From Enterococcus lacertideformus (lineage in GTDB: Bacteria; Bacillota; Bacilli; Lactobacillales; Enterococcaceae): DNA of 55,576 bases. Numbering within the stretch: position 1 is the first letter of the stretch; every line of letters begins with the position of its first letter. The notes under the pieces are model-generated. The model made no database searches, had not been told where the DNA came from, and saw only the letters and a program-made list of their open reading frames with translations. The stretch lies in contig JADAKE010000007.1 of NCBI GenBank assembly GCA_015680865.1, forward strand, positions 1 through 55,576. Reading direction: 5' to 3'. The position numbers and the translations under genes are program-made. Of the stretch, positions 1 to 55,576 are shown in pieces.

Positions 1-324
1 TCATGATAACGGGACTGATCGGAAAACATCCGATAAATAATACGTAAAAATAAATGAACAGTCGCAACCACCGCTTTTTTCTGTCCAGCATTTTTTCTCA
101 CACGAAAGAAAAAGGCTTGGACTCGATTCGGTTTTCCTTGAGAAATAGCTAGTGCGCCTTGTGCTAAAACCTAATGATTGGCACAGATCTTTTTTTGTTT
201 TCATTCTGCTTGGTGAGGGGAATGCCCTCACAGGCGTTTGTCCCAACCTCATCACATTTATCTATTAGTTTTTTTATTGCAAATGGAGGAAAGCTCCTAT
301 CATTTCATTACTAAGCGAATATCT
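1..324. other. Left-edge intergenic stretch with a GAGG-type repeat
   Basis: I see no convincing gene here. An open frame runs on the minus strand through positions 1-255, but its composition is unlike a protein and it has no ribosome binding site. Positions 210-252 hold a small hairpin (GTGAGGGGAATGCCCTCAC) followed by GGCGTTTGTCCCAACCTCA, a member of the dispersed GAGGCTGGGACA/TGTCCCAGCCTC repeat family found elsewhere in the window. It lies downstream of the PTS permease on the minus strand and may act as its transcription terminator. Confidence 0.5.
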
Positions 325-1353
325 TTATAATTCTTCATCCACAAGCTTTGTCTTATTATTTTCCATTACTTTAAAAAATGGATAATAAATGATAACACTG
401 ATACAAATCAATAACAGACAAAAAACGATATTTCGCCAATCCATACTTGAAAGATATGCTTGCGCAAAGAACGGAGTAAATGAAGGATCCACAATAAATC
501 CTATACCAATCAATCCCACTTTTTGAGCAAAATAGGTGAGTAATAAAGAAATGATTGGCGTAATCAAAAATGGAATGGCTAAAATGGGATTGAAAACAAT
601 TGGAAGTCCAAAAATTATAGGCTCATTGATTGAACAAATTCCAGGAATAATCGATAGTTTTCCAATGGCACGGTATTCTGAAACTTTGCTGCGCATCATT
701 AGAATCACTAGTCCCAGTGTCCCTCCTGCTCCACCTAAAACAGAGATACGAAACATTTGCAGATTCATTAACAGTGGCACTAATGTGTTAATAAATGTCG
801 CTACCATCGGCGGTACAGTATCTGGTAGCTTTAATTTAATATTTTTCACTTCAAACAATCGATTGATCTCAACTACTAGAAGTCCAATGATAATCGCTAC
901 GAACAAACCATTTGTTCCTAAATAATTTAAATTTATCATTCCTTCTTTTACAGGTGTACTTATCATTAGAAAAACAACTGTTGCTACCATGCCATTCATG
1001 GCTGGATTGATCTTGTATTCATTAGCAAGAGAAAAAGCAATACCAAAGACACTGATCAATCCGATAATTCCCATAGTCAAATTATAGGGTGCAGTAATCA
1101 AATCGTAATTGGCAACGGCAAACTCCTTCCAACTTGCCATAAATTTCATAAAAAAATTAGCTGTTTCTGGATGATACTGATCTAAGTTAATAGGTGGATT
1201 AGCAAAGATCAGAAAAAAAGAACCAATTACGATAAATGGCAACCCAAACATCATGCCACTAGAAATTGCTTTAAGATGACGCTGATTCCCAATTTTTGCA
1301 GCGATAGGGCTAAGTATATCGTTAAGTTTAGTGATGATTGTAGAATTTCCCAT
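325..1353 (-). pseudogene. PTS lactose/cellobiose-family EIIC with an in-frame internal deletion
   Basis: This resembles the membrane permease EIIC of lactose/cellobiose-type PTS systems (CelB/ChbC), which normally imports and phosphorylates beta-glucosides or chitobiose. Family landmarks are the N-terminal SPIAAKIGNQRHLKAI, the KLPDTVPPMVA loop and the C-terminal SINEPIIFGLP and GGAGGTLGL motifs. The protein is 342 residues; the family usually has about 430-450. The missing part is internal. At about position 764, INTLVPLLMN joins directly to LQMFRISVLGG, so about 85-90 residues are lost, including membrane helices and the FGIHG-type region. The frame is kept, so a shortened protein could be made, but it is probably non-functional. 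A strong Shine-Dalgarno (AAGGAGG) precedes the start, and the gene follows the RarA-lid-like gene by 50 bp. Confidence 0.8.
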
Positions 1354-1403
1354 AAAAACCCCTCCTTATACTTGCCACGGATTAAAAACGAAAGTACTTG
1401 GAA

Positions 1404-1982
1404 CTACATTAGCGGGATCATATTTTTTATGATTTCTTCATATTGTTCTTTATAGTCGTTATCTACTTTTGCTTGTGGAATAACTTTGCTGGCTTCATGT
1501 AAAAAATGCTCTGAGCCTCTTCCCATTTTTTGACCACGAATCGTATGCTTATCTAATGCAATATCTGGAATTTCAGGTACATATCCCATAATAAAATTTT
1601 TTATTACAATATTTTTAAGCAAATCAGATGAGCGATCCTTTTCAGACTGACATAAATAACGAATTGCATGAAAGAAAAACATTGCTCGATCGGATTCATT
1701 GTATTGGAATTCTTTTCTCATCATATTCAAGTTATTGATCATGATAGCAGCCATAGAATTACCCATTCCAATATCCTCAACACTGATAGCTAATAAACGT
1801 CGCCATAACTTTTCTTCAAATTGCGGTGAAGTAATATACATTTCATAGGCAAACTCGCAAGCCTCTTTTTCTCTTCCTCTACGAATTGATTTTTGTAACG
1901 CCGAAATAACTTCGTCGCCTCGCAGACAGTTCCTAGTGGTTATTTTCGCCCAAGGGTCTTGAACAAATTGTTTTTCTGTCAT
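1404..1982 (-). CDS. Stand-alone RarA/MgsA C-terminal (lid/oligomerisation) domain-like protein
   Basis: The 192-residue protein resembles only the part of RarA/MgsA (the AAA+ recombination factor) that lies C-terminal to the ATPase core. ALQKSIRRGREKEACEFAYE and FEEKLWRRLLAISVEDIGMG correspond to the conserved ALQKSIRGSD...RRLLRIASEDIGL segment. No Walker A or B motif is present, so it cannot hydrolyse ATP by itself. The ATG is preceded by TAGGAG with 9-nt spacing. It lies in a presumed operon with the PTS EIIC gene and is divergent from the RpiR-type regulator, only 44 bp away. The function is unknown; replication-restart factors are not normally PTS neighbours. The family assignment is reasonable, the role is not. 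Confidence 0.65.
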   Translation of the reverse strand: MTEKQFVQDPWAKITTRNCLRGDEVISALQKSIRRGREKEACEFAYEMYITSPQFEEKLWRRLLAISVEDIGMGNSMAAIMINNLNMMRKEFQYNESDRAMFFFHAIRYLCQSEKDRSSDLLKNIVIKNFIMGYVPEIPDIALDKHTIRGQKMGRGSEHFLHEASKVIPQAKVDNDYKEQYEEIIKNMIPLM

Positions 1983-2026
1983 AATATAATACTCCTAACT
2001 AAAGAATTGTATTTGAGGTGAATCTT

Positions 2027-2719
2027 ATGAATACTGAGATGCTAATTGAGAAATATCAGCTGAATGATTCAGAAGCTGCCGTTTTAAGATTTATGGATAG
2101 TAATCGTAAATTATTGAAAAATTTAGGTATCCGTGATGTAGCAAAAGAGACTTATGTTTCAACTGCAACCATAGTTAATATGGCGAAAAAAATCGGTTAT
2201 TCTGGTTATAGTGAACTAGTATTTGCTTACAGAAATAAACACTTAGCAAGCAATTCTTGTCAGTCTTTTTCAAGTGAAGACAAAGACCAATTCATCCAGC
2301 TACTATCTAGCTATCGAGAAAAAAGGATAATGATCCTAGGATCAGGTTTTTCTCAAAATATCGCCAATCATTTTTCTGAAATGTTGAACCTTTATGGATT
2401 TCGTGCAACCGCTAATAGCCATTTAGAGTTTCTTCGAAAAAATGTTGAGAAAGACGTGCTGATTATCGTTATTTCAAATTCCGGTGATACTTTTCGTTTA
2501 GTAGAACTTGCAGAAATGGCAAGTAATCATCACATTGATTTAATTGCCTTTGTTGGCGAAAAAAATTCTAAAATTGGACGTCTAGCAACATTAACTATTA
2601 GTACAGAGACATATACACCACAAATCTTATCCGAATACCAACCTAATTTATTCTTTGGGACAGCACTGAATCAATTCGAACAATTACTAAGTGAAGCTTT
2701 AAAATCAATCTTTGACTAG
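2027..2719 (+). CDS. MurR/RpiR-family transcriptional regulator (HTH + SIS)
   Basis: The N-terminal third is an HTH_6 DNA-binding domain (NLGIRDVAKETYVSTATIVN, about residues 33-53). The C-terminal part is a SIS sugar-phosphate isomerase-like sensor domain (VLIIVISNSGDTFRLVELA). Members of this family sense phosphosugars and control carbohydrate genes. I place the start at the ATG at 2027 because AGGTGA sits 5 nt before it. An upstream in-frame GTG at 2018 lies inside that ribosome binding site. The gene is divergent from the EIIC operon across a very short intergenic region, so it most likely controls that operon and perhaps itself. Confidence 0.85.
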   Translation: MNTEMLIEKYQLNDSEAAVLRFMDSNRKLLKNLGIRDVAKETYVSTATIVNMAKKIGYSGYSELVFAYRNKHLASNSCQSFSSEDKDQFIQLLSSYREKRIMILGSGFSQNIANHFSEMLNLYGFRATANSHLEFLRKNVEKDVLIIVISNSGDTFRLVELAEMASNHHIDLIAFVGEKNSKIGRLATLTISTETYTPQILSEYQPNLFFGTALNQFEQLLSEALKSIFD

Positions 2720-3446
2720 AAGAACAACGTGGCCACTCTTTCTTCATTTTTAGTATAAAGGCCGAACTAAAAATTGTAAGTGGCTTCTGAAAGTTATGAA
2801 CACGTTTTTAAATTTACAAAATTGTTTAATAATTGCTTAACCTACTCTTGCTCATTCTTATCATTAAGATCCATACTACAAAAAATAGAACCATTTTCTA
2901 TCAATTATTTTGATACAATATCGGATCAAAATATTATTGTAATTTATTAGATTTTATTAAAATAAAATAAAAACTTTTTTTACACCAAAAAACAATAAAG
3001 CCAGTATCTAACTTATTTTGCTCCATTAAACATAAAAATAAATAAGAAACTATATCCATCTCTCTTTTCTATCAGAAAATCGCTAGAAAGAATGAAAAAC
3101 GACACAGTAGTATTTCACAAGCTAAAACTGATCAATGAATTGAATAAATATTTTGTGATCATTTTTGTCTGTTCTGTAAAAGTTTGCTCTTAATTTATAC
3201 TTTTATCTTATTTAATGTAAACTTTTATGTTCTATCACAATAAACTGGTGAAACATTAGCGTTCATTTTTATTTCACATCATCAATAAATTAAGAATAAT
3301 TCATCAATCATGACTCAATATATAGAAACTGATTCAAAAAGTTCATGATCTCCAAAAAAAATTTTTTGATTATTTTTCCACAACCTTTTCTGTACTAAAA
3401 CAACTATTTTTTCTACTATAACTTGCTTTCAGCTGTTTTTCAAAAA
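2720..3446. other. AT-rich non-coding stretch before nrdH
   Basis: About 700 bp of very AT-rich sequence without a supportable ORF on either strand. It separates the regulator gene from the nrd promoter. I see no tRNA, IS end or clear repeat in it. Short A/T runs are common and no strong hairpin with a U-run follows the regulator gene. Confidence 0.5.
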
Positions 3447-3528
3447 CCACAAAACATAGTATTCCACAGTTTCCACAACACAAGATATAGTGTTTGATGT
3501 TTGACTTTTTTACTAATAGTTTTATACT
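3447..3528 (+). promoter_or_regulatory. Two NrdR boxes and sigma-A promoter of the nrd operon
   Basis: Two copies of the NrdR box (consensus acaCwAtATaTwGtgt) lie at 3447-3462 (CCACAAAACATAGTAT, 12 of 16) and 3478-3493 (ACACAAGATATAGTGT, 15 of 16). Their starts are 31 bp apart, three helical turns, which is the spacing typical of NrdR-repressed promoters. TTGACT (3501-3506) and TATACT (3523-3528) follow with a 16-bp spacer, and nrdH begins at 3574. NrdR with bound (d)ATP would therefore repress nrdHEF when deoxynucleotides are plentiful. Confidence 0.85.
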
Positions 3529-3573
3529 GTTCATTATAGAGAAACAAGAACTGTAAAGGAGGCAAATTAAAGT

Positions 3574-3798
3574 ATGAACGTAAAAATTTTTTCTAAAAAT
3601 AATTGTATGCAATGTAAGATGGTGAAACGCTTCTTAGCAGATAATCAAATTGATTTTGAAGAAGTAAATATCGATGAACAACCAGATGCGATCCAATGGT
3701 TAAAATCACAAGGTTTTCAAAGTGTCCCTGTCATTACATCAGATGCACAAACAGTGATCGGGTTTCGCCCAGATCAACTTCGCAAACTTGCTAGTTAG
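3574..3798 (+). CDS. nrdH: NrdH glutaredoxin-like electron donor
   Basis: A 74-residue glutaredoxin-fold protein with the redox motif CMQC (about residues 11-14) and the thioredoxin-reductase-interacting C-terminal half (GFQSVPVI, GFRPDQL) typical of NrdH. It passes electrons from thioredoxin reductase to the class Ib ribonucleotide reductase NrdEF. AAAGGAGG lies 11 nt before the ATG. It is first in the nrdH-nrdE-nrdF operon. The nrdI flavodoxin gene often found between nrdH and nrdE is absent from the 137-bp gap. Confidence 0.95.
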   Translation: MNVKIFSKNNCMQCKMVKRFLADNQIDFEEVNIDEQPDAIQWLKSQGFQSVPVITSDAQTVIGFRPDQLRKLAS

Positions 3799-3935
3799 TC
3801 ACCAGTCAATCGAAATGCACGTATAATTGGATTTGTTGGAATTGAGGCACTTGTTGCCACAACCTCCCCAAATCCTTTTTTACAGCACGAAAATAGAGTA
3901 ACACCAAATACAAAAAACAAAGGTTGGGCGTAATT

Positions 3936-6095
3936 ATGAATCTTAAGCAGTTAAAAGATGTCAGTTACTTTAAATTAAATAACGAAATCAATCGGCAAGT
4001 AAACGGTCAAATTCCTTTAAATAAAGACAAAGAAGCTTTAGTAGCCTTTTTTGAAGAAAATGTAAAACCAAACACGATGAAGTTTGCAACAGTCACAGAT
4101 AAAATCAACTATTTGATTGAACACGACTATTTAGAAGCAGAATTCATCAAACTTTATTCCAGTGAATTCATTGAATCCCTCTACCAATTTTTAATAGAAC
4201 AACACTTTACCTTTAAATCCTTTATGGCTGCCTACAAATTTTATTCACAATATGCCTTAAAAACAAATGATGGTACTGCTTATCTTGAATCTTATGAAAA
4301 CCGAGTAGCGTTCAATGCTCTCTATTTTGCCAATGGAGATGAACAATTGGCTCTTTCTTTAGCGGATGAAATGATTCACCAACGTTACCAACCAGCGACG
4401 CCTTCTTTCTTGAATGCTGGACGTAAACGTCGTGGAGAGCTTGTTTCTTGTTTCTTAACACAAGTAACGGATGATATGAACTCAATTGGTCGCTCGATTA
4501 ACTCTGCTTTGCAATTGTCACGTATTGGTGGTGGTGTTGGGATTACTCTTTCAAATCTGCGTGAAGCCGGTGCGCCAATCAAAGGATATGAAGGAGCAGC
4601 AAGTGGTGTCGTGCCTGTCATGAAACTATTTGAAGATAGCTTCAGTTATTCAAACCAATTAGGGCAACGACAAGGTGCTGGTGTTGTTTATTTGAATGTC
4701 TTTCATCCAGATATCATTGCATTCCTTTCTGCGAAAAAAGAAAATGCAGATGAAAAAATCCGTGTAAAAACCCTTTCTCTTGGTGTCATTGTTCCCGATA
4801 AATTTTATGAATTGACACGTAAAAATGAAGTCATGTATCTTTTCAGCCCTTATAGTGTGGAAAAAGAATATGGGGTGCCATTTTCTTATGTAGATATCAC
4901 TGCTGAATACGACAATTTAGTAGCAAATCCAAACATCCGTAAACAAAAAATCAATGCACGTGAATTAGAAAATGAAATTTCAAAATTACAACAAGAATCT
5001 GGTTATCCTTACATCATCAACATTGATACAGCCAATCGCGAAAATCCTGTTGATGGTAAAATCATCATGAGTAATTTATGTTCAGAAATCTTACAAGTAC
5101 AAACACCTTCAGTGATCAATGGGAAACAAGAATATGAAGTTTTAGGAACAGATATTTCTTGTAATTTGGGGTCGACTAATATCGTTAATTTGATGGATAG
5201 TCCTGATTTTGGTCGTTCAGTTCGTACAATGACACGTGCCTTAACTTACATTACAGATGCTTCAGATATTGATGTCGTTCCACCTATCCAAAACGGCAAT
5301 AAGTTGAATCACACAATCGGACTAGGTGCAATGGGCTTGCATACCTACTTTGCTAAAGAACATATGGAATATGGTTCTGAGGAATCACTTGATTTCACTA
5401 ATATTTACTTTATGCTCCTAAACTATTGGACACTTGTTGAGAGTAATACGATTGCTCGGGAAAGAAAACAAGTCTTCCATAATTTTGAAAAATCAGCTTA
5501 TGCTGATGGTAGTTATTTCGACAAATATGTAAGTGGAGAATTCCAACCAAAATCAGATAAAGTAAAAGCTTTATTTGAGGGAATCTTTATTCCAAGTGCA
5601 CAAGATTGGGAAAACTTGAAACAAGCAATTATGGCTGATGGTTTGTATCATCAAAATCGTTTAGCTGTTGCTCCAAACGGCTCAATTTCTTATATAAATG
5701 ATACAAGCGCAAGTATTCATCCCATTACGCGTATGATCGAAGAACGACAAGAAAAGAAAATCGGAAAAATCTATTATCCAGCACCTTATCTTTCAAATGA
5801 AACCATACCTTATTACACATCGGCTTATGACATGGACATGCGTAAAGTGATCGACATTTATGCAACTGCGCAAAAACATGTGGATCAAGGAATGAGTTTG
5901 ACATTGTTTATGCGTTCTGAACTCCCTGAAGGCCTTTATGAATGGAAATCGACGACTAAGCAAACAACACGTGATTTAAATATTTTGCGTCACTATGCCT
6001 TTCATAAAGGGATTAAATCCATTTATTACGTCCGTACTTTTACAGATGATGCAGAAGAAATCGGCAGTAATCAATGTGAAAGTTGTGTCATCTAA
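3936..6095 (+). CDS. nrdE: Class Ib ribonucleoside-diphosphate reductase, alpha subunit
   Basis: The catalytic subunit of aerobic ribonucleotide reductase reduces NDPs to dNDPs. The 719 residues match the family length, and there is no N-terminal ATP cone, as expected for NrdE. Visible are the redox-active cysteine in GELVSCFLTQV, the NLCSEI motif holding the thiyl-radical Cys with its Asn and Glu partners, the second redox Cys in SCNLGSTNI, and the C-terminal CESCVI pair re-reduced by NrdH. I chose the ATG at 3936 (MNLKQLKDVSYFKLNNEI), which fits the usual NrdE N-terminus. A TTG at 3924 is in frame but has no better ribosome binding site. Confidence 0.96.
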   Translation: MNLKQLKDVSYFKLNNEINRQVNGQIPLNKDKEALVAFFEENVKPNTMKFATVTDKINYLIEHDYLEAEFIKLYSSEFIESLYQFLIEQHFTFKSFMAAYKFYSQYALKTNDGTAYLESYENRVAFNALYFANGDEQLALSLADEMIHQRYQPATPSFLNAGRKRRGELVSCFLTQVTDDMNSIGRSINSALQLSRIGGGVGITLSNLREAGAPIKGYEGAASGVVPVMKLFEDSFSYSNQLGQRQGAGVVYLNVFHPDIIAFLSAKKENADEKIRVKTLSLGVIVPDKFYELTRKNEVMYLFSPYSVEKEYGVPFSYVDITAEYDNLVANPNIRKQKINARELENEISKLQQESGYPYIINIDTANRENPVDGKIIMSNLCSEILQVQTPSVINGKQEYEVLGTDISCNLGSTNIVNLMDSPDFGRSVRTMTRALTYITDASDIDVVPPIQNGNKLNHTIGLGAMGLHTYFAKEHMEYGSEESLDFTNIYFMLLNYWTLVESNTIARERKQVFHNFEKSAYADGSYFDKYVSGEFQPKSDKVKALFEGIFIPSAQDWENLKQAIMADGLYHQNRLAVAPNGSISYINDTSASIHPITRMIEERQEKKIGKIYYPAPYLSNETIPYYTSAYDMDMRKVIDIYATAQKHVDQGMSLTLFMRSELPEGLYEWKSTTKQTTRDLNILRHYAFHKGIKSIYYVRTFTDDAEEIGSNQCESCVI

Positions 6096-6149
6096 TTTCA
6101 AATTGTCAGAAATTTTAGTACAGGTAATTTAAATAAAGGAGCATTTCTC

Positions 6150-7115
6150 ATGTCAGAAACTTACTACGAAGCAATAAACTGGAATGAAATTGAAGATATC
6201 ATTGATAAATCTACGTGGGAGAAATTGACCGAGCAATTTTGGTTAGATACACGTATTCCTTTATCAAATGACTTAGATGATTGGCGTACACTTTCACAGT
6301 TAGAAAAAGAAACGGTCGGTCATGTCTTTGGAGGATTGACTTTACTTGATACAGTGCAATCCGAAAGTGGGATGGATCAATTACGTAAAGATGTGCGTAC
6401 GCCTCATGAAGAAGCAGTATTAAATAATATCCAATTTATGGAATCTGTTCATGCCAAAAGTTATTCTTCTATTTTCAGTACATTAAATACGAAAAAAGAG
6501 ATCGAAGAAATTTTTGAATGGACCAATACGAACCCTTATTTACAAAAAAAAGCTGAGCGAATCAACGAGATCTATAAAAACGGGACACCACTAGAAAAGA
6601 AAATCGCCAGTGTTTTTCTAGAAACATTCTTATTTTATTCTGGCTTCTACACACCTCTTTATTACTTAGGGAACAATAAATTAGCAAACGTTGCAGAAAT
6701 CATCAAGTTAATTATTCGAGATGAGTCTGTACACGGAACTTACATTGGTTACAAATTCCAATTAGGTTATAATGAGTTACCAGAAGAAGAACAAGAACAG
6801 TTAAAAGACTGGATGTATAATTTATTGTATGAATTGTATGAAAACGAAGAAAGATATACGGAAGAATTATATGATCCAATTGGTTGGACTGAAGAAGTCA
6901 AAACTTTTTTACGTTACAATGCCAATAAAGCATTGATGAATTTAGGAATGGATCCGCTCTTCCCCGATACAGCTAATGATGTCAATCCCATAGTGATGAA
7001 CGGTATCTCTACAGGAACAAGTAACCATGACTTCTTCTCGCAAGTTGGTAATGGTTATTTGTTAGGACACGTAGAAGCAATGCAAGATGATGATTATTTG
7101 ATTGGTTTAGAGTAA
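6150..7115 (+). CDS. nrdF: Class Ib ribonucleoside-diphosphate reductase, beta subunit
   Basis: The 321-residue radical-generating subunit carries the Mn/Fe ligand pattern of NrdF: an Asp in LTLLDTVQSESG, Glu/His in FMESVHAKSYS and Glu/His in IRDESVHGTYIG. The tyrosine in KSYS is the likely radical site. AAAGGAG precedes the ATG. The gene lies 54 bp after nrdE and is followed by a strong terminator, closing the operon. A dimanganese cofactor would normally need NrdI, which is not encoded nearby. Confidence 0.96.
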   Translation: MSETYYEAINWNEIEDIIDKSTWEKLTEQFWLDTRIPLSNDLDDWRTLSQLEKETVGHVFGGLTLLDTVQSESGMDQLRKDVRTPHEEAVLNNIQFMESVHAKSYSSIFSTLNTKKEIEEIFEWTNTNPYLQKKAERINEIYKNGTPLEKKIASVFLETFLFYSGFYTPLYYLGNNKLANVAEIIKLIIRDESVHGTYIGYKFQLGYNELPEEEQEQLKDWMYNLLYELYENEERYTEELYDPIGWTEEVKTFLRYNANKALMNLGMDPLFPDTANDVNPIVMNGISTGTSNHDFFSQVGNGYLLGHVEAMQDDDYLIGLE

Positions 7116-7145
7116 GTCAAAAAAGTAGACAAATGAGGATTTTTG

Positions 7146-7195
7146 AAGTGAGGCTCCTAAGTTAGATCGAAAAATCTAACTTAGGAGCCTCACTT
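7146..7195 (+). terminator. Terminator after nrdF (22-bp perfect stem)
   Basis: AAGTGAGGCTCCTAAGTTAGAT at 7146-7167 pairs perfectly with 7174-7195 around a 6-nt loop and is followed by TTTATTTTCCC. The inverted repeat is symmetrical, so it could also stop minus-strand transcripts leaving the epimerase remnant. The GAGGCTCC core resembles the GAGGCTG repeats elsewhere in the window. Confidence 0.9.
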
Positions 7196-7302
7196 TATTT
7201 TCCCAATTTCATCTATTCTTTTTTTGATTAACACGCTGATTAAAGCGAATCTATTTTTTTGAAAAAATAATTGTTTGTTCTACTGTTTTTCCAGTAGTTT
7301 CT

Positions 7303-7791
7303 TCATAATCCTTTTTCTGTTCGCAAGCACCGTAATTTTTTGATCTTATCTAACGTACTTTCAATAAAACGTTGTCCCGCAAAACCTGGATCAACGGTCA
7401 TAATTGTTACTTTATCCACTAATTCGATATAAGGAAAGATCGTTTCGACCGCTGTTTCTGGGTTCAAGACCACTCCTGCTTTTAATCCTGCCTCATGGAT
7501 TTGATCAATTAAACGAAAAGCTAGTCCATCTAATAATTCAGCATGAATACAAATCCATTCACATTTTTGTTTAATTAATTGATGAACCATTAAATGGGCG
7601 GACATTGGCAATTGACTGATTTTTCGAACTTCGTCAATAAACCATGGTGATAGCGTAATATTAGGTACATAATGTCCATCCATAATATCTATATGGTAAG
7701 AAGCCACGTGTTGGTCTAAAAACTCAATTTGCTCCTTAAATTTATCCAGATCCATTGTCATTAATGATGGTGAAAAAGCTACTTTACTCAT
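7303..7791 (-). pseudogene. Truncated allulose-6-phosphate/ribulose-phosphate 3-epimerase
   Basis: The sequence is close in pattern to AlsE (D-allulose-6-phosphate 3-epimerase): FSPSLMTMDLDKFKEQIEF, YHIDIMDGHYVPNITLSP, AHLMV, VVLNPETAVE and MTVDPGFAGQ. It is 162 residues; the family usually has 210-230. The C-terminal third of the barrel, including the phosphate-binding GT/S loop and the second catalytic Asp, is missing after TEKGL. A stretch of about 8 residues after HLMV also seems lost. AAAGGAG precedes the start, and it is the last gene of the fructose-family PTS operon. It would have linked an imported ketohexose to glycolysis. Confidence 0.8.
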
Positions 7792-7844
7792 TGAAAAAAA
7801 CTCCTTTATTTTGCTAAATCAAATTAACTGTTACTGATAACTTC

Positions 7845-8939
7845 TTAAAAGATTTGAATATCATTCAAATTGATGTCTGCTTCTTCTTCCACCATTGACG
7901 CGACCTCCTCTCCGACATTTTTTTTAATAATTGCTAAAACTACTGCTGTTACAATGACATTGACGACAATCGCTAATGCTCCTGCCCAAGGTCTTGACAT
8001 GATAGGAATCATTAAGACTCCGCCAAAAGGTACCGTTGCATCCGCTCCTAAGATCATCGTTGTAGCCCCACCAGCAAAACCACCAATCGCTGTCGCAATG
8101 ACACCGCGTACAATATCATTCATTACTAAAGGAATTACTCCTTCGACGATATTGATTACTCCCATTGGTACAGCTGATTTTAAAGTTTCGACTTCCATTT
8201 TTGTGTAGATATTTTTACGGAAAAATTTTGCAATAAAATAAGCCAATCCAAATCCTATCGGTGTGGCAGTATTCACTAATTGTAAAGCAGTAATTGGACC
8301 ATTTACTCCTTCTGCTTGCATCGTCAAAACAAAAGCAAAGACTGTTTTATTGATTGGACCACCGTAGTCAATCCCACTTAATAATCCAATGACACCACCA
8401 AAGATTAGCAAGGAAGAATTGCCTAATCCGTCTAAAAAATTAGTTAGCAACGTTGTAAATGCTGCTACTGGTGTGCCAATGATATAAACCATTACTAAAC
8501 CACCAATCAGGGCGGCTAGAAATGGAATAAGCAGAGTGGGCATCAAGCCCTTGGCCCACTTTGGAACTTTGAAATAATTTAAAATGGCTAAAACAAGATA
8601 ACCCGCCAAATAACCGCCTAGTATTCCACCAATAAAGCCTGCACCAATCGCATTTGCCGTTAGTCCGATAATAAAGCCAGGCGCAATACCAGGTTTGCCA
8701 GCAATTGAATAAGAGCTACCGGTTGCGATTACTACATGCAATAAACCTAACCCAGCACCTCCCATTGTTGCTAGTGCATCAAAAAATGAAAATTCTCCTT
8801 GTACCAACGTTTCTTGGCTCTTACCACCAAATGCCATCCCAATAGCAATTAAAAAACCAGCGCCACAAACAATTGGAATCAAATAAGAAATAGCTGTTAA
8901 TAAATGCCCCTTCAAATTCAACTTTTTGATTTTTTCCAT
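7845..8939 (-). CDS. PTS fructose-family permease, EIIC
   Basis: A 364-residue polytopic membrane protein with typical EIIC-Fru features: the SSYSIAGKPGIAPGFIIG motif, the GYLAGYLVLAILN segment, the IDYGGPINKTVFAF motif and a glycine-rich C-terminal half. It forms the sugar channel of a fructose-family PTS. Here it is separate from EIIA and EIIB rather than fused. It appears intact. It lies between an EIIB remnant upstream and the truncated epimerase downstream, and is read with the 12.0-7.3 kb operon. Confidence 0.9.
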   Translation of the reverse strand: MEKIKKLNLKGHLLTAISYLIPIVCGAGFLIAIGMAFGGKSQETLVQGEFSFFDALATMGGAGLGLLHVVIATGSSYSIAGKPGIAPGFIIGLTANAIGAGFIGGILGGYLAGYLVLAILNYFKVPKWAKGLMPTLLIPFLAALIGGLVMVYIIGTPVAAFTTLLTNFLDGLGNSSLLIFGGVIGLLSGIDYGGPINKTVFAFVLTMQAEGVNGPITALQLVNTATPIGFGLAYFIAKFFRKNIYTKMEVETLKSAVPMGVINIVEGVIPLVMNDIVRGVIATAIGGFAGGATTMILGADATVPFGGVLMIPIMSRPWAGALAIVVNVIVTAVVLAIIKKNVGEEVASMVEEEADINLNDIQIF

Positions 8940-8957
8940 CAGTATTTCTCCTTCTCT

Positions 8958-9403
8958 CTATGAAATTATTTTTTTAAACACTTCTTGCGCTTTTACAAGC
9001 AATTTATTAAGAGATTTTACTACGACATAAGTTGGTACTTGAATGATCGTTTTGCCTTCAAAACATTCTGTGCCACTATTTTTCACGTCAATTGCTAAAA
9101 TAGCCAAATCTGTCTCTTTGATTTGTTCAGCGCTCAATTTATTTTCAATTCCAATTGTCCTTTGTGTTTCGATATGTATCTCATGTTTGGCTTTTCTGGC
9201 AACTTTTTCTAACTTTTCTTTCACAACATATGTATGTTAAATTTCACAAGCTGATCATGTTGCGAAGCATGTGGATAGCCTAGACTATAAAAAATAACAG
9301 GAGGCACTACGAGGATCGCTTGGTCAATAAGAGAAACCTCTGCAAGCAAAAAACTAAGCTTGCAAGTATGATCTTTTTCCAAGAAACTCCCCTTTTCAAG
9401 CAT
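8958..9403 (-). pseudogene. Degenerate second copy of fructose-family EIIB
   Basis: An open frame at 8958-9224 gives KHEIHIETQRTIGIENKLS and continues collinear with the intact EIIB at 9910-10221 (KAGHEIHIETQGTIGIENEL), so it is a paralogous copy. The N-terminal P-loop with the phosphorylated cysteine is gone. Just upstream, TYI-like codons in another frame show a frameshift, and positions 9225-9403 hold only an unrecognisable open stretch. Changes such as GRERFEGK to GTECFEGK suggest relaxed selection. It cannot accept phosphate and is most likely a remnant of a tandem duplication. Confidence 0.75.
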
Positions 9404-9437
9404 TAAAAACCGTTAAGTTTAGCTAAGTGGGAGTAGT

Positions 9438-9890
9438 TCACGAAAACGCAGCAACTACTTCGTCTTTATCTTTTGCTTGGATTAATCGCTTGATTACTTC
9501 ATCATTTCCTAGTTTTTTAGCAAATAAAGAGAGTAATTTTAAATGTTCTTGTGCTCCTTGATTGTTATCACCTACTGCAAATAAAATGATCCCTTTTACC
9601 CCTTTTCCATCTAAAGATTCCCATGGAATTTCATTTTCTGTTACACCAATAGCTACACCAATTTTATCTGCATAAGGACTTTTACCATGCGGAATGGCAA
9701 TATAGTTCCCAATACCCGTTTGTCCTTCTTCTTCTCTGGTATAAACATCTTTTATAAATCCATTAACATCTGTAATATAGTTATTTTGTAATAATAAAGT
9801 CGCGAGTTCTTTCAGGACTTCGTCTTTGGTGGCGCTAGCTAAATCCGTTTTAATATTTTTTTGATCAATAATTTGGGATACTTCTGTCAT
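9438..9890 (-). CDS. PTS fructose/mannitol-family EIIA
   Basis: A 150-residue cytoplasmic phosphocarrier with the family signature GIGNYIAIPHGK; His68 is the phosphorylation site receiving phosphate from HPr. A second conserved region (EHLKLLSLFAKKL) is intact. Its partner is the EIIB gene just upstream (20-bp gap), and the EIIC at 7845-8939 completes the transporter. The length fits a free-standing EIIA-Fru domain. Confidence 0.92.
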   Translation of the reverse strand: MTEVSQIIDQKNIKTDLASATKDEVLKELATLLLQNNYITDVNGFIKDVYTREEEGQTGIGNYIAIPHGKSPYADKIGVAIGVTENEIPWESLDGKGVKGIILFAVGDNNQGAQEHLKLLSLFAKKLGNDEVIKRLIQAKDKDEVVAAFS

Positions 9891-9909
9891 CTCATTTTTC
9901 TCCTACTCT

Positions 9910-10221
9910 TTACTGATTGACAACTTCAGTCGCTTTTTCGATTAATTTATTAGGTGATTTAATAGCAATTTCAGTTGGTACTTGAATGATACGTTTGCCT
10001 TCAAAACGTTCTCTGCCACTAATTTTTACATCAACTGCCAAAATCACTAAATCTGCTTCTTTAATTTGTTCAGACGTTAATTCATTTTCAATGCCAATCG
10101 TGCCTTGCGTTTCTATATGTATTTCATGACCTGCTTTTTTAGCTGCACCTTCTAGTTTTTCTTGTGCAATATATGTGTGAGCGATTCCTACCGTACATGC
10201 TGCTACTCCAATGATTTTCAT
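9910..10221 (-). CDS. PTS fructose-family EIIB
   Basis: A 103-residue phosphocarrier beginning MKIIGVAACTVGIAHTYIA. Cys9 in the P-loop is the phosphorylated residue, and the GIAHT pattern is diagnostic of the fructose family. It takes phosphate from EIIA and hands it to the sugar in EIIC. Length and motifs are complete, in contrast to the decayed copy at 8958-9403. It lies 19 bp after the EIIA-like gene of the regulator. Confidence 0.92.
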   Translation of the reverse strand: MKIIGVAACTVGIAHTYIAQEKLEGAAKKAGHEIHIETQGTIGIENELTSEQIKEADLVILAVDVKISGRERFEGKRIIQVPTEIAIKSPNKLIEKATEVVNQ

Positions 10222-10240
10222 TATTTATTTCTCCTTTATT

Positions 10241-10657
10241 TCAAATTTCAATTTCCAGTTTTTTTCCTTCTTTTAATGCTTTTATTTCCTGCTCATTCGC
10301 TAAACAGCGCATACATACAGCAAGTTGGTGTTTTATTTTAAGAGACTCATTTGGTGCAAGAAAAACCGCAATAATTAGTTCCACTTGGCTAATTTCGTTA
10401 CTCCATTTCAAAATCCTATTTTTCAGTGGAAGAATCATCATACAGGTCTTAGTTACTAACTTATTTTCGATATGTGGCAAAATAACCCCCTCATCAATTT
10501 CAATATTCCCCACTGCTTCACGTGCCAGTAATGCTTGGTAAATTCCAGCTTTTTTATTGACTCCTTGCGGATATAATCGATTAGCTAACCACTCATACAC
10601 TTCATTTTTTGAAGCCAATAGTAAGGGAGAGTAATATTGAATCCAGTCATCTTTCAT
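10241..10657 (-). CDS. EIIA-like regulatory domain, split from the upstream PRD regulator
   Basis: The 138-residue product looks like the C-terminal EIIA(Mtl/Fru) domain of MtlR/LicR-type regulators: LLLASKNEVYEWLANRL, GIYQALLAREAV and the phosphorylatable His in VILPHIEN. I start it at the ATG at 10657 because GAGG lies 9 nt before it and the ATG overlaps the end of the regulator frame by 11 nt, as in translational coupling. It may therefore be a naturally separate gene. The alternative is that a frameshift detached it from the regulator, since the two would join smoothly at this point. Confidence 0.65.
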   Translation of the reverse strand: MKDDWIQYYSPLLLASKNEVYEWLANRLYPQGVNKKAGIYQALLAREAVGNIEIDEGVILPHIENKLVTKTCMMILPLKNRILKWSNEISQVELIIAVFLAPNESLKIKHQLAVCMRCLANEQEIKALKEGKKLEIEI

Positions 10658-12040
10658 TATAGATTTCCTCAATCTTTCGTTGAATTCTTGTTTGATCATC
10701 TGCCATCAACATGCCACTAACGAGTAAGGTACGTGCTGGTAATTTATCTTTAATCCCAATCGTCGTTAGAATCAATTCTATCCCTGGATTTTTCTTTAAC
10801 GCACAATGATAATTTTTCGTTGCAATCACATCCACAATCGTCAGTTTAGGAAAATTTTTATTGACTTTTGCTCTTAATAATTCCGATGTACCAATACCTG
10901 TTGTACACATAATCAATGTTTGAATAGGTAATTGTTGTGTTTCTAACATCCGTGCAAAATATAAAGTTATAAAACCATTTTCATCCGAATTGATTGGCGG
11001 TAACTGATGCACCTCACTGATTTTCTTTGAAACATCAGAAACGTGGCGATAAATCTCTTCATAGGTCAACTGAATTTGTTCTAGTAAACCATTTTTTACA
11101 TGGATATGGTTTTTTAAACGGTGGAGCATAGGCTTGATATGATTAGCTAGATCAATAAAAATTGCTTCACTTGTTATTTTCAGATTAATTTTTTCAGCTA
11201 CTTCTTTTAGATAATAGGAAGTAATTTCAGCAACCTTATCAGGAAAAGTTGGTACTTTTTGTATAGCCTTTTCCATTCGTGAAGAAATTAAATATTGATA
11301 CAGATAATAGACTTCACTCGTTGGTAATTTTGTGATAAGGTAACGTTCAATATTTTGAATCACAGTCTTAGCTATTTCATAGACCTGACTTCCACGATTC
11401 AAAGTTTGACGTTGCTCTAAAGATAGTTCTATCTCTTTAATTTGGTAATTTGTTTTTCTTGAACGGCTAATTAAAATATAAAGATGAGAGAAAACATTAA
11501 CATTATAGGGGTAAGGAATTCCAGCTCCTATTTTTTTCTCAATCAATTTCAATTGTTCTGAAACAAAGTGTACGTCATACCGATTGAATTGTAATTCTTG
11601 TGAAGTTTTAATTTCATCAATATCAAGGATGTTCATGCGCCATATCCCTTCGGCAATCCCTCGACGAATACTTGTTTCGGTCCCACTAATTGCTAAGGTA
11701 CGATTTTTGCGGACTAACTCTAGGTCAAATTTTTTTATTTTTTTAGCAATTTGCTTTTCGTCGTTAGCAATTGCTGACTCACCTATATAATAATCTTGGA
11801 AGATATCACTGATTTTGAGTGCTTTGGGAGCGGATAACAATAATTCTTCCATCACTCGATCTTGTCGTTCTGCTGGCGATAGAACAACAGAAGGTTTATT
11901 GATTTCATTTTTTTTATCAAGCGGTAGACTGTTTTTGTTGAAGTATCTAATAAATAAGCCAATTTTTCTGAAGTCATATAATCTTTTTGTTTCGATAACA
12001 AAAGAATTAATTTATTTTCGCGGTTTATCTGACTAGTCAT
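10647..12040 (-). pseudogene. BglG/MtlR-type PRD transcriptional activator with frameshift
   Basis: The N-terminal HTH (MTSQINRENKLILLL..., start 12040 after AGGGGGG) is read to about 11908. There a run of eight A (minus strand) shifts the frame. The rest, from IMEELLLSAPKALKISDIF on, is in a different frame and contains a second HTH-like region, two PRDs and an EIIB-Gat-like domain (IMCTTGIGTSELL). With nine A residues the two frames join as LIKKNEINKPSVVLSPAERQ, a normal interdomain sequence. Such regulators activate their PTS operon when dephosphorylated by the transporter. It is upstream of and collinear with the fructose-family PTS genes. The lesion may be real, a sequencing error, or bypassed by slippage. 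Confidence 0.8.
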
Positions 12041-12289
12041 GATTCGTCCCCCCTGTATCCTTATCATAAGACAGATAATGAATGCTACTTCACTTGATTT
12101 TGTCCATTGCAATAGACATTTTTGTATGCGTTTTCTTATAAGCTGTAAGCATTTTTATTTACAATGCAACAAATAGTGATTTTATTAATTACAGACTTTG
12201 TTTGTTGTAAGAAAAAATAATCCTTTTACTTTTAATTAATCAAGTCTATATACCTTATTATTAAAAAATAAATAAAGGCTAAGAAAATA
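12041..12289. other. Promoter region of the fructose-family PTS operon
   Basis: AT-rich sequence upstream of the regulator. Two imperfect matches to the CcpA catabolite-response element lie at 12124-12137 (TGTATGCGTTTTCT) and about 12145-12158 (TGTAAGCATTTTTA). Each has two mismatches to TGWAANCGNTNWCA. They would fit catabolite repression of a sugar operon but are not strong. No gene is seen. Confidence 0.3.
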
Positions 12290-12785
12290 AAAAATTGTGG
12301 GACAATAGTCCAATTCAAAATCGCACTCGTTTTTCTATTTTATGTACTTTTCTCTCCATATATTTACCTAATTTTCTCAAGTTTAGGGTCCTAAGCGCCA
12401 AGCCAATGTAGATCTTCGCATCTTCCTACATAACTAAAAACACTGAAACGCCAATTGAGCCTTTAGATGGCCCAATACTGGTTCAACATCGATTTTTCTT
12501 TTCCGATAAATCGAACCTATTTTTCCTCTAAAAGCTTCTTTTTGTATTCTGCTTTGAAATAACACCATGAATTGTTTACTAAAATTTGTCGATTCTGATC
12601 ATTTTTGGCTTTTGTACATTGATGAAGAACAAGACAAGTACAACAACTCTTATATTCATATACTTTAAAATCACATACAAATCCCCCTTTATCATTTCTT
12701 TGGCTATATCTTTTAAAGGACACTGACCGTTTGACTGGCAAGTTCTATAGTTCTGCGTGCTGTTTGTATGTCTAAAGATCAAAAA
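12290..12785 (-). mobile_element. IS1182-family transposase relic (C-terminal part)
   Basis: Read on the minus strand in three alternating frames, this region gives successive pieces of an IS1182-type transposase C-terminus: VKRSVSFKRYSQRNDKGGF, CTCLVLHQCTKAKNDQNRQI, a WCYFKAEYKKKLLEEK-like segment, then GSIYRKRKIDVEPVLGHLKA and finally KIYIGLALRTLNLRKLG. The DVEPVLGHLKA stretch holds the catalytic Glu region of the family. At least two frameshifts and an internal loss separate them, and the N-terminal half and terminal inverted repeats are absent. The boundaries are approximate. It is a dead fragment between two sugar loci. Confidence 0.75.
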
Positions 12786-12786
12786 A

Positions 12787-12812
12787 GGTGAGGCGTTTGT
12801 CCCAGCCTCACC
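12787..12812. repeat. GAGGC/GCCTC hairpin repeat
   Basis: GGTGAGGC (12787-12794) pairs with GCCTCACC (12805-12812) around GTTTGTCCCA. It is nearly the same as the copy at 225-250 (GGCGTTTGTCCCA) and belongs to the window-wide TGTCCCAGCCTC family. It may work as a terminator. Confidence 0.6.
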
Positions 12813-13266
12813 TCTATATTTTACTAAACTGGCTACTAGAATGATCGAAGTAAAGCAATACCATTAATTTCTAAGTCTAATTAATCCACAACATTCTAAC
12901 ATTATTGATTTAAAGATATACCCATTTTCACATCATTTTATCAGATTGCGATCAGAGAAAGAAACAGCTATTGGTTTTCTGCAAACTTCTTTTCCCATCT
13001 CATCTGTTTTTTTCTTTATTTAGAAAAATCTTTTCATTCAACTGTGTACATAAAAATTATTTTGAATTTATTTTCTTCTACAGATATTAGACCGCTAATT
13101 CTTTTTTGTCCAATAGCTTGAGATAAACTCACAACTTTTTTTGTTTCTCCATGTATTTACCTTAACAAACAACCGAAATGTTTTATAGCAGTTTCTTATC
13201 ATGAACTTAGTCCTCTTACTCCAAGCTAAGGAAGATAGAAGTACTGATTTAGTCGCTTCATCTATA
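12813..13266. other. Non-coding stretch downstream of the HAD gene
   Basis: About 450 bp with no supportable ORF, RNA gene or repeat. It contains many T-rich runs and lies between the IS relic and the 3' end of the HAD-hydrolase pseudogene. I see nothing functional in it. Confidence 0.4.
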
Positions 13267-13884
13267 TCAGACTTTATCTAAAATTTCTTCCAATGATTGA
13301 ATCTTTTCATCTGCCTGAGATTGGTCAATAGCAAAAAGTTGCGTTAATGCCAAGGTATAGATCCCCGCATATTTAGCTGCTAAAATTCCTACCGGAGAGT
13401 CTTCAATTGCCAAAGGATATTTTGTTCCTAATAGCGCTTGTGTTCGTTGATAGATTTCAGGATGAGGTTTGCTTTCTCTCACGCTATCTCAACTCATGAC
13501 ACAATCAAAATATTGGAACAACCCACACTCTTGGAGCATTCTGTTGATTTCTTGCAAGGGAGAAGAAGAAGCAACTGCCAATTTTAGTTGCCTTTCTTTC
13601 AATTCTTTGATTACTAAAGGTGCTTCTTTTCGTAGTACATTCGGATAAAATATTGGATGTTTTTTCCGATAAATAAGATATTGTTGTCTCAATCGTTCTC
13701 TTTTGTCTTTTTCTGGTACTAATGTCTGCCAGATTCCTTGTTCTGTTTTGCCAAGGCAATCAAGTAGATTATAAGTAGCTGGTTCTTCTTTTATCTCCTT
13801 GAAAAAAGCCATCCTTCTATTAAAGTAAAACCTTTCTGTATCGACAAAAACGCCATCCATGTCAAAAATCACACTATCAATCAT
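13267..13884 (-). pseudogene. HAD-superfamily phosphatase / beta-phosphoglucomutase-like, nonsense mutation
   Basis: The N-terminal part carries the HAD nucleophile motif FDMDGVFVDTE and motif II (LAVASSSPLQEI). The C-terminal part carries motifs III/IV (ESKPHPEIYQ, AIEDSPVGILAA). Both are in the same frame, separated by one TGA at 13489-13491 in DCVMS-stop-DSVRESKPHPEI. The family usually has Gly or another small residue there, so a single substitution (for example GGA to TGA) explains it. Joined, the protein would have about 205 residues, normal for the group. It starts 3 bp after the LevR-type regulator, whose end supplies its AAGGAG site, so it belonged to that operon and probably acted on a sugar phosphate. 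Confidence 0.85.
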
Positions 13885-13887
13885 CTG

Positions 13888-16336
13888 CTAATCTCCTTCA
13901 TGTTTTGTTGAAATAATCTCGTGAATCAATCGTAATTCTAAATCTGAAATAACGATCGTGTACGTGACTTCCACTTTTTGAAAGGCCTGCTTGATAGCAG
14001 CCATTTGTATTTGGTATTTTTGCTGGTATTCCTTAATATCATTTTGTGGATCTACATTTTCTTTACGCAAAATCCGTTCAATCATACAACAACAATGTAA
14101 ATAAAGTAAAAAGCGACGATTACTATTGAAAGTGATTGCTAAAATTTCTTCTAATCTTTTAATCGCTTCTTTAACAAGAGATAATACCTTTTCTGTGTCT
14201 AAAATAACTAAACTCTCAATCATTTTTTTGAGAGAAAAATTAAATATCAATTCTTCTTTTAGCTTCGACGCATCAATTTTCACTTCATTTTCCACTAGTT
14301 GAACAAGCTTACCAACATCATCTCCTGTAATCAATTCTTCTAATCCAATATAGAGAATATCTTTGATTTCCGGATTTTCTGTTCCTACAATTGCTAGAAC
14401 TTCATAAATTTGAAAAGGCGTTTCATGCCTTTTATGCTGCTTCAATTTATGATAATCATATGGAATAACTACTATTTCTTTTTCTACATTACTTAAGCTT
14501 TTCATCAATATCTCTTGGATTTGCATGGCACTTCCCATACCTGTATAACAACAAGTCAAAATCGCTTTTTTTCGCTTCCTTTCCGGTAAGACCAATCGCT
14601 TAATGAGCCCATATCAACTAATAAGATCAATCCTGCTTCAGTATGGTAGTTTTCAATATAATGTATTACTTGGTCTTCTACTTCTGATAAGGGACTGTCA
14701 AATGGCATATCAAATGCTTGAAATAGGTTTTTCTTCAGCATTCGATTTGCTACATTAGCCATGCTACTTGCCGTGGTATAACCATGAGCTAATACAAGCG
14801 CTTTGATTTTACTTGTTCCCTTTGAGGTATTCAAACTGTATAAGTAAAAAGTCACAAAGATCAAATCTTCTTCTAAAAAACGACATTCCATTCGACTAGC
14901 TAACTGGTTCAATAAACGTTTGCCAAACCAAAGTGCTTCACCCATAGTTTTCTGCCATATACTTTAATATTGATCGAATATGATACGTCAAAAAGGAAAA
15001 CAATGATTCTTCAGTAGAAAAAGAAGGTCGAAAAGTAAACTCATCCATTAATAACGTTACTTCTTGCACCACTTTATCGATAAATGATTTGGTTTCTCTT
15101 TGTTGTTCAAACACCAAGAAGTCTCCCAATAAATTGGCAAAAAATTTAGATAGTTTTATTAATTATTGCGACTGTATAAAGTCTGGTTCCATATGAGGAA
15201 GATAACGACAGGGAGTAGCATTTTTATGGTTATCAATTAGCTGATCTTTTAGTTTTTCTAAACATTCTCGTGGTAAGTCAGTAACAGAAACTTCTACTTG
15301 TTCTTTTTCTTTATTTCTAGCATAAGCGCTACCACAAGTATATTTGATAATATTTTTGATTTTCCCTACATTTCCTTCAAAATCCGAATGTTGTAAATAA
15401 TGAATGACTTTTCTTGAAACCAGTAATTCTTTTTCTAAGATATTACTTTCTGCTAAAAAGAAACTATCTACTAAGATTGCACGTTCAGACAATGAACGTC
15501 CTTTAAAACTAGGCAAACCAACAATAACCGGTAATCTTCGTAAAAAAGTAGGCAAAAATGTCTGTTGTAAATCTTCTGTCGTGGCAAAAATTAGACGAAC
15601 ATTCGCTTTTTTTTCGACACTATTATCACCTATTGGGGAATATTTACCCGTATCCATAAAAGAAAATAGCTTCTCTTGTCCTTCATTAGTTAAACGATGA
15701 ACTTCATCTAAAAAATAAAAATCCTTGATCAGCACGATGTAATAATCCTTCTTTATCATGCTCCGCTCCTGTAAATGCCCCTTTTAAATAGCCAAATAAA
15801 ATACTCGATAATAATTCTGGATTATTAAAATACTGAGCACAGTTTAAAGAAATAAAAGGAGCTGTTTTTTTTATCACATTTTCTTGAATTGCATAATCAT
15901 AGATTTTACGTGCTAGAAAGCTTTTTCCTGACCCACTTGCTCCATACAACATTATAGGTAACCCGTTTCCAGGATACAATACAGCTGTTTTTATCTGTTC
16001 GATTTGTCCCTTCAAACTACCTTTTGATACAATCACGCTAGCTAAAGGTGACGCTTCTACTTGTGCTTCTTGTATTAATTCGGCTATTGATGGATAATCA
16101 TTCTTCTTAGGTATAAAAAAATTTTGTTGAAATGTCTCTCGATGTAAGAATAAAACCGGATATTCCCTAATCTTTATCAAAATTCCTGCTTTATGTCCCT
16201 GATTTAAATAACCACTCACTGTACTACGATTTAATCCTACTGCTTCAGAAATTGCTTGTGCAGAGAGCGGTATCGGCATTTCTTTTTTTAAATCGGCTGT
16301 TTGTTGAATTAAATAATTTGAAATCTTTTGATTCAT
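13888..16336 (-). pseudogene. LevR/NtrC-type sigma-54 activator with PTS domains, multiply disrupted
   Basis: The domain order is that of LevR/ManR enhancer-binding proteins: N-terminal HTH (MNQKISNYLIQQTADLKKEM), AAA+ core with Walker A GASGSGKS, the sigma-54 contact loop GAFTGA and FFLDEVHRL, then PRD1, an EIIA-Man domain (LVLAHGYTTASS), an EIIB-like domain (ILTCCYTGMGSAM) and PRD2. It is broken at least four times. There is a one-base insertion in a T run at about 15710-15715 next to Walker B, an in-frame TAA at 15163-15165, a frameshift near 14940, and a shift plus loss of about 60 residues near 14590, where VDMGSLSDW jumps to LPERKRKKAI. It should have activated the mannose-family operon at 20.3-16.8 kb, which still has a sigma-54 promoter. 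Confidence 0.88.
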
Positions 16337-16771
16337 TAGTTCACCTCTTTCTTCATCCTTAGTATAAAATAGAGGTTATAGAAGTTGCACGTTGTTTTGA
16401 AAAATCACGTAAAGGAATCCTTCTCGATTACTATTTTTTTATCAAAAATCAACTATTTGTATATTCTTAAGAAGTGTATATTCTTAAGAAGCTAAAAAAA
16501 ATTCATTTTTCCCAGTACTTAAATTCTTTTTATTAATCAAGAAGAGGTTGTGAAAGCATTGCTTAGCTCTGCTGACAATAAGAAAAAATTTTTTGAAATA
16601 GCTTTTCATATTTAAAAAAATTTAGGCTTATTTCAAGGAGCTGATGCTTGAACACCGTTTAAAAAATAGGAGAAGCTATTTTCGGCTTATTCGGCTTATT
16701 TCGTGGAGCTGTCCACTTCTGTCACAGCCTCCTGTTGCATTGAACCTGTCTTTTGTCTTTGCTGTCGTTTC
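16337..16771. other. Intergenic region with tandem palindromes and a GAGGCTG repeat
   Basis: There is no gene. Positions 16459-16475 and 16476-16492 are two back-to-back 17-bp copies of GTATATTCTTAAGAAG plus one base, each containing the perfect palindrome TTCTTAAGAA. They lie about 120 bp upstream of the regulator start and could be an operator. From 16679 to 16745 is a minus-strand copy of the GAGGCTGTGACAGAAGTGG repeat. Its reverse side contains two similar blocks, GGCTTATTTC(AA or GT)GGAGCTG. It may terminate the deglycase transcript. Confidence 0.55.
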
Positions 16772-17737
16772 CTAATATTCCAATTTCCACATATAGCGAC
16801 GTTTTGTCAATGGATGTTCTCTAGCAATTGCTAATTCTTCTGCATATACTCGGAAAACAGCGGTGATTACCATTGGATTGAAGTAATCAATAATTTCAAC
16901 GGGTACCAAACTTGATAATCCGTGGTCTAATGCATCCACTACCGTTGTTTTTGCATCGAATCTTTCTAAGAATGTTAACGCACGGCTATCAATTTTTCTT
17001 GTTTTTCCTTCATTCATCAATAAAATAAACGGTACATTTCTATCAACGATTTCAAAAGGTCCGTGGAAAAATTCACCACTATGGAATGTACCAGAATTGA
17101 TCCATTGCATTTCCATCATTAAACAAATGGAAGTGGAGTAAGCTACTTCATGGGTAGCTACACTACTCATCACATAAATTATTGAATCATCTTTATATTT
17201 AGTCGCAAACTTTTTAGCGTCTAATCTAACGTTTTGTGCAGCTTGGTTGCAGAAATCATAAATTACAGTAAACGCTTTTTTCATCTTATCATAATTGTCA
17301 TAGCCTTCTACTTGGTGCAGGATTTCCATAGCCAGCTGTAGAGCATAACCTGTTTTTTCTAATTTTGCCGCATAACTTTCAGAAAATCCATGATAAATAA
17401 CATAATCTGCATCTTTAGTTAAAGGTGAATCAACTGCTCTCGTTAAACTAATAACGTGTGCTTTTTTACTTTTGGCTACAGCATTTGCCTGTACCGTTTC
17501 TGGAGTGGTCCCTCCTAGTGATGCTGTAATAACAATAGCCGTTTCATCAACTGATGAAGGTACGGCATAATTAAATTCATTTGCTGTATAATGACTGATA
17601 CGCAATTTTTTTGATTCTTGATCCAAAAAATATTTCGCTGGATATAAGTCAGCTTTTGAAGCACCACAACCTACAAAAAATACAGATTGAATTTCATGTT
17701 TTTGAACAATTTCTTGAATAATTTCCTTTGGATTCAT
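16772..17737 (-). CDS. SIS-domain sugar-amine-6-phosphate deglycase (FrlB/Gfr-like)
   Basis: The 321-residue protein has two SIS domains (GCGASKADLYPAKYF, ITASLGGTTPET; then YVMSSVATHEVAYS). It aligns along its length with E. coli fructoselysine-6-phosphate deglycase FrlB, including SGEFFHGPFEIVD and the C-terminal KRRYMWKLEY (FrlB ends RRYYGGLVEY). Such enzymes split fructoselysine- or glucoselysine-6-phosphate into a hexose phosphate and lysine. Its place after a mannose-family PTS with a sigma-54 regulator matches the known gfr-type arrangement. The exact substrate cannot be read from the sequence. The gene looks intact although its transporter subunit EIID is not. Confidence 0.8.
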   Translation of the reverse strand: MNPKEIIQEIVQKHEIQSVFFVGCGASKADLYPAKYFLDQESKKLRISHYTANEFNYAVPSSVDETAIVITASLGGTTPETVQANAVAKSKKAHVISLTRAVDSPLTKDADYVIYHGFSESYAAKLEKTGYALQLAMEILHQVEGYDNYDKMKKAFTVIYDFCNQAAQNVRLDAKKFATKYKDDSIIYVMSSVATHEVAYSTSICLMMEMQWINSGTFHSGEFFHGPFEIVDRNVPFILLMNEGKTRKIDSRALTFLERFDAKTTVVDALDHGLSSLVPVEIIDYFNPMVITAVFRVYAEELAIAREHPLTKRRYMWKLEY

Positions 17738-17782
17738 TTGATGAATACCTCCTAAATTTATAGTTAACCAATTTGGTTATCT

Positions 17783-18595
17783 CTAGTTAAAAATTCCTAA
17801 CACATTTAAAATAATCCCACCAGCAATACAGATAAAAAGCATCCAACCAGTTGGTACTTTCTTTTTTAAAAGCCAATACATGAAAAATGTTAGTGCTAGT
17901 GGGATTATCTTAGGCATCATTTGATCTAATACTTCTTGTAAAACAAAAGCTTCACCCACTTTAATCGGGGAGACGATATCAATCATACTAGCAATCATTG
18001 AGCCAATCACCATCAGCCCCACAATTGAACAAATGTACATCACTTTTTCCATCAGGCCTTCTTGGTAAAGCTTATCCAAATATTTATTTCCCATGTTATA
18101 GCCAATTTTCCCACCGTAATAGGTAATCAGCACTTAAGGAATAAACGAAATGAGAATGGCTAAGATCGGACCTAGAATACTACCATTTTGTGCTAAGTTA
18201 ATCCCCAAGCCAAAAGCTAAAACCCGAACCGTTCCTTGAAAGAAAGAATCGCCTACTCCCGACAAAGGGCCCATCAAACTAGTTTTCACGGCATTAACTG
18301 CTTCTACGTCAAAATTTTCTTTATCTGCCGAATACTGTTCTTCCATTGAAGCAACCAAGCCTAAAACAAAAGCACTAGTCTGAGGGGTACAATTGTAATA
18401 AACCATATGCCGCTGATAAGCTTCTTTTTTTAACTCCGCATCCTTGGGATCTTTATAGATTGCATCAATGATCGGGGCCATCCCGTATAAGAAGCCCATA
18501 TTCATTTGTCTTTCATAGTTCCAAGAAGCTTGTATTGCCCAAGATCGCCAAAAAAACTGCTGATATTTCCAATTATTTGGATCTTTTTTAGTCAT
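17783..18595 (-). pseudogene. PTS mannose-family EIID with in-frame stop
   Basis: The N-terminal half (SWAIQASWNYERQMNMGFLY, the MGPLSGVGDSFFQGT motif) and the C-terminal half (ITYYGGKIGYNMG, two membrane helices) belong to one EIID protein. They are in the same frame but separated by a TAA at 18134-18136 after AILISFIP. The start is the ATG at 18595 (AGGAGG, 6-nt spacing), slightly inside the longest frame. A GTG follows the stop immediately, so reinitiation is conceivable, but membrane assembly of the two halves is doubtful. EIIC and EIID together form the sugar channel, so the transporter is probably dead. Confidence 0.85.
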
Positions 18596-18606
18596 TTTAA
18601 CCCTCC

Positions 18607-19371
18607 TCAATCATCTAATGGATCAGCAATAGCTTGTTGATTTTTACTAAATTTCACTTCTGCTAATAACACCGCCAAAATACAAGCAAAAGCTGCAATA
18701 CCAATAATACTTAAATTAGAATAGGCAGTAATTAAAAAACCTAAAAGTAAGAAAGGCAGGAGTTTATTTGTCAACATCGTAGTCAGTAACAATGCAAAAC
18801 CATATGCTGGTAAAATTTTACTTGCTAAAGTAAGTCCATTCGTCAACCACTCTGGAATCGCATTCACAATTTGCTTTACTAAATCAGTTCCGAAATATAT
18901 TGCTAAGAAAATAGGGATAAAATACATACAGGAGTAAAGAATTGGTCCTAATAAAATATGTATTTGACGCGCCTGTCGATAATTTCCTTCCTTAATCAAG
19001 GTATCTGCTCGGTGTCCAAAATTAGATAGAACCGTACGTAACAGCATTCCAATCATTTGTCCTAAAACAGAAATCGGAATGGCGATTGTTAATGCTGTTT
19101 CTGCATTTGCATTAGAAAGAATCGCAAATGCCGTCGCAATGATTGACGCCATATTCATATCTGGCGGGGCCGCTGCGCCAATGTTCACTAGCCCCAAAGA
19201 CATCAATTCAAGCGCAGCTCCTACCATTAGCCCTTTTTCTAGATCTCCTAAAACTAAGCCTACTAACGTACTGACGATCAACGGACGCTCAAAATTCAAG
19301 CGTCCCAGTAGTCTTGAATCAAGAATACAGAAGACCCCAATACAACCGAGAGAAATTGCCTGAAATAACAT
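18607..19371 (-). CDS. PTS mannose/sorbose-family EIIC
   Basis: A 254-residue polytopic membrane protein with the ManY-type features FERPLIVSTLVGLVLGD, AALELMSLGLVNIGAAAPPD and many hydrophobic helices. AAGGAGG precedes the ATG. It slightly overlaps the EIID leader region and is the third gene of the EIIA-EIIB-EIIC-EIID-deglycase operon. It is apparently intact. Confidence 0.92.
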   Translation of the reverse strand: MLFQAISLGCIGVFCILDSRLLGRLNFERPLIVSTLVGLVLGDLEKGLMVGAALELMSLGLVNIGAAAPPDMNMASIIATAFAILSNANAETALTIAIPISVLGQMIGMLLRTVLSNFGHRADTLIKEGNYRQARQIHILLGPILYSCMYFIPIFLAIYFGTDLVKQIVNAIPEWLTNGLTLASKILPAYGFALLLTTMLTNKLLPFLLLGFLITAYSNLSIIGIAAFACILAVLLAEVKFSKNQQAIADPLDD

Positions 19372-19394
19372 AAATTTCCTCCTTTTCCAATGAT

Positions 19395-19865
19395 TTATAA
19401 TTTAGTACATAAATCTTCTTTCTTTGATGTAGGGACTTGTTGAATTGTCAATCGAATACCTAATTCTTTCAAAGCTTTAGAATCTGCCCTTTCTGCTTCA
19501 TCTAAAAAGACTGCATTACCGTATTGGATAGAGCCCTCTTTTTTCGTGATTCCTCCATAGTTGATTTCTGCCACTTTGGCGTAGCGCTGACAAAACGTTA
19601 AAGCATCTTTTGTATTACCAAAAATAACCAAAATATTATCTTTAAGGATCTCTACTTTAGGCATCTTTTTCAGCATTTCTTCCACACTAAAAATATTTAA
19701 TTGGATGCCATTAGGTTTTGAAAGATTCAATGACATTTTTTTAAACTCATCATTTGCTGCTTCATCATTTACCACGATTATCCGAGTAATATTCAATGCT
19801 TTACTCCATGAAAATACAACCTGACCGTGAAGCAAACGATGATCGATTCGAAATAATTTAATCAT
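19395..19865 (-). CDS. PTS mannose/sorbose-family EIIB
   Basis: A 156-residue cytoplasmic phosphocarrier. MIKLFRIDHRLLHGQV is the family signature, and His13 is the likely phosphorylated residue. It accepts phosphate from EIIA and gives it to the sugar passing through EIIC/EIID. Its start codon overlaps the EIIA stop by 4 nt (ATGA type), a sign of translational coupling. Confidence 0.93.
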   Translation of the reverse strand: MIKLFRIDHRLLHGQVVFSWSKALNITRIIVVNDEAANDEFKKMSLNLSKPNGIQLNIFSVEEMLKKMPKVEILKDNILVIFGNTKDALTFCQRYAKVAEINYGGITKKEGSIQYGNAVFLDEAERADSKALKELGIRLTIQQVPTSKKEDLCTKL

Positions 19866-20278
19866 AAGTCATCCTCCTTTATTTGATTTTCTTTGATAAT
19901 TTTGGAACAATTGATCAGTGCTGACTGGCTCTCAGTAATAAAACTATTGATTTGTTCTTCCGTTATTTTCTTTGACTGACTAGCTAATAGAAGAACTAAA
20001 GGTAAATTCATTCCCGATAATAAGTGAATTTCAGGGTACTTCTCCAGTAGCTGAATCATCTCTGTATTGACACTTCCTCCTAAGATATCGGTCAAAATAT
20101 AAATATCTTTATCCCTGTGCAGTTCAATCAATTGCTGAACTTGCTCTTTCATTGAACGTTCATCTTCACGAAAAGCACTAAATGCATAGAGGTTATCAAC
20201 TTCTCCAATAATCATTTGTAATGTATGTTTCATCCCTTGTGCCAATTTTCCATGGCTTGCTAAAATAAGCAAATTCAT
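19862..20278 (-). CDS. PTS mannose-family EIIA
   Basis: A 138-residue EIIA-Man domain beginning MNLLILASHGKLAQGM. His9 is the phosphorylation site. A DILGGSVNTEM segment marks the second conserved region. It is the first gene of the operon, about 20 bp downstream of the predicted sigma-54 start site. Confidence 0.93.
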   Translation of the reverse strand: MNLLILASHGKLAQGMKHTLQMIIGEVDNLYAFSAFREDERSMKEQVQQLIELHRDKDIYILTDILGGSVNTEMIQLLEKYPEIHLLSGMNLPLVLLLASQSKKITEEQINSFITESQSALINCSKIIKENQIKEDDL

Positions 20279-20310
20279 TTTTTCGCCTCATTATCGTCAT
20301 TTAATTAATA

Positions 20311-20326
20311 AGCAACTTCTGTGCCA
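20311..20326 (-). promoter_or_regulatory. Sigma-54 (-24/-12) promoter of the mannose-family PTS operon
   Basis: On the minus strand the sequence reads TGGCACAGAAGTTGCT. It matches TGGCACG-N4-TTGCW with the required spacing between the GG and GC elements and only one mismatch. It ends 33 bp before the EIIA start codon. Transcription would require RpoN and an AAA+ activator of the LevR class, exactly the kind of gene that lies broken at 13.9-16.3 kb. Confidence 0.9.
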
Positions 20327-20378
20327 AAGATTGTTGATTAAGCATAATACTTGACAAATAAAAAAACATATTTTTATA

Positions 20379-20440
20379 TCAACACTTTAGTAGAACCTTT
20401 GATACTCTGTTGGTTAAAAGTGTTGACTGTTGGCTAAAAG
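20379..20440 (-). promoter_or_regulatory. Candidate enhancer (UAS) for the sigma-54 activator
   Basis: About 55-115 bp upstream of the -24 element are an inverted repeat, TCAACACTTT (20379-20388) with AAAGTGTTGA (20417-20426), and two direct copies of CTGTTGGYTAAAAG starting 20 bp apart (20407 and 20427). Position and symmetry fit a binding site for a LevR-type enhancer-binding protein. This is inference from position; no binding consensus was available to compare. Confidence 0.5.
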
Positions 20441-20487
20441 AAAAAAGCCTTGACCACAGAAGTAAGAACTGTCGGTCAAGACTTTTT
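20441..20487 (-). terminator. Terminator after the AI-2E-family gene
   Basis: On the minus strand AAAAAGTCTTGACC pairs with GGTCAAGGCTTTTT around an 18-nt loop and runs into TCTTTT. It lies 33 bp beyond the stop of the 20520-21641 gene and insulates the sigma-54 operon from read-through. Confidence 0.8.
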
Positions 20488-20519
20488 CAAGAGCTAATAT
20501 CACTCAAAAGTAAGCTTTA

Positions 20520-21641
20520 CTATTTGTTGATTGGCGTTTTTTGTTCTGGCGTTTGTTCAAATTTCTTAAATAAATAAATTTTTCTAATATTCAGTACTAA
20601 AGTTTTGATTATGGCATAGACTGGGATACAAATCAACATACCCATGATCCCTGCTACACTACCGGCACCAATCAACACTAAAATAATCGTTAAAGGATGC
20701 ATATTCATTGTTTTTCCAAAAAATAAAGGTTTAATAACATTGCCATCCAATTGTTGGATAACAAGAATGGAAAGTGCCATATACAGTGCCTGAAATGGCG
20801 AAATAAAAAAACCGACGATTACTGCTGGCACGGCCCCAATAAAAGGACCCACATAAGGTATAATGTTAGTTACTCCACAACAAACTGCCAATAACAAACT
20901 ATAAGGTTGTTTGAAAATCGTCATAGCGATAAAACTCAGGATACCGATAATGACTGCATCAACGATCGTACTACTGATATAAGCTGAAAGTGTCTCATTT
21001 AATTCTTTTACCGTTTGCCTTACTTCCCTTCGAATGCCTTGTGGGAAAAATTTAGATAACGCATCAATAAATTTATGCCCATCTTTGAACATAAATAACA
21101 AAATAAACGGTACTGTAAACAGTAAGATAAAAAATTGCATCATAAAAGAAAAGATTCTTGAAACACTGCTCGTCAAACTCACTAGCATAATATTAAAAAG
21201 ATTACTTAAAGAAAGATTAGCAGTTGCTAATTGTTCCTCAATATTGAAATTTTTTATTTCCTCTCGTTGCGCTAACTCATTGATCCATTTGCTGGTCTTT
21301 TCAGCATAAAGAGGTAAGCTTCTAGATAATTGTACAGTTTGTTCAACCAACTGTGGGATGACATTCATTATTGCTAAAAACGCTAATACGAGTAAAACAG
21401 CTAATGGTAATATGTACCCATAAACTCTAGGTATTCGGCGTTTCTCCAAAAATACGACAATCGGATTAAACATATAATAAAAAAATCCCGCAACAAATAA
21501 TGGTAATAGGATAGCTGAGGTCATTTTTAAAACAGGACTAAAGACATTTGGCATTTGCAAAATGAAAAATACCCCGATGATTGTTAATACTAACTCTACT
21601 GTCCAAAATAATAATTTTGATTCTTTAAACTTTGAATACAT
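20520..21641 (-). CDS. AI-2E family transporter (YdiK/TqsA-like)
   Basis: A 373-residue integral membrane protein of the AI-2 exporter superfamily. An N-terminal helical pair (LLFWTVELVLTIIGVFFIL) is followed by a long soluble segment (residues about 95-150) and C-terminal helices with GVTNIIPYVGPFIGAVPAV and QQLDGNVIKPLFFGK, both diagnostic. Members have been linked to export of small molecules or Na+/H+ exchange, and the substrate here is unknown. Length is normal. It is a single gene with its own terminator. Confidence 0.88.
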   Translation of the reverse strand: MYSKFKESKLLFWTVELVLTIIGVFFILQMPNVFSPVLKMTSAILLPLFVAGFFYYMFNPIVVFLEKRRIPRVYGYILPLAVLLVLAFLAIMNVIPQLVEQTVQLSRSLPLYAEKTSKWINELAQREEIKNFNIEEQLATANLSLSNLFNIMLVSLTSSVSRIFSFMMQFFILLFTVPFILLFMFKDGHKFIDALSKFFPQGIRREVRQTVKELNETLSAYISSTIVDAVIIGILSFIAMTIFKQPYSLLLAVCCGVTNIIPYVGPFIGAVPAVIVGFFISPFQALYMALSILVIQQLDGNVIKPLFFGKTMNMHPLTIILVLIGAGSVAGIMGMLICIPVYAIIKTLVLNIRKIYLFKKFEQTPEQKTPINK

Positions 21642-21939
21642 ACATCTCCTCCAACTCTTGATACTTTCATTTTATCATTTTATCAAAAGGAAAGCGTTGT
21701 TTTATTAAAATTAAGCTTAAAATATTTACTACTTTATAGATAATTGAGAAATTATTTTCAATTATCTATAAAGATTGAGACAAACGAGGCTGAGACAGAA
21801 GTGTTCATTACTTTTACCCCATGCTCATTCATCCTAGATTCTCCTTTAGTCAAAAAAATTAAATCGTGAGTTCCTATTTCAAAATTATCTTGTTTATTGC
21901 TTGAATCAAACCATTTTTTTCATTCAAACTTCTTTCTTC
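21642..21939. repeat. Intergenic region with a GAGGCTGAGACAGAAG repeat
   Basis: From about 21785 to 21845 is a copy of the dispersed repeat: ACGAGGCTGAGACAGAAGTG, then ACTTTTACCCCATGCTCATTC. The second half resembles the copies at 24973-25007 and 36484-36518. Just before it, ATTATCTATAAAG and TAGATAATTGAG form a weak inverted repeat. No gene is seen. Confidence 0.55.
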
Positions 21940-22653
21940 TTATTGTGGAATACTTACTAGATGAAGTTTCATGATATTTTTATAAGCAGATAATTCTTCA
22001 ATAACTTCTGCATAAGTTATTCCTTTAGGTAAATTGATCGTATATATATTTTTATATACACGATAATCATCTACAAAATCCACATCAAAGTTTACGTCTT
22101 CAATGATTATCCCTCGTTGTTCAAAATATTCCGTCAGAAAATCTTTTGTCTCTTTTCGGTGGATAAATTTAATTTCTAATTTTTTCGTAGTTGGTACATG
22201 AATGATTTGCTTGACAACAGTCAGTGCGATCACAATCCCAACAAAGCTAATGATAGCAATCCAATAAAAACCCATTCCAATCGCGATCCCTAATCCAGCA
22301 ATCGCCCATAGATAAGCAGCAGTAGTAAGACCTGTGACTGATTGTTTGGTGACAATAATCGTACCTGCCCCTAAAAAACCAACACCGCTAACGACTTGCG
22401 CAATCAAGCGTGCTTCATCTGAACGAATCGTACCAACTAATTGTGGATATTCTAATGCCTCTCTTAGCGCCTTACTTGCGATCTCAACTTGAATCAATGC
22501 AATAATACATGCCCCCATACAAACCAAAATGTGGGTACGCATGCCTGCTGGACGGTTTTTATACTGTCGTTCAAAGCCAATCGCCCCACCAAAGATCAGA
22601 GCAATACCTAATCTCAACATAATTTCTGGAACTGATAATACCATATCATCCAC
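21940..22653 (-). CDS. MgtC/SapB family membrane protein
   Basis: The N-terminal half has the MgtC signature GGAIGFERQYKNRPAGMRTH and several helices (AQVVSGVGFLGAGTIIV, TTAAYLWAIAGLGIAIG). The C-terminal 75 residues form a soluble ACT-like domain. MgtC proteins are tied to magnesium limitation, F-ATPase control and survival in host cells, though the activity of this member is unknown. I keep the GTG start at 22653 because GGAGGGG lies 6 nt before it; the ATG at 22644 would be 15 nt away. Confidence 0.88.
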   Translation of the reverse strand: MDDMVLSVPEIMLRLGIALIFGGAIGFERQYKNRPAGMRTHILVCMGACIIALIQVEIASKALREALEYPQLVGTIRSDEARLIAQVVSGVGFLGAGTIIVTKQSVTGLTTAAYLWAIAGLGIAIGMGFYWIAIISFVGIVIALTVVKQIIHVPTTKKLEIKFIHRKETKDFLTEYFEQRGIIIEDVNFDVDFVDDYRVYKNIYTINLPKGITYAEVIEELSAYKNIMKLHLVSIPQ

Positions 22654-22765
22654 TTAAATCCCCTCCAAACCAATATAGCATGTTTAGTTAAAGCAAACAA
22701 AATAAATACACATTTTTTCCTCTACACATGAATTCATTGATTATAACTTTTATTTATCTCATAAA

Positions 22766-22800
22766 AAAAAGAGTTAGCCTACTCAGCCAAACTCTTAAAC
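22766..22800 (-). terminator. Probable terminator of nagB
   Basis: On the minus strand AAGAGTT and AACTCTT flank a 14-nt loop and are followed by eight T residues. The stem is only 7 bp, but the position 15-50 bp after the nagB stop and the long T run support it. Confidence 0.6.
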
Positions 22801-22814
22801 GATTATTTATTTTT

Positions 22815-23516
22815 TTATAATTTACTTGCAGCAGCATCATCAATAATAACAACAACGTTTGCATGATTTTGTAAAGCACTTGCTGGCATTTCTGGTGTGA
22901 TTGGTCCTTCAATCATACCTTTGATTGCATCTGCTTTGTTTTCACCATATGCAAGTAACACAATTTCTTTTCCTTTCAAAATCGAACCAATACCCATTGA
23001 AACAGCTTTTGTAGGTACATCTTCTGCTTTTTCAAAAAAGCGCGTATTCGCATTGATCGTAGATTCTGTTAAGTCTACCACAGATGTCGTCCCATCAAAT
23101 GGTGCGCCAGGTTCATTAAATCCGATATGCCCATTTTGTCCGATACCTAAGATTTGGATATCGATTGGATGTTTGTCAATAATTTCGTCATATTCTTTAC
23201 AAGCAGCTTCAAGATCCTCTGCTTTTCCATTTGGTACATATGTTTCTTTAAAAGGTTTTTTATCAAATAATTGGCTATTCATAAAATGTCGGTAGCTTTG
23301 TTCATCTGAGCCACCTAGCCCAACATACTCATCTAAGTTTACAGAAGTCATGTCACTGAAATCCAGATCGCTTGAAGTCATTTCTTTATACAAAGTAATT
23401 GGCGTACTTCCTGTTGCAAGACCTAACACCTTCGCCCCATTTTCCATACCTTTTTTGATAATCTCAAAAGCTTTTTTTCCGCCCTCTTCAGCGTTGTTCA
23501 CACGAATGATTTCCAT
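22815..23516 (-). CDS. nagB: Glucosamine-6-phosphate deaminase
   Basis: Converts glucosamine-6-phosphate to fructose-6-phosphate and ammonia, feeding amino sugars into glycolysis. The 233 residues match Gram-positive NagB. Visible are [10 protein letters not shown] (phosphate binding), [10 protein letters not shown] and [14 protein letters not shown], with the catalytic Asp/His region. I start it at the ATG at 23516 (AAAGGAG, 8-nt spacing), 11 codons inside the longest frame. It stands alone with its own terminator. Confidence 0.95.
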
Positions 23517-23918
23517 AACGACTACTCCTTTATTTTTGGTATAGCCCAATTATAGCATGCTTTTTTTCTTTTTACAATATTAGTATAGACCAAAATATTT
23601 TTATTTCTCTTCTCTTGAAAATGTAGTCATCGCCATGTTAGGTTTCATAAGATAAATAGCTCATAAAACATGATCGGTGCTGATTCATTTTTTCGTCGCT
23701 TGATCACAAATCATTTAAGGATAAGTGCCATACAAAAATCCCCATACCTAACTCTTTTATTTAGAAACAGCAGACTTATTTCAAAAGCTAGAAGATTAAG
23801 AAGTTTACTCTGGTCTAGGTGATATATGTTACTAAGCAGAAAAAGACCTTGATTCCATTTATTCCCTGCTGATCCACTCTTACTATGCAGTTGTTCACGT
23901 TTTAGAAAGGAATTGAAT
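23517..23918. other. Intergenic region between nagB and the ABC-F pseudogene
   Basis: This holds the nagB promoter region and about 300 bp with scattered stops in every frame. I recognise no gene. Some stretches look like decayed coding sequence (for example LFYLETADLFQKLED on the plus strand, 23750-23795), but I cannot assign a family. Confidence 0.35.
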
Positions 23919-24973
23919 ATGAGTCTCTTAACATTAACAAACATCACACAAAAATTTGGTTATAAAATTTTATATGAAAATGTGCAACTACAAGACAACA
24001 GAGGTAAACATCTAGGATTGATCGGACAAAATGGTGCTGGTAAAAGTACATTGATCAAGATCATGACTGGAGAAATGTTACCAGATGAGGGGCAAGTCCA
24101 TTGGCAAAAAAATATTCGCCAAAGTTATTTGGATCAATACGTAGAAGTAGATGAAATGTTAACCATCGAAGAATTTTTAAAAACGGCTTACCTAAGTGAG
24201 TTTGAAAAAGAACAAACGATCAGTCAATTATATCAAGAATATAGTGAAACATTTGATGATTCTTTATTAGAAAAAGCAGGAAAACTACAAACAGAACTTG
24301 ATCAAGGAATCTTTTATCAAATTGATACATTAGTCGCTGAAATAAGTAGCGGATTAGGTATTGATGTTTTAGGATTGAAGACTACTTTAAAAAAATCTAA
24401 GTAGCGGACAACGCTCGAAAGTGATCTTGGCAAAATTACTTCTAGAAAATCCAGATGTTCTAATTTTGGATGAACCAATCAATCATTTGGATGGTCAGCA
24501 TATTCCAATGGCTAACTCAGTTTTTACAATCATTCAATGGTGCCTGTATCGTCATCTCCCATAATCAGGAATTTTTAGACCATATCACTACCCATACTGC
24601 AGACATCGAGCTTGGAAAACTTACTAAATATACTGGTCATTTAAAACAAGCATTGAAACAAAACCGTGAGAGCTACTTACGTCAATACCATGCGCAACAA
24701 AAACAAATCGAAAAAACAGAAAACTATATCCGTAAATATAAAGCTGGTTCGCGTTCAACGATGACAAAAAGTCGACAAAAACAATTAGATAAGATCGAAC
24801 GCCTAACACCTCCTTCTTCTACAGCAAAAGCAGTATTTGACTTTCCTTTTTCACCGATCGTGACTACACTTGCTTTAGAAACTACTGATTTTAATCATCG
24901 GCTATGATCGTCCTTTACTATCTATCATCAATCTGTCAATACAATTTGGTGAAGCTGTTGCGGTTCGTGGATT
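23919..24973 (+). pseudogene. ABC-F family ATPase, frameshifted and truncated after the first half
   Basis: Residues of the first nucleotide-binding domain are clear: Walker A GQNGAGKST, then [12 protein letters not shown] (ABC signature) and [10 protein letters not shown] (Walker B), followed by the charged linker (RKYKAGSRSTMTKSRQKQLD). The frame shifts twice, at an A run near 24392 and near 24508 (one extra C). The second domain has only begun (RPLLSIINLSIQFGEAVAV) when the homology stops at about 24973, where a dispersed repeat starts. ABC-F proteins act on the ribosome, some giving antibiotic resistance; intact ones have about 500-550 residues. This copy is dead. The start ATG at 23919 has AGAAAGG before it. 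Confidence 0.85.
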
Positions 24974-25007
24974 CAAAGGAATCTTTTCTTTTGTCCCATA
25001 CTCATTA
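24973..25007 (+). repeat. Dispersed repeat AAAGGAATC...TTTTGTCCCAT
   Basis: TCAAAGGAATCTTTTCTTTT then GTCCCATACTCATT. It is closely similar to 36484-36518 and to the second half of the copy near 21815. It marks the exact point where the ABC-F gene is lost and lies between two pseudogenes, so it is either a recombination scar or a terminator that was retained. Confidence 0.6.
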
Positions 25008-25010
25008 ATC

Positions 25011-26199
25011 TTATTTCCTTTTTTCTCGAAATACAACTAGTTGGAAGAAAAAGGCACACAATTGAAAAAACAACCCAGACATCGTTACACCAGACCAACC
25101 GCCGTATTGCCACATCATTGTTCCGACCAATGAACCTGTTGCTCCACCGATAAAATACATAAACATGAAAATCGTATTATTTCGATTACTTGTTTCCTCT
25201 CCTAGTCCTTGCACTCTTGTTTGATTAGCTACTTGTCCAAATTGATTTCCTATATCTAATAAAATAATTGCTATCAATAATACTGCTAAATATTTACCAG
25301 CTAGTAATAAAATAAGGAAACTGATCGTTTGCATGATCAATCCCATAAAAGACGATTTTACGCTCGGAATAAGAATCAGCTAAACGACCGACAATGGGTG
25401 CCGCAATTGCTCCTGACAATCCAAAAATCGCTAGAATACCCGCTTAAAACGTACCCCAACGATAGGCCGGACTACTAATGTAAAAAATCAGTGTTGACCA
25501 GAAAATCGAAAAAGTACCAAACATAAAAAAGCCACTTATTGCTGCTTCACGCAATAAACGTTGTGTCCTCACTAAGTGCGGTAAACTTTTTAGTGAATCT
25601 ATATAAGAAACTGTTGTAGTAATACTTTGTTGTGTCCGTGGCATTTTCCAATACAATAAAGCCGTTAAAATAGCCACTAAGCATAATGCAAATAAATAGA
25701 CGATACGCCATGAAAAAATACTTGCGATGATCCCAGAAACAGTCCTAGAAAGCAAGATCCCTACTAAAAGACCACTAAGAAGTGTTACCATTACTTGTCC
25801 TCTTGCTTTAGGGCCTGCCAAAACAGCCCCATATGGAATAATGATTTGTGGCACGATCGATAATAGTCCGATCAAAAATGAAGCTATTGCAAATAACGTA
25901 AACGTTGGTGCAAAAAAAGCAGCTAATAAAGAAACCGCTGATAATGCAGCCATACGGATAATCAATTTTGGTCGATCAACGACATATCCTAACGGTACTA
26001 AAAAAAGTAATCCAAGCGCATAGCCAAGCTGAGTCAACATAGTTAAAATACCGATAGCGCTTGTGCTGACCGATAAACTTGTCGCAACTTTTGTGCCAAT
26101 TGGTTGGATATAATACATATTGGCTACCACAACTCCACAAGTAATTGACAAAAGTAAAATCAGTGAATGTGTTAATATATTTTTTCCCTTTTTTTCCAT
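25011..26199 (-). pseudogene. MFS transporter with nonsense codon and frameshift
   Basis: The N-terminal 251 residues (six to eight helices, VANMYYIQPIG, GYALGLLFLVPLGYVVDRPK, the latter a motif A-like loop) belong to the YgaY/arabinose-efflux-like major facilitator group. The frame meets a TAA at 25444-25446 (YRWGTF-stop-AGILAIFGLSG), continues in the same frame through GAIAAPIVGRLADSYSERK, then shifts near 25345 before MGLIMQTISFL and runs to the C-terminus (VVFREKRK). Joined, the length is about 395 residues, normal for the family. The substrate is unknown. Confidence 0.85.
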
Positions 26200-26353
26200 T
26201 TAAGTCCCCCATTTCCTTTATTAGTTTACAACTTCTCAGAAGGAATGGAAACAGGAAAGATTAGGGTTCTATTAATTTTTTGACAAGTTTTCAAGCATAA
26301 AAAATAAAAATATCTAACTTTAGAACATTTCTCCTTTAACAAATGCAGATAGA

Positions 26354-27031
26354 TTACTCTAAATGATGTTTTCTACGATCTTTAAAGATGATTACCATTA
26401 AAAATGTCAAGATAAATACACTTGCAACTAACAAGAATGCTGTCTTGGCGTAGCCATGAAATAAAGCTTCCCCTCCACACGCATATAATAAAGAAGATGG
26501 TATCACACCAAGTATAATCGAACCAATTATTTCACGTAATTTGAAATTCAAAGTAGTCGCTGCAAAATTGATGACCGAAGATGGAATTACTGGAACCATA
26601 TAGCCGACCATGATTCCAATCTTTGGATGCTTCATATGACGAATCGCTTTTACCCAACGATTAGCTTTTTTAGAATGGTCAAAAAGCTTCAAATGCTGCA
26701 TCAGAAAAATAGACAGCAGATTGCCCCACGTATTTCCAAAAACGTTAATCACCGTACCTAACAAAGGACCATAACTCAATCCCACAAGCACCCCTACCAT
26801 TGAAGTAGGTACACCAGGAACCGCACACATGACTCCAATAAGCAAAATTAAAATCATTGCGGAAGTAAAGCCATGGGAACGAATGTTAGTCATCAACAGT
26901 TGATGACTTGCTCTAGGGTTCAAGAATAGTTGGATATCTGTCTGGTATGCTAAATATAAATGATATCCGATAAAAAGAATCAGTATGATCCCAAGAATAA
27001 TCAGTAAAATACGCATTTTTTTAGTTTTCAT
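26354..27031 (-). CDS. TVP38/TMEM64 (DedA-like) membrane protein
   Basis: A 225-residue polytopic protein with the VTT/SNARE-associated domain: VPGVPTSMVGVLVGLSYGPL, INVFGNTWGNLLSIFLM and MVGYMVPVIPSSVINFAA. Members are thought to work as lipid scramblases or transporters. I use the ATG at 27031, five nt after AGGTG, instead of an upstream TTG. It follows the rplL terminator and is likely transcribed separately. Confidence 0.85.
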   Translation of the reverse strand: MKTKKMRILLIILGIILILFIGYHLYLAYQTDIQLFLNPRASHQLLMTNIRSHGFTSAMILILLIGVMCAVPGVPTSMVGVLVGLSYGPLLGTVINVFGNTWGNLLSIFLMQHLKLFDHSKKANRWVKAIRHMKHPKIGIMVGYMVPVIPSSVINFAATTLNFKLREIIGSIILGVIPSSLLYACGGEALFHGYAKTAFLLVASVFILTFLMVIIFKDRRKHHLE

Positions 27032-27079
27032 TTTTTCACCTGCCAAAAAATAGTCAAATATGTATTTAGTGTATCACAA

Positions 27080-27117
27080 AAATACCGTAATCCTGTTTAA
27101 TCAGGATTACGGTATTT
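27080..27117 (-). terminator. Terminator of the rplJ-rplL operon
   Basis: AAATACCGTAATCCTG (27080-27095) pairs perfectly with 27102-27117 around TTTAAT. It lies 17 bp beyond the rplL stop codon. Confidence 0.85.
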
Positions 27118-27133
27118 GGATGAATAAATAAAA

Positions 27134-27502
27134 TTATTTAACAGTCACAGATGCGCCAACTTCTTCAAGTTTAGCTTTTAATTCTTCAGCTTCTTCTTTA
27201 GATACGCCTTCTTTAACTGGTGCAGGAGCGCCGTCAACTACAGCTTTAGCTTCTTTCAAGCCTAAGCCAGTTGCTTCACGAACTGCTTTGATAACTTTAA
27301 CTTTTTGGTCGCCAGCTGCAGTCAATTCTACAGTGAATTCTGTTTGTTCTTCAGCAGCATCAGCGCAACCAGCAGCAACTGCAGCTACAGGAGCAGCAGC
27401 TGATACGCCAAATTCTTCTTCAATAGCTTTAACTAGGTCGTTAAGTTCTAGGATAGTTGCTTCTTTTAACTCAGCAACGATGTTTTCAATGTTCAATGCC
27501 AT
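27134..27502 (-). CDS. rplL: Ribosomal protein L7/L12
   Basis: A 122-residue stalk protein that binds elongation factors. An N-terminal dimerisation helix ([20 protein letters not shown]) is followed by an Ala-rich hinge and the conserved C-terminal domain ([18 protein letters not shown]). The hinge contains a cysteine ([11 protein letters not shown], about residue 45), unusual because L7/L12 normally lacks Cys; Gly is expected. CGGAGG precedes the start. It is transcribed with rplJ behind the L10 leader. Confidence 0.97.
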
Positions 27503-27554
27503 TATATTTTCCTCCGTTTTAGATAGTAATATTTTTATTTACACTATGCGGCTA

Positions 27555-28058
27555 TTAAGCTGCATCTCCATCTTCTTTGTCTGCCACTGCTTTGACAGCG
27601 TAAGCCACGTTTCTGACTGGCGCTTGTAGTACAGATAGCAACATAGATAGAAGACCTTCGCGGTTTGGCAATTTTGCCAATGCTGTGATTTCTTCCAATG
27701 AAGATACTTTACCTTCGATGATACCGCCTTTGATTTCTAATGCTTTTGCTTCTTTAGTAAATTCGTCCATGATCTTCGCTGGTGCAACTACGTCTTCGTT
27801 ACTAAATGCAACGGCTGTAGGGCCAGTGAATACTTCGTCTAAGCCTTCTAATCCAGCTTTTTTAGCAGCACGAGAAAGAATTGAGTTTTTGATAACTTTC
27901 ATTTCTACGTTTGCTTCACGAAGTTGTTTACGTAAACGAGTCACTTCATCAACAGTCAAACCACGGTAATCAACAATGACTACAGAAGCTGCCGCTGTAA
28001 ATTTTTCACTTACTTCATCAACGATTGCTGCTTTTTTTGCGATAATTGCTTCACTCAT
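27555..28058 (-). CDS. rplJ: Ribosomal protein L10
   Basis: The 167-residue base of the L7/L12 stalk, with [20 protein letters not shown] near the N-terminus and the helical C-terminal L12-binding region ([11 protein letters not shown]). AGGAGG lies before the ATG. The protein also represses its own mRNA by binding the leader upstream. Confidence 0.97.
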
Positions 28059-28089
28059 TTTTGAGTTTCACCTCCTGAATTTTGATGGA

Positions 28090-28245
28090 AGAGTTTTTCA
28101 TATATTCACTTTATTTTTAGTGATTCACAACAAAAAACTCTATGCCACCGTAGACATAGAGGGACTATTGAATGGATTCAATAAACGTCCTCGGTAGGAA
28201 ATTAAGGTAGATACCACCTACTGTCTTCGGTACAAGTTAATTATT
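28090..28245 (-). promoter_or_regulatory. L10 (rplJL) leader RNA with internal attenuator
   Basis: The minus-strand RNA has the features of the Firmicutes L10 leader: CCGAAGACAGUAGGUGGUA, then CCUACCGAGGACG, and a final hairpin CUCUAUG...CAUAGAG (28138-28161) followed by UUUUUUG. Binding of the L10(L12)4 complex to the kink-turn region is expected to favour that terminator, giving autoregulation. The family is assigned from these motifs; the exact ends are approximate. Confidence 0.8.
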
Positions 28246-28250
28246 AACCT

Positions 28251-28281
28251 CAGCTAGCTTAGCATGCTAAACTAGCTGAGT
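28251..28281 (-). terminator. Terminator/processing hairpin between rplA and rplJ
   Basis: CTCAGCTAGTTTAGCATGCT is the first half of a nearly perfect palindrome (minus strand, ending CTAGCTGAG). It lies 47 bp beyond rplA, and the tail is not U-rich, so partial termination or RNA processing is more likely than full termination. Confidence 0.6.
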
Positions 28282-28327
28282 CAAGAATTATTTTTTCAGT
28301 TGGATCAGTCAACGTTCTAATTAAGAA

Positions 28328-29017
28328 TTAGAAAGAAGCTTGGTCTACATGGATACCAGGTCCAAATGTTGTTGTTACAGTGATATTTTTCATGTATTGA
28401 CCTTTAGCTGCTGATGGTTTAGCTTTCACTAATACATCGTGGATTGTTGCAAAGTTTTCAACTAATTTATCATTGTCGAATGAAACCTTACCTATTGGTA
28501 CATGGATGTTTCCAGCTTTGTCTACGCGGTAAGTTACTTTACCAGCTTTTACTTCGTTAACAGCTTTGGTTACGTCCATTGTTACAGTGCCAGTTTTAGG
28601 GTTTGGCATTAAGCCTTTAGGTCCTAAAACGCGTCCTAGACGACCCACAGTTGCCATCATATCAGGCGTAGCAACAACTACATCAAAGTCAAAACAGCCA
28701 TTTTGGATTTTTTGGACCATGTCGTCATCACCAACGAAATCTGCACCAGCTGCTTCAGCTTCTTTTGCTTTGTCTCCTTTAGCAAAAACTAAAACAGTTT
28801 GTGTTTTACCAGTTCCGTTTGGTAATACTACAGCACCACGGATTTGTTGGTCTGCTTTTTTAGGATCTACGTTCAAACGGTATGCAACTTCAACTGTTGC
28901 GTCAAATTTTGCAATGTTTGTTTCTTTTGCTAAAGCTACTGCCTCGGCAACAGGATAAACTTTACTTGAATCAACTTTTTTTAATGCATCTTGCATTTTT
29001 TTGCTCTTTTTAGCCAT
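28328..29017 (-). CDS. rplA: Ribosomal protein L1
   Basis: A 229-residue 50S stalk protein, also a translational repressor of its own operon. Family motifs include [20 protein letters not shown] and [18 protein letters not shown] good ribosome binding site precedes it. It is co-transcribed with rplK, with a 102-bp gap that carries an ACGTGGGAGG motif also found before rplK. Confidence 0.97.
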
Positions 29018-29119
29018 TTTGGTTCCTCCTTGATTGTGGTTATAACGGTTGTACCTCCCACGTGTTCTATATCTTTCAATACAGAGCCAACTGAGAAGCT
29101 ACTTTCTTAGGGTAATAGA

Positions 29120-29542
29120 TTATTCTACAGTGATCCCCATGCTTCGTGCAGTTCCTTCAACCATGCGCATTGCTGCTTCGATATCAGCTGCGTTTAGGTC
29201 TTCCATTTTTAATTCAGCGATTTCTTTTACTTGATCGCTAGAAACTTTAGCAACTTTATTTTTGTTTGGTTCACCTGAACCTTTTTCGATCTTAGCTGCT
29301 TTTTTCAATAATACTGCAGCTGGTGGTGTTTTTGTAACGAAAGTGAACGAACGATCTTCGTATACAGAAATAACAACCGGAATGATTAAGCCTGCTTGAT
29401 CAGCTGTACGAGCATTGAATTCTTTTGTGAATCCCATGATGTTGATACCCGCTTGACCTAGTGCAGGACCTACTGGGGGAGCTGGAGTTGCTTTACCTGC
29501 AGGAATTTGCAATTTAACGATTTTTTCTACTTTCTTTGCCAC
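29120..29542 (-). CDS. rplK: Ribosomal protein L11
   Basis: A 140-residue protein of the GTPase-associated centre. The N-terminal domain ([20 protein letters not shown]) and the C-terminal rRNA-binding domain ([19 protein letters not shown]) are both complete. First gene of the rplK-rplA unit, with its own promoter at 29666-29693. Confidence 0.97.
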
Positions 29543-29665
29543 GAGACATACCTCCTTAAGTCCGTGATGTGGTTAATTGGAGATGCATATTTCTCCTCCC
29601 ACGTTTTCTCTCATAACCTTTTGATTATCAGATAAAATAATGCGCACGACAATGCACACTAATAC

Positions 29666-29693
29666 AGTATAGCAAATTTATTCTTTTTTTCAA
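29666..29693 (-). promoter_or_regulatory. Sigma-A promoter of rplK-rplA
   Basis: Minus-strand TTGAAA (29688-29693) and TATACT (29666-29671) with a 16-bp spacer, about 120 bp upstream of rplK. The leader between carries ACGTGGGAGG, repeated before rplA, a possible L1 recognition site. Confidence 0.7.
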
Positions 29694-30028
29694 GTTTTTT
29701 CCCAATAAAATTCTATGTTTATTGGAGGAATCGCTAAAAAAATGCTTAAAATACGCTGTAAGTCTCACTCACCACTCTTCTTTTGTGATACACTTACGCC
29801 AAGAAGTACATTGTTCAAAAGTGGGCAACTGTCAATTTGGTACGTGAAGGAGTAACCATTAATTTCTCCTATCTTTTTGTGTACATTTTTGTAGCCTTGT
29901 TCATTAGGTTTATCCCTTTTTATTTTTTACCTCCAGTTTAAGAGACTTGATTCACTTACTGTTGACCTTAATGAATGAGCCAGCCTTCGTTTTTGAATCC
30001 TTCAAATAAATGAGTCATTGATTGAATG
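29694..30028. other. Intergenic region between divergent rplK and sdaAB
   Basis: No gene found. The stretch is AT-rich with no strong hairpin. It separates the rplK promoter from the serine dehydratase promoter region. Confidence 0.4.
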
Positions 30029-30040
30029 CGCTATATAGCG
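30029..30040. promoter_or_regulatory. Palindrome CGCTATATAGCG in the sda promoter region
   Basis: A perfect 12-bp palindrome lies 26 bp before the sdaAB start, next to TTGATT upstream and TATATA downstream that could serve as promoter elements. Its placement suggests an operator for repression of the serine dehydratase genes. The regulator is unknown. Confidence 0.4.
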
Positions 30041-30065
30041 ACTATATATTTAAAGAGGTGGGAAA

Positions 30066-30731
30066 ATGAAAGAATTAAAATATCGTAGTGTCTTTGATAT
30101 TATTGGCCCTAGTAGTTCTCATACCGCAGGAGCTGCACGTATTGGGAAAATCGTCCGCAGTATTTTTGGCGAACAACCCGATTCTGTTGATATTTATCTT
30201 TATGAGTCTTTTGCTAAAACCTATCGTGGACATGGAACAGATATTGCATTAGTCGGTGGTTTATTGGGGATGGAGCCAGATGATGAACGTTTGGCGGATT
30301 CACTAAAATTAGCCTATAAAGCAGGGATGGAAGTCTTGTTTGTGCCTAGAGGAGAAAAAGCACCGCACCCTAATTCTGTTAAACTACTATAATAAAATAT
30401 ATAAAAAAAAGGATCTCGTAAACTTTCTGTCACTGGTATTTCGATCGGTGGCGGAAATATTCAAATCTCAGAATTAAATGGCTTTAAAATTTCTCTGACC
30501 ATGGGAACTCCTACGCTCATCATCGTTCATCAGGATGTGCCAGGAATGATTGCAAGAGTCACCAATATTCTTTCTGAAACAAATACAAATATTGGCACAA
30601 TGACTGTCACAAGAGAGGCAAAGGGTGAAAATGCCATTATGATCATTGAGGTAGATTATCCCCAAGTAAAGGACACGATAAAAAAACTAACGCTATTACC
30701 TAATATTGATAGCGTTAATTATTTTGATTAA
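30066..30731 (+). pseudogene. sdaAB: L-serine dehydratase beta subunit, interrupted by clustered stop codons
   Basis: The N-terminal part (SVFDIIGPSSSHTAGAARIG, TDIALVGGLLGM) and the C-terminal ACT domain (MGTPTLIIVHQDVPGMIARV) belong to SdaAB, which pairs with SdaAA to deaminate serine to pyruvate. The two parts are in the same frame, but between HPNSVKLL and KKGSRKLSVTGISIGGG lie three stops within 15 nt (30390-30404: TAATAAAATATATAA). The C-terminal half remains readable through GGGNIQISELNGFKIS. AGGTG precedes the start. It is followed by intact sdaAA 13 bp later. Confidence 0.85.
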
Positions 30732-30744
30732 AGGAGGGAGAAAG

Positions 30745-31617
30745 ATGTTTTTCTCTATTGAAGAATTAGTCCAACAAGCAAAAAACTACCCAAGTATAGC
30801 GGATTTGATGATTGCGGTAGAAATGGAAATGAGTGGACGTTCTCGTGAACAAATCATCGCTATTATGGAAAAAAATCTTAGTGTCATGGAACAATCCATT
30901 GCCCAAGGAAATGAGGGCGTCACATCAGTAACGGGCATCACAGGAGGGGATGCTAAAAAATTAGCATCTTATCTAAAAGAAGCTGATTTCCTAAGTGGAG
31001 AAACCATTTTGTCAGCTGTTCGTAATGCGATTGCTGTCAATGAAGTCAATGCCAAAATGGGACTGATCTGTGCCACACCTACTGCTGGTAGTGCAGGTGT
31101 TGTCCCTGGGGTGTTGATGGCTGTACGCAAACGCTTAAACTTAACACATGAACAACAACTTGCATTTATATTTACAGCCGGAGCCTTTGGTTTAGTCATT
31201 GCCAACAATGCTTCGATCAGCGGCGCAGAAGGTGGCTGTCAAGCAGAAGTAGGTTCTGCTAGTGCTATGGCTTCAGCTGCATTAGTATGCGCTAAAAATG
31301 GTACTCCCCATCAAGCAGCACAAGCTGTGGCGATCACCTTAAAAAATATGATGGGTTTAATTTGTGATCCAGTGGCAGGGCTAGTCGAAGTCCCTTGTGT
31401 CAAAAGAAATGCGCTAGGCTCCTCTCAAGCTTTTATCTCTGCCGATATGGCGTTAGCTGGGATTGAAAGTGTCATTCCTCCTGATGAAGTGGTAGCTGCC
31501 ATGCACCAAGTGGGTCGGCAAATGCCCGCTATTTTTAAAGAAACTGCAGAAGGTGGATTAGCTGTCACACCTACAGCTAAAAAATTAACAAAAGAAATTC
31601 TAGAGAAGAGTTCATAA
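30745..31617 (+). CDS. sdaAA: L-serine dehydratase, iron-sulfur-dependent, alpha subunit
   Basis: The 290-residue catalytic subunit. Cysteines for the [4Fe-4S] cluster are in place in the CATPTAGSAGVVPG, GGCQAEVGSA and LICDPVAGLVEVPC regions. AAAGGAGG lies 6 nt before the ATG. Because the beta subunit is broken, activity is doubtful unless the separate beta fragments still assemble. A hairpin terminator follows. Confidence 0.94.
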   Translation: MFFSIEELVQQAKNYPSIADLMIAVEMEMSGRSREQIIAIMEKNLSVMEQSIAQGNEGVTSVTGITGGDAKKLASYLKEADFLSGETILSAVRNAIAVNEVNAKMGLICATPTAGSAGVVPGVLMAVRKRLNLTHEQQLAFIFTAGAFGLVIANNASISGAEGGCQAEVGSASAMASAALVCAKNGTPHQAAQAVAITLKNMMGLICDPVAGLVEVPCVKRNALGSSQAFISADMALAGIESVIPPDEVVAAMHQVGRQMPAIFKETAEGGLAVTPTAKKLTKEILEKSS

Positions 31618-31671
31618 GTTTCAGATATTTTCACTTTCTATGATTAAATAAATCCTTTTTTACACAAAGCT

Positions 31672-31702
31672 GAGGTATTCCATGGATTTTGGTAGATGCC
31701 TC
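31672..31702 (+). terminator. Terminator after sdaAA
   Basis: GAGGTATTCCA and TGGTAGATGCCTC can pair with one wobble and a small internal bulge, followed by AATCTTTT, 55 bp beyond the sdaAA stop. Confidence 0.5.
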
Positions 31703-31877
31703 AATCTTTTGCTTGAAACTCTAACTTTCTTCTTATTTTCACGGTAGGTCTTTCAAGAGCCTAGCTTCTATTATTCGGTTTGCATTTCTGAACTAAATTA
31801 CTCTATCTCGTCATATTTTCACAAAATAGCCATAAAATAGATAATAAAGAAAAGAACATCAGTCAGTTTACAAGTAT

Positions 31878-31929
31878 AAAAAAAGCAATTCATGAACATT
31901 CAATAAAAACTTTCATGAATTGCTTTTTT
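31878..31929. terminator. Bidirectional terminator between sdaAA and the lipoprotein hydrolase
   Basis: AAAAAAGCAATTCATGAA (left arm) and TTCATGAATTGCTTTTTT (right arm) enclose a 16-nt loop. A/T tails on both sides allow termination of both convergent units. Confidence 0.85.
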
Positions 31930-31994
31930 ATCCAGCTTAGATTTTGAACCTATCATTGATTATCTAAATATTTCTCCTCAACCAAGCCATTCTT

Positions 31995-32873
31995 TCACTT
32001 CCAAAGAAACTGGCTCACTTCTCTGTCAATTTTTTGGTTTTCATGTAGCATACTGTGTGACGCATTCTCTCCTTTAATTACTTTTTCTTCTACCACATTT
32101 CCATGTTGCTTCAACAAAGCATAGACTGCCAAGGCGCTATTTAAAGGTACCGTTCCATCACTTAGATCCGTCTCACTCAATTGTCCAGCGACTAATAAAA
32201 ACTGAGTAGTAGTAGGAACATTTCCAATCAGTTGCTGGTAGTCTTGGTAACGACTAGACATTATAGCTGGACCATTTTTTAACTCATCTGCTAGGCTTTG
32301 CCCACCATCGTCTTCAAAGTCATTAAATGGTGCACCGATCGCAACGAATTTTTCTATTTTGGGTAACGATGTATCTTGTCCATAAGTTGCCAAATAGCGT
32401 AAGCCACTGACGCCACCCATCGAATGACCGACAACATTTACTTGCTCGATCCCATAAGTCGTTTGAAGGTAACTTAGACAAGCTTTAATCCACTCGGTCT
32501 GATTCCATTCATTATTTTTATTATCTGCAAATAATACTTGGATCATTGGATTATCGGCTTTTTTTGAAAGCTCTCCTTCTGCTTGTACATTTCCATTCAC
32601 ATCAACAGTTAGCGTCACTTCTTTTTTGCCACTGCCAGACTCTTGTAACCGCTGAATCATCCCTTTAAAAGAATTGACAGTCCCACTATAACCATGGAAA
32701 AACAAAGTCGGTATGGCAGATTGGAGATCTTTTTCTTTCGTTTTTTGTGTCGTTTCAATGGTTTTCGCTGTTTTGGACGTTTCAACGGCCGATTTTGACT
32801 GGCAACCACTAATAAAAAAGATACTTATTAGCATCAAAACACCGACTACACCATATTTTCTCCAAATTTTCAT
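31995..32873 (-). CDS. Alpha/beta hydrolase lipoprotein (DUF915-like)
   Basis: A lipoprotein signal peptide ends in the lipobox ISGC (MKIWRKYGVVGVLMLISIFF then ISGCQSK). The mature part has TLFFHGYSGT (oxyanion region), the nucleophile elbow GHSMGG, and a later Asp and His (SDGTVPL, ASHSML) completing a Ser-Asp-His triad. This is typical of Gram-positive surface hydrolases of the DUF915 type; substrate unknown. I prefer the second ATG (32873), better spaced from GAGG. It lies between nusG and the serine dehydratase genes. Confidence 0.85.
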   Translation of the reverse strand: MKIWRKYGVVGVLMLISIFFISGCQSKSAVETSKTAKTIETTQKTKEKDLQSAIPTLFFHGYSGTVNSFKGMIQRLQESGSGKKEVTLTVDVNGNVQAEGELSKKADNPMIQVLFADNKNNEWNQTEWIKACLSYLQTTYGIEQVNVVGHSMGGVSGLRYLATYGQDTSLPKIEKFVAIGAPFNDFEDDGGQSLADELKNGPAIMSSRYQDYQQLIGNVPTTTQFLLVAGQLSETDLSDGTVPLNSALAVYALLKQHGNVVEEKVIKGENASHSMLHENQKIDREVSQFLWK

Positions 32874-32969
32874 CATTCACCTCTTATCCCATAAAACAAA
32901 CTTTTTCAATGACTTAGCTTCTTATTCTAGCTATTACTGATTAAACTTGTGTCTGTCATTACTTGCAAA

Positions 32970-33031
32970 AATAAACCGAATTTTTGCAAAAAAAAAACAA
33001 CAAGAACAACTTTTGCAAATCTCGGTTTATT
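32970..33031 (-). terminator. Long imperfect hairpin after nusG
   Basis: AATAAACCGA and TCGGTTTATT form the outer stem; TTTGCAAAA-type sequences extend it inward, with an A/T run in the loop. It lies 68 bp beyond the nusG stop and probably terminates the rpmG-secE-nusG transcript. Confidence 0.6.
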
Positions 33032-33098
33032 ATTTGAAAGTGTGACTAACTATGAACACGACCTTCCGTCCCTATTAGCGAGGATCTTTTCACTGTTC

Positions 33099-33644
33099 TT
33101 AGTCAATCTTATCTACTTGGTCAAAATCAAGTTCTGTACTTGTTTCACGACCAAACATATCGATATTTACTTTTAATTTTTCTTTTTCTTCATCCACTTC
33201 AGTGACTTGACCTTCTAATCCAGCAAATGCACCTTCAATGATTTTAATCACTTCGCCAACTTCGATTTCTAACTCTGTTTGACGTAGACTCATGCCGATT
33301 GATCGTAAAATTTGACTGACTTCTTCCGGCAACAACGGCGCTGGTTTACTACCTGCACCATGTGATCCTACAAATCCTGTCACACCAGGAGTATTACGAA
33401 CAACATACCAAGAAGCATCAGTCATAATCATTTCTACTAATACATAACCGGGAAAGGTTTTATGAACGATTTCTTTTTCCTTACCGTTCTTTAATTCTGT
33501 TTCAGTTTCTTCAGGAACAACCACACGAAAGATAAAGTCAGCCATTTTCATGCTTTGCGCACGAGATTCGATATTTGCTTTTACCTTGTTTTCATAGCCA
33601 GAGTAAGTATGTAATACATACCAATTTTTTTCAAAAGATTCCAT
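33099..33644 (-). CDS. nusG: Transcription antitermination/termination factor NusG
   Basis: The 181 residues comprise an NGN domain (WYVLHTYSGYENKVKANIES, PGYVLVEM, NTPGVTGFVG) and a C-terminal KOW motif (GEVIKIIEGAFAGLEGQV). It binds RNA polymerase and modulates pausing. It lies downstream of rpmG and secE, the usual Firmicutes order. Confidence 0.97.
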   Translation of the reverse strand: MESFEKNWYVLHTYSGYENKVKANIESRAQSMKMADFIFRVVVPEETETELKNGKEKEIVHKTFPGYVLVEMIMTDASWYVVRNTPGVTGFVGSHGAGSKPAPLLPEEVSQILRSIGMSLRQTELEIEVGEVIKIIEGAFAGLEGQVTEVDEEKEKLKVNIDMFGRETSTELDFDQVDKID

Positions 33645-33743
33645 TAAAGGCTCCTCATTTCGTTGTAAAATAAAAAAACCTCAGTCCCCCGAAGTTTTTC
33701 TTTATGCTAATTATAGCACTGTTTTCCTATTTTTACTAGCGTC

Positions 33744-33914
33744 TTATTTCAAGAGGAAACTAAACAAGCTTTGGATCGCTGTATCCATTACGAAAAACAT
33801 TACACCAAAGATAATTGATGTTTCAATAACAATCAGTGTATCTTTACGTAATTGTTTGCGGTTAGGCCAAGTTACTTGTTTCATTTCATCTTTTACACTT
33901 TTAAGAAATTTCAT
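33744..33914 (-). CDS. secE: Preprotein translocase subunit SecE
   Basis: A short gene of 56 codons, MKFLKSVKDEMKQVTWPNRK at the N-terminus. VTWPNRKQL is the hallmark of SecE, followed by one membrane helix (VIETSIIFGVMFFVMDTAI). SecE clamps the SecY channel. AGGAGG lies 6 nt before the ATG. It sits between rpmG and nusG. Confidence 0.95.
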   Translation of the reverse strand: MKFLKSVKDEMKQVTWPNRKQLRKDTLIVIETSIIFGVMFFVMDTAIQSLFSFLLK

Positions 33915-33931
33915 ACTTATCCTCCTATGCT

Positions 33932-34084
33932 TTATTTTGTTTCTTTATGTAATGTATATTGATTACAATATTTACAAAATTTATTGATTTCCAAACGTTC
34001 GCCACTTTTTCCTTCACCCACCGATTTGGTATAGTTTCTAGAACCACAAACGGAACAAGCTAATGCTGCTTTTTTCTTTGCCAT
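33932..34084 (-). CDS. rpmG: Ribosomal protein L33
   Basis: A 50-residue zinc-ribbon type L33 starting [20 protein letters not shown], with two CxxC pairs (CSVC and CKYC). This is the zinc-containing version common next to secE in Firmicutes. The promoter is at 34129-34155. Confidence 0.94.
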
Positions 34085-34128
34085 CCGCACCTACCCCCTC
34101 ACTGAAAATCAAAATCATACTTATTCAC

Positions 34129-34155
34129 AGTATCATGGAAAAGTTTTTCTGTCAA
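34129..34155 (-). promoter_or_regulatory. Promoter of rpmG-secE-nusG
   Basis: A perfect -35 TTGACA (34150-34155) with GATACT (34129-34134) 15 bp downstream on the minus strand. The spacing is slightly short but no better -10 is present. Confidence 0.6.
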
Positions 34156-34244
34156 TTAATGCTTAAAGAACCTATTGTTTTATAATTAATTATGATATGA
34201 TTAATTATAAATTAAGTAAAAATGAGATATATGGAGGTAATTTG

Positions 34245-34886
34245 ATGTTACTAAAAACACTCGTATATAAGAAAAAAGAGCTAACAACCGTTACAGAAAC
34301 GAACACCTTACAAGAAGCATTAGAGACTCTAGAAACTTCTGGTTATCGATGTGTACCAATTTTAGATGCTTCGGGAAATATTTTCCGAGGAAATATTTAC
34401 AAAATGCACATCTATCGCCATCAAGCAAATGGTGGAGACATGTCTTTACCCGTCACACATCTTTTGAAGAATGCCACTAAATTTATCTACTTAGACACAT
34501 CCTTTTTTAAAGTATTTTTCACTATCAAAGAATTACCGTATATTGCAGTCCTTGACAATGACAATCATTTCTATGGCATTTTGACACATAGTACATTGTT
34601 AAATATGCTCTCCCAATCTTGGAGTGTAGAACAAGGAAGCTATGTCTTAACAATTGCCTCTACTGGAAAACAAGGTGACTTAGCAACTATTACAAAGATT
34701 GTAGCAAAACACAGCAGCATTGCAAGCTGCATCACTTTAGACATCGAAAAAGAAGAATATATCCGTCGCACCTTGATTACATTGCCTGCCCATACAGATC
34801 AAATGGTATGCGATACAATAGTTAACCATCTAGAAAAGAAAAATTACAAAGTAATCGAAATCGAAAATCTACAAAATCCAGCATAA
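34245..34886 (+). CDS. CBS-CBS-ACT protein, probable c-di-AMP-binding CbpA type
   Basis: The 213-residue protein has two CBS motifs (TLQEALETLETSGYRCVPIL; LPYIAVLDNDNHFYGILTHS) followed by an ACT-like C-terminal domain (GDLATITKIVAKHSSIASCI). This layout matches Listeria CbpA and its enterococcal relatives, which bind cyclic di-AMP. The function follows from architecture only. The start is the ATG at 34245, after GGAGG (7-nt spacing), not an upstream ATG without a site. A perfect 23-bp terminator follows. Confidence 0.75.
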   Translation: MLLKTLVYKKKELTTVTETNTLQEALETLETSGYRCVPILDASGNIFRGNIYKMHIYRHQANGGDMSLPVTHLLKNATKFIYLDTSFFKVFFTIKELPYIAVLDNDNHFYGILTHSTLLNMLSQSWSVEQGSYVLTIASTGKQGDLATITKIVAKHSSIASCITLDIEKEEYIRRTLITLPAHTDQMVCDTIVNHLEKKNYKVIEIENLQNPA

Positions 34887-34963
34887 CCCATGCGATAAAA
34901 AATTCTTGTAATGAAAAAGAAAATGGATCCAAGGTTTAAGCTATGCGCTAAAAATGAAGAAAC

Positions 34964-35019
34964 GAGGCTGGGACAAATACTCATAATGCCATATCCTTAT
35001 GAGTATTTGTCCCAGCCTC
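34964..35019. terminator. Terminator made of two opposed GAGGCTGGGACA repeats
   Basis: GAGGCTGGGACAAATACTCA at the start of the left arm (34964-34986) is repeated perfectly inverted at 34997-35019, giving a 23-bp stem with a 10-nt loop, then CTTTATTT. It is the most complete member of the repeat family in this window and shows that the family can work as a terminator. Confidence 0.85.
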
Positions 35020-35165
35020 TCTTTATTTACCATTCAAGTCATGATGCAAACAACAGATGAAAGCGATTTCCTTTTACCTTTAATTGTAATTTTAGTTGAA
35101 CAAACTTTTTCTTTCCAAAAATCCTTGCTTTAAAAAATAACTAAAAGACAGGTATTTTTTACTCT

Positions 35166-35669
35166 TTACACACGCTTCTCAAAGTCTAAAGTACGGTTTA
35201 AGTAATACATTAATGGCGCAGAAAGAGCCATAACAATGAACTCACTCAATGCAAGAGTTCCATAGGTTGTCCAAAAAGCAGTACCCCCTGTTGGAACCAA
35301 CATATAGGCAATTAACCACATGCCAATCGTAAAGAAAATAGTATTCAATGCTAGTCTTATTTTTACACTTTTTACTCGATTTTGCATCAAGGCGGTCAAT
35401 CCCAAAGAAAGGAATGTCTGTCCCCCACCATAGATGACATCTAATACTCCAAAACCAAAGAAGGCATTATAAATAACGACACCACCTAAAACACCCCAAA
35501 GTAGCTTTCGATTAAAGACTACTAAGTGATTAAGACTCTCTGAAATACGAAATTGAATTGGACCAGAAGAGACGGGTGCCACTAAAACTGTAAGTGCCAA
35601 ATATAAAGCCATGATGATACCATTTGCCACAACGACCATTAGTCGTTGGTGTTCTTTCGTTTTTTGCAT
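35166..35669 (-). CDS. queT: Queuosine precursor transporter QueT (ECF S-component)
   Basis: A 167-residue membrane protein with GPIQFRISESLNHLVVF and GVLDVIYGGGQTFL, the QueT signature. It is the substrate-binding subunit of an energy-coupling-factor transporter for preQ1 or another queuosine precursor. The identification is strengthened by the preQ1-I riboswitch just upstream. It appears monocistronic. Confidence 0.9.
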   Translation of the reverse strand: MQKTKEHQRLMVVVANGIIMALYLALTVLVAPVSSGPIQFRISESLNHLVVFNRKLLWGVLGGVVIYNAFFGFGVLDVIYGGGQTFLSLGLTALMQNRVKSVKIRLALNTIFFTIGMWLIAYMLVPTGGTAFWTTYGTLALSEFIVMALSAPLMYYLNRTLDFEKRV

Positions 35670-35684
35670 AAAAATTCCTCATTT

Positions 35685-35725
35685 CTCCAAGTTTTTTTAA
35701 CGCGGGATGGTTGATGAACCGCGGT
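35685..35725 (-). promoter_or_regulatory. PreQ1-I riboswitch upstream of queT
   Basis: The minus-strand RNA reads CGCGGUUCAUCAACCAUCCC, then GCG, UUAAAAAAA and CUUGGAG. It fits the preQ1-I pattern: P1 stem CGCGG/CCGCG, a loop with GGUUC, the A-rich tail, and a 3' segment whose UUG can pair with loop CAA just before the C expected to contact preQ1. The GGAG in the pairing tail may be the ribosome binding site, implying translational repression by preQ1. Confidence 0.85.
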
Positions 35726-36410
35726 TATAACAAACAAGAATTTATTATAGCAGAGAACATAATAATTTAAAACCACTTCAATAAAAATGTTTGTCGCAAC
35801 TGATAGAAAAGATTTGCAAAAAAATCTCGAAAATAGCTATTTATTAAGAAACATAGCAATTCCTAAGCTTATCTGTTTGCATTCTAGAATAGGGGAAGAT
35901 TCGAGATTTCCCTGATTATCAAATTTATGTAAAAATCCTATTCAAGAATAAACCTGTAACTACCGCGATCACTTTTTCAATACTGGGCATACCCACAAGA
36001 ATCGTAACTCAGTGCTCGTCATGATCTTTCCATTGTTCTAGATATTGATATTTTCAAGTACTCATTTCATCAGTAATAATGAAATAGATTTCCTCGTGAG
36101 TAGTTGAGCGGATCAATGTATTTAAACTATACTCTGGATCATTTTTTTGTTATTGAAAAAAAGAAATGAAATCAAAATATTTCCATCATTTTACCGTAAG
36201 TAAACTACATCTCTTGTCAAGTATTCCCTAATATGGACAAGAAGACGGTGAAGGTATGGAAAAATAGCCTCTTGATTTGCAACTGTCGACTAAAAAATAA
36301 TTTTTTTAGTACAATGTATTACGTTGATTTTTATGGCTCAGCTTAATAAAATGTATTGACGCATAAATCATATTTTTCCATTACAAATTCATAAGAAAAA
36401 TATAAACAAA
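35726..36410. other. Non-coding stretch upstream of queT, possible gene relic
   Basis: Contains the queT promoter region near 35745 and then about 600 bp without an open gene. On the minus strand, around 35950-36110, short pieces such as THEEIYFIITDEM and YQYLEQWKDHDEH look like decayed coding sequence, faintly reminiscent of antibiotic-biosynthesis-monooxygenase-type small domains. The assignment is weak. Confidence 0.3.
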
Positions 36411-36518
36411 AAGAGGCTGGGACAGAAGCCCGCTTATTTCCGAAGGAGTTGCTTCTGCTCCCGCCATTTATACGAGAGTGTGAAACAAAAGGAATCTTTA
36501 CTTTTGTCCCATGCTCTC
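36411..36518 (+). repeat. Composite GAGGCTGGGACAGAAG / TTTTGTCCCATGCTC repeat
   Basis: The first part (36411-36465) is AGAGGCTGGGACAGAAGCCC followed by CGCTTATTTCCGAAGGAGTT and CTTCTGCTCCCGCC. The second (36484-36518) is AACAAAAGGAATCTTTACTT then TTGTCCCATGCTC. It lies at the recD2 3' end, where it probably provides the terminator. Related copies occur at 16679-16745, 21785-21845 and 24973-25007. Confidence 0.6.
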
Positions 36519-36531
36519 TTTGAACAACTTC

Positions 36532-39111
36532 TTATTCCATACCGATCATTGGATCAATCCATTTTTTTTCGATTGCTTCCGTTGTCAAAATATAGTTTTT
36601 TGGTATTTGTTCTGTTAGTGTTTCTTCAACTGATAGTGGTTTTAGCTTTTCTTTTTCTGTGTTCTCTTCTGTGGCTAGAGTAAAAAGGTCATCAACTTCT
36701 TTTTCACTTGGTTTTTCTAAGTTTTCCTTGTCACGATTTTTACTTTTAGTGGTTTTCTTTGAATTCTTTGTTTCTCCAGCGGTTGTATACGTTCCTTCTT
36801 CAAAAGGATCATTGCCAACAAGCGAATCTTCATAGGCAACTAGCTTGGTTCGAGTTACAAGACTCATACTGTCATTTTCTTCGATCCGTTTTTTTAAAGT
36901 CGTTCTTCGACTGGCTGATTCATTTGCAACACAGGTGGCGTAAGCTTGTTCTTCACCAAGTAAAATTAGTAATTCTTTGCTTCTTGTCACGGCGGTATAG
37001 AGAAGATTCCTTTGCAGCATACGTTGATATTGATGAACCATCGGTAAAATAACCATCTTAAATTCACTACCTTGTGATTTGTGTATCGAGCAACAATAGG
37101 AAAGAGTAATCTTATTCCATTCATTACGCTTATAAGTCACTTCATTTGCATCAAATTGGATCACTAGCTCATCTACTTTATCCTCTGAATCTTTTGCTAA
37201 AATAATTCCCGTGATGACGCCCATATCACCGTTAAATACATTTAATTCAGGCGTGTTCACTAATTGCAACACTTTATCACCAATGCGATAAATTGTGTCA
37301 TTCCAATGTACTTCTTTTCGACCGGCGCCTCCAGGGTTAAAAATCGTTTGCATCATTTTGTTCAGTGCATCAATTCCCGCAGCTCCACGATACATGGGCG
37401 CTAATACTTGAATGTCTTGTGCATTGAACCCTTTGTTTTTTGCTTTTTCAACGATCTTAGCGATTAAAGGCTCAATGCTATACGCATCACTTCTAAAAAA
37501 TGAGCGATCTTTTTGATTTTTTGTAAAGTCCTTTGGTAAATTTCCCGCTTTAATTTCATGCGCCAAAGGAATAATACTGGAACCGTCACCTTGTCGATAA
37601 ATTTGATTCAATTCTACTTTAGGAATTTGTTCAATTTCAAGTAAGTCATGTAACACTTGTCCTGGTCCTACAGAAGGTAATTGATCTTTATCACCTACTA
37701 AAATCACTTGCATATTTGTCGGGATTGCTTTAAAAAGGGTATTGGCTAGCCATGTATCAACCATTGACATTTCATCAATGATCAACAATCCGCCTTCTAA
37801 TTCCTTCGTGCTGATTGAAGTTGCTTTTTCTCTTCCATTCAAACCAAGTAGTCGGTGAATCGTGCTAGCAGGAAGTCCAGTGGTTTCATTCATACGTTTT
37901 GCCGCACGTCCAGTTGGGGCAGCTAGTAAGATGGGAAAAATTTCTTGCGTGTATTTGGCAGGATCCAGTTCTAGTCCATTTAACTCGGCAAATAAATTAA
38001 CGATTCCATTGATCACGGTGGTTTTCCCTGTTCCAGGACCACCTGTTAAAATAAATAAAGGAGAACGCACAGCTTCAGAAAGAGCTTTTTCTTGCGACTC
38101 ACCGTATTGGATGCCAAATACCTTTTCGATTCGCCGAATATTTTTTTTCACTTCTTTTTCTTCATATTTGATTTCTTTCTTACGACTAAGCAACCGCTGG
38201 ATTGAGTTACCTATTCCCCACTCCGAGAAATACAAACTATTTTCATATAGATTGGTTTCTTCTTGTTGGATCTTGCCTTCTTCTACAAGTTGAATAATTA
38301 CTGTGGCTACTTGATCAGGCTGGATTTCAATTGGTCGACTCGTTTCTAAAATTTTAATCGTTTGTTGGAGAAGTGTTTCAGCTAGTACATATGTATCTCC
38401 AGTTTGGACAGCCTGTTGAAAAATTTGATGCAACACAGCTGCACGTATACGTCTTGGCGAATCAGCTTCGATCCCCAATTGTTCCGCCAAGTTATCAGCT
38501 CGTTTAAAACCGATTCCATCAATATCTTCAACTAATTGATAAGGATTTTTTTGAATAATATCTAACGCTTCGTTTTTATACGTTTGATAAATACTAAAGG
38601 ACAACTGACTACCGAATCCGTAACGATTTAACCCCAGGATCACTTGGTCCATACCATGGTTCAATCGAATCGTTTCGATGATCATATCTCTTTTGGCTTG
38701 ATTTAATCCAGCGATGTCCTTTAACACTGTGGGGGTTTCGATGATTTTTTCAATCGCCTCTTCCCCTAGTTGTTCGACAATTTTCTCAGCTGTTTTCTTG
38801 CCGATTCCTGGAAATTTTTCACTAGAAAGATAACCCACGATCCCATTAAGAGTGGTTGGTTTTTCCTGCTCATAACGCTCCACTTTTAATTGTCTGCCAT
38901 ATTTGGGATGATCTACTAACTCTCCATAAAACCGGTAAAGTTCGTTTTCTTGAATCTCGCCAAAACTTCCCGTGACTACGATTTCTTTTTCACGATAGTC
39001 TGCGGTGGTTTCATTAACGCGAACCAATAATACTTTATAAAAATTGCTAGGGTTTTGAAAAAAGATTGCGGCAACTGTGCCAACAAAATAAGGAATTTCC
39101 TCTGGCTGCAT
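36532..39111 (-). CDS. recD2: RecD2-type ATP-dependent DNA helicase
   Basis: An 859-residue SF1B helicase. The N-terminal extension with helix-hairpin-helix motifs (YLSSEKFPGIGKKTAEKIVE, DIDGIGFKRADNLA) marks RecD2. It is followed by Walker A GGPGTGKTT, Walker B IIDEMSMVD, and the C-terminal SIHKSQGSEFKMVI and LYTAVTRSKE motifs. RecD2 works 5' to 3' in replication fork repair without RecBC. The last 90 residues are a charged, low-complexity tail (KNSKKTTKSKNRDKENLEK). GGAGG precedes the start. It follows the histidine-phosphatase gene by 17 bp. Confidence 0.95.
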   Translation of the reverse strand: MQPEEIPYFVGTVAAIFFQNPSNFYKVLLVRVNETTADYREKEIVVTGSFGEIQENELYRFYGELVDHPKYGRQLKVERYEQEKPTTLNGIVGYLSSEKFPGIGKKTAEKIVEQLGEEAIEKIIETPTVLKDIAGLNQAKRDMIIETIRLNHGMDQVILGLNRYGFGSQLSFSIYQTYKNEALDIIQKNPYQLVEDIDGIGFKRADNLAEQLGIEADSPRRIRAAVLHQIFQQAVQTGDTYVLAETLLQQTIKILETSRPIEIQPDQVATVIIQLVEEGKIQQEETNLYENSLYFSEWGIGNSIQRLLSRKKEIKYEEKEVKKNIRRIEKVFGIQYGESQEKALSEAVRSPLFILTGGPGTGKTTVINGIVNLFAELNGLELDPAKYTQEIFPILLAAPTGRAAKRMNETTGLPASTIHRLLGLNGREKATSISTKELEGGLLIIDEMSMVDTWLANTLFKAIPTNMQVILVGDKDQLPSVGPGQVLHDLLEIEQIPKVELNQIYRQGDGSSIIPLAHEIKAGNLPKDFTKNQKDRSFFRSDAYSIEPLIAKIVEKAKNKGFNAQDIQVLAPMYRGAAGIDALNKMMQTIFNPGGAGRKEVHWNDTIYRIGDKVLQLVNTPELNVFNGDMGVITGIILAKDSEDKVDELVIQFDANEVTYKRNEWNKITLSYCCSIHKSQGSEFKMVILPMVHQYQRMLQRNLLYTAVTRSKELLILLGEEQAYATCVANESASRRTTLKKRIEENDSMSLVTRTKLVAYEDSLVGNDPFEEGTYTTAGETKNSKKTTKSKNRDKENLEKPSEKEVDDLFTLATEENTEKEKLKPLSVEETLTEQIPKNYILTTEAIEKKWIDPMIGME

Positions 39112-39128
39112 CGTGCCGCCTCCTTTGT

Positions 39129-39791
39129 TTATAATAATGGTTCTGGTTTCGTTTCTTTATCTAAAAAATTAATTTCATTCCAAACTTTCAATTTATAAGG
39201 TAACAGATTACTTGGTTCGTCTGTTTCCAAAATAGTTAAACTACTATTGTATAAACCGCCCATTTCCCTTAGTTGACTAAGATCTTTTCCAACCATCCAC
39301 TGAATCGCAGCAGTCAAAGATGCACCGTGACCTACAAAAAGAATGGGGCCATCATGTAAAGCTACTGCAGCGGCTACTACTGTTTCAATGCGAGTAATGG
39401 AGCATTCAATCGTTTCTCCATTAAAAGGAGTAGGATCATAGCGATCAAGATGACTTCGCAAATTAGGTAAATTTTCAGGATACTGCTTGTACATTTCGTC
39501 GATCAACTGACCTTCTAATTTACCTAATCCTAATTCTCTTAATTTATCTGTATAAATAATTTCTACAGGATAAGCTAATTCTTTATTGATCCCTTTTGCT
39601 GTGTCTTGCGCGCGTTTAGCTGTACTTGCATAAATAGCTTCAAATGGCACATATCTCACTTTTTTCCCAAAAGCTTTGATTTCATCATAACTTTCAGGTA
39701 ATAGCGCGGAGTCCCCGTTGCTTCCTTGAAAGCGACGCTCAAGGTTCCATTTTGTCTTTCCATGACGTGTAAAATACAATTCCATTTGCAT
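39129..39791 (-). CDS. Histidine phosphatase (phosphoglycerate-mutase-like)
   Basis: The 220-residue protein begins with the RHG motif (LYFTRHGKTKWN), followed by the conserved Glu region (LRELGLGKLEGQ) and a second His (ILFVGHGASLTAA). These residues form the phosphohistidine active site. Enzymes of this branch dephosphorylate small metabolites; the substrate is unknown. AAGGAG is close to the ATG. It is co-transcribed with recD2, which suggests only shared expression. Confidence 0.85.
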   Translation of the reverse strand: MQMELYFTRHGKTKWNLERRFQGSNGDSALLPESYDEIKAFGKKVRYVPFEAIYASTAKRAQDTAKGINKELAYPVEIIYTDKLRELGLGKLEGQLIDEMYKQYPENLPNLRSHLDRYDPTPFNGETIECSITRIETVVAAAVALHDGPILFVGHGASLTAAIQWMVGKDLSQLREMGGLYNSSLTILETDEPSNLLPYKLKVWNEINFLDKETKPEPLL

Positions 39792-39935
39792 CAGACTCCT
39801 TATATGTTCGTCTATGCAACGATTCTGCTATCTATTTTATAAAATTTATTTCCTAAAAACAAAGAAGCCGTTCCTAAAAAAGAATGAATTCATGTTTCAG
39901 CTATAGTTTAAGACAGACCACTTGCAAAATAGCTT

Positions 39936-40439
39936 CTAGTCTAGTTTATCATTTTCATAATGGTGCGTTAACTCTAAATTTGGAAAACCTTGTTGTCGTA
40001 ATGCTTCGTAGACGACTATTGCTGCTGTATTTGATAAATTTAATGAGCGGACATGCTCGTCATTCATCGGGATTCTTAAACATTTTTCTTTATTTTCTCG
40101 CATGAATTCTTCAGGCAGGCCAGTCGTTTCTTTGCCAAATAAAAAGAAATGATCTTCATCGTATGCAAAATTTTCATCACTATACACTTTATGGGCAAAT
40201 TTCGAAATTAAATGAAGGTTACGATCCCCTAGATATATCAAAAAAGCGTCTAAGTTTTTATGATAAGTAATATTGACGTCATGCCAATAGTCAAGACATG
40301 CGCGTTTCAACTGCTTATCATCTGTGGAAAATCCTAATGGTTCAATCAAGTGAAGGGGGGTATTCGTAGCCGCACATGTTCTAGCAATATTCCCTGTATT
40401 TGCTGGAATCAATGGTTCAAATAAAACGATATGGTTCAT
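39936..40439 (-). CDS. trmL: tRNA (cytidine/uridine(34)-2'-O)-methyltransferase TrmL
   Basis: A 167-residue SPOUT-class methyltransferase. The family pattern [20 protein letters not shown], then [10 protein letters not shown] and [20 protein letters not shown] is complete, including the knot that binds S-adenosylmethionine. It modifies the wobble ribose of tRNA-Leu isoacceptors. Single gene. Confidence 0.93.
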
Positions 40440-40662
40440 AATGGCACAGTCCTCTCATCTATATGTTAACTATCTATTCGCTATTTTGGCATAAAAAAAA
40501 AACGTATCAACTCGGTGTTAGTCACTGCGAGTCGTTACGTTAGTGAAGCTCTTCTCACTAACTTTTATCAGAACAGGAACCTGATAAAAACCAATGAAAA
40601 AACAACTTGTCGTTACTATATCATCAACAAACTCTTTTTGCAACCTTTAGTAGGGAATAATT

Positions 40663-41532
40663 TCATTGCAATCGTTTTCTCTTATTACCTTTTAATAATT
40701 CTACATCAATTGTAATCTTCTCCAAAGGGTTTTGATATAAGTGTTCCTTTATTTCTTTACTTACTTGCCATTCTAAAGGCGACATTGCTAAAAGATCTTG
40801 ACGATTTTTTTCAGGAATTTTAAATTCATAAGTGACACGTTGACGTTGCATCAACTCTAAAGATTCCGAAAATTTCGCCACTACCCGCTCATTCGAATAC
40901 TGTTGTTTTTCTGGCTGATTAGGATAAAACGCTTGTCGCAGTTCTTTTAAATAATCTTGTTGAGGGACGATTTTCAAGACTTCTCCCTCCTCTACCAGAA
41001 CACGTTGAAACTCCTTATATTGTGAAGGTGAAAAAATATTTAAAATCGTCGTGAACTTTTGATTTTCAAAAGGAAGATTTGTCAAGTCTGCTACACACCA
41101 AAAGGCATCAATTTGATGTCCCGTTGCCGCATAAACACCTTCTTTAGAAATATCAAACCCTAGTGCTTTTTTTAACGGCTGTACTTGCATTAATTCTGCT
41201 AAAAAACTGCCTTCACCACAGCCCACATCCAAAACTTCTGAATCTTGCGTGACTTGTTTACTTAATAATTCAATCACTGGCTGATACATACCTGATTGGA
41301 TCATTCTGCGTCTAAGAGCAAACATTTTTTGATCGTACTCTGTTTTTATCCCATGAGATAAAAAATAAAGCGTCCCTTTTTTTGATAAGTCAAAACGGTG
41401 GTTTTTATGACAAAGCAAGCCATTTTCAGTTAGGTCAAATGGTTTATGACACAGAGGGCAACGAAATAGCTCTTTGTTTTCTCTTAAAAATCGCCGTCCT
41501 TGATCAATTTTTTTAACATTTCTTCTACTCAT
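40663..41532 (-). CDS. 23S rRNA (guanine)-N1-methyltransferase, RlmA family
   Basis: The 289-residue protein has an N-terminal zinc finger (FRCPLCHKPFDL, CHKNHRFDLSKKG) and a Rossmann methyltransferase core with the SAM motif VLDVGCGEGSFLAEL. This arrangement is that of RlmA/TlrB, which methylate G745 or G748 of 23S rRNA; the exact target cannot be decided. Length is slightly above usual. It is convergent with nothing and divergent from cutC. Confidence 0.87.
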   Translation of the reverse strand: MSRRNVKKIDQGRRFLRENKELFRCPLCHKPFDLTENGLLCHKNHRFDLSKKGTLYFLSHGIKTEYDQKMFALRRRMIQSGMYQPVIELLSKQVTQDSEVLDVGCGEGSFLAELMQVQPLKKALGFDISKEGVYAATGHQIDAFWCVADLTNLPFENQKFTTILNIFSPSQYKEFQRVLVEEGEVLKIVPQQDYLKELRQAFYPNQPEKQQYSNERVVAKFSESLELMQRQRVTYEFKIPEKNRQDLLAMSPLEWQVSKEIKEHLYQNPLEKITIDVELLKGNKRKRLQ

Positions 41533-41658
41533 TTCTCGTTTTAATCATTCTTTGTTGTACAATTCCCTTTTCATCTTACCGTTAGAACAAAACTTTAGCA
41601 ACCACAAAAAATATGTTACAAATTTCTAGAAGAAGGTGAATCATAAAGGAGCAAACCA

Positions 41659-42308
41659 ATGATTAAAGAATTTTGTGCAGAAAATTATACCTCTATCCCC
41701 TTAGCAATTGCTAAAGGAGCAAATCGGATTGAATTATGCGATAACTTAGCAGTTGGAGGAACGACCCCTAAGTACAGGTGTGATCGAAGAAACTTTAAGT
41801 TATGCCAATGAAAAAGAAGTCCCTGTAATGACGATTATCCGACCACGAGGTGGCGATTTCGTCTATAATGATATCGAATTGAAAATCATGCATACGGATC
41901 TAATTGAAGCGAAAAAACTAGGTACAGATGGCGTTGTTATGGGGTGCTTGACACCATCTGGTTGGATTGATGAAGAAGCGATGGAGCTATTGATTGAAAC
42001 TGCAGAAGGGTTACAAATTACTTTCCACATGGCATTTGATCATATCCCCAAAGCACGTCAATTGGAAGCTATTGATTGGTTCTGAACTCGGGGTAGATCG
42101 CATCTTGACACACGGCGGTGATGCAAATGTACCCATTGAAGAAAATTTTGATCATTTAAAAAAATTGATTGCTCATGCGAATGATCGGCTGATCATTTTA
42201 CCTGGTGGAAAAATCAACGACCAAAATGCAGAAATGGTAGCAGCGATATTAGGTGTCAATGAAGTTCATGGCACAAAAATCGTTCCAATAGACGAAACAA
42301 CTTTTTAG
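41659..42308 (+). pseudogene. cutC: CutC-family protein with two frameshifts
   Basis: Pieces in three frames reconstruct CutC: MIKEFCAENYTSIPLAIAKG and ANRIELCDNLAVGGTTP, then STGVIEETLSYANEKEV with TIIRPRGGDFVY, then ELGVDRILTHGGD and LIILPGGKINDQNAE. The frame shifts near 41768 (an extra A in CCTAAGT) and near 42082. Joined, about 210 residues would be normal. CutC was linked to copper handling. AAAGGAG precedes the start. Its 3' end runs into the truncated 3' end of mgtE on the other strand. Confidence 0.88.
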
Positions 42309-43229
42309 CAACAACAAAAAGATCGTCAAGCCAGTCACGGCTCCGGTAACTAAACCCGTTAGGACTTCTGCTAGAATCAAACGAATAAATACGGCTAGAA
42401 TACTCGCTTCACTGACTAATTCTTCATAATGACTGATCAGTGAAGCTGTGGACATTCCTAAAAATAAAAGTGTAATCAACCATGGCAGTCGTCTTGCCGC
42501 AGATTTAATCGGGTTTTCATCAATTTCTTCGACATTAACTCCCGCTAAACCAGAATAGTCGCTTGCAGCTTCATCATCAATGACGTCAATAATGTCATCA
42601 ACTGTCACGATACCTAATAAATGATCATCATAATCCGTAACTGGTAATGCCAGAAAATCATAATCTCGAAAGGTTTGTGCAACATCTTCTTGATTCACGA
42701 CGTAAATATAATAGATTGTTTCTGCCACGTCTGCTTCGTTTTTCAACACATACATAGCGGAACTTACGGTTTGATTAGCGACAATTGAAACAAATTCTGT
42801 CGTCATAATGGCACCAGCAGTTGCATCCTCATAATGCAACAATTCTTTGATCTCGCCTGCATCATCGGTAGTCATCAAACTTAAATATTTAGCAATTTGT
42901 TTTTTATCTAACGTATTTAGCAAATCCACCGCATTATCGGTATACATCTCTGCAAGCATTTCTGCCGCGTAGCTAGGACGCACTTCTGCTAAATACTCTT
43001 TCATATACTCATTATCTTCTTCAATGACATCAAACATATCTGCTAATTCTTTAGGAGATAAATAGGCATAGATCAGTTGACGATCCTCTTCATTAAGCGA
43101 TTGATAAAATTGTCCCTGTTCATATATATGCATTTCCAAGAAACTATTTCTAAATTCTTGAATATTATTTTCCCTTAAGTCCCATAGTAACTGGGCAAAT
43201 CGATCCTGTAATTCTTGATTTTCATCCAA
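42249..43229 (-). pseudogene. mgtE: Magnesium transporter MgtE, internally deleted and C-terminally truncated
   Basis: The cytosolic part is intact: MgtE N domain (LSPKELADMFDVIEED) and two CBS motifs (TTEFVSIVANQTVSS; YDFLALPVTDYDDHLLGIVT). The membrane part starts well (RLPWLITLLFLGMSTASLIS), but at about 42383 AVFI is fused directly to RLILAEVLTGLVTGA. About 35-40 residues including the PLxA-GNxGxQ Mg-binding region are therefore missing. After LTIFLLLL (about 42309) the frame reads antisense into cutC. The family has about 450 residues; this has 326. Transport is very unlikely, although the regulatory domain could still be made. Confidence 0.85.
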
Positions 43230-43246
43230 CCCAATCTCACCTCACC

Positions 43247-44145
43247 CTAATCTTCAAACTGTTGGAGAACAGTCGCCATATCCTCTGCCAAAGGCTGTTT
43301 AAATTCTAATAGCTCTTGCGTAAAGGGATGATAGAAACGTAAATCGTAGCAGTGTAGCGCCTGCCTACTTATTACCAAATCCATACGTCCTTCATACATT
43401 TCATCGCCTAAGAGTGCACACCCGATCTCAGAAAAATGAACTCTAATCTGATGTGTTCTACCTGTATGCAGTTGAATATCAACGAGTGCCATCTCAGTTA
43501 CTCGTTTTTCTAACCAATATTCGGTTTGTGCACTTCGACCTGCTGGTGAAACCATGCGCTTAAGTAGAGAAGACGAATCTCTAACGATTGGCAAATCGAT
43601 CCAACCATGTGCTTTTAATTTATCCAATTCTCCACTCACAAGGGATTGGTATTTCTTGACGAATTTTTTTCTCGAAGTTGTACATCTAGTTTTGCATGAG
43701 CAAACCCATGTTTGGCAAACAGCATCAAGCCCGAGGTATCACGGTCTAATCTTGTAACGACATGGATCACTTGATTTTCATATCCTTGCCTTTTGTAATA
43801 AGCTTTTACGCGATTAGCCATCGTTTTATTGGGATGGTATTGTGCTGGGATGGAAGAAGTTCCAGCTGGTTTATTGACAACTAAAAGGTGCTCATCTTCA
43901 TAGATAATATCAATCGGCGTTTCATCTAAAAGAACCGTTTCATGCTCTCCTTCGGCAGGAATCACAATGGTTACCTTATCATCATAAGATAGAGAAAACA
44001 AGACATTTTCAATTTTTCCATTCACTTTGATTTCTCCACCTTGGAATTTTATTTTAGCTAATAAACCTTTAGAGATGCCTTTTTCTTTTAAAAAATATTT
44101 TACCTGTTGCGGATGATCTTTTTCATAAATCCACACAAATTCCAT
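43247..44145 (-). pseudogene. RluA/RluD-family pseudouridine synthase with homopolymer frameshift
   Basis: The N-terminal S4-like region, IIYEDEHLLVVNKPAG and the catalytic VVTRLDRDTSGLMLFAK motif with its Asp are followed by a shift in a 7-A run (43664-43670). The correct continuation, KKFVKKYQSLVSGEL, is in another frame and leads to IQLHTGRTHQIRVHF and the C-terminus. An eighth A would restore a normal 300-residue enzyme. Gene order relQ-nadK-pseudouridine synthase-mgtE is the usual one. The start is the ATG at 44145 after GAGGG, overlapping the nadK end. Confidence 0.85.
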
Positions 44146-44146
44146 G

Positions 44147-44947
44147 TTATCCCTCACCAATAAAGGAATCTTTTACACGATGCCAAAAGTGCATATGACG
44201 ATAAGAAGCGAAATGGATCCGCTGTTTGGCAATTCGATAATAGATTGATCGAATATTTGTTTCAGCAATGTCCAGTTGATCCACTGTGATAATATAGTCC
44301 TCTGTATTTTCTAATTTAATTTCTATCCACTCATCTTGAGCAATGACCATGGGTGAACCTAGCGTTCGAAAGACGCGGTTATTTAATGAAGCAATTTCTG
44401 CTAATTGAAACGCATTGATACTAGGATGGATCACTGCCCCCCCAATACTTTTATTATAGGCAGTTGAACCTGTCGGAGTCGATACCGCCAAGCCATCTCC
44501 TCTAAAACTTTCAAATCGTTCACTTTTGATATAAACATCTGCTACCATCGTACGATTTGCTCGCTTGATGGTGGATTCATTTAAAGCAAAAAAATGCTTG
44601 GCTGGTTTATCATCTAAATAACTGATACGTACATCTAATAAGGGATAACTCACACTTTTCTCACGATCCGTCTGTAAGCTGTCGACTAATTCTTCTAATT
44701 CATAATCTCGCCAGTCCGTATAAAAGCCTAAGTGACCAGTGTGGACACCTAGAAAACGAACTTCATTTAATAGATCGCTGTAACGATGAAAGGCAGACAA
44801 TAATGTACCATCTCCGCCAACAGATATCACTAGCTCTGGTTTTTGTTCGACGATTTGAATGTCTGCCTGTGCCAAAAGCTTTTTCAATCGTTCAGTAACT
44901 TTCATCGTTTTACTTTCTTTGTTATGAACGATCGCTACTTTCATCAT
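44147..44947 (-). CDS. nadK: NAD kinase
   Basis: A 266-residue enzyme phosphorylating NAD to NADP. The GGDGT motif (VISVGGDGTLLSAF) and the conserved TPTGSTAYN segment are present. It overlaps relQ by 26 bp, so translation is likely coupled. Intact and of normal length. Confidence 0.96.
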   Translation of the reverse strand: MMKVAIVHNKESKTMKVTERLKKLLAQADIQIVEQKPELVISVGGDGTLLSAFHRYSDLLNEVRFLGVHTGHLGFYTDWRDYELEELVDSLQTDREKSVSYPLLDVRISYLDDKPAKHFFALNESTIKRANRTMVADVYIKSERFESFRGDGLAVSTPTGSTAYNKSIGGAVIHPSINAFQLAEIASLNNRVFRTLGSPMVIAQDEWIEIKLENTEDYIITVDQLDIAETNIRSIYYRIAKQRIHFASYRHMHFWHRVKDSFIGEG

Positions 44948-45626
44948 TCCCCTCCTCTTTTTTCATTTCTCTAGTTAATACTGTTCGATAATACACATCG
45001 TCTTGTTTTCCCCTTCCATGCGAAAATAAACGTTGTGCTTCTTGGATTTCCTCACGAATGTTAGACATTTCTTCGTCTAATTGATACGCAGCTTCTGCCG
45101 CACGCTGCAGTCGCTCACTCATTTCTTCAGGAAATACACCTTGGTATTTATAGTTCAATGAGTGCTCAATTGTCGCCCAGAAATTCATTGCTAACGTTCG
45201 AATTTGAATTTCAGCTAAAATTTTCTTTTCCCCACTAATTAGCTGAACTGGATATTCAATTACTAAATGATAAGAACGATAACCACTTGCTTTTTTATTG
45301 GTAATATAATCTCTTTCTTGAATAACTTTCATATCTTTTCTTTTGCGAATGGTCTCCACCACTTGATGGATATCTTCTACAAATTGGCACATGATTCTCA
45401 AACCAGCAATATCAGACATTTCTTCTTCTAAACGCCTCATTGGAATATGACGTAACTGTGATTTCGTAATAATACTATCTACTGGTTTCACTCGCCCAGT
45501 AACAAATTCAATCGGTACATGACGATTTTGCTCTCTGAATTGTTTGCGAATCCCGCGTAATTTTACTTTTAATTCTGATACAGTTTGTTCATATGGTGCT
45601 AAAAATTCTTCCCAATCTCGTTCCAT
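44922..45626 (-). CDS. relQ: Small alarmone synthetase RelQ
   Basis: A 234-residue single-domain (p)ppGpp synthetase. EFVTGRVKPVDSIITKSQLR, then DIAGLRIMCQFVEDI and SGYRSYHLVIEYP form the RelA/SpoT synthetase core, while the hydrolase and regulatory domains of Rel are absent. A C-terminal coiled coil supports tetramer formation. First gene of the relQ-nadK unit; GAGGG precedes the start. Confidence 0.95.
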   Translation of the reverse strand: MERDWEEFLAPYEQTVSELKVKLRGIRKQFREQNRHVPIEFVTGRVKPVDSIITKSQLRHIPMRRLEEEMSDIAGLRIMCQFVEDIHQVVETIRKRKDMKVIQERDYITNKKASGYRSYHLVIEYPVQLISGEKKILAEIQIRTLAMNFWATIEHSLNYKYQGVFPEEMSERLQRAAEAAYQLDEEMSNIREEIQEAQRLFSHGRGKQDDVYYRTVLTREMKKEEGNDESSDRS

Positions 45627-45756
45627 AACTGATCCCTCTACTTTGTTAACATTCTTTTTTATTTTACCATATAAATGAAGTTTTTTTGTACCACTCGGCT
45701 TTTTGTATTGACCAAAAAGAAAAATTTAGGCAGAATAAATAAAAGGGGCGATACAT

Positions 45757-46332
45757 ATGTCTGAAATATTAGAAATTGAATACAAGTCCATGCTGACACA
45801 AAAAGAATACGCAAGTTTGCTTCAACACTATCAATTAAATTCTGAAGACTTTAAGGTACAAACGAATCTCTATTTTGACACATCTGATGCTCAATTAGCA
45901 AAAAAAAATTGTGGATTACGTATAAGATTACTAGAGACCTCCGCAGAATACACCTTAAAAACACCGGCTAAGGAAGGAAAAATTGAAATAACGGATATCT
46001 TAAAAAAAGAGGAAGCAATTTCCTTAATTGAACAAAAAAGCTTACCTCAAGATGGCGCTGTCTTTCAAAAATTACTGGAATTAACCATCCACCCTAAAAC
46101 TCTGATTAATATAGGCACAATCACTACCAAACGTGCAGAATTTCACATTGATGAAGGCCTTTTAGCTATTGATGAAAGTTTTGGAAAACATTTACATGAT
46201 TTTGAGTTAGAATTAGAAGTAACCGATCCTAACACTGGTAAATCAGCTTTTCTAGCATTTTTAAAGAGGTATTCTTTACCTTATAGGCCAGCTAAAAATA
46301 AGATTCAGCGGATGCTAGAAGCAAAAAATTAA
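45757..46332 (+). CDS. CYTH-domain protein (YjbK-like)
   Basis: The 191-residue protein starts with the CYTH signature EIEYKSML (ExExK), followed by the basic and acidic tunnel residues (RIRLLETSAEYTLK, RAEFHIDEGLLAID, FELELEV). CYTH enzymes act on triphosphates, for example as inorganic triphosphatases. The Bacillus homologue YjbK lies near relQ and yjbH, as here. Substrate not determined. Confidence 0.88.
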   Translation: MSEILEIEYKSMLTQKEYASLLQHYQLNSEDFKVQTNLYFDTSDAQLAKKNCGLRIRLLETSAEYTLKTPAKEGKIEITDILKKEEAISLIEQKSLPQDGAVFQKLLELTIHPKTLINIGTITTKRAEFHIDEGLLAIDESFGKHLHDFELELEVTDPNTGKSAFLAFLKRYSLPYRPAKNKIQRMLEAKN

Positions 46333-46449
46333 AGTTCTATCATTTTCACAAGGCACTTGAGTTCATTTTTTACTAAATTTCTGTTAAGTTATACCTTGTG
46401 GATAAAAGTATTCACGAGTTATATAGAATCTATTTTGGGGGAGATTCAT

Positions 46450-47121
46450 ATGATTGAAATCTATCTATTTGTTAATCCTTTGGGGAAAAATTGTTTTAAG
46501 TTAGAACAACAGTTACTACAATTCATTGAAGAAGAATATGGAAAAACATCAACAGAAAAGATGCAGTTTCGTTTTCTTCCTTTAGTTAATTTGCAGACAA
46601 TTGGGGATGTCATGCAACGTAACGGGATTTCAAAACAAAATCTAGCTACGCGTAACCATTTATTTTCAACCACTTATTCTGCTGCGCTAGATTGCAAAGC
46701 GGCACAGTTTCAAGGAAAGAAAAAAGGTCGTCAGTTTTTGATCAAACTACAAGAAGCTGTCGGATGTCATAAAATGCCTTATTCATCTGAACTTGCCGAA
46801 ACCCTTTTTGCACAAGTTGGAGGCGATATAACTATGTTTAGAGAAGATCGCCAATCTGAATTTGTTAAAGAAGTATTTTTTTCCGATCAAAAAATAGCTC
46901 GGGAAATGGGCATCACGAAGCATCCCTCTGCAGTAGTTTACAATTATTCCTATGAACATGACTTTGGCTTCCTAGTTGAAGGCAAAAACATTGTTCGAAA
47001 AATAAAAGAACTCTGTAAATCTAAAAATGATTTTTATCAGATTTTTAATGGTGAACATTTACATACAAATGATTCTCGATTAGAATCAGAAAATAGTCAT
47101 TTATATTTACTTTCTAATTAA
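46450..47121 (+). CDS. SpxH/YjbH-like ClpXP adaptor (DsbA-family fold)
   Basis: A 223-residue thioredoxin-like protein with the DsbA-family insertion domain (AALDCKAAQFQGKKKGRQFL). In Bacillus YjbH the N-terminal motif is a CxxC; here it reads NPLGKNCFKLE, so the first cysteine is missing and a redox role is unlikely. YjbH delivers Spx to ClpXP, and the neighbourhood (relQ, CYTH gene) supports this identity. The start is the ATG at 46450 after TTGGGGGGAG; longer versions begin in non-coding sequence. Confidence 0.78.
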   Translation: MIEIYLFVNPLGKNCFKLEQQLLQFIEEEYGKTSTEKMQFRFLPLVNLQTIGDVMQRNGISKQNLATRNHLFSTTYSAALDCKAAQFQGKKKGRQFLIKLQEAVGCHKMPYSSELAETLFAQVGGDITMFREDRQSEFVKEVFFSDQKIAREMGITKHPSAVVYNYSYEHDFGFLVEGKNIVRKIKELCKSKNDFYQIFNGEHLHTNDSRLESENSHLYLLSN

Positions 47122-47189
47122 TAAAACGACTTTCATTCATTAGAAAAATTGTTTCATCTTTTGTACGAAATAAGCAAGAACATGCCATA

Positions 47190-47238
47190 AAAAAGTAACA
47201 CCTTGTGATTGAGATTCAATCACAAGGTGTTACTTTTT
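47190..47238. terminator. Bidirectional terminator between spxH-like and PfpI genes
   Basis: AAAAGTAACACCTTGTGATT is the start of a 23-bp perfect inverted repeat (47190-47212 with 47216-47238) around a 3-nt loop, with A and T tails on the two sides, placed between convergent genes. Confidence 0.9.
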
Positions 47239-47255
47239 TAGTAAATTACCTTCGT

Positions 47256-47765
47256 TTATGCCAAAGCTTCAACAATTGATTGATTAAAATCTGGTATGTC
47301 ATCGGGGTTACGACTAGTAATCAACGCTTGATCTATCACCACTGGCTCATCTTTTACAATTGCACCAGCATAACCAATGTCAGGACGTACAGTATCATAT
47401 GCTGTCATTGTGCGCCCTTGCGTTAATCCTGTTTGAATAAACAATTGAGGACCATGACAAATCGCAAATAATGGTTTGTTATTTTTTAAGAAATAAGAAA
47501 CAAAATCAACAAAACGTTGATCTGCTCTTAATTGATCAGGTGAAAAACCACCTGGTATCAATAGCGCATCGAAATCTTCAGGCGAAACATCTGCAATACT
47601 TTTTTCAACTGTGAATTCTGCGCCTTTTTTTCCTTTGATTGTTTGATTTGCTTCAAATACAATCAAAGTGACTCTGTGACCAGCTTGTTCCAACGCTTCC
47701 TTCGGTGAGGATAGTTCAACATCTTCCACTAAATCAGTAACAATTGCTGCAATTTTTTTTGCCAT
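47256..47765 (-). CDS. DJ-1/PfpI-family stress protein
   Basis: The 169-residue protein has the nucleophile elbow AICHGPQLF with the active Cys, the acidic partner region LLIPGGFSPDQL and SRNPDDIPDF at the end. This is the YraA/YhbO branch, reported as stress proteins with glyoxalase- or deglycase-like activity. A normal ribosome binding site precedes the ATG. It stands alone. Confidence 0.9.
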   Translation of the reverse strand: MAKKIAAIVTDLVEDVELSSPKEALEQAGHRVTLIVFEANQTIKGKKGAEFTVEKSIADVSPEDFDALLIPGGFSPDQLRADQRFVDFVSYFLKNNKPLFAICHGPQLFIQTGLTQGRTMTAYDTVRPDIGYAGAIVKDEPVVIDQALITSRNPDDIPDFNQSIVEALA

Positions 47766-47874
47766 TTATTCTCTTCCTTTCTTATCGCTTAATTTAAGCC
47801 TAAAGGAATTTATTCAAGTGTGCAAATCATCTGTTTGTTTACTTGCTAACCATTCGTTTCGTCCGAACCACTCA

Positions 47875-48647
47875 TTATCTACCTTTACGATAAACAGGAT
47901 AACAACCGAGCAAATATGTAGGAAAACCTTGTTCCTTCAGTAAATCAATGCTCTTCTTCAGCGTGTTTTCTGAGGTCTAGATTCTATCTTTGTTAAATTC
48001 AACTGTTGTTTAGCAAACACAGCTAGCACGTGATAAAGTGCACCTGGTTTGTTCTCTGGTAAATCGACAAATAAGGTCGCTTGTAATTCAGAGCTTGAGG
48101 GCGTCGTACCTAAAAACCAAAAACGTGTTTCATTCGTTGCAATAGTGTGAATGTCCTTTTTAACAATCACTAATCCAAATTCTTCAGCCGCTTCTTTAGA
48201 ACCTATGGCAGCTATGCATTGCTCAGGATGTGCCGCCACCTGTTGAGCGCCTTGTGCGGTTGACCCTAGTTGCTCAATTTCAATTTTTGGAAAATACGTA
48301 CGTAAAAAATGTTGAGATTGTGCAAATGCCTGAGGATGACTGCAAATTTTTGTCACCTTTTTCCAGTTATCTTTTTGCGTAGGATGGACCATCAATTGTT
48401 GTCGAATGGGTAGCACGATTTCGCCTTGAATGTTCGGCATCGTCTGATAGATATGATCAAGCACTGGAAGAACTGTTCCTTCGATTGTATTTTCAATCGG
48501 AACCATTCCATAAGTAATTTCGTGATTTATTTGTTCATCAATTAACTCAATCAATGACTCATAATAAAGATATTCTCCATGTGGAAAGTAATTTTTTACT
48601 GCCCGATACGTAAAAGAACCCCTAGGACCTAGATAACAGATTTTCAT
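47875..48647 (-). pseudogene. pheA: Prephenate dehydratase with a deletion and frameshift in the ACT domain
   Basis: The catalytic part is whole: ICYLGPRGSFTYRAV, MVPIENTIEGTV and the TR-containing NETRFWFLG motif. The ACT domain starts (TLFVDLPENKPGALYHVLAV, KIESRP) but near 47970 the frame changes and a part of the domain is lost. The C-terminal helix and end, SIDLLKEQGFPTYLLGCYPV, are readable in another frame to a stop at 47875. The made protein ends at 47958 (ESRPQKTR). PheA converts prephenate to phenylpyruvate. The damage lies in the Phe-sensing domain, so catalysis could remain but feedback inhibition and folding are doubtful. Last gene of the aromatic operon. Confidence 0.85.
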
Positions 48648-49148
48648 CATTTTCAACCCACTCTATGATTTTTGTGATAATTTCTTCTGGTGTTTTTTTA
48701 GAAGTATCTATGCTAATTTTCGCTAATCGTTCATACAATACTTCCCTTTCCAACAGCATTTTTTTAGTGATGAATCGTTGCTTTTTAAAGCTAAAGGACG
48801 AACATTTTTTTGATCTTGACGGATCCGTTCAATTAAAATATCTGCTTTTCCTTTTAAATAAATAACTTGCTGATCATTTAATAGTGCTCGGTTTTCTTTC
48901 CTCAAGATGATCCCTCCGCCAGTAGCAATGATCGAATCATTTTGTAAAGATTCTTTTAAGAGGGCTGTTTCGTACAAGCGAAAAGATTTTTCCCCCATAG
49001 TAGCAAAGTAGCGATCGATGGGGCAACCTAGACGTTTTACTAACTCTTCATCCATATCAATGAATGGTCGTCCAAGCTTTTTCGATAGTTTTTTACTAAT
49101 CGTTGTTTTTCCAGCGCCCATAAAACCAATCAAAATAATTGGTAACAT
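48622..49148 (-). pseudogene. aroK: Shikimate kinase with homopolymer frameshift
   Basis: Walker A GFMGAGKTT, the shikimate-binding FIDMDEELVKR and ATGGGIILRK regions are intact. At a 7-A run (48759-48765) the frame goes wrong after NDSSLKK. In the correct frame the protein continues KMLLEREVLYERLAKISIDT and ends near 48622, giving about 175 residues, the normal length. An eighth A would repair it. The disrupted product lacks the C-terminal lid-side helix. It overlaps the aroA end and the pheA start, so translation is probably coupled. Confidence 0.83.
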
Positions 49149-50431
49149 GTCGATTCCTCCTTGATTAGTTTCGCTAAATCAGTAAAAAAAGCAGGGTAAG
49201 AAATGTTCACAGCCTCAGGATTGATTAATTCCACTACATCATCTGTGAGTAAAGCAGCAATTTGAAGCATCATGCCAATACGATGATCGCCATGACTGTC
49301 TACTTTTGCGCCATGTAATGGCGTGGGTCCATGAATAATCAACCCATCTTCTGTCGGTTCGATGTTCGCACCCGTTTTTGTTAATTCTTTCGCAGTTGCA
49401 TCAATCCGATTGGTTTCTTTCACTTTTAATTCCTGAGCATCACGAATAATCGTGGTCCCTGTTGCCTGAGTAGCTGCTAAAGCGATGATCGGTAATTCAT
49501 CAATCAATCGTGGGATGATTTCACCCCGTATTTCATAAGCAGTCAATGAAGCCGAGCGCACAACCAAATCGGCTGCTTGATTTTCTTTATCTACTTGTTT
49601 TTCTTCAATCACTGCACCCATTTTTGTCAACACATCAATGATTCCAGTACGAGTTGGATTGATACCCACATGTTTTAGCAATACTTCGCTGTTTGGTACA
49701 ATACTTGCGGCAACTAAGTAAAACGCAGCAGAAGAAATATCGCCTGGTACAGTCACTTCTTGTCCACTAAGCATTTGTCCACCTTTTAAAGTAATGATAC
49801 GATCTGCTATTTCGATTTCGCCACCAAATTGTTTAATCATTTCTTCTGTATGATTTCTCGATTTTTCTTTTTCGATGATTTTCGTTGTCCCTTTTGCTTG
49901 TAAAGCTGCAAAAAGGATAGCTGATTTTACTTGTGCACTAGCAATCGGCATATGGTATTCGATATTATGCAAGGCTTGACCAGTTACTTGTAATGGGGGT
50001 AATTCAACATGTTCGATGCCCTGTAATTCAGCACCCATCTCTCGTAATGGTTTCATCACGCGTTCCATTGGTCGTCGATTCAATGAATCATCGCCTGCAA
50101 TTTCAGAAGTAAAATTCCTTCCTGCTAAAATACCTAAAACAAGACGCATCGTCGTGCCTGAATTACCTGCATCTAATCGTGAGGTTGGTGCTTTCAAGCC
50201 GCTAAACCCTTTGCCTTCGATATAGATACGTTCATTTTTCTCTGTGATGTTTACACCTAATTGCTTGAATACAGCAATCGTACTGAGACAATCCTCTGCT
50301 TTCAAAAAATTATGCACAATTGTCTGCCCATGGCTGATCGCCCCAAACATAATACTACGGTGAGAAATAGATTTATCAGCTGGGATAACTAGGCTACCTT
50401 TGAGCCCTTGTTTTGTTGACAATAATTTCAT
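49130..50431 (-). CDS. aroA: 3-phosphoshikimate 1-carboxyvinyltransferase (EPSP synthase)
   Basis: A 433-residue enzyme joining phosphoenolpyruvate to shikimate-3-phosphate. [27 protein letters not shown] and [16 protein letters not shown] are the family signatures, and the C-terminal [12 protein letters not shown] is complete. It is one of three intact genes of the aromatic operon. It overlaps aroK by 19 bp. Confidence 0.96.
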
Positions 50432-50435
50432 TGCT

Positions 50436-51514
50436 TCAACTCCTTATCCAACAATGAAAATTTTCAGCTTCAATCAGCCTTTGACCTTTTAGTAAATCTA
50501 CTTGATTTTTAAAGGACAATACCAAAACGCCAAAGATATCTTCTCTTGTTTCTTGGATGTTCAAATTAATAATTGAAATATTTGCTTTGCTTAATACTGT
50601 AGTGACTTTGGCTACAGCTCCTGAGATATCAGGGATATCCACATAAAGATCATAGAAGGCGGGAATCGCACCTTGTTTTTTACGGGGCAGTTGATCACGT
50701 ATACGTTTTGCCTGCATAAAAAATTGCTGGATCGCCTGTTGATTTTTCTCAGTCAATTCTTTCTTCAATTTTTCCATAAATACTTGCCAATCTTCTATTA
50801 ACCTTAACATGATTTCTTGGTTTGTCATTAAAATGTCTGTCCATATTATTGGATCTGATGAAGCAATCCGCGTAATATCACGAAAACCACCTGCAGCTAA
50901 TTGAGAAGCACGCGGATGTTTTTGTTCCAACGTATCACTGACTTGGACTAAGCCAGCAGCCATAATATGTGGAAGATGACTTAGTATACCTATGATCTCA
51001 TCGTGGCTTTTCGCGTCTAAAAGGACAAACTTCGCACGTGTTGGTTGTAAAATATCGATCAAGTCTTCGGTACGATCTCTTTGACCTTCATTTGTCAAAA
51101 TATAGTAGGCTTCTTCAAATAAATCAGGATTTCCTGCTATCACTCCTGATTTATGTGAGCCTGCCATTGGATGTCCACCAATAAAATCAAAGGGTAGTGT
51201 TTTTGCTAAGTTCATTATTGTGGCTTTGGTACTACCGGTATCACTGACTAACACTGTCGGTTTTAGAGGTAGCGTAGCCAGTAATTTGAGATATTCTAAA
51301 CTTACCTGGACTGGAACAGCAAGTAGAATAACATCCATTTGACTAGACATTTCAATACCTGACACAACATGATCCACTAGTTGTATTTCTTTCGCTACTT
51401 TTCTGGTTTTTTCTGAGTGATCCCAACCATAAAGAATAATCTCCGTACTTTTTATCGCCTGGCATAGCGATGCGCCAATTAGACCTAATCCTATTACTAA
51501 TACCTTTTTTTCAT
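50436..51514 (-). pseudogene. tyrA: Prephenate dehydrogenase with a frameshift at the N-terminus
   Basis: From VDHVVSGIEM on, 313 residues are open and include GGHPMAGSHKSG, LTPxxx-like LLDAKSHDEII and a C-terminal ACT domain (VDIPDISGAVAKVTTVLSKA). The NAD-binding N-terminus (VLVIGLGLIGASLCQAI) is in the frame that is open, but the ATG at 51514, preceded by GGAGG, is in a different one. The two are separated by a 7-A run (51505-51511). An eighth A gives MKKKVLVIGLGLIG and a normal 359-residue protein. The lesion would abolish translation of the Rossmann domain. TyrA makes 4-hydroxyphenylpyruvate for tyrosine. Confidence 0.83.
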
Positions 51515-51525
51515 CGCTACCTCCA

Positions 51526-52689
51526 CTAGAATGCTTGAATCATTTTACGGTGATTTTCAACTGCCTTTTTTAGTTCCTGCATATTATATGCTGGGAAATG
51601 TCCTAGAATCTCCATCGCTAGAGTTGTCGCAATAACGTGTTCTGCAACAACTTAAGCAGCCGGCACAGCTGTACTGTCTGAACGTTCAACACTTGCTTTA
51701 TAAGGTTCTTTGGTATCAATATTTACAATCATCAAAGGTTTATATAACGTTGGTATAGGCTTCATTACACCTCTCACAATGATTTGTTCGCCGTTTGTCA
51801 TCCCACCTTCGAATCCACCTAAATGATTACTTGATCGATGATAGCCACGCTTATCCCAAAAAATTTCATCCATCACTTTAGACCCTGGCAATGAAGCAGC
51901 TTCAAAGCCGATCCCAAATTCTACGCCTTTAATCGCATTGATACTTAGCATTGCCTGAGCTAATTTACCATCTAATTTTTTATCCCACTGGACATAACTT
52001 CCTAATCCCGCTGGCACATTTTCTACGCGTACTTCTACTACTCCACCCAACGTATCTCCTGCTTTTTTAGTCGTGTCGATCAGCTGTTTCACTTGATCTT
52101 CAATGGTTAGATCCACCATATTTAATTCTGAGATCGTTGTTCTTTCTTTGATCTCAGCAACCGTTAACTCGCTTGGAATCATTGCTTTGATTCCCCCAAG
52201 TATCACAACATGGCTTGCAATCTCAATATCTAATGCCTCTAAAATTTGTTTAGCTAACGCACCGACAGCCACACGCATCGCGGTCTCTCTTGCCGAAGAA
52301 CGTTCTAATACATTTCTAAGATCATGGTGCTGATATTTCATGCCACCCACTAAATCAGCGTGTCCTGGACGTGGTTTTGCCACACGTCTCAAGTTTTCTT
52401 CTTTCTCAGAAACAGGCTTCACAGACATAACTGTTTGCCAGTTTTTCCAATCCTTATTTTCTACACTTAATGTGATTGGTGAACCTAATGTTTTTCCATG
52501 ACGTAAACCAGAAGTGATCACAACTTGATCTTTTTCGATCTTCATACGGCCACCTCGACCGTATCCTCCTTGTCGTCTGGCTAGTTCATGATTGATTTGT
52601 TCGATTGATAGACTCAATCCAGCTGGCACGCCTTCAATAATTGCTGTGAGTTTGGGTCCATGTGATTCCCCTGCAGTTAAGTAACGCAT
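51526..52689 (-). pseudogene. aroC: Chorismate synthase with a premature stop
   Basis: [20 protein letters not shown], the [13 protein letters not shown] region and the FMN-binding [15 protein letters not shown] are normal. A TAA at 51652-51654 follows STAVPAA. The same frame continues VVAEHVIATTLAMEILGHFP to a TAG at 51526-51528, giving the usual 388 codons. One base change (for example TCA to TAA) explains the stop. About 42 C-terminal residues are lost. Chorismate synthase is needed for all aromatic amino acids and folate, so this lesion would be the most far-reaching in the operon. Confidence 0.87.
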
Positions 52690-53754
52690 TTATTCACCTT
52701 CTTCTAAATAGTATTTGATTTTTTCAATTGGTATTGATTGAATTTTCCCTTGTCCGATTTTTTCTAACAATATAATTTTTAAATTTTGTCCTCGTGCTTT
52801 TTTGTCATGGGTAATCGCTTGGTACAACATTTGTTCATTCCATGGTTCATAAGAAATAGGTAATTGGTACTTTCGATTCATAGTAATGAGTTGTTCGGTG
52901 ATTCCTTTAGGCATCTCACTTCTTTTTTCAGCCATTCGACTCATTTGCACCATCCCGATAGCTACTGCTTCCCCATGACTAATTTCTCCATAACCAGCAG
53001 TATGTTCAACGGCATGCCCGATCGCATGCCCAAAGTTTAATAATAAGCGGCTTCCTTGATCAAATTGATCTTCTTCTACGACTTCTTTCTTTACACGCAA
53101 GGCTTTTTCAATCACGCTTTCGCTATGGGCTAATAAATCTTCTATATCAGTAAACTGAGCTAGGTCACTCCATAAACTCGTATCTTTGATTGCACCACAT
53201 TTGATGATTTCTGCAATTCCTTCTTGGATTCTTTTTTGGGGAAGTGTCTTCAGCGTTTCTGGATCAATCAGTACCCCGTCTGGTTGTGCAAATGTACCAA
53301 TCATATTTTTGGCTGTTGATCCATTAACCGCAGTCTTGCCACCGATACTTGAATCAACTTGTGCAAGTAAGGATGTGGGGATTTGCACAAAAGAAATCCC
53401 TCGCATATAAGTAGATGCTACAAACCCAGCTAAATCTCCTACTACACCACCACCTAATGCGATAACTCCATCACTTCTGGTGAACTGCTTTTCTGCTAAA
53501 AAATCATACAATTTCGCAGCCATCTCTAGCGATTTACTTTTTTCGCCTGCAGGTATGATATAATGAACGACCTCATATTGCTCTTTCAGCTGCTGTTTCA
53601 CCCGTTCTCCATAAATCGGATAGACATTTTCATCACTGATGATTGCAATTCTTTTCTCTTCCCATAGCTGCTCGATCCAACCAGCGACTTGATTCAGTGC
53701 CTGTCGCTGAATCAGAATTTCATAACTTTTTTCTGGTAAGACGACTTCTAACAT
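52690..53754 (-). CDS. aroB: 3-dehydroquinate synthase
   Basis: The 354-residue enzyme cyclises DAHP to dehydroquinate. The NAD- and metal-binding motifs GGGVVGDLAGFVASTYMRG, PTSLLAQVDSSIGGKT and the LNFGHAIGHAVE histidines are intact. It is directly abutted by aroC downstream and preceded by aroF (15 bp). Confidence 0.96.
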   Translation of the reverse strand: MLEVVLPEKSYEILIQRQALNQVAGWIEQLWEEKRIAIISDENVYPIYGERVKQQLKEQYEVVHYIIPAGEKSKSLEMAAKLYDFLAEKQFTRSDGVIALGGGVVGDLAGFVASTYMRGISFVQIPTSLLAQVDSSIGGKTAVNGSTAKNMIGTFAQPDGVLIDPETLKTLPQKRIQEGIAEIIKCGAIKDTSLWSDLAQFTDIEDLLAHSESVIEKALRVKKEVVEEDQFDQGSRLLLNFGHAIGHAVEHTAGYGEISHGEAVAIGMVQMSRMAEKRSEMPKGITEQLITMNRKYQLPISYEPWNEQMLYQAITHDKKARGQNLKIILLEKIGQGKIQSIPIEKIKYYLEEGE

Positions 53755-53769
53755 ACGTATTCCTCTTTT

Positions 53770-54789
53770 CTATAAGGCGTTGATTTTTTTCATCGCTTCC
53801 ACTAAAATTTCTACTTCTTTCATCATTTTCACGTAATTCTTTTCGTTTAGTGATTGTTGGCCATCAGACCAAGCACTCAAAGGATCAGGATGAATCTCAA
53901 CAATCATTCCATCCGCACCGCTTACTACGCCTGCTCGCGCCATCGGAGTGACTAAATCCCATGCACCTGTTCCATGGCTTGGGTCAACAATGATTGGAAA
54001 ATGGCTCAATTTTTTGATCACTGGTACAGCACTTAGATCAAATGTATTTCTAGTCGCTGTTTCGTATGTGCGGATCCCACGCTCAATGAAAATAATGTTT
54101 AGATTATTTTGTACAGCAATGTATTCTGCCGCATTTAACCACTCTTCAATTGTACCGGAAATACCCCGTTTTAAACCAATTGGTTTCCCTGTTTTTCCAA
54201 CAGCTTCCAACAAGCGAAAATTTTGCATGTTTCTGGAACCGATTTGAATAATGTCTGCATATTGGGCAACCACGTTGATATGAGCTTCATCCATTACTTC
54301 CGTAATAACTTTCAAGCCGTAGTGGTCAGCCGCTTTACGCATCATTTTTAAGCCTTCTTCTCCTAGACCCTGAAAAGCGTAGGGCGATGTTCTCGGTTTG
54401 TAAGCTCCTCCGCGTAAGATCTTTGCACCACCTGCTTTTGCCATTCGCGCCGTTTCCATTATTTGCGCTTCACCTTCAACCGAACAGGGCCCCGCCATTG
54501 TGATAAATGTGCCATCCCCGATTTTGACACCAGAGACATCCACCACTGTATCTTGAGGATGAAATTCTCGTGAAGTCAATTTATACGTATTTGTAATTGG
54601 TACTGCACGTTCGATAATGTCATATTTTTCAATTGAAATTTTTTGGATCACTTTAGGATCTCCTATTAACCCTAAAACAAATTGATTACTTTTCTGGTTG
54701 ATTTGCACATCTAATCCTTCTTCTTCAATATGTGTAATGATTGGTAATAACTCACTTTTTTGGATACCTGGTTTAATCAATAGAATCAT
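53770..54789 (-). CDS. aroF: 3-deoxy-7-phosphoheptulonate (DAHP) synthase, type I-beta
   Basis: The first enzyme of the shikimate pathway. An N-terminal regulatory ferredoxin-like domain (MILLIKPGIQKSELLPIITH) precedes the barrel with GPCSVEGEAQIMETA, LRGGAYKPRTSPYAFQGLG, KRGISGTIEEWLNAAEY and DPSHGTG. It has 339 residues, as in other enterococci. AAAGGGAG lies before the ATG. It is the first gene after the attenuator leader, so its expression responds to that element. Confidence 0.95.
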   Translation of the reverse strand: MILLIKPGIQKSELLPIITHIEEEGLDVQINQKSNQFVLGLIGDPKVIQKISIEKYDIIERAVPITNTYKLTSREFHPQDTVVDVSGVKIGDGTFITMAGPCSVEGEAQIMETARMAKAGGAKILRGGAYKPRTSPYAFQGLGEEGLKMMRKAADHYGLKVITEVMDEAHINVVAQYADIIQIGSRNMQNFRLLEAVGKTGKPIGLKRGISGTIEEWLNAAEYIAVQNNLNIIFIERGIRTYETATRNTFDLSAVPVIKKLSHFPIIVDPSHGTGAWDLVTPMARAGVVSGADGMIVEIHPDPLSAWSDGQQSLNEKNYVKMMKEVEILVEAMKKINAL

Positions 54790-54929
54790 AGAATAACTCC
54801 CTTTATTGTCGTTTTTATTTGTTTCTTCGCGGTTTTTCCCACTATTTGATTGGTTTACGCAAGTTCTTTCAAATCAACCATTTATTTGCTTTTTCTTGTT
54901 TAGCTACGCTTCGCTCCCCCTTTATGTAC

Positions 54930-54962
54930 AAAAAAGCCCACCGCAGAAAATCTACAGTGCGC
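54930..54962 (-). terminator. Second terminator of the aro leader (segments 6:7)
   Basis: GCGCACUGUAGA (54962-54951) pairs with UCUGCGGUGGGC (54947-54936) around UUU with one G-G mismatch, followed by six U. Its left arm can instead pair over 10 bp with segment 5 (AUCUAUAGUG, 54996-54987) of the first terminator, so the two terminators form a relay. Confidence 0.85.
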
Positions 54963-54978
54963 CCTGAAATAATCAAAT

Positions 54979-55012
54979 AAAAAAGCCACTATAGATTTTT
55001 CATCTATGCGGC
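54979..55012 (-). terminator. First terminator of the aro leader (segments 4:5)
   Basis: GCCGCAUAGAU (55012-55002) pairs with AUCUAUAGUGGC (54996-54985) with a single bulged A and a 5-nt loop, followed by six U (54984-54979). Its left arm can alternatively pair with segment 3 (AUCUAUG and GGC, 55049-55038), which acts as the antiterminator. Confidence 0.88.
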
Positions 55013-55095
55013 GAGCAAGTCATTTCAAACATCCTTAGCCATCATAGATACAAACAAATATCTGTGTTTGCATCCATAAGTTTATGAATACAAAC

Positions 55096-55152
55096 CTATC
55101 TAAAATAGCTAAAGTAATAATTATTCAGTTGTGAACTTAATGTAATTTTCAT
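55096..55152 (-). CDS. Aromatic leader peptide (attenuator ORF)
   Basis: An 18-residue ORF, MKITLSSQLNNYYFSYFR. GGAG lies 8 nt before the ATG, and the predicted promoter start is about 30 nt upstream. Five of the last seven residues are Tyr or Phe (codons TAT TAC TTT AGC TAT TTT), exactly the amino acids made by the operon behind it. The stop codon touches the first hairpin segment. This fits a control peptide whose translation speed reports charged tRNA-Tyr and tRNA-Phe; the peptide itself probably has no function. Confidence 0.85.
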   Translation of the reverse strand: MKITLSSQLNNYYFSYFR

Positions 55153-55186
55153 AATAAACGCTCCAAACTGATACAAGATTGAATCT

Positions 55187-55215
55187 AGTATAGATTTGTT
55201 TCTGAAAGAAGTCAA
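55187..55215 (-). promoter_or_regulatory. Sigma-A promoter of the aromatic operon
   Basis: TTGACT (55215-55210) and TATACT (55192-55187) with an ideal 17-bp spacer on the minus strand. It places the transcript start near 55180, just upstream of the leader peptide. Confidence 0.8.
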
Positions 55216-55429
55216 TATTTTTTTCATAATTTTTATTCTTTGTTTTTCGTGGACTAAGTAGTAGTTGAACTGGGTCTTGTACAAATACAGTGCACCATTT
55301 TGATACGATACGATTCTATTCAAAAGCAAATTAGTTTTGCATGGTATGTAATAGTTGAATTTACGCTATTTTAAGTGATTGGAGTTTATTTAAAATGGAC
55401 TCAATTTTAGTAAAGTATTATCAATTTAA
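55216..55429. other. Intergenic region upstream of the aro promoter
   Basis: AT-rich sequence without a gene. An open frame on the minus strand covers it and the leader, but only its last 18 codons (the leader peptide) have a ribosome binding site and meaning. Confidence 0.4.
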
Positions 55430-55576
55430 TCATTGAATGCTAGATAGCTTATCTAAAGTTTGCTGTTGCTTTTCTAACACATCTGTTATTTTTGTTCCAA
55501 ATTGCCCCTTAACCGCACTTTCTAAAGCTTGAGAGGATGAAGCTAATGCCTTTTTAGCCCTTTTTATAGTTATTTC
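55430..55576 (-). CDS. C-terminal fragment of an unrecognised helical protein (runs off the window)
   Basis: The last 48 codons of a gene that begins outside the window. EITIKRAKKALASSSQALES and TDVLEKQQQTLDKLSSIQ at the end suggest amphipathic helices rich in Ala, Gln, Lys and Ser, as in small coiled-coil or WXG/LXG-associated proteins. I do not recognise the family. The stop TGA is at 55430-55432. Confidence 0.6.
   Translation of the reverse strand, partial: EITIKRAKKALASSSQALESAVKGQFGTKITDVLEKQQQTLDKLSSIQ

Follow-up and report, generated by a model that had tools for sequence, protein, structure and literature searches.

The window, a stretch of 55,576 nucleotides from Enterococcus lacertideformus, carries on its minus strand a putative operon that starts with aroF, which encodes a DAHP synthase 88% identical to that of E. 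villorum, the best match among those seen. NCBIfam matches identify the ORFs 3' of aroF, as far as about 47958, as aroB (dehydroquinate synthase), aroC (chorismate synthase), tyrA (prephenate dehydrogenase), aroA (EPSP synthase), an aroK-like gene (shikimate kinase), and pheA (prephenate dehydratase), with tyrA and aroK scoring under the curated cut-offs. In the part of the minus strand between 47958 and 51700, the aroC, tyrA, aroK, and pheA ORFs look shorter than their relatives or match their models in part—aroC has 345 aa compared with 388 in locus L105, aroK 141 aa compared with 167 in L249—and, as judged by the sequence, frame lesions or errors of sequencing may be present in the operon. 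The region upstream of aroF features, in order, a promoter-like site, a GGAG, an 18-codon leader ORF, seven RNA segments, and two hairpins with U-runs (Table 1).

Table 1. Features of the aroF leader and of the gene behind it
Feature	Position	Strand	Basis or remark
Sigma-A-type promoter-like site, TTGACT-17-TATACT	55215-55187	-	consensus scan, 10/12 matches
Shine-Dalgarno (SD) GGAG of leader ORF	55164-55161	-	sequence reading; 8 nt 5' of ATG 55152
Leader ORF, 18 codons, MKITLSSQLNNYYFSYFR and stop	55152-55096	-	ORF kept in 141/142 RF02863-type loci
P0 5' arm, Phe14 codon through stop	55112-55097	-	partner 55050-55035; 15/16 positions pair
Segment 1	55095-55082	-	pairs with segment 2; two-sided changes
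Segment 2	55079-55066	-	pairs with 1 or 3
Segment 3	55056-55038	-	pairs with 2, 4, or codon arm; overlaps the P0 3' arm (55050-55035)
Segment 4 (terminator 1, 5' arm)	55012-55002	-	pairs with 3 or 5
Segment 5 (terminator 1, 3' arm)	54996-54985	-	pairs with 4 or 6
U-run of terminator 1	54984-54979	-	sequence and folding
Segment 6 (terminator 2, 5' arm)	54962-54950	-	pairs with 5 or 7; duplex energies of cognate 5:6 pairs, two-sided changes
Segment 7 (terminator 2, 3' arm)	54946-54936	-	6:7 two-sided changes
U-run of terminator 2	54935-54930	-	sequence, folding, terminator scan
aroF, DAHP synthase, first gene of putative controlled operon	53770..54789	-	NCBIfam match

The SD, the 18-codon ORF, the seven segments, and the two U-run hairpins before aroF that a preliminary description had read from the letters are all present, with the U-runs ending at 54979 and 54930. 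Its sigma-A promoter stands in part: the site exists, but chance alone would supply matches of this quality here, the consensus scan giving two in 54800-55400 compared with a mean of 2.8 in shuffles. The leader ORF closes with a TAG at 55098-55096, and its C terminus reads Tyr12, Tyr13, Phe14, Ser15, Tyr16, Phe17, and Arg18, placing five Tyr or Phe codons among the last seven. The predicted fold of the 250-nt leader has -77.7 kcal/mol compared with -48.8 ± 4.1 kcal/mol for shuffles (z = -7.1; 0/200 shuffles as low). All six pairings, 1:2, 2:3, 3:4, 4:5, 5:6, and 6:7, can be written out. The pairings 3:4 and 4:5 exclude each other, as do 5:6 and 6:7, and each of them is supported by paired cells and two-sided changes. 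Folding gives -12.7 kcal/mol for terminator 1 (4:5) and -17.1 kcal/mol for terminator 2 (6:7), which are alike in sequence; a simple terminator scan finds terminator 2 only, terminator 1 coming from folding. An eighth pairing, P0, which was absent from the earlier reading, joins the Tyr/Phe codons and the stop to the region of segment 3.

An Rfam search of 54700-55400 finds no T-box family at E ≤ 1, in line with the earlier statement that the leader lacks one. A match to RF02863 (sRNA_2410), a family filed as an enterococcal sRNA, lies at 54954-55112 and scores 71.2 bits compared with a gathering score of 61. The window misses the gathering score of RF04312, the trpB motif (39.6 compared with 59 bits), so that only a related architecture is indicated there. 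Matches to mir-3938 and rliE near the leader are judged to be chance. The minus strand of the window holds two more leaders: a 23S-methyl motif (RF01065) at 40496-40600 and a ribosomal protein L10 leader (RF00557) at 28122-28248.

RF02863 is found at E ≤ 0.01 in 101 of 105 Enterococcaceae genomes (95 over the cut-off), with up to six matches per genome, and at E ≤ 0.001 in 215 of 395 Lactobacillales genomes, Enterococcaceae included (99 over the cut-off). The loci read are the window and 141 Enterococcaceae loci among the matches listed, with at least 13 more listed places left out. The leader ORF and its codon cluster, for which conservation in relatives had been predicted, are kept in 141 of these 142 loci, and an SD-like match of at least four bases precedes the ORF in 138 of the 141. 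The ORF is lost in the aroF leader L100, a natural case of decay, whose genome (G005) keeps the ORF in its transporter leader L081. As judged by comparison with seed proteins, the first downstream ORF of at least 80 codons encodes a TrpX-type substrate-binding protein at 72 loci, AroE at 49, AroF at 13, AroC at four, and other proteins at four: a permease-like protein identified by eye (L096), a dehydroquinate-synthase domain (L238 and L251), and shikimate kinase (L249). The leader thus stands before aroF as described, but is not confined to aroF operons, occurring also before aroE, aroC, aroB-like, shikimate kinase, and TrpX-type genes. Outside Enterococcaceae, among the matches listed, 36 of 40 loci feature an SD-preceded ORF with a terminal aromatic cluster; three of the remaining four carry the ORF behind a weaker SD, and the fourth is L308. 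Two of the leaders outside Enterococcaceae precede genes for prephenate dehydratase (L302) and DAHP synthase (L313). At ten loci (L276, L283, L300, L301, L304-L306, and L310-L312), the usual stop is changed and the ORF runs on for three codons, ending for example in YFSYFRYCL, its position in the RNA being unchanged.

The transporter leaders are the best matches to RF02863. Its founding member, sRNA_2410 of E. faecium, was seen as two transcripts by Northern blot (PMC5593968), and the words leader and attenuat- are absent from the main text of that paper; likewise, neither 2410 nor attenuat- occurs in the accessible parts of PMC7724050 and PMC10117718. That these loci serve as trans-acting small RNAs, as the filing has it, is hardly credible: each lies directly 5' of genes for aromatic amino acids and has retained the ORF, the terminator, and the alternative pairings, and attenuators make short terminated leader transcripts anyway. 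They may still have a secondary role in trans. The two Northern bands are not claimed to be the products of the two aroF-leader terminators, the best matches to RF02863 being of the transporter type.

The RF02863 model starts inside codon -5, counted back from the stop, and includes the codons from there to the stop, so that their conservation is partly ascertained. Codon -6, outside the model, encodes Tyr or Phe in all of the 116 unique N-free leaders, and codon -7 does so in 91 of them. At the last seven codon positions of the same leaders, 555 of 812 residues are aromatic, compared with eight of 1384 elsewhere. Their scarcity in the variable part is a property of the leader frame, with 8/1229 compared with 50/938 and 75/991 in the shifted frames. 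The Tyr/Phe leaders carry aromatic codons at -7, -6, -5, -3, and -2, following an N-terminal part of variable length and sequence. The C-terminal peptide is strongly conserved, and the codons AGC and TTT are nearly fixed as well, in a codon table selected with a pattern requiring Ser and aromatics near the end; the counts at codons -6 and -7 and the 555/812 were made without this pattern. A conserved peptide of this kind, perhaps QLNN-YFSYFR, might arrest its own ribosome by sensing, from within the tunnel, the free amino acid and not the charging of tRNA. This reading is quite improbable, since the near fixation extends to the codons, which is what pairing in P0 would demand, QLNN is missing in many relatives outside Enterococcaceae, and the Trp leaders described below have quite different peptides at the same place. 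There is also an RNA reason for the conservation of QLNN: its codons pair with the SD region (55130-55176 in the window, and the corresponding part of relatives), cognate pairs having -9.6 kcal/mol compared with -8.6 kcal/mol for permuted ones (109 unique pairs; 0/2000 reach). This pairing may tune the translation of the leader and explain why QLNN is conserved.

The covariation expected by the preliminary description was evaluated in two alignments with given structures: A1, with 63 aro leaders, and A2, with 68 transporter leaders. The on chain (1:2, 3:4, and 5:6) is paired in 97.1% (A1) and 96.3% (A2) of the cells and shows two-sided changes in nine pairs in each alignment, compared with 26-50% paired cells and at most four (A1) or five (A2) two-sided pairs in a control with slid partners. 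For the off chain (2:3, 4:5, and 6:7), the values are 93.8% and 92.1% paired cells and two-sided changes in 15 and 11 pairs, compared with 30-46% and at most nine and six in the control. The helices 1:2 to 6:7, hence, pair and change two-sidedly above the slid controls. Shuffles fail to reach most of the covariation measures, but for the pair types in A2, 13 and 19 of 500 shuffles match the observed value; the slid control is preferred because the shuffle control keeps no relatedness.

P0 is paired in 96.9% of the cells in A2 and hardly varies, with no two-sided changes among the 68 transporter leaders. Its cognate arms have -15.3 kcal/mol in Tyr/Phe leaders (28 unique pairs) and -14.6 kcal/mol in Trp leaders (34 pairs), compared with -8.4 and -10.3 kcal/mol when the arms are crossed between the families and -4.8 and -6.6 kcal/mol when shuffled. 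Among the Tyr/Phe leaders, cognate arms have no advantage over non-cognate ones (-15.3 compared with -15.15 kcal/mol); within the Trp set, they are better than permuted ones (0/2000). P0 appears, from these comparisons, to co-evolve with codon identity between Tyr/Phe and Trp leaders, and in the folding models, it would keep an untranslated leader off.

The Trp leaders belong to the trpB motif (RF04312), which occurs at E ≤ 0.01 in 104 of 105 Enterococcaceae genomes (42 over the cut-off). Among the best 30 Enterococcaceae loci, 29 feature an ORF that follows an SD and has two Trp codons spaced three positions apart, mostly ending in WQNWRR; the 22 best-matching loci from outside Enterococcaceae all have a Trp-containing ORF behind an SD, with W-x-x-W in 19/22 and a single Trp codon left in 3/22. 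Like the RF02863 leaders, the motif has its ORF just upstream and precedes TrpX-type transporter genes (L144), and also genes for TrpB-like PLP-dependent enzymes (L142, L258, and L263). Like the window leader, it has an equivalent of 2:3 and a terminator, with an antiterminator in the right shoulder of P1 (PMC11109978). It differs from the window leader by Trp instead of Tyr/Phe codons, by a weak 5:6, and by its publication as a strong riboswitch candidate, for which a classic attenuator was not ruled out (PMC11109978). This candidacy and the very high sequence conservation of segment 3 would suit a metabolite riboswitch that binds an aromatic amino acid or a related ligand directly. Such a switch is, however, very improbable here: the conserved upstream part is an SD-preceded ORF with an in-frame aromatic cluster that changes its identity (YFSYFR, FFFSFFR, YYVSYY, and WQNWRR), aromatic codons are nearly absent from the rest of the ORF in its own frame only, segment 3 changes in compensation for codon identity between Tyr/Phe and Trp leaders, and the ORF and the pairings account for the conservation.

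The pairing 5:6 had been proposed to hand the antitermination state from the first terminator to the second, and the comparison strongly supports this. Cognate duplexes of segments 5 and 6 have a mean of -13.0 kcal/mol compared with -11.6 kcal/mol for within-class permutations (0/5000 reach) and -5.3 kcal/mol for shuffled segment 6. This test covers 98 unique pairs from 138 loci, L100, L215, L229, and L230 being dropped, and includes some misplaced segment-5 windows (e.g., L104 and L177), which weaken the result. Two-sided changes occur in four of 10 pairs in A1 and two of nine in A2, above the slid controls. Outside Enterococcaceae, the mean is -12.4 kcal/mol compared with -5.1 kcal/mol for shuffled sequences (38 scored of 40 loci). 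A conserved 5:6 is not claimed for the Trp-type leaders, where the complementarity is short and weak (means of -7.8 and -7.1 compared with -5.4 and -5.9 kcal/mol when shuffled; 27/30 and 13/22 loci scored).

The transporter leaders lack a U-run after 4:5 in 71 of 71 scored cases, the 72nd, L229, having no segment 3 by the search pattern. All 68 aligned transporter leaders have one mismatch in 4:5, located at a segment-5 column that is paired in 5:6, and segment 5 fits segment 6 better than segment 4. In the segment search, 4:5 carries a U-run in 13/13 aroF leaders (including L100, which is mis-segmented), 37/49 aroE leaders, and 4/4 aroC leaders at a threshold of six T in eight, by which near misses such as L102 are scored as without. 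Because of the missing U-run, 4:5 of the transporter leaders would act only via 5:6, and the conserved feature is the relay and not the doubling of terminators; the earlier idea that two serial terminators tighten the off state needs amending in this sense. Alternatively, attenuation could be right and 5:6 a functionless leftover, if terminator 2 originated by the copying of terminator 1. Segment 6 does resemble segment 4 because of the similarity of the two terminators, and the short 5-6 complementarity of the Trp-type leaders agrees with such an origin. Against it stand the advantage of cognate pairs over all within-class permutations, the two-sided changes, the preference of the transporter segment 5 for segment 6 next to a 4:5 without a U-run, and the pairing outside Enterococcaceae, which together make a leftover unlikely.

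The dependence of these pairings on ribosome position was modeled by a codon scan, in which the leader is folded to the end of segment 4 and an assumed ribosome footprint hides all of it up to 14 nt beyond the start of the A-site codon. The mean probability of 3:4 in 139 Tyr/Phe leaders is 0.12 without a ribosome, 0.08-0.12 for codons -14 to -10, 0.43 for codon -9, and 0.74-0.78 for codons -8 to -4, from which it declines to 0.63 at -3, 0.40 at -2, and 0.32 at the stop. In 48 Trp leaders, scanned without four Trp-type loci (L142, L255, and L258, with no segment 3, and L163, with no SD), it is 0.18 without a ribosome, 0.66-0.69 at -6 to -4, 0.55 at -3, and 0.10 at the stop; Trp lies at codon -6 in 88% and at -3 in 85% of the Trp leaders. 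The window leader itself gives 0.02 without a ribosome, 0.97 from Tyr12 to Tyr16, and 0.34 at the stop. Two results fit a ribosome readout less well: about 0.3 of 3:4 persists at the stop in the Tyr/Phe leaders, and the scan of the Phe-only leader L093 is blurred, with 0.65 at the stop. In these models, the antiterminator would form best with a ribosome on or near the Tyr/Phe codons. The dependence extends to 5:6 once segment 6 is made: its probability is 0.20 without a ribosome, 0.69 at codon -6, and 0.36 at the stop in 66 leaders outside the TrpX class and 0.12, 0.44, and 0.27 in 67 transporter leaders. With segment 5 made and segment 6 not yet made, 4:5 is favored at equilibrium in every ribosome state, and with a stalled ribosome, it reaches 0.80 compared with 0.17 for 3:4 in aro leaders and 0.83 compared with 0.02 in transporter leaders. 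The on state must, therefore, rest on kinetics and timing or on the gain from 5:6.

The reading of the locus as leader-peptide attenuation is strongly supported by comparison of the sequences, namely by the ORF with its codon cluster in 141 of 142 loci and by covariation. From the pairings, their conservation, and the ribosome dependence in folding models, the aroF leader is very probably a ribosome-mediated transcription attenuator that reads the charging of tRNA-Tyr and tRNA-Phe and includes an RNA strand-exchange relay. With no ribosome or an early stall, the codon arm would take segment 3 into P0, leaving segment 4 free for 4:5, and transcription would end at the first U-run or, after leak-through, at 6:7 and the second U-run. 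A ribosome stalled on the Tyr/Phe codons would block P0, so that 1:2 forms, segment 3 pairs with segment 4, and segment 5 is free for segment 6; with 5:6 formed, neither terminator would form and aroF would be transcribed. Segment 1 follows the stop codon, and a ribosome at the stop would thus cover it and block 1:2, upon which 2:3, then 4:5, and then 6:7 would form and transcription would stop. Segment 5 would in this way carry the decision of 3:4 to the second terminator; in the transporter leaders, 4:5 would serve as relay only and not as terminator. The window RNA, hence, appears to be a switch that senses the supply of tyrosine and phenylalanine through a ribosome translating a tiny peptide.

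The trp and pheA attenuators of E. coli feature a short ORF with pathway codons, exclusive hairpins, an intrinsic terminator, and antitermination by a stalled ribosome. Compared with these, the RF02863 leaders have seven segments and P0 instead of four segments, would pass the choice via 5:6 to a second hairpin, would have 1:2 blocked by a ribosome at the stop, and form one family for synthesis and transport genes with several loci per genome. Firmicutes are generally described as users of T-boxes and TRAP for aromatic amino acids. Histidine leader peptides before hisS and hisZ in bacilli are a case of leader-peptide attenuation in Firmicutes (PMC2965389), and the uORFC-13-1 motif, with 24 representatives, is a proposed Phe-codon uORF upstream of a terminator and an Acholeplasma aroF (PMC8632094). 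The former concern histidine and the latter belongs to another lineage and is likened to the window leader by description, not by sequence; the accessible parts of both papers mention no relay. Streptococcus suis trpX, the same kind of transporter gene, is preceded by a Trp T-box (PMC9382623), of which the window leader has none. Among the literature matches listed, mostly titles and the beginnings of abstracts, supplements aside, there is no description of this leader, and the strings YFSYFR and QNWRR are absent from the main texts searched. By its testable features, the mechanism would be that of a known leader-peptide attenuator; the relay and the P0 arm have no described case among these matches.

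The leaders before TrpX-type genes come in further sorts, Phe only (ending in FFFSFFR) and Tyr only (ending in YYVSYY), and the genomes G009 and G010 hold Phe-only, Tyr-only, and mixed sorts at their transporter loci. When the leader sorts are placed on a tree of TrpX-type proteins (82 selected out of 128; long-branch warnings for L272, L294, L298, L279, and L264), the Trp leaders correspond to one change (support 100/100), the Tyr-only leaders (two rows) to one, and the Phe-only leaders to four, one of them due to L189, which is mistyped since its leader runs into N. The four leader sorts require six changes, including that of the mistyped L189, compared with 31.8 in shuffles, which suggests that amino-acid-specific codon swaps follow transporter clades. 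The relatives of the window leader seem to form a large misfiled family for the synthesis and import of aromatic amino acids in lactic acid bacteria. It is likely that this family of aromatic attenuators spans Lactobacillales, with the ribosome position passed from P0, 1:2, and 2:3 via 3:4 to 5:6 and a distant terminator, the internal hairpin of transporter leaders being non-terminating; the sensed amino acid would be set by arm-compensated codon swaps (Tyr and Phe, Phe only, Tyr only, or Trp), the leader would predict the transporter substrate, and the trpB motif and sRNA_2410 would be members. If true, a leader-peptide system at many aromatic loci of lactic acid bacteria would change the T-box and TRAP picture of Firmicutes, and two Rfam families, RF02863 and RF04312, would be re-filed. 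In addition, the substrates of TrpX-type ABC transporters could be read off from their leaders, and the natural variants—4:5 with and without a U-run and four codon specificities—would lend themselves to testing the transfer of a decision from hairpin to hairpin.

Among 398 genomes sampled evenly across the phylum, RF04312 gives three matches at E ≤ 1e-5, two of them in genomes already counted. The third, L315, has a Phe-rich ORF ending in IFFNNHFR before a gene of the sodium:neurotransmitter-symporter family. The first long ORF behind L252, the best RF04312 match of the order search, encodes a reverse transcriptase (RVT_1), which is perhaps an insertion between this leader and its gene. A plasmid collection yields two partial leader matches only: NZ_CP135066.1 of Streptococcus suis (72.9%) and NZ_CP116511.1 of Enterococcus gallinarum (84.2%).
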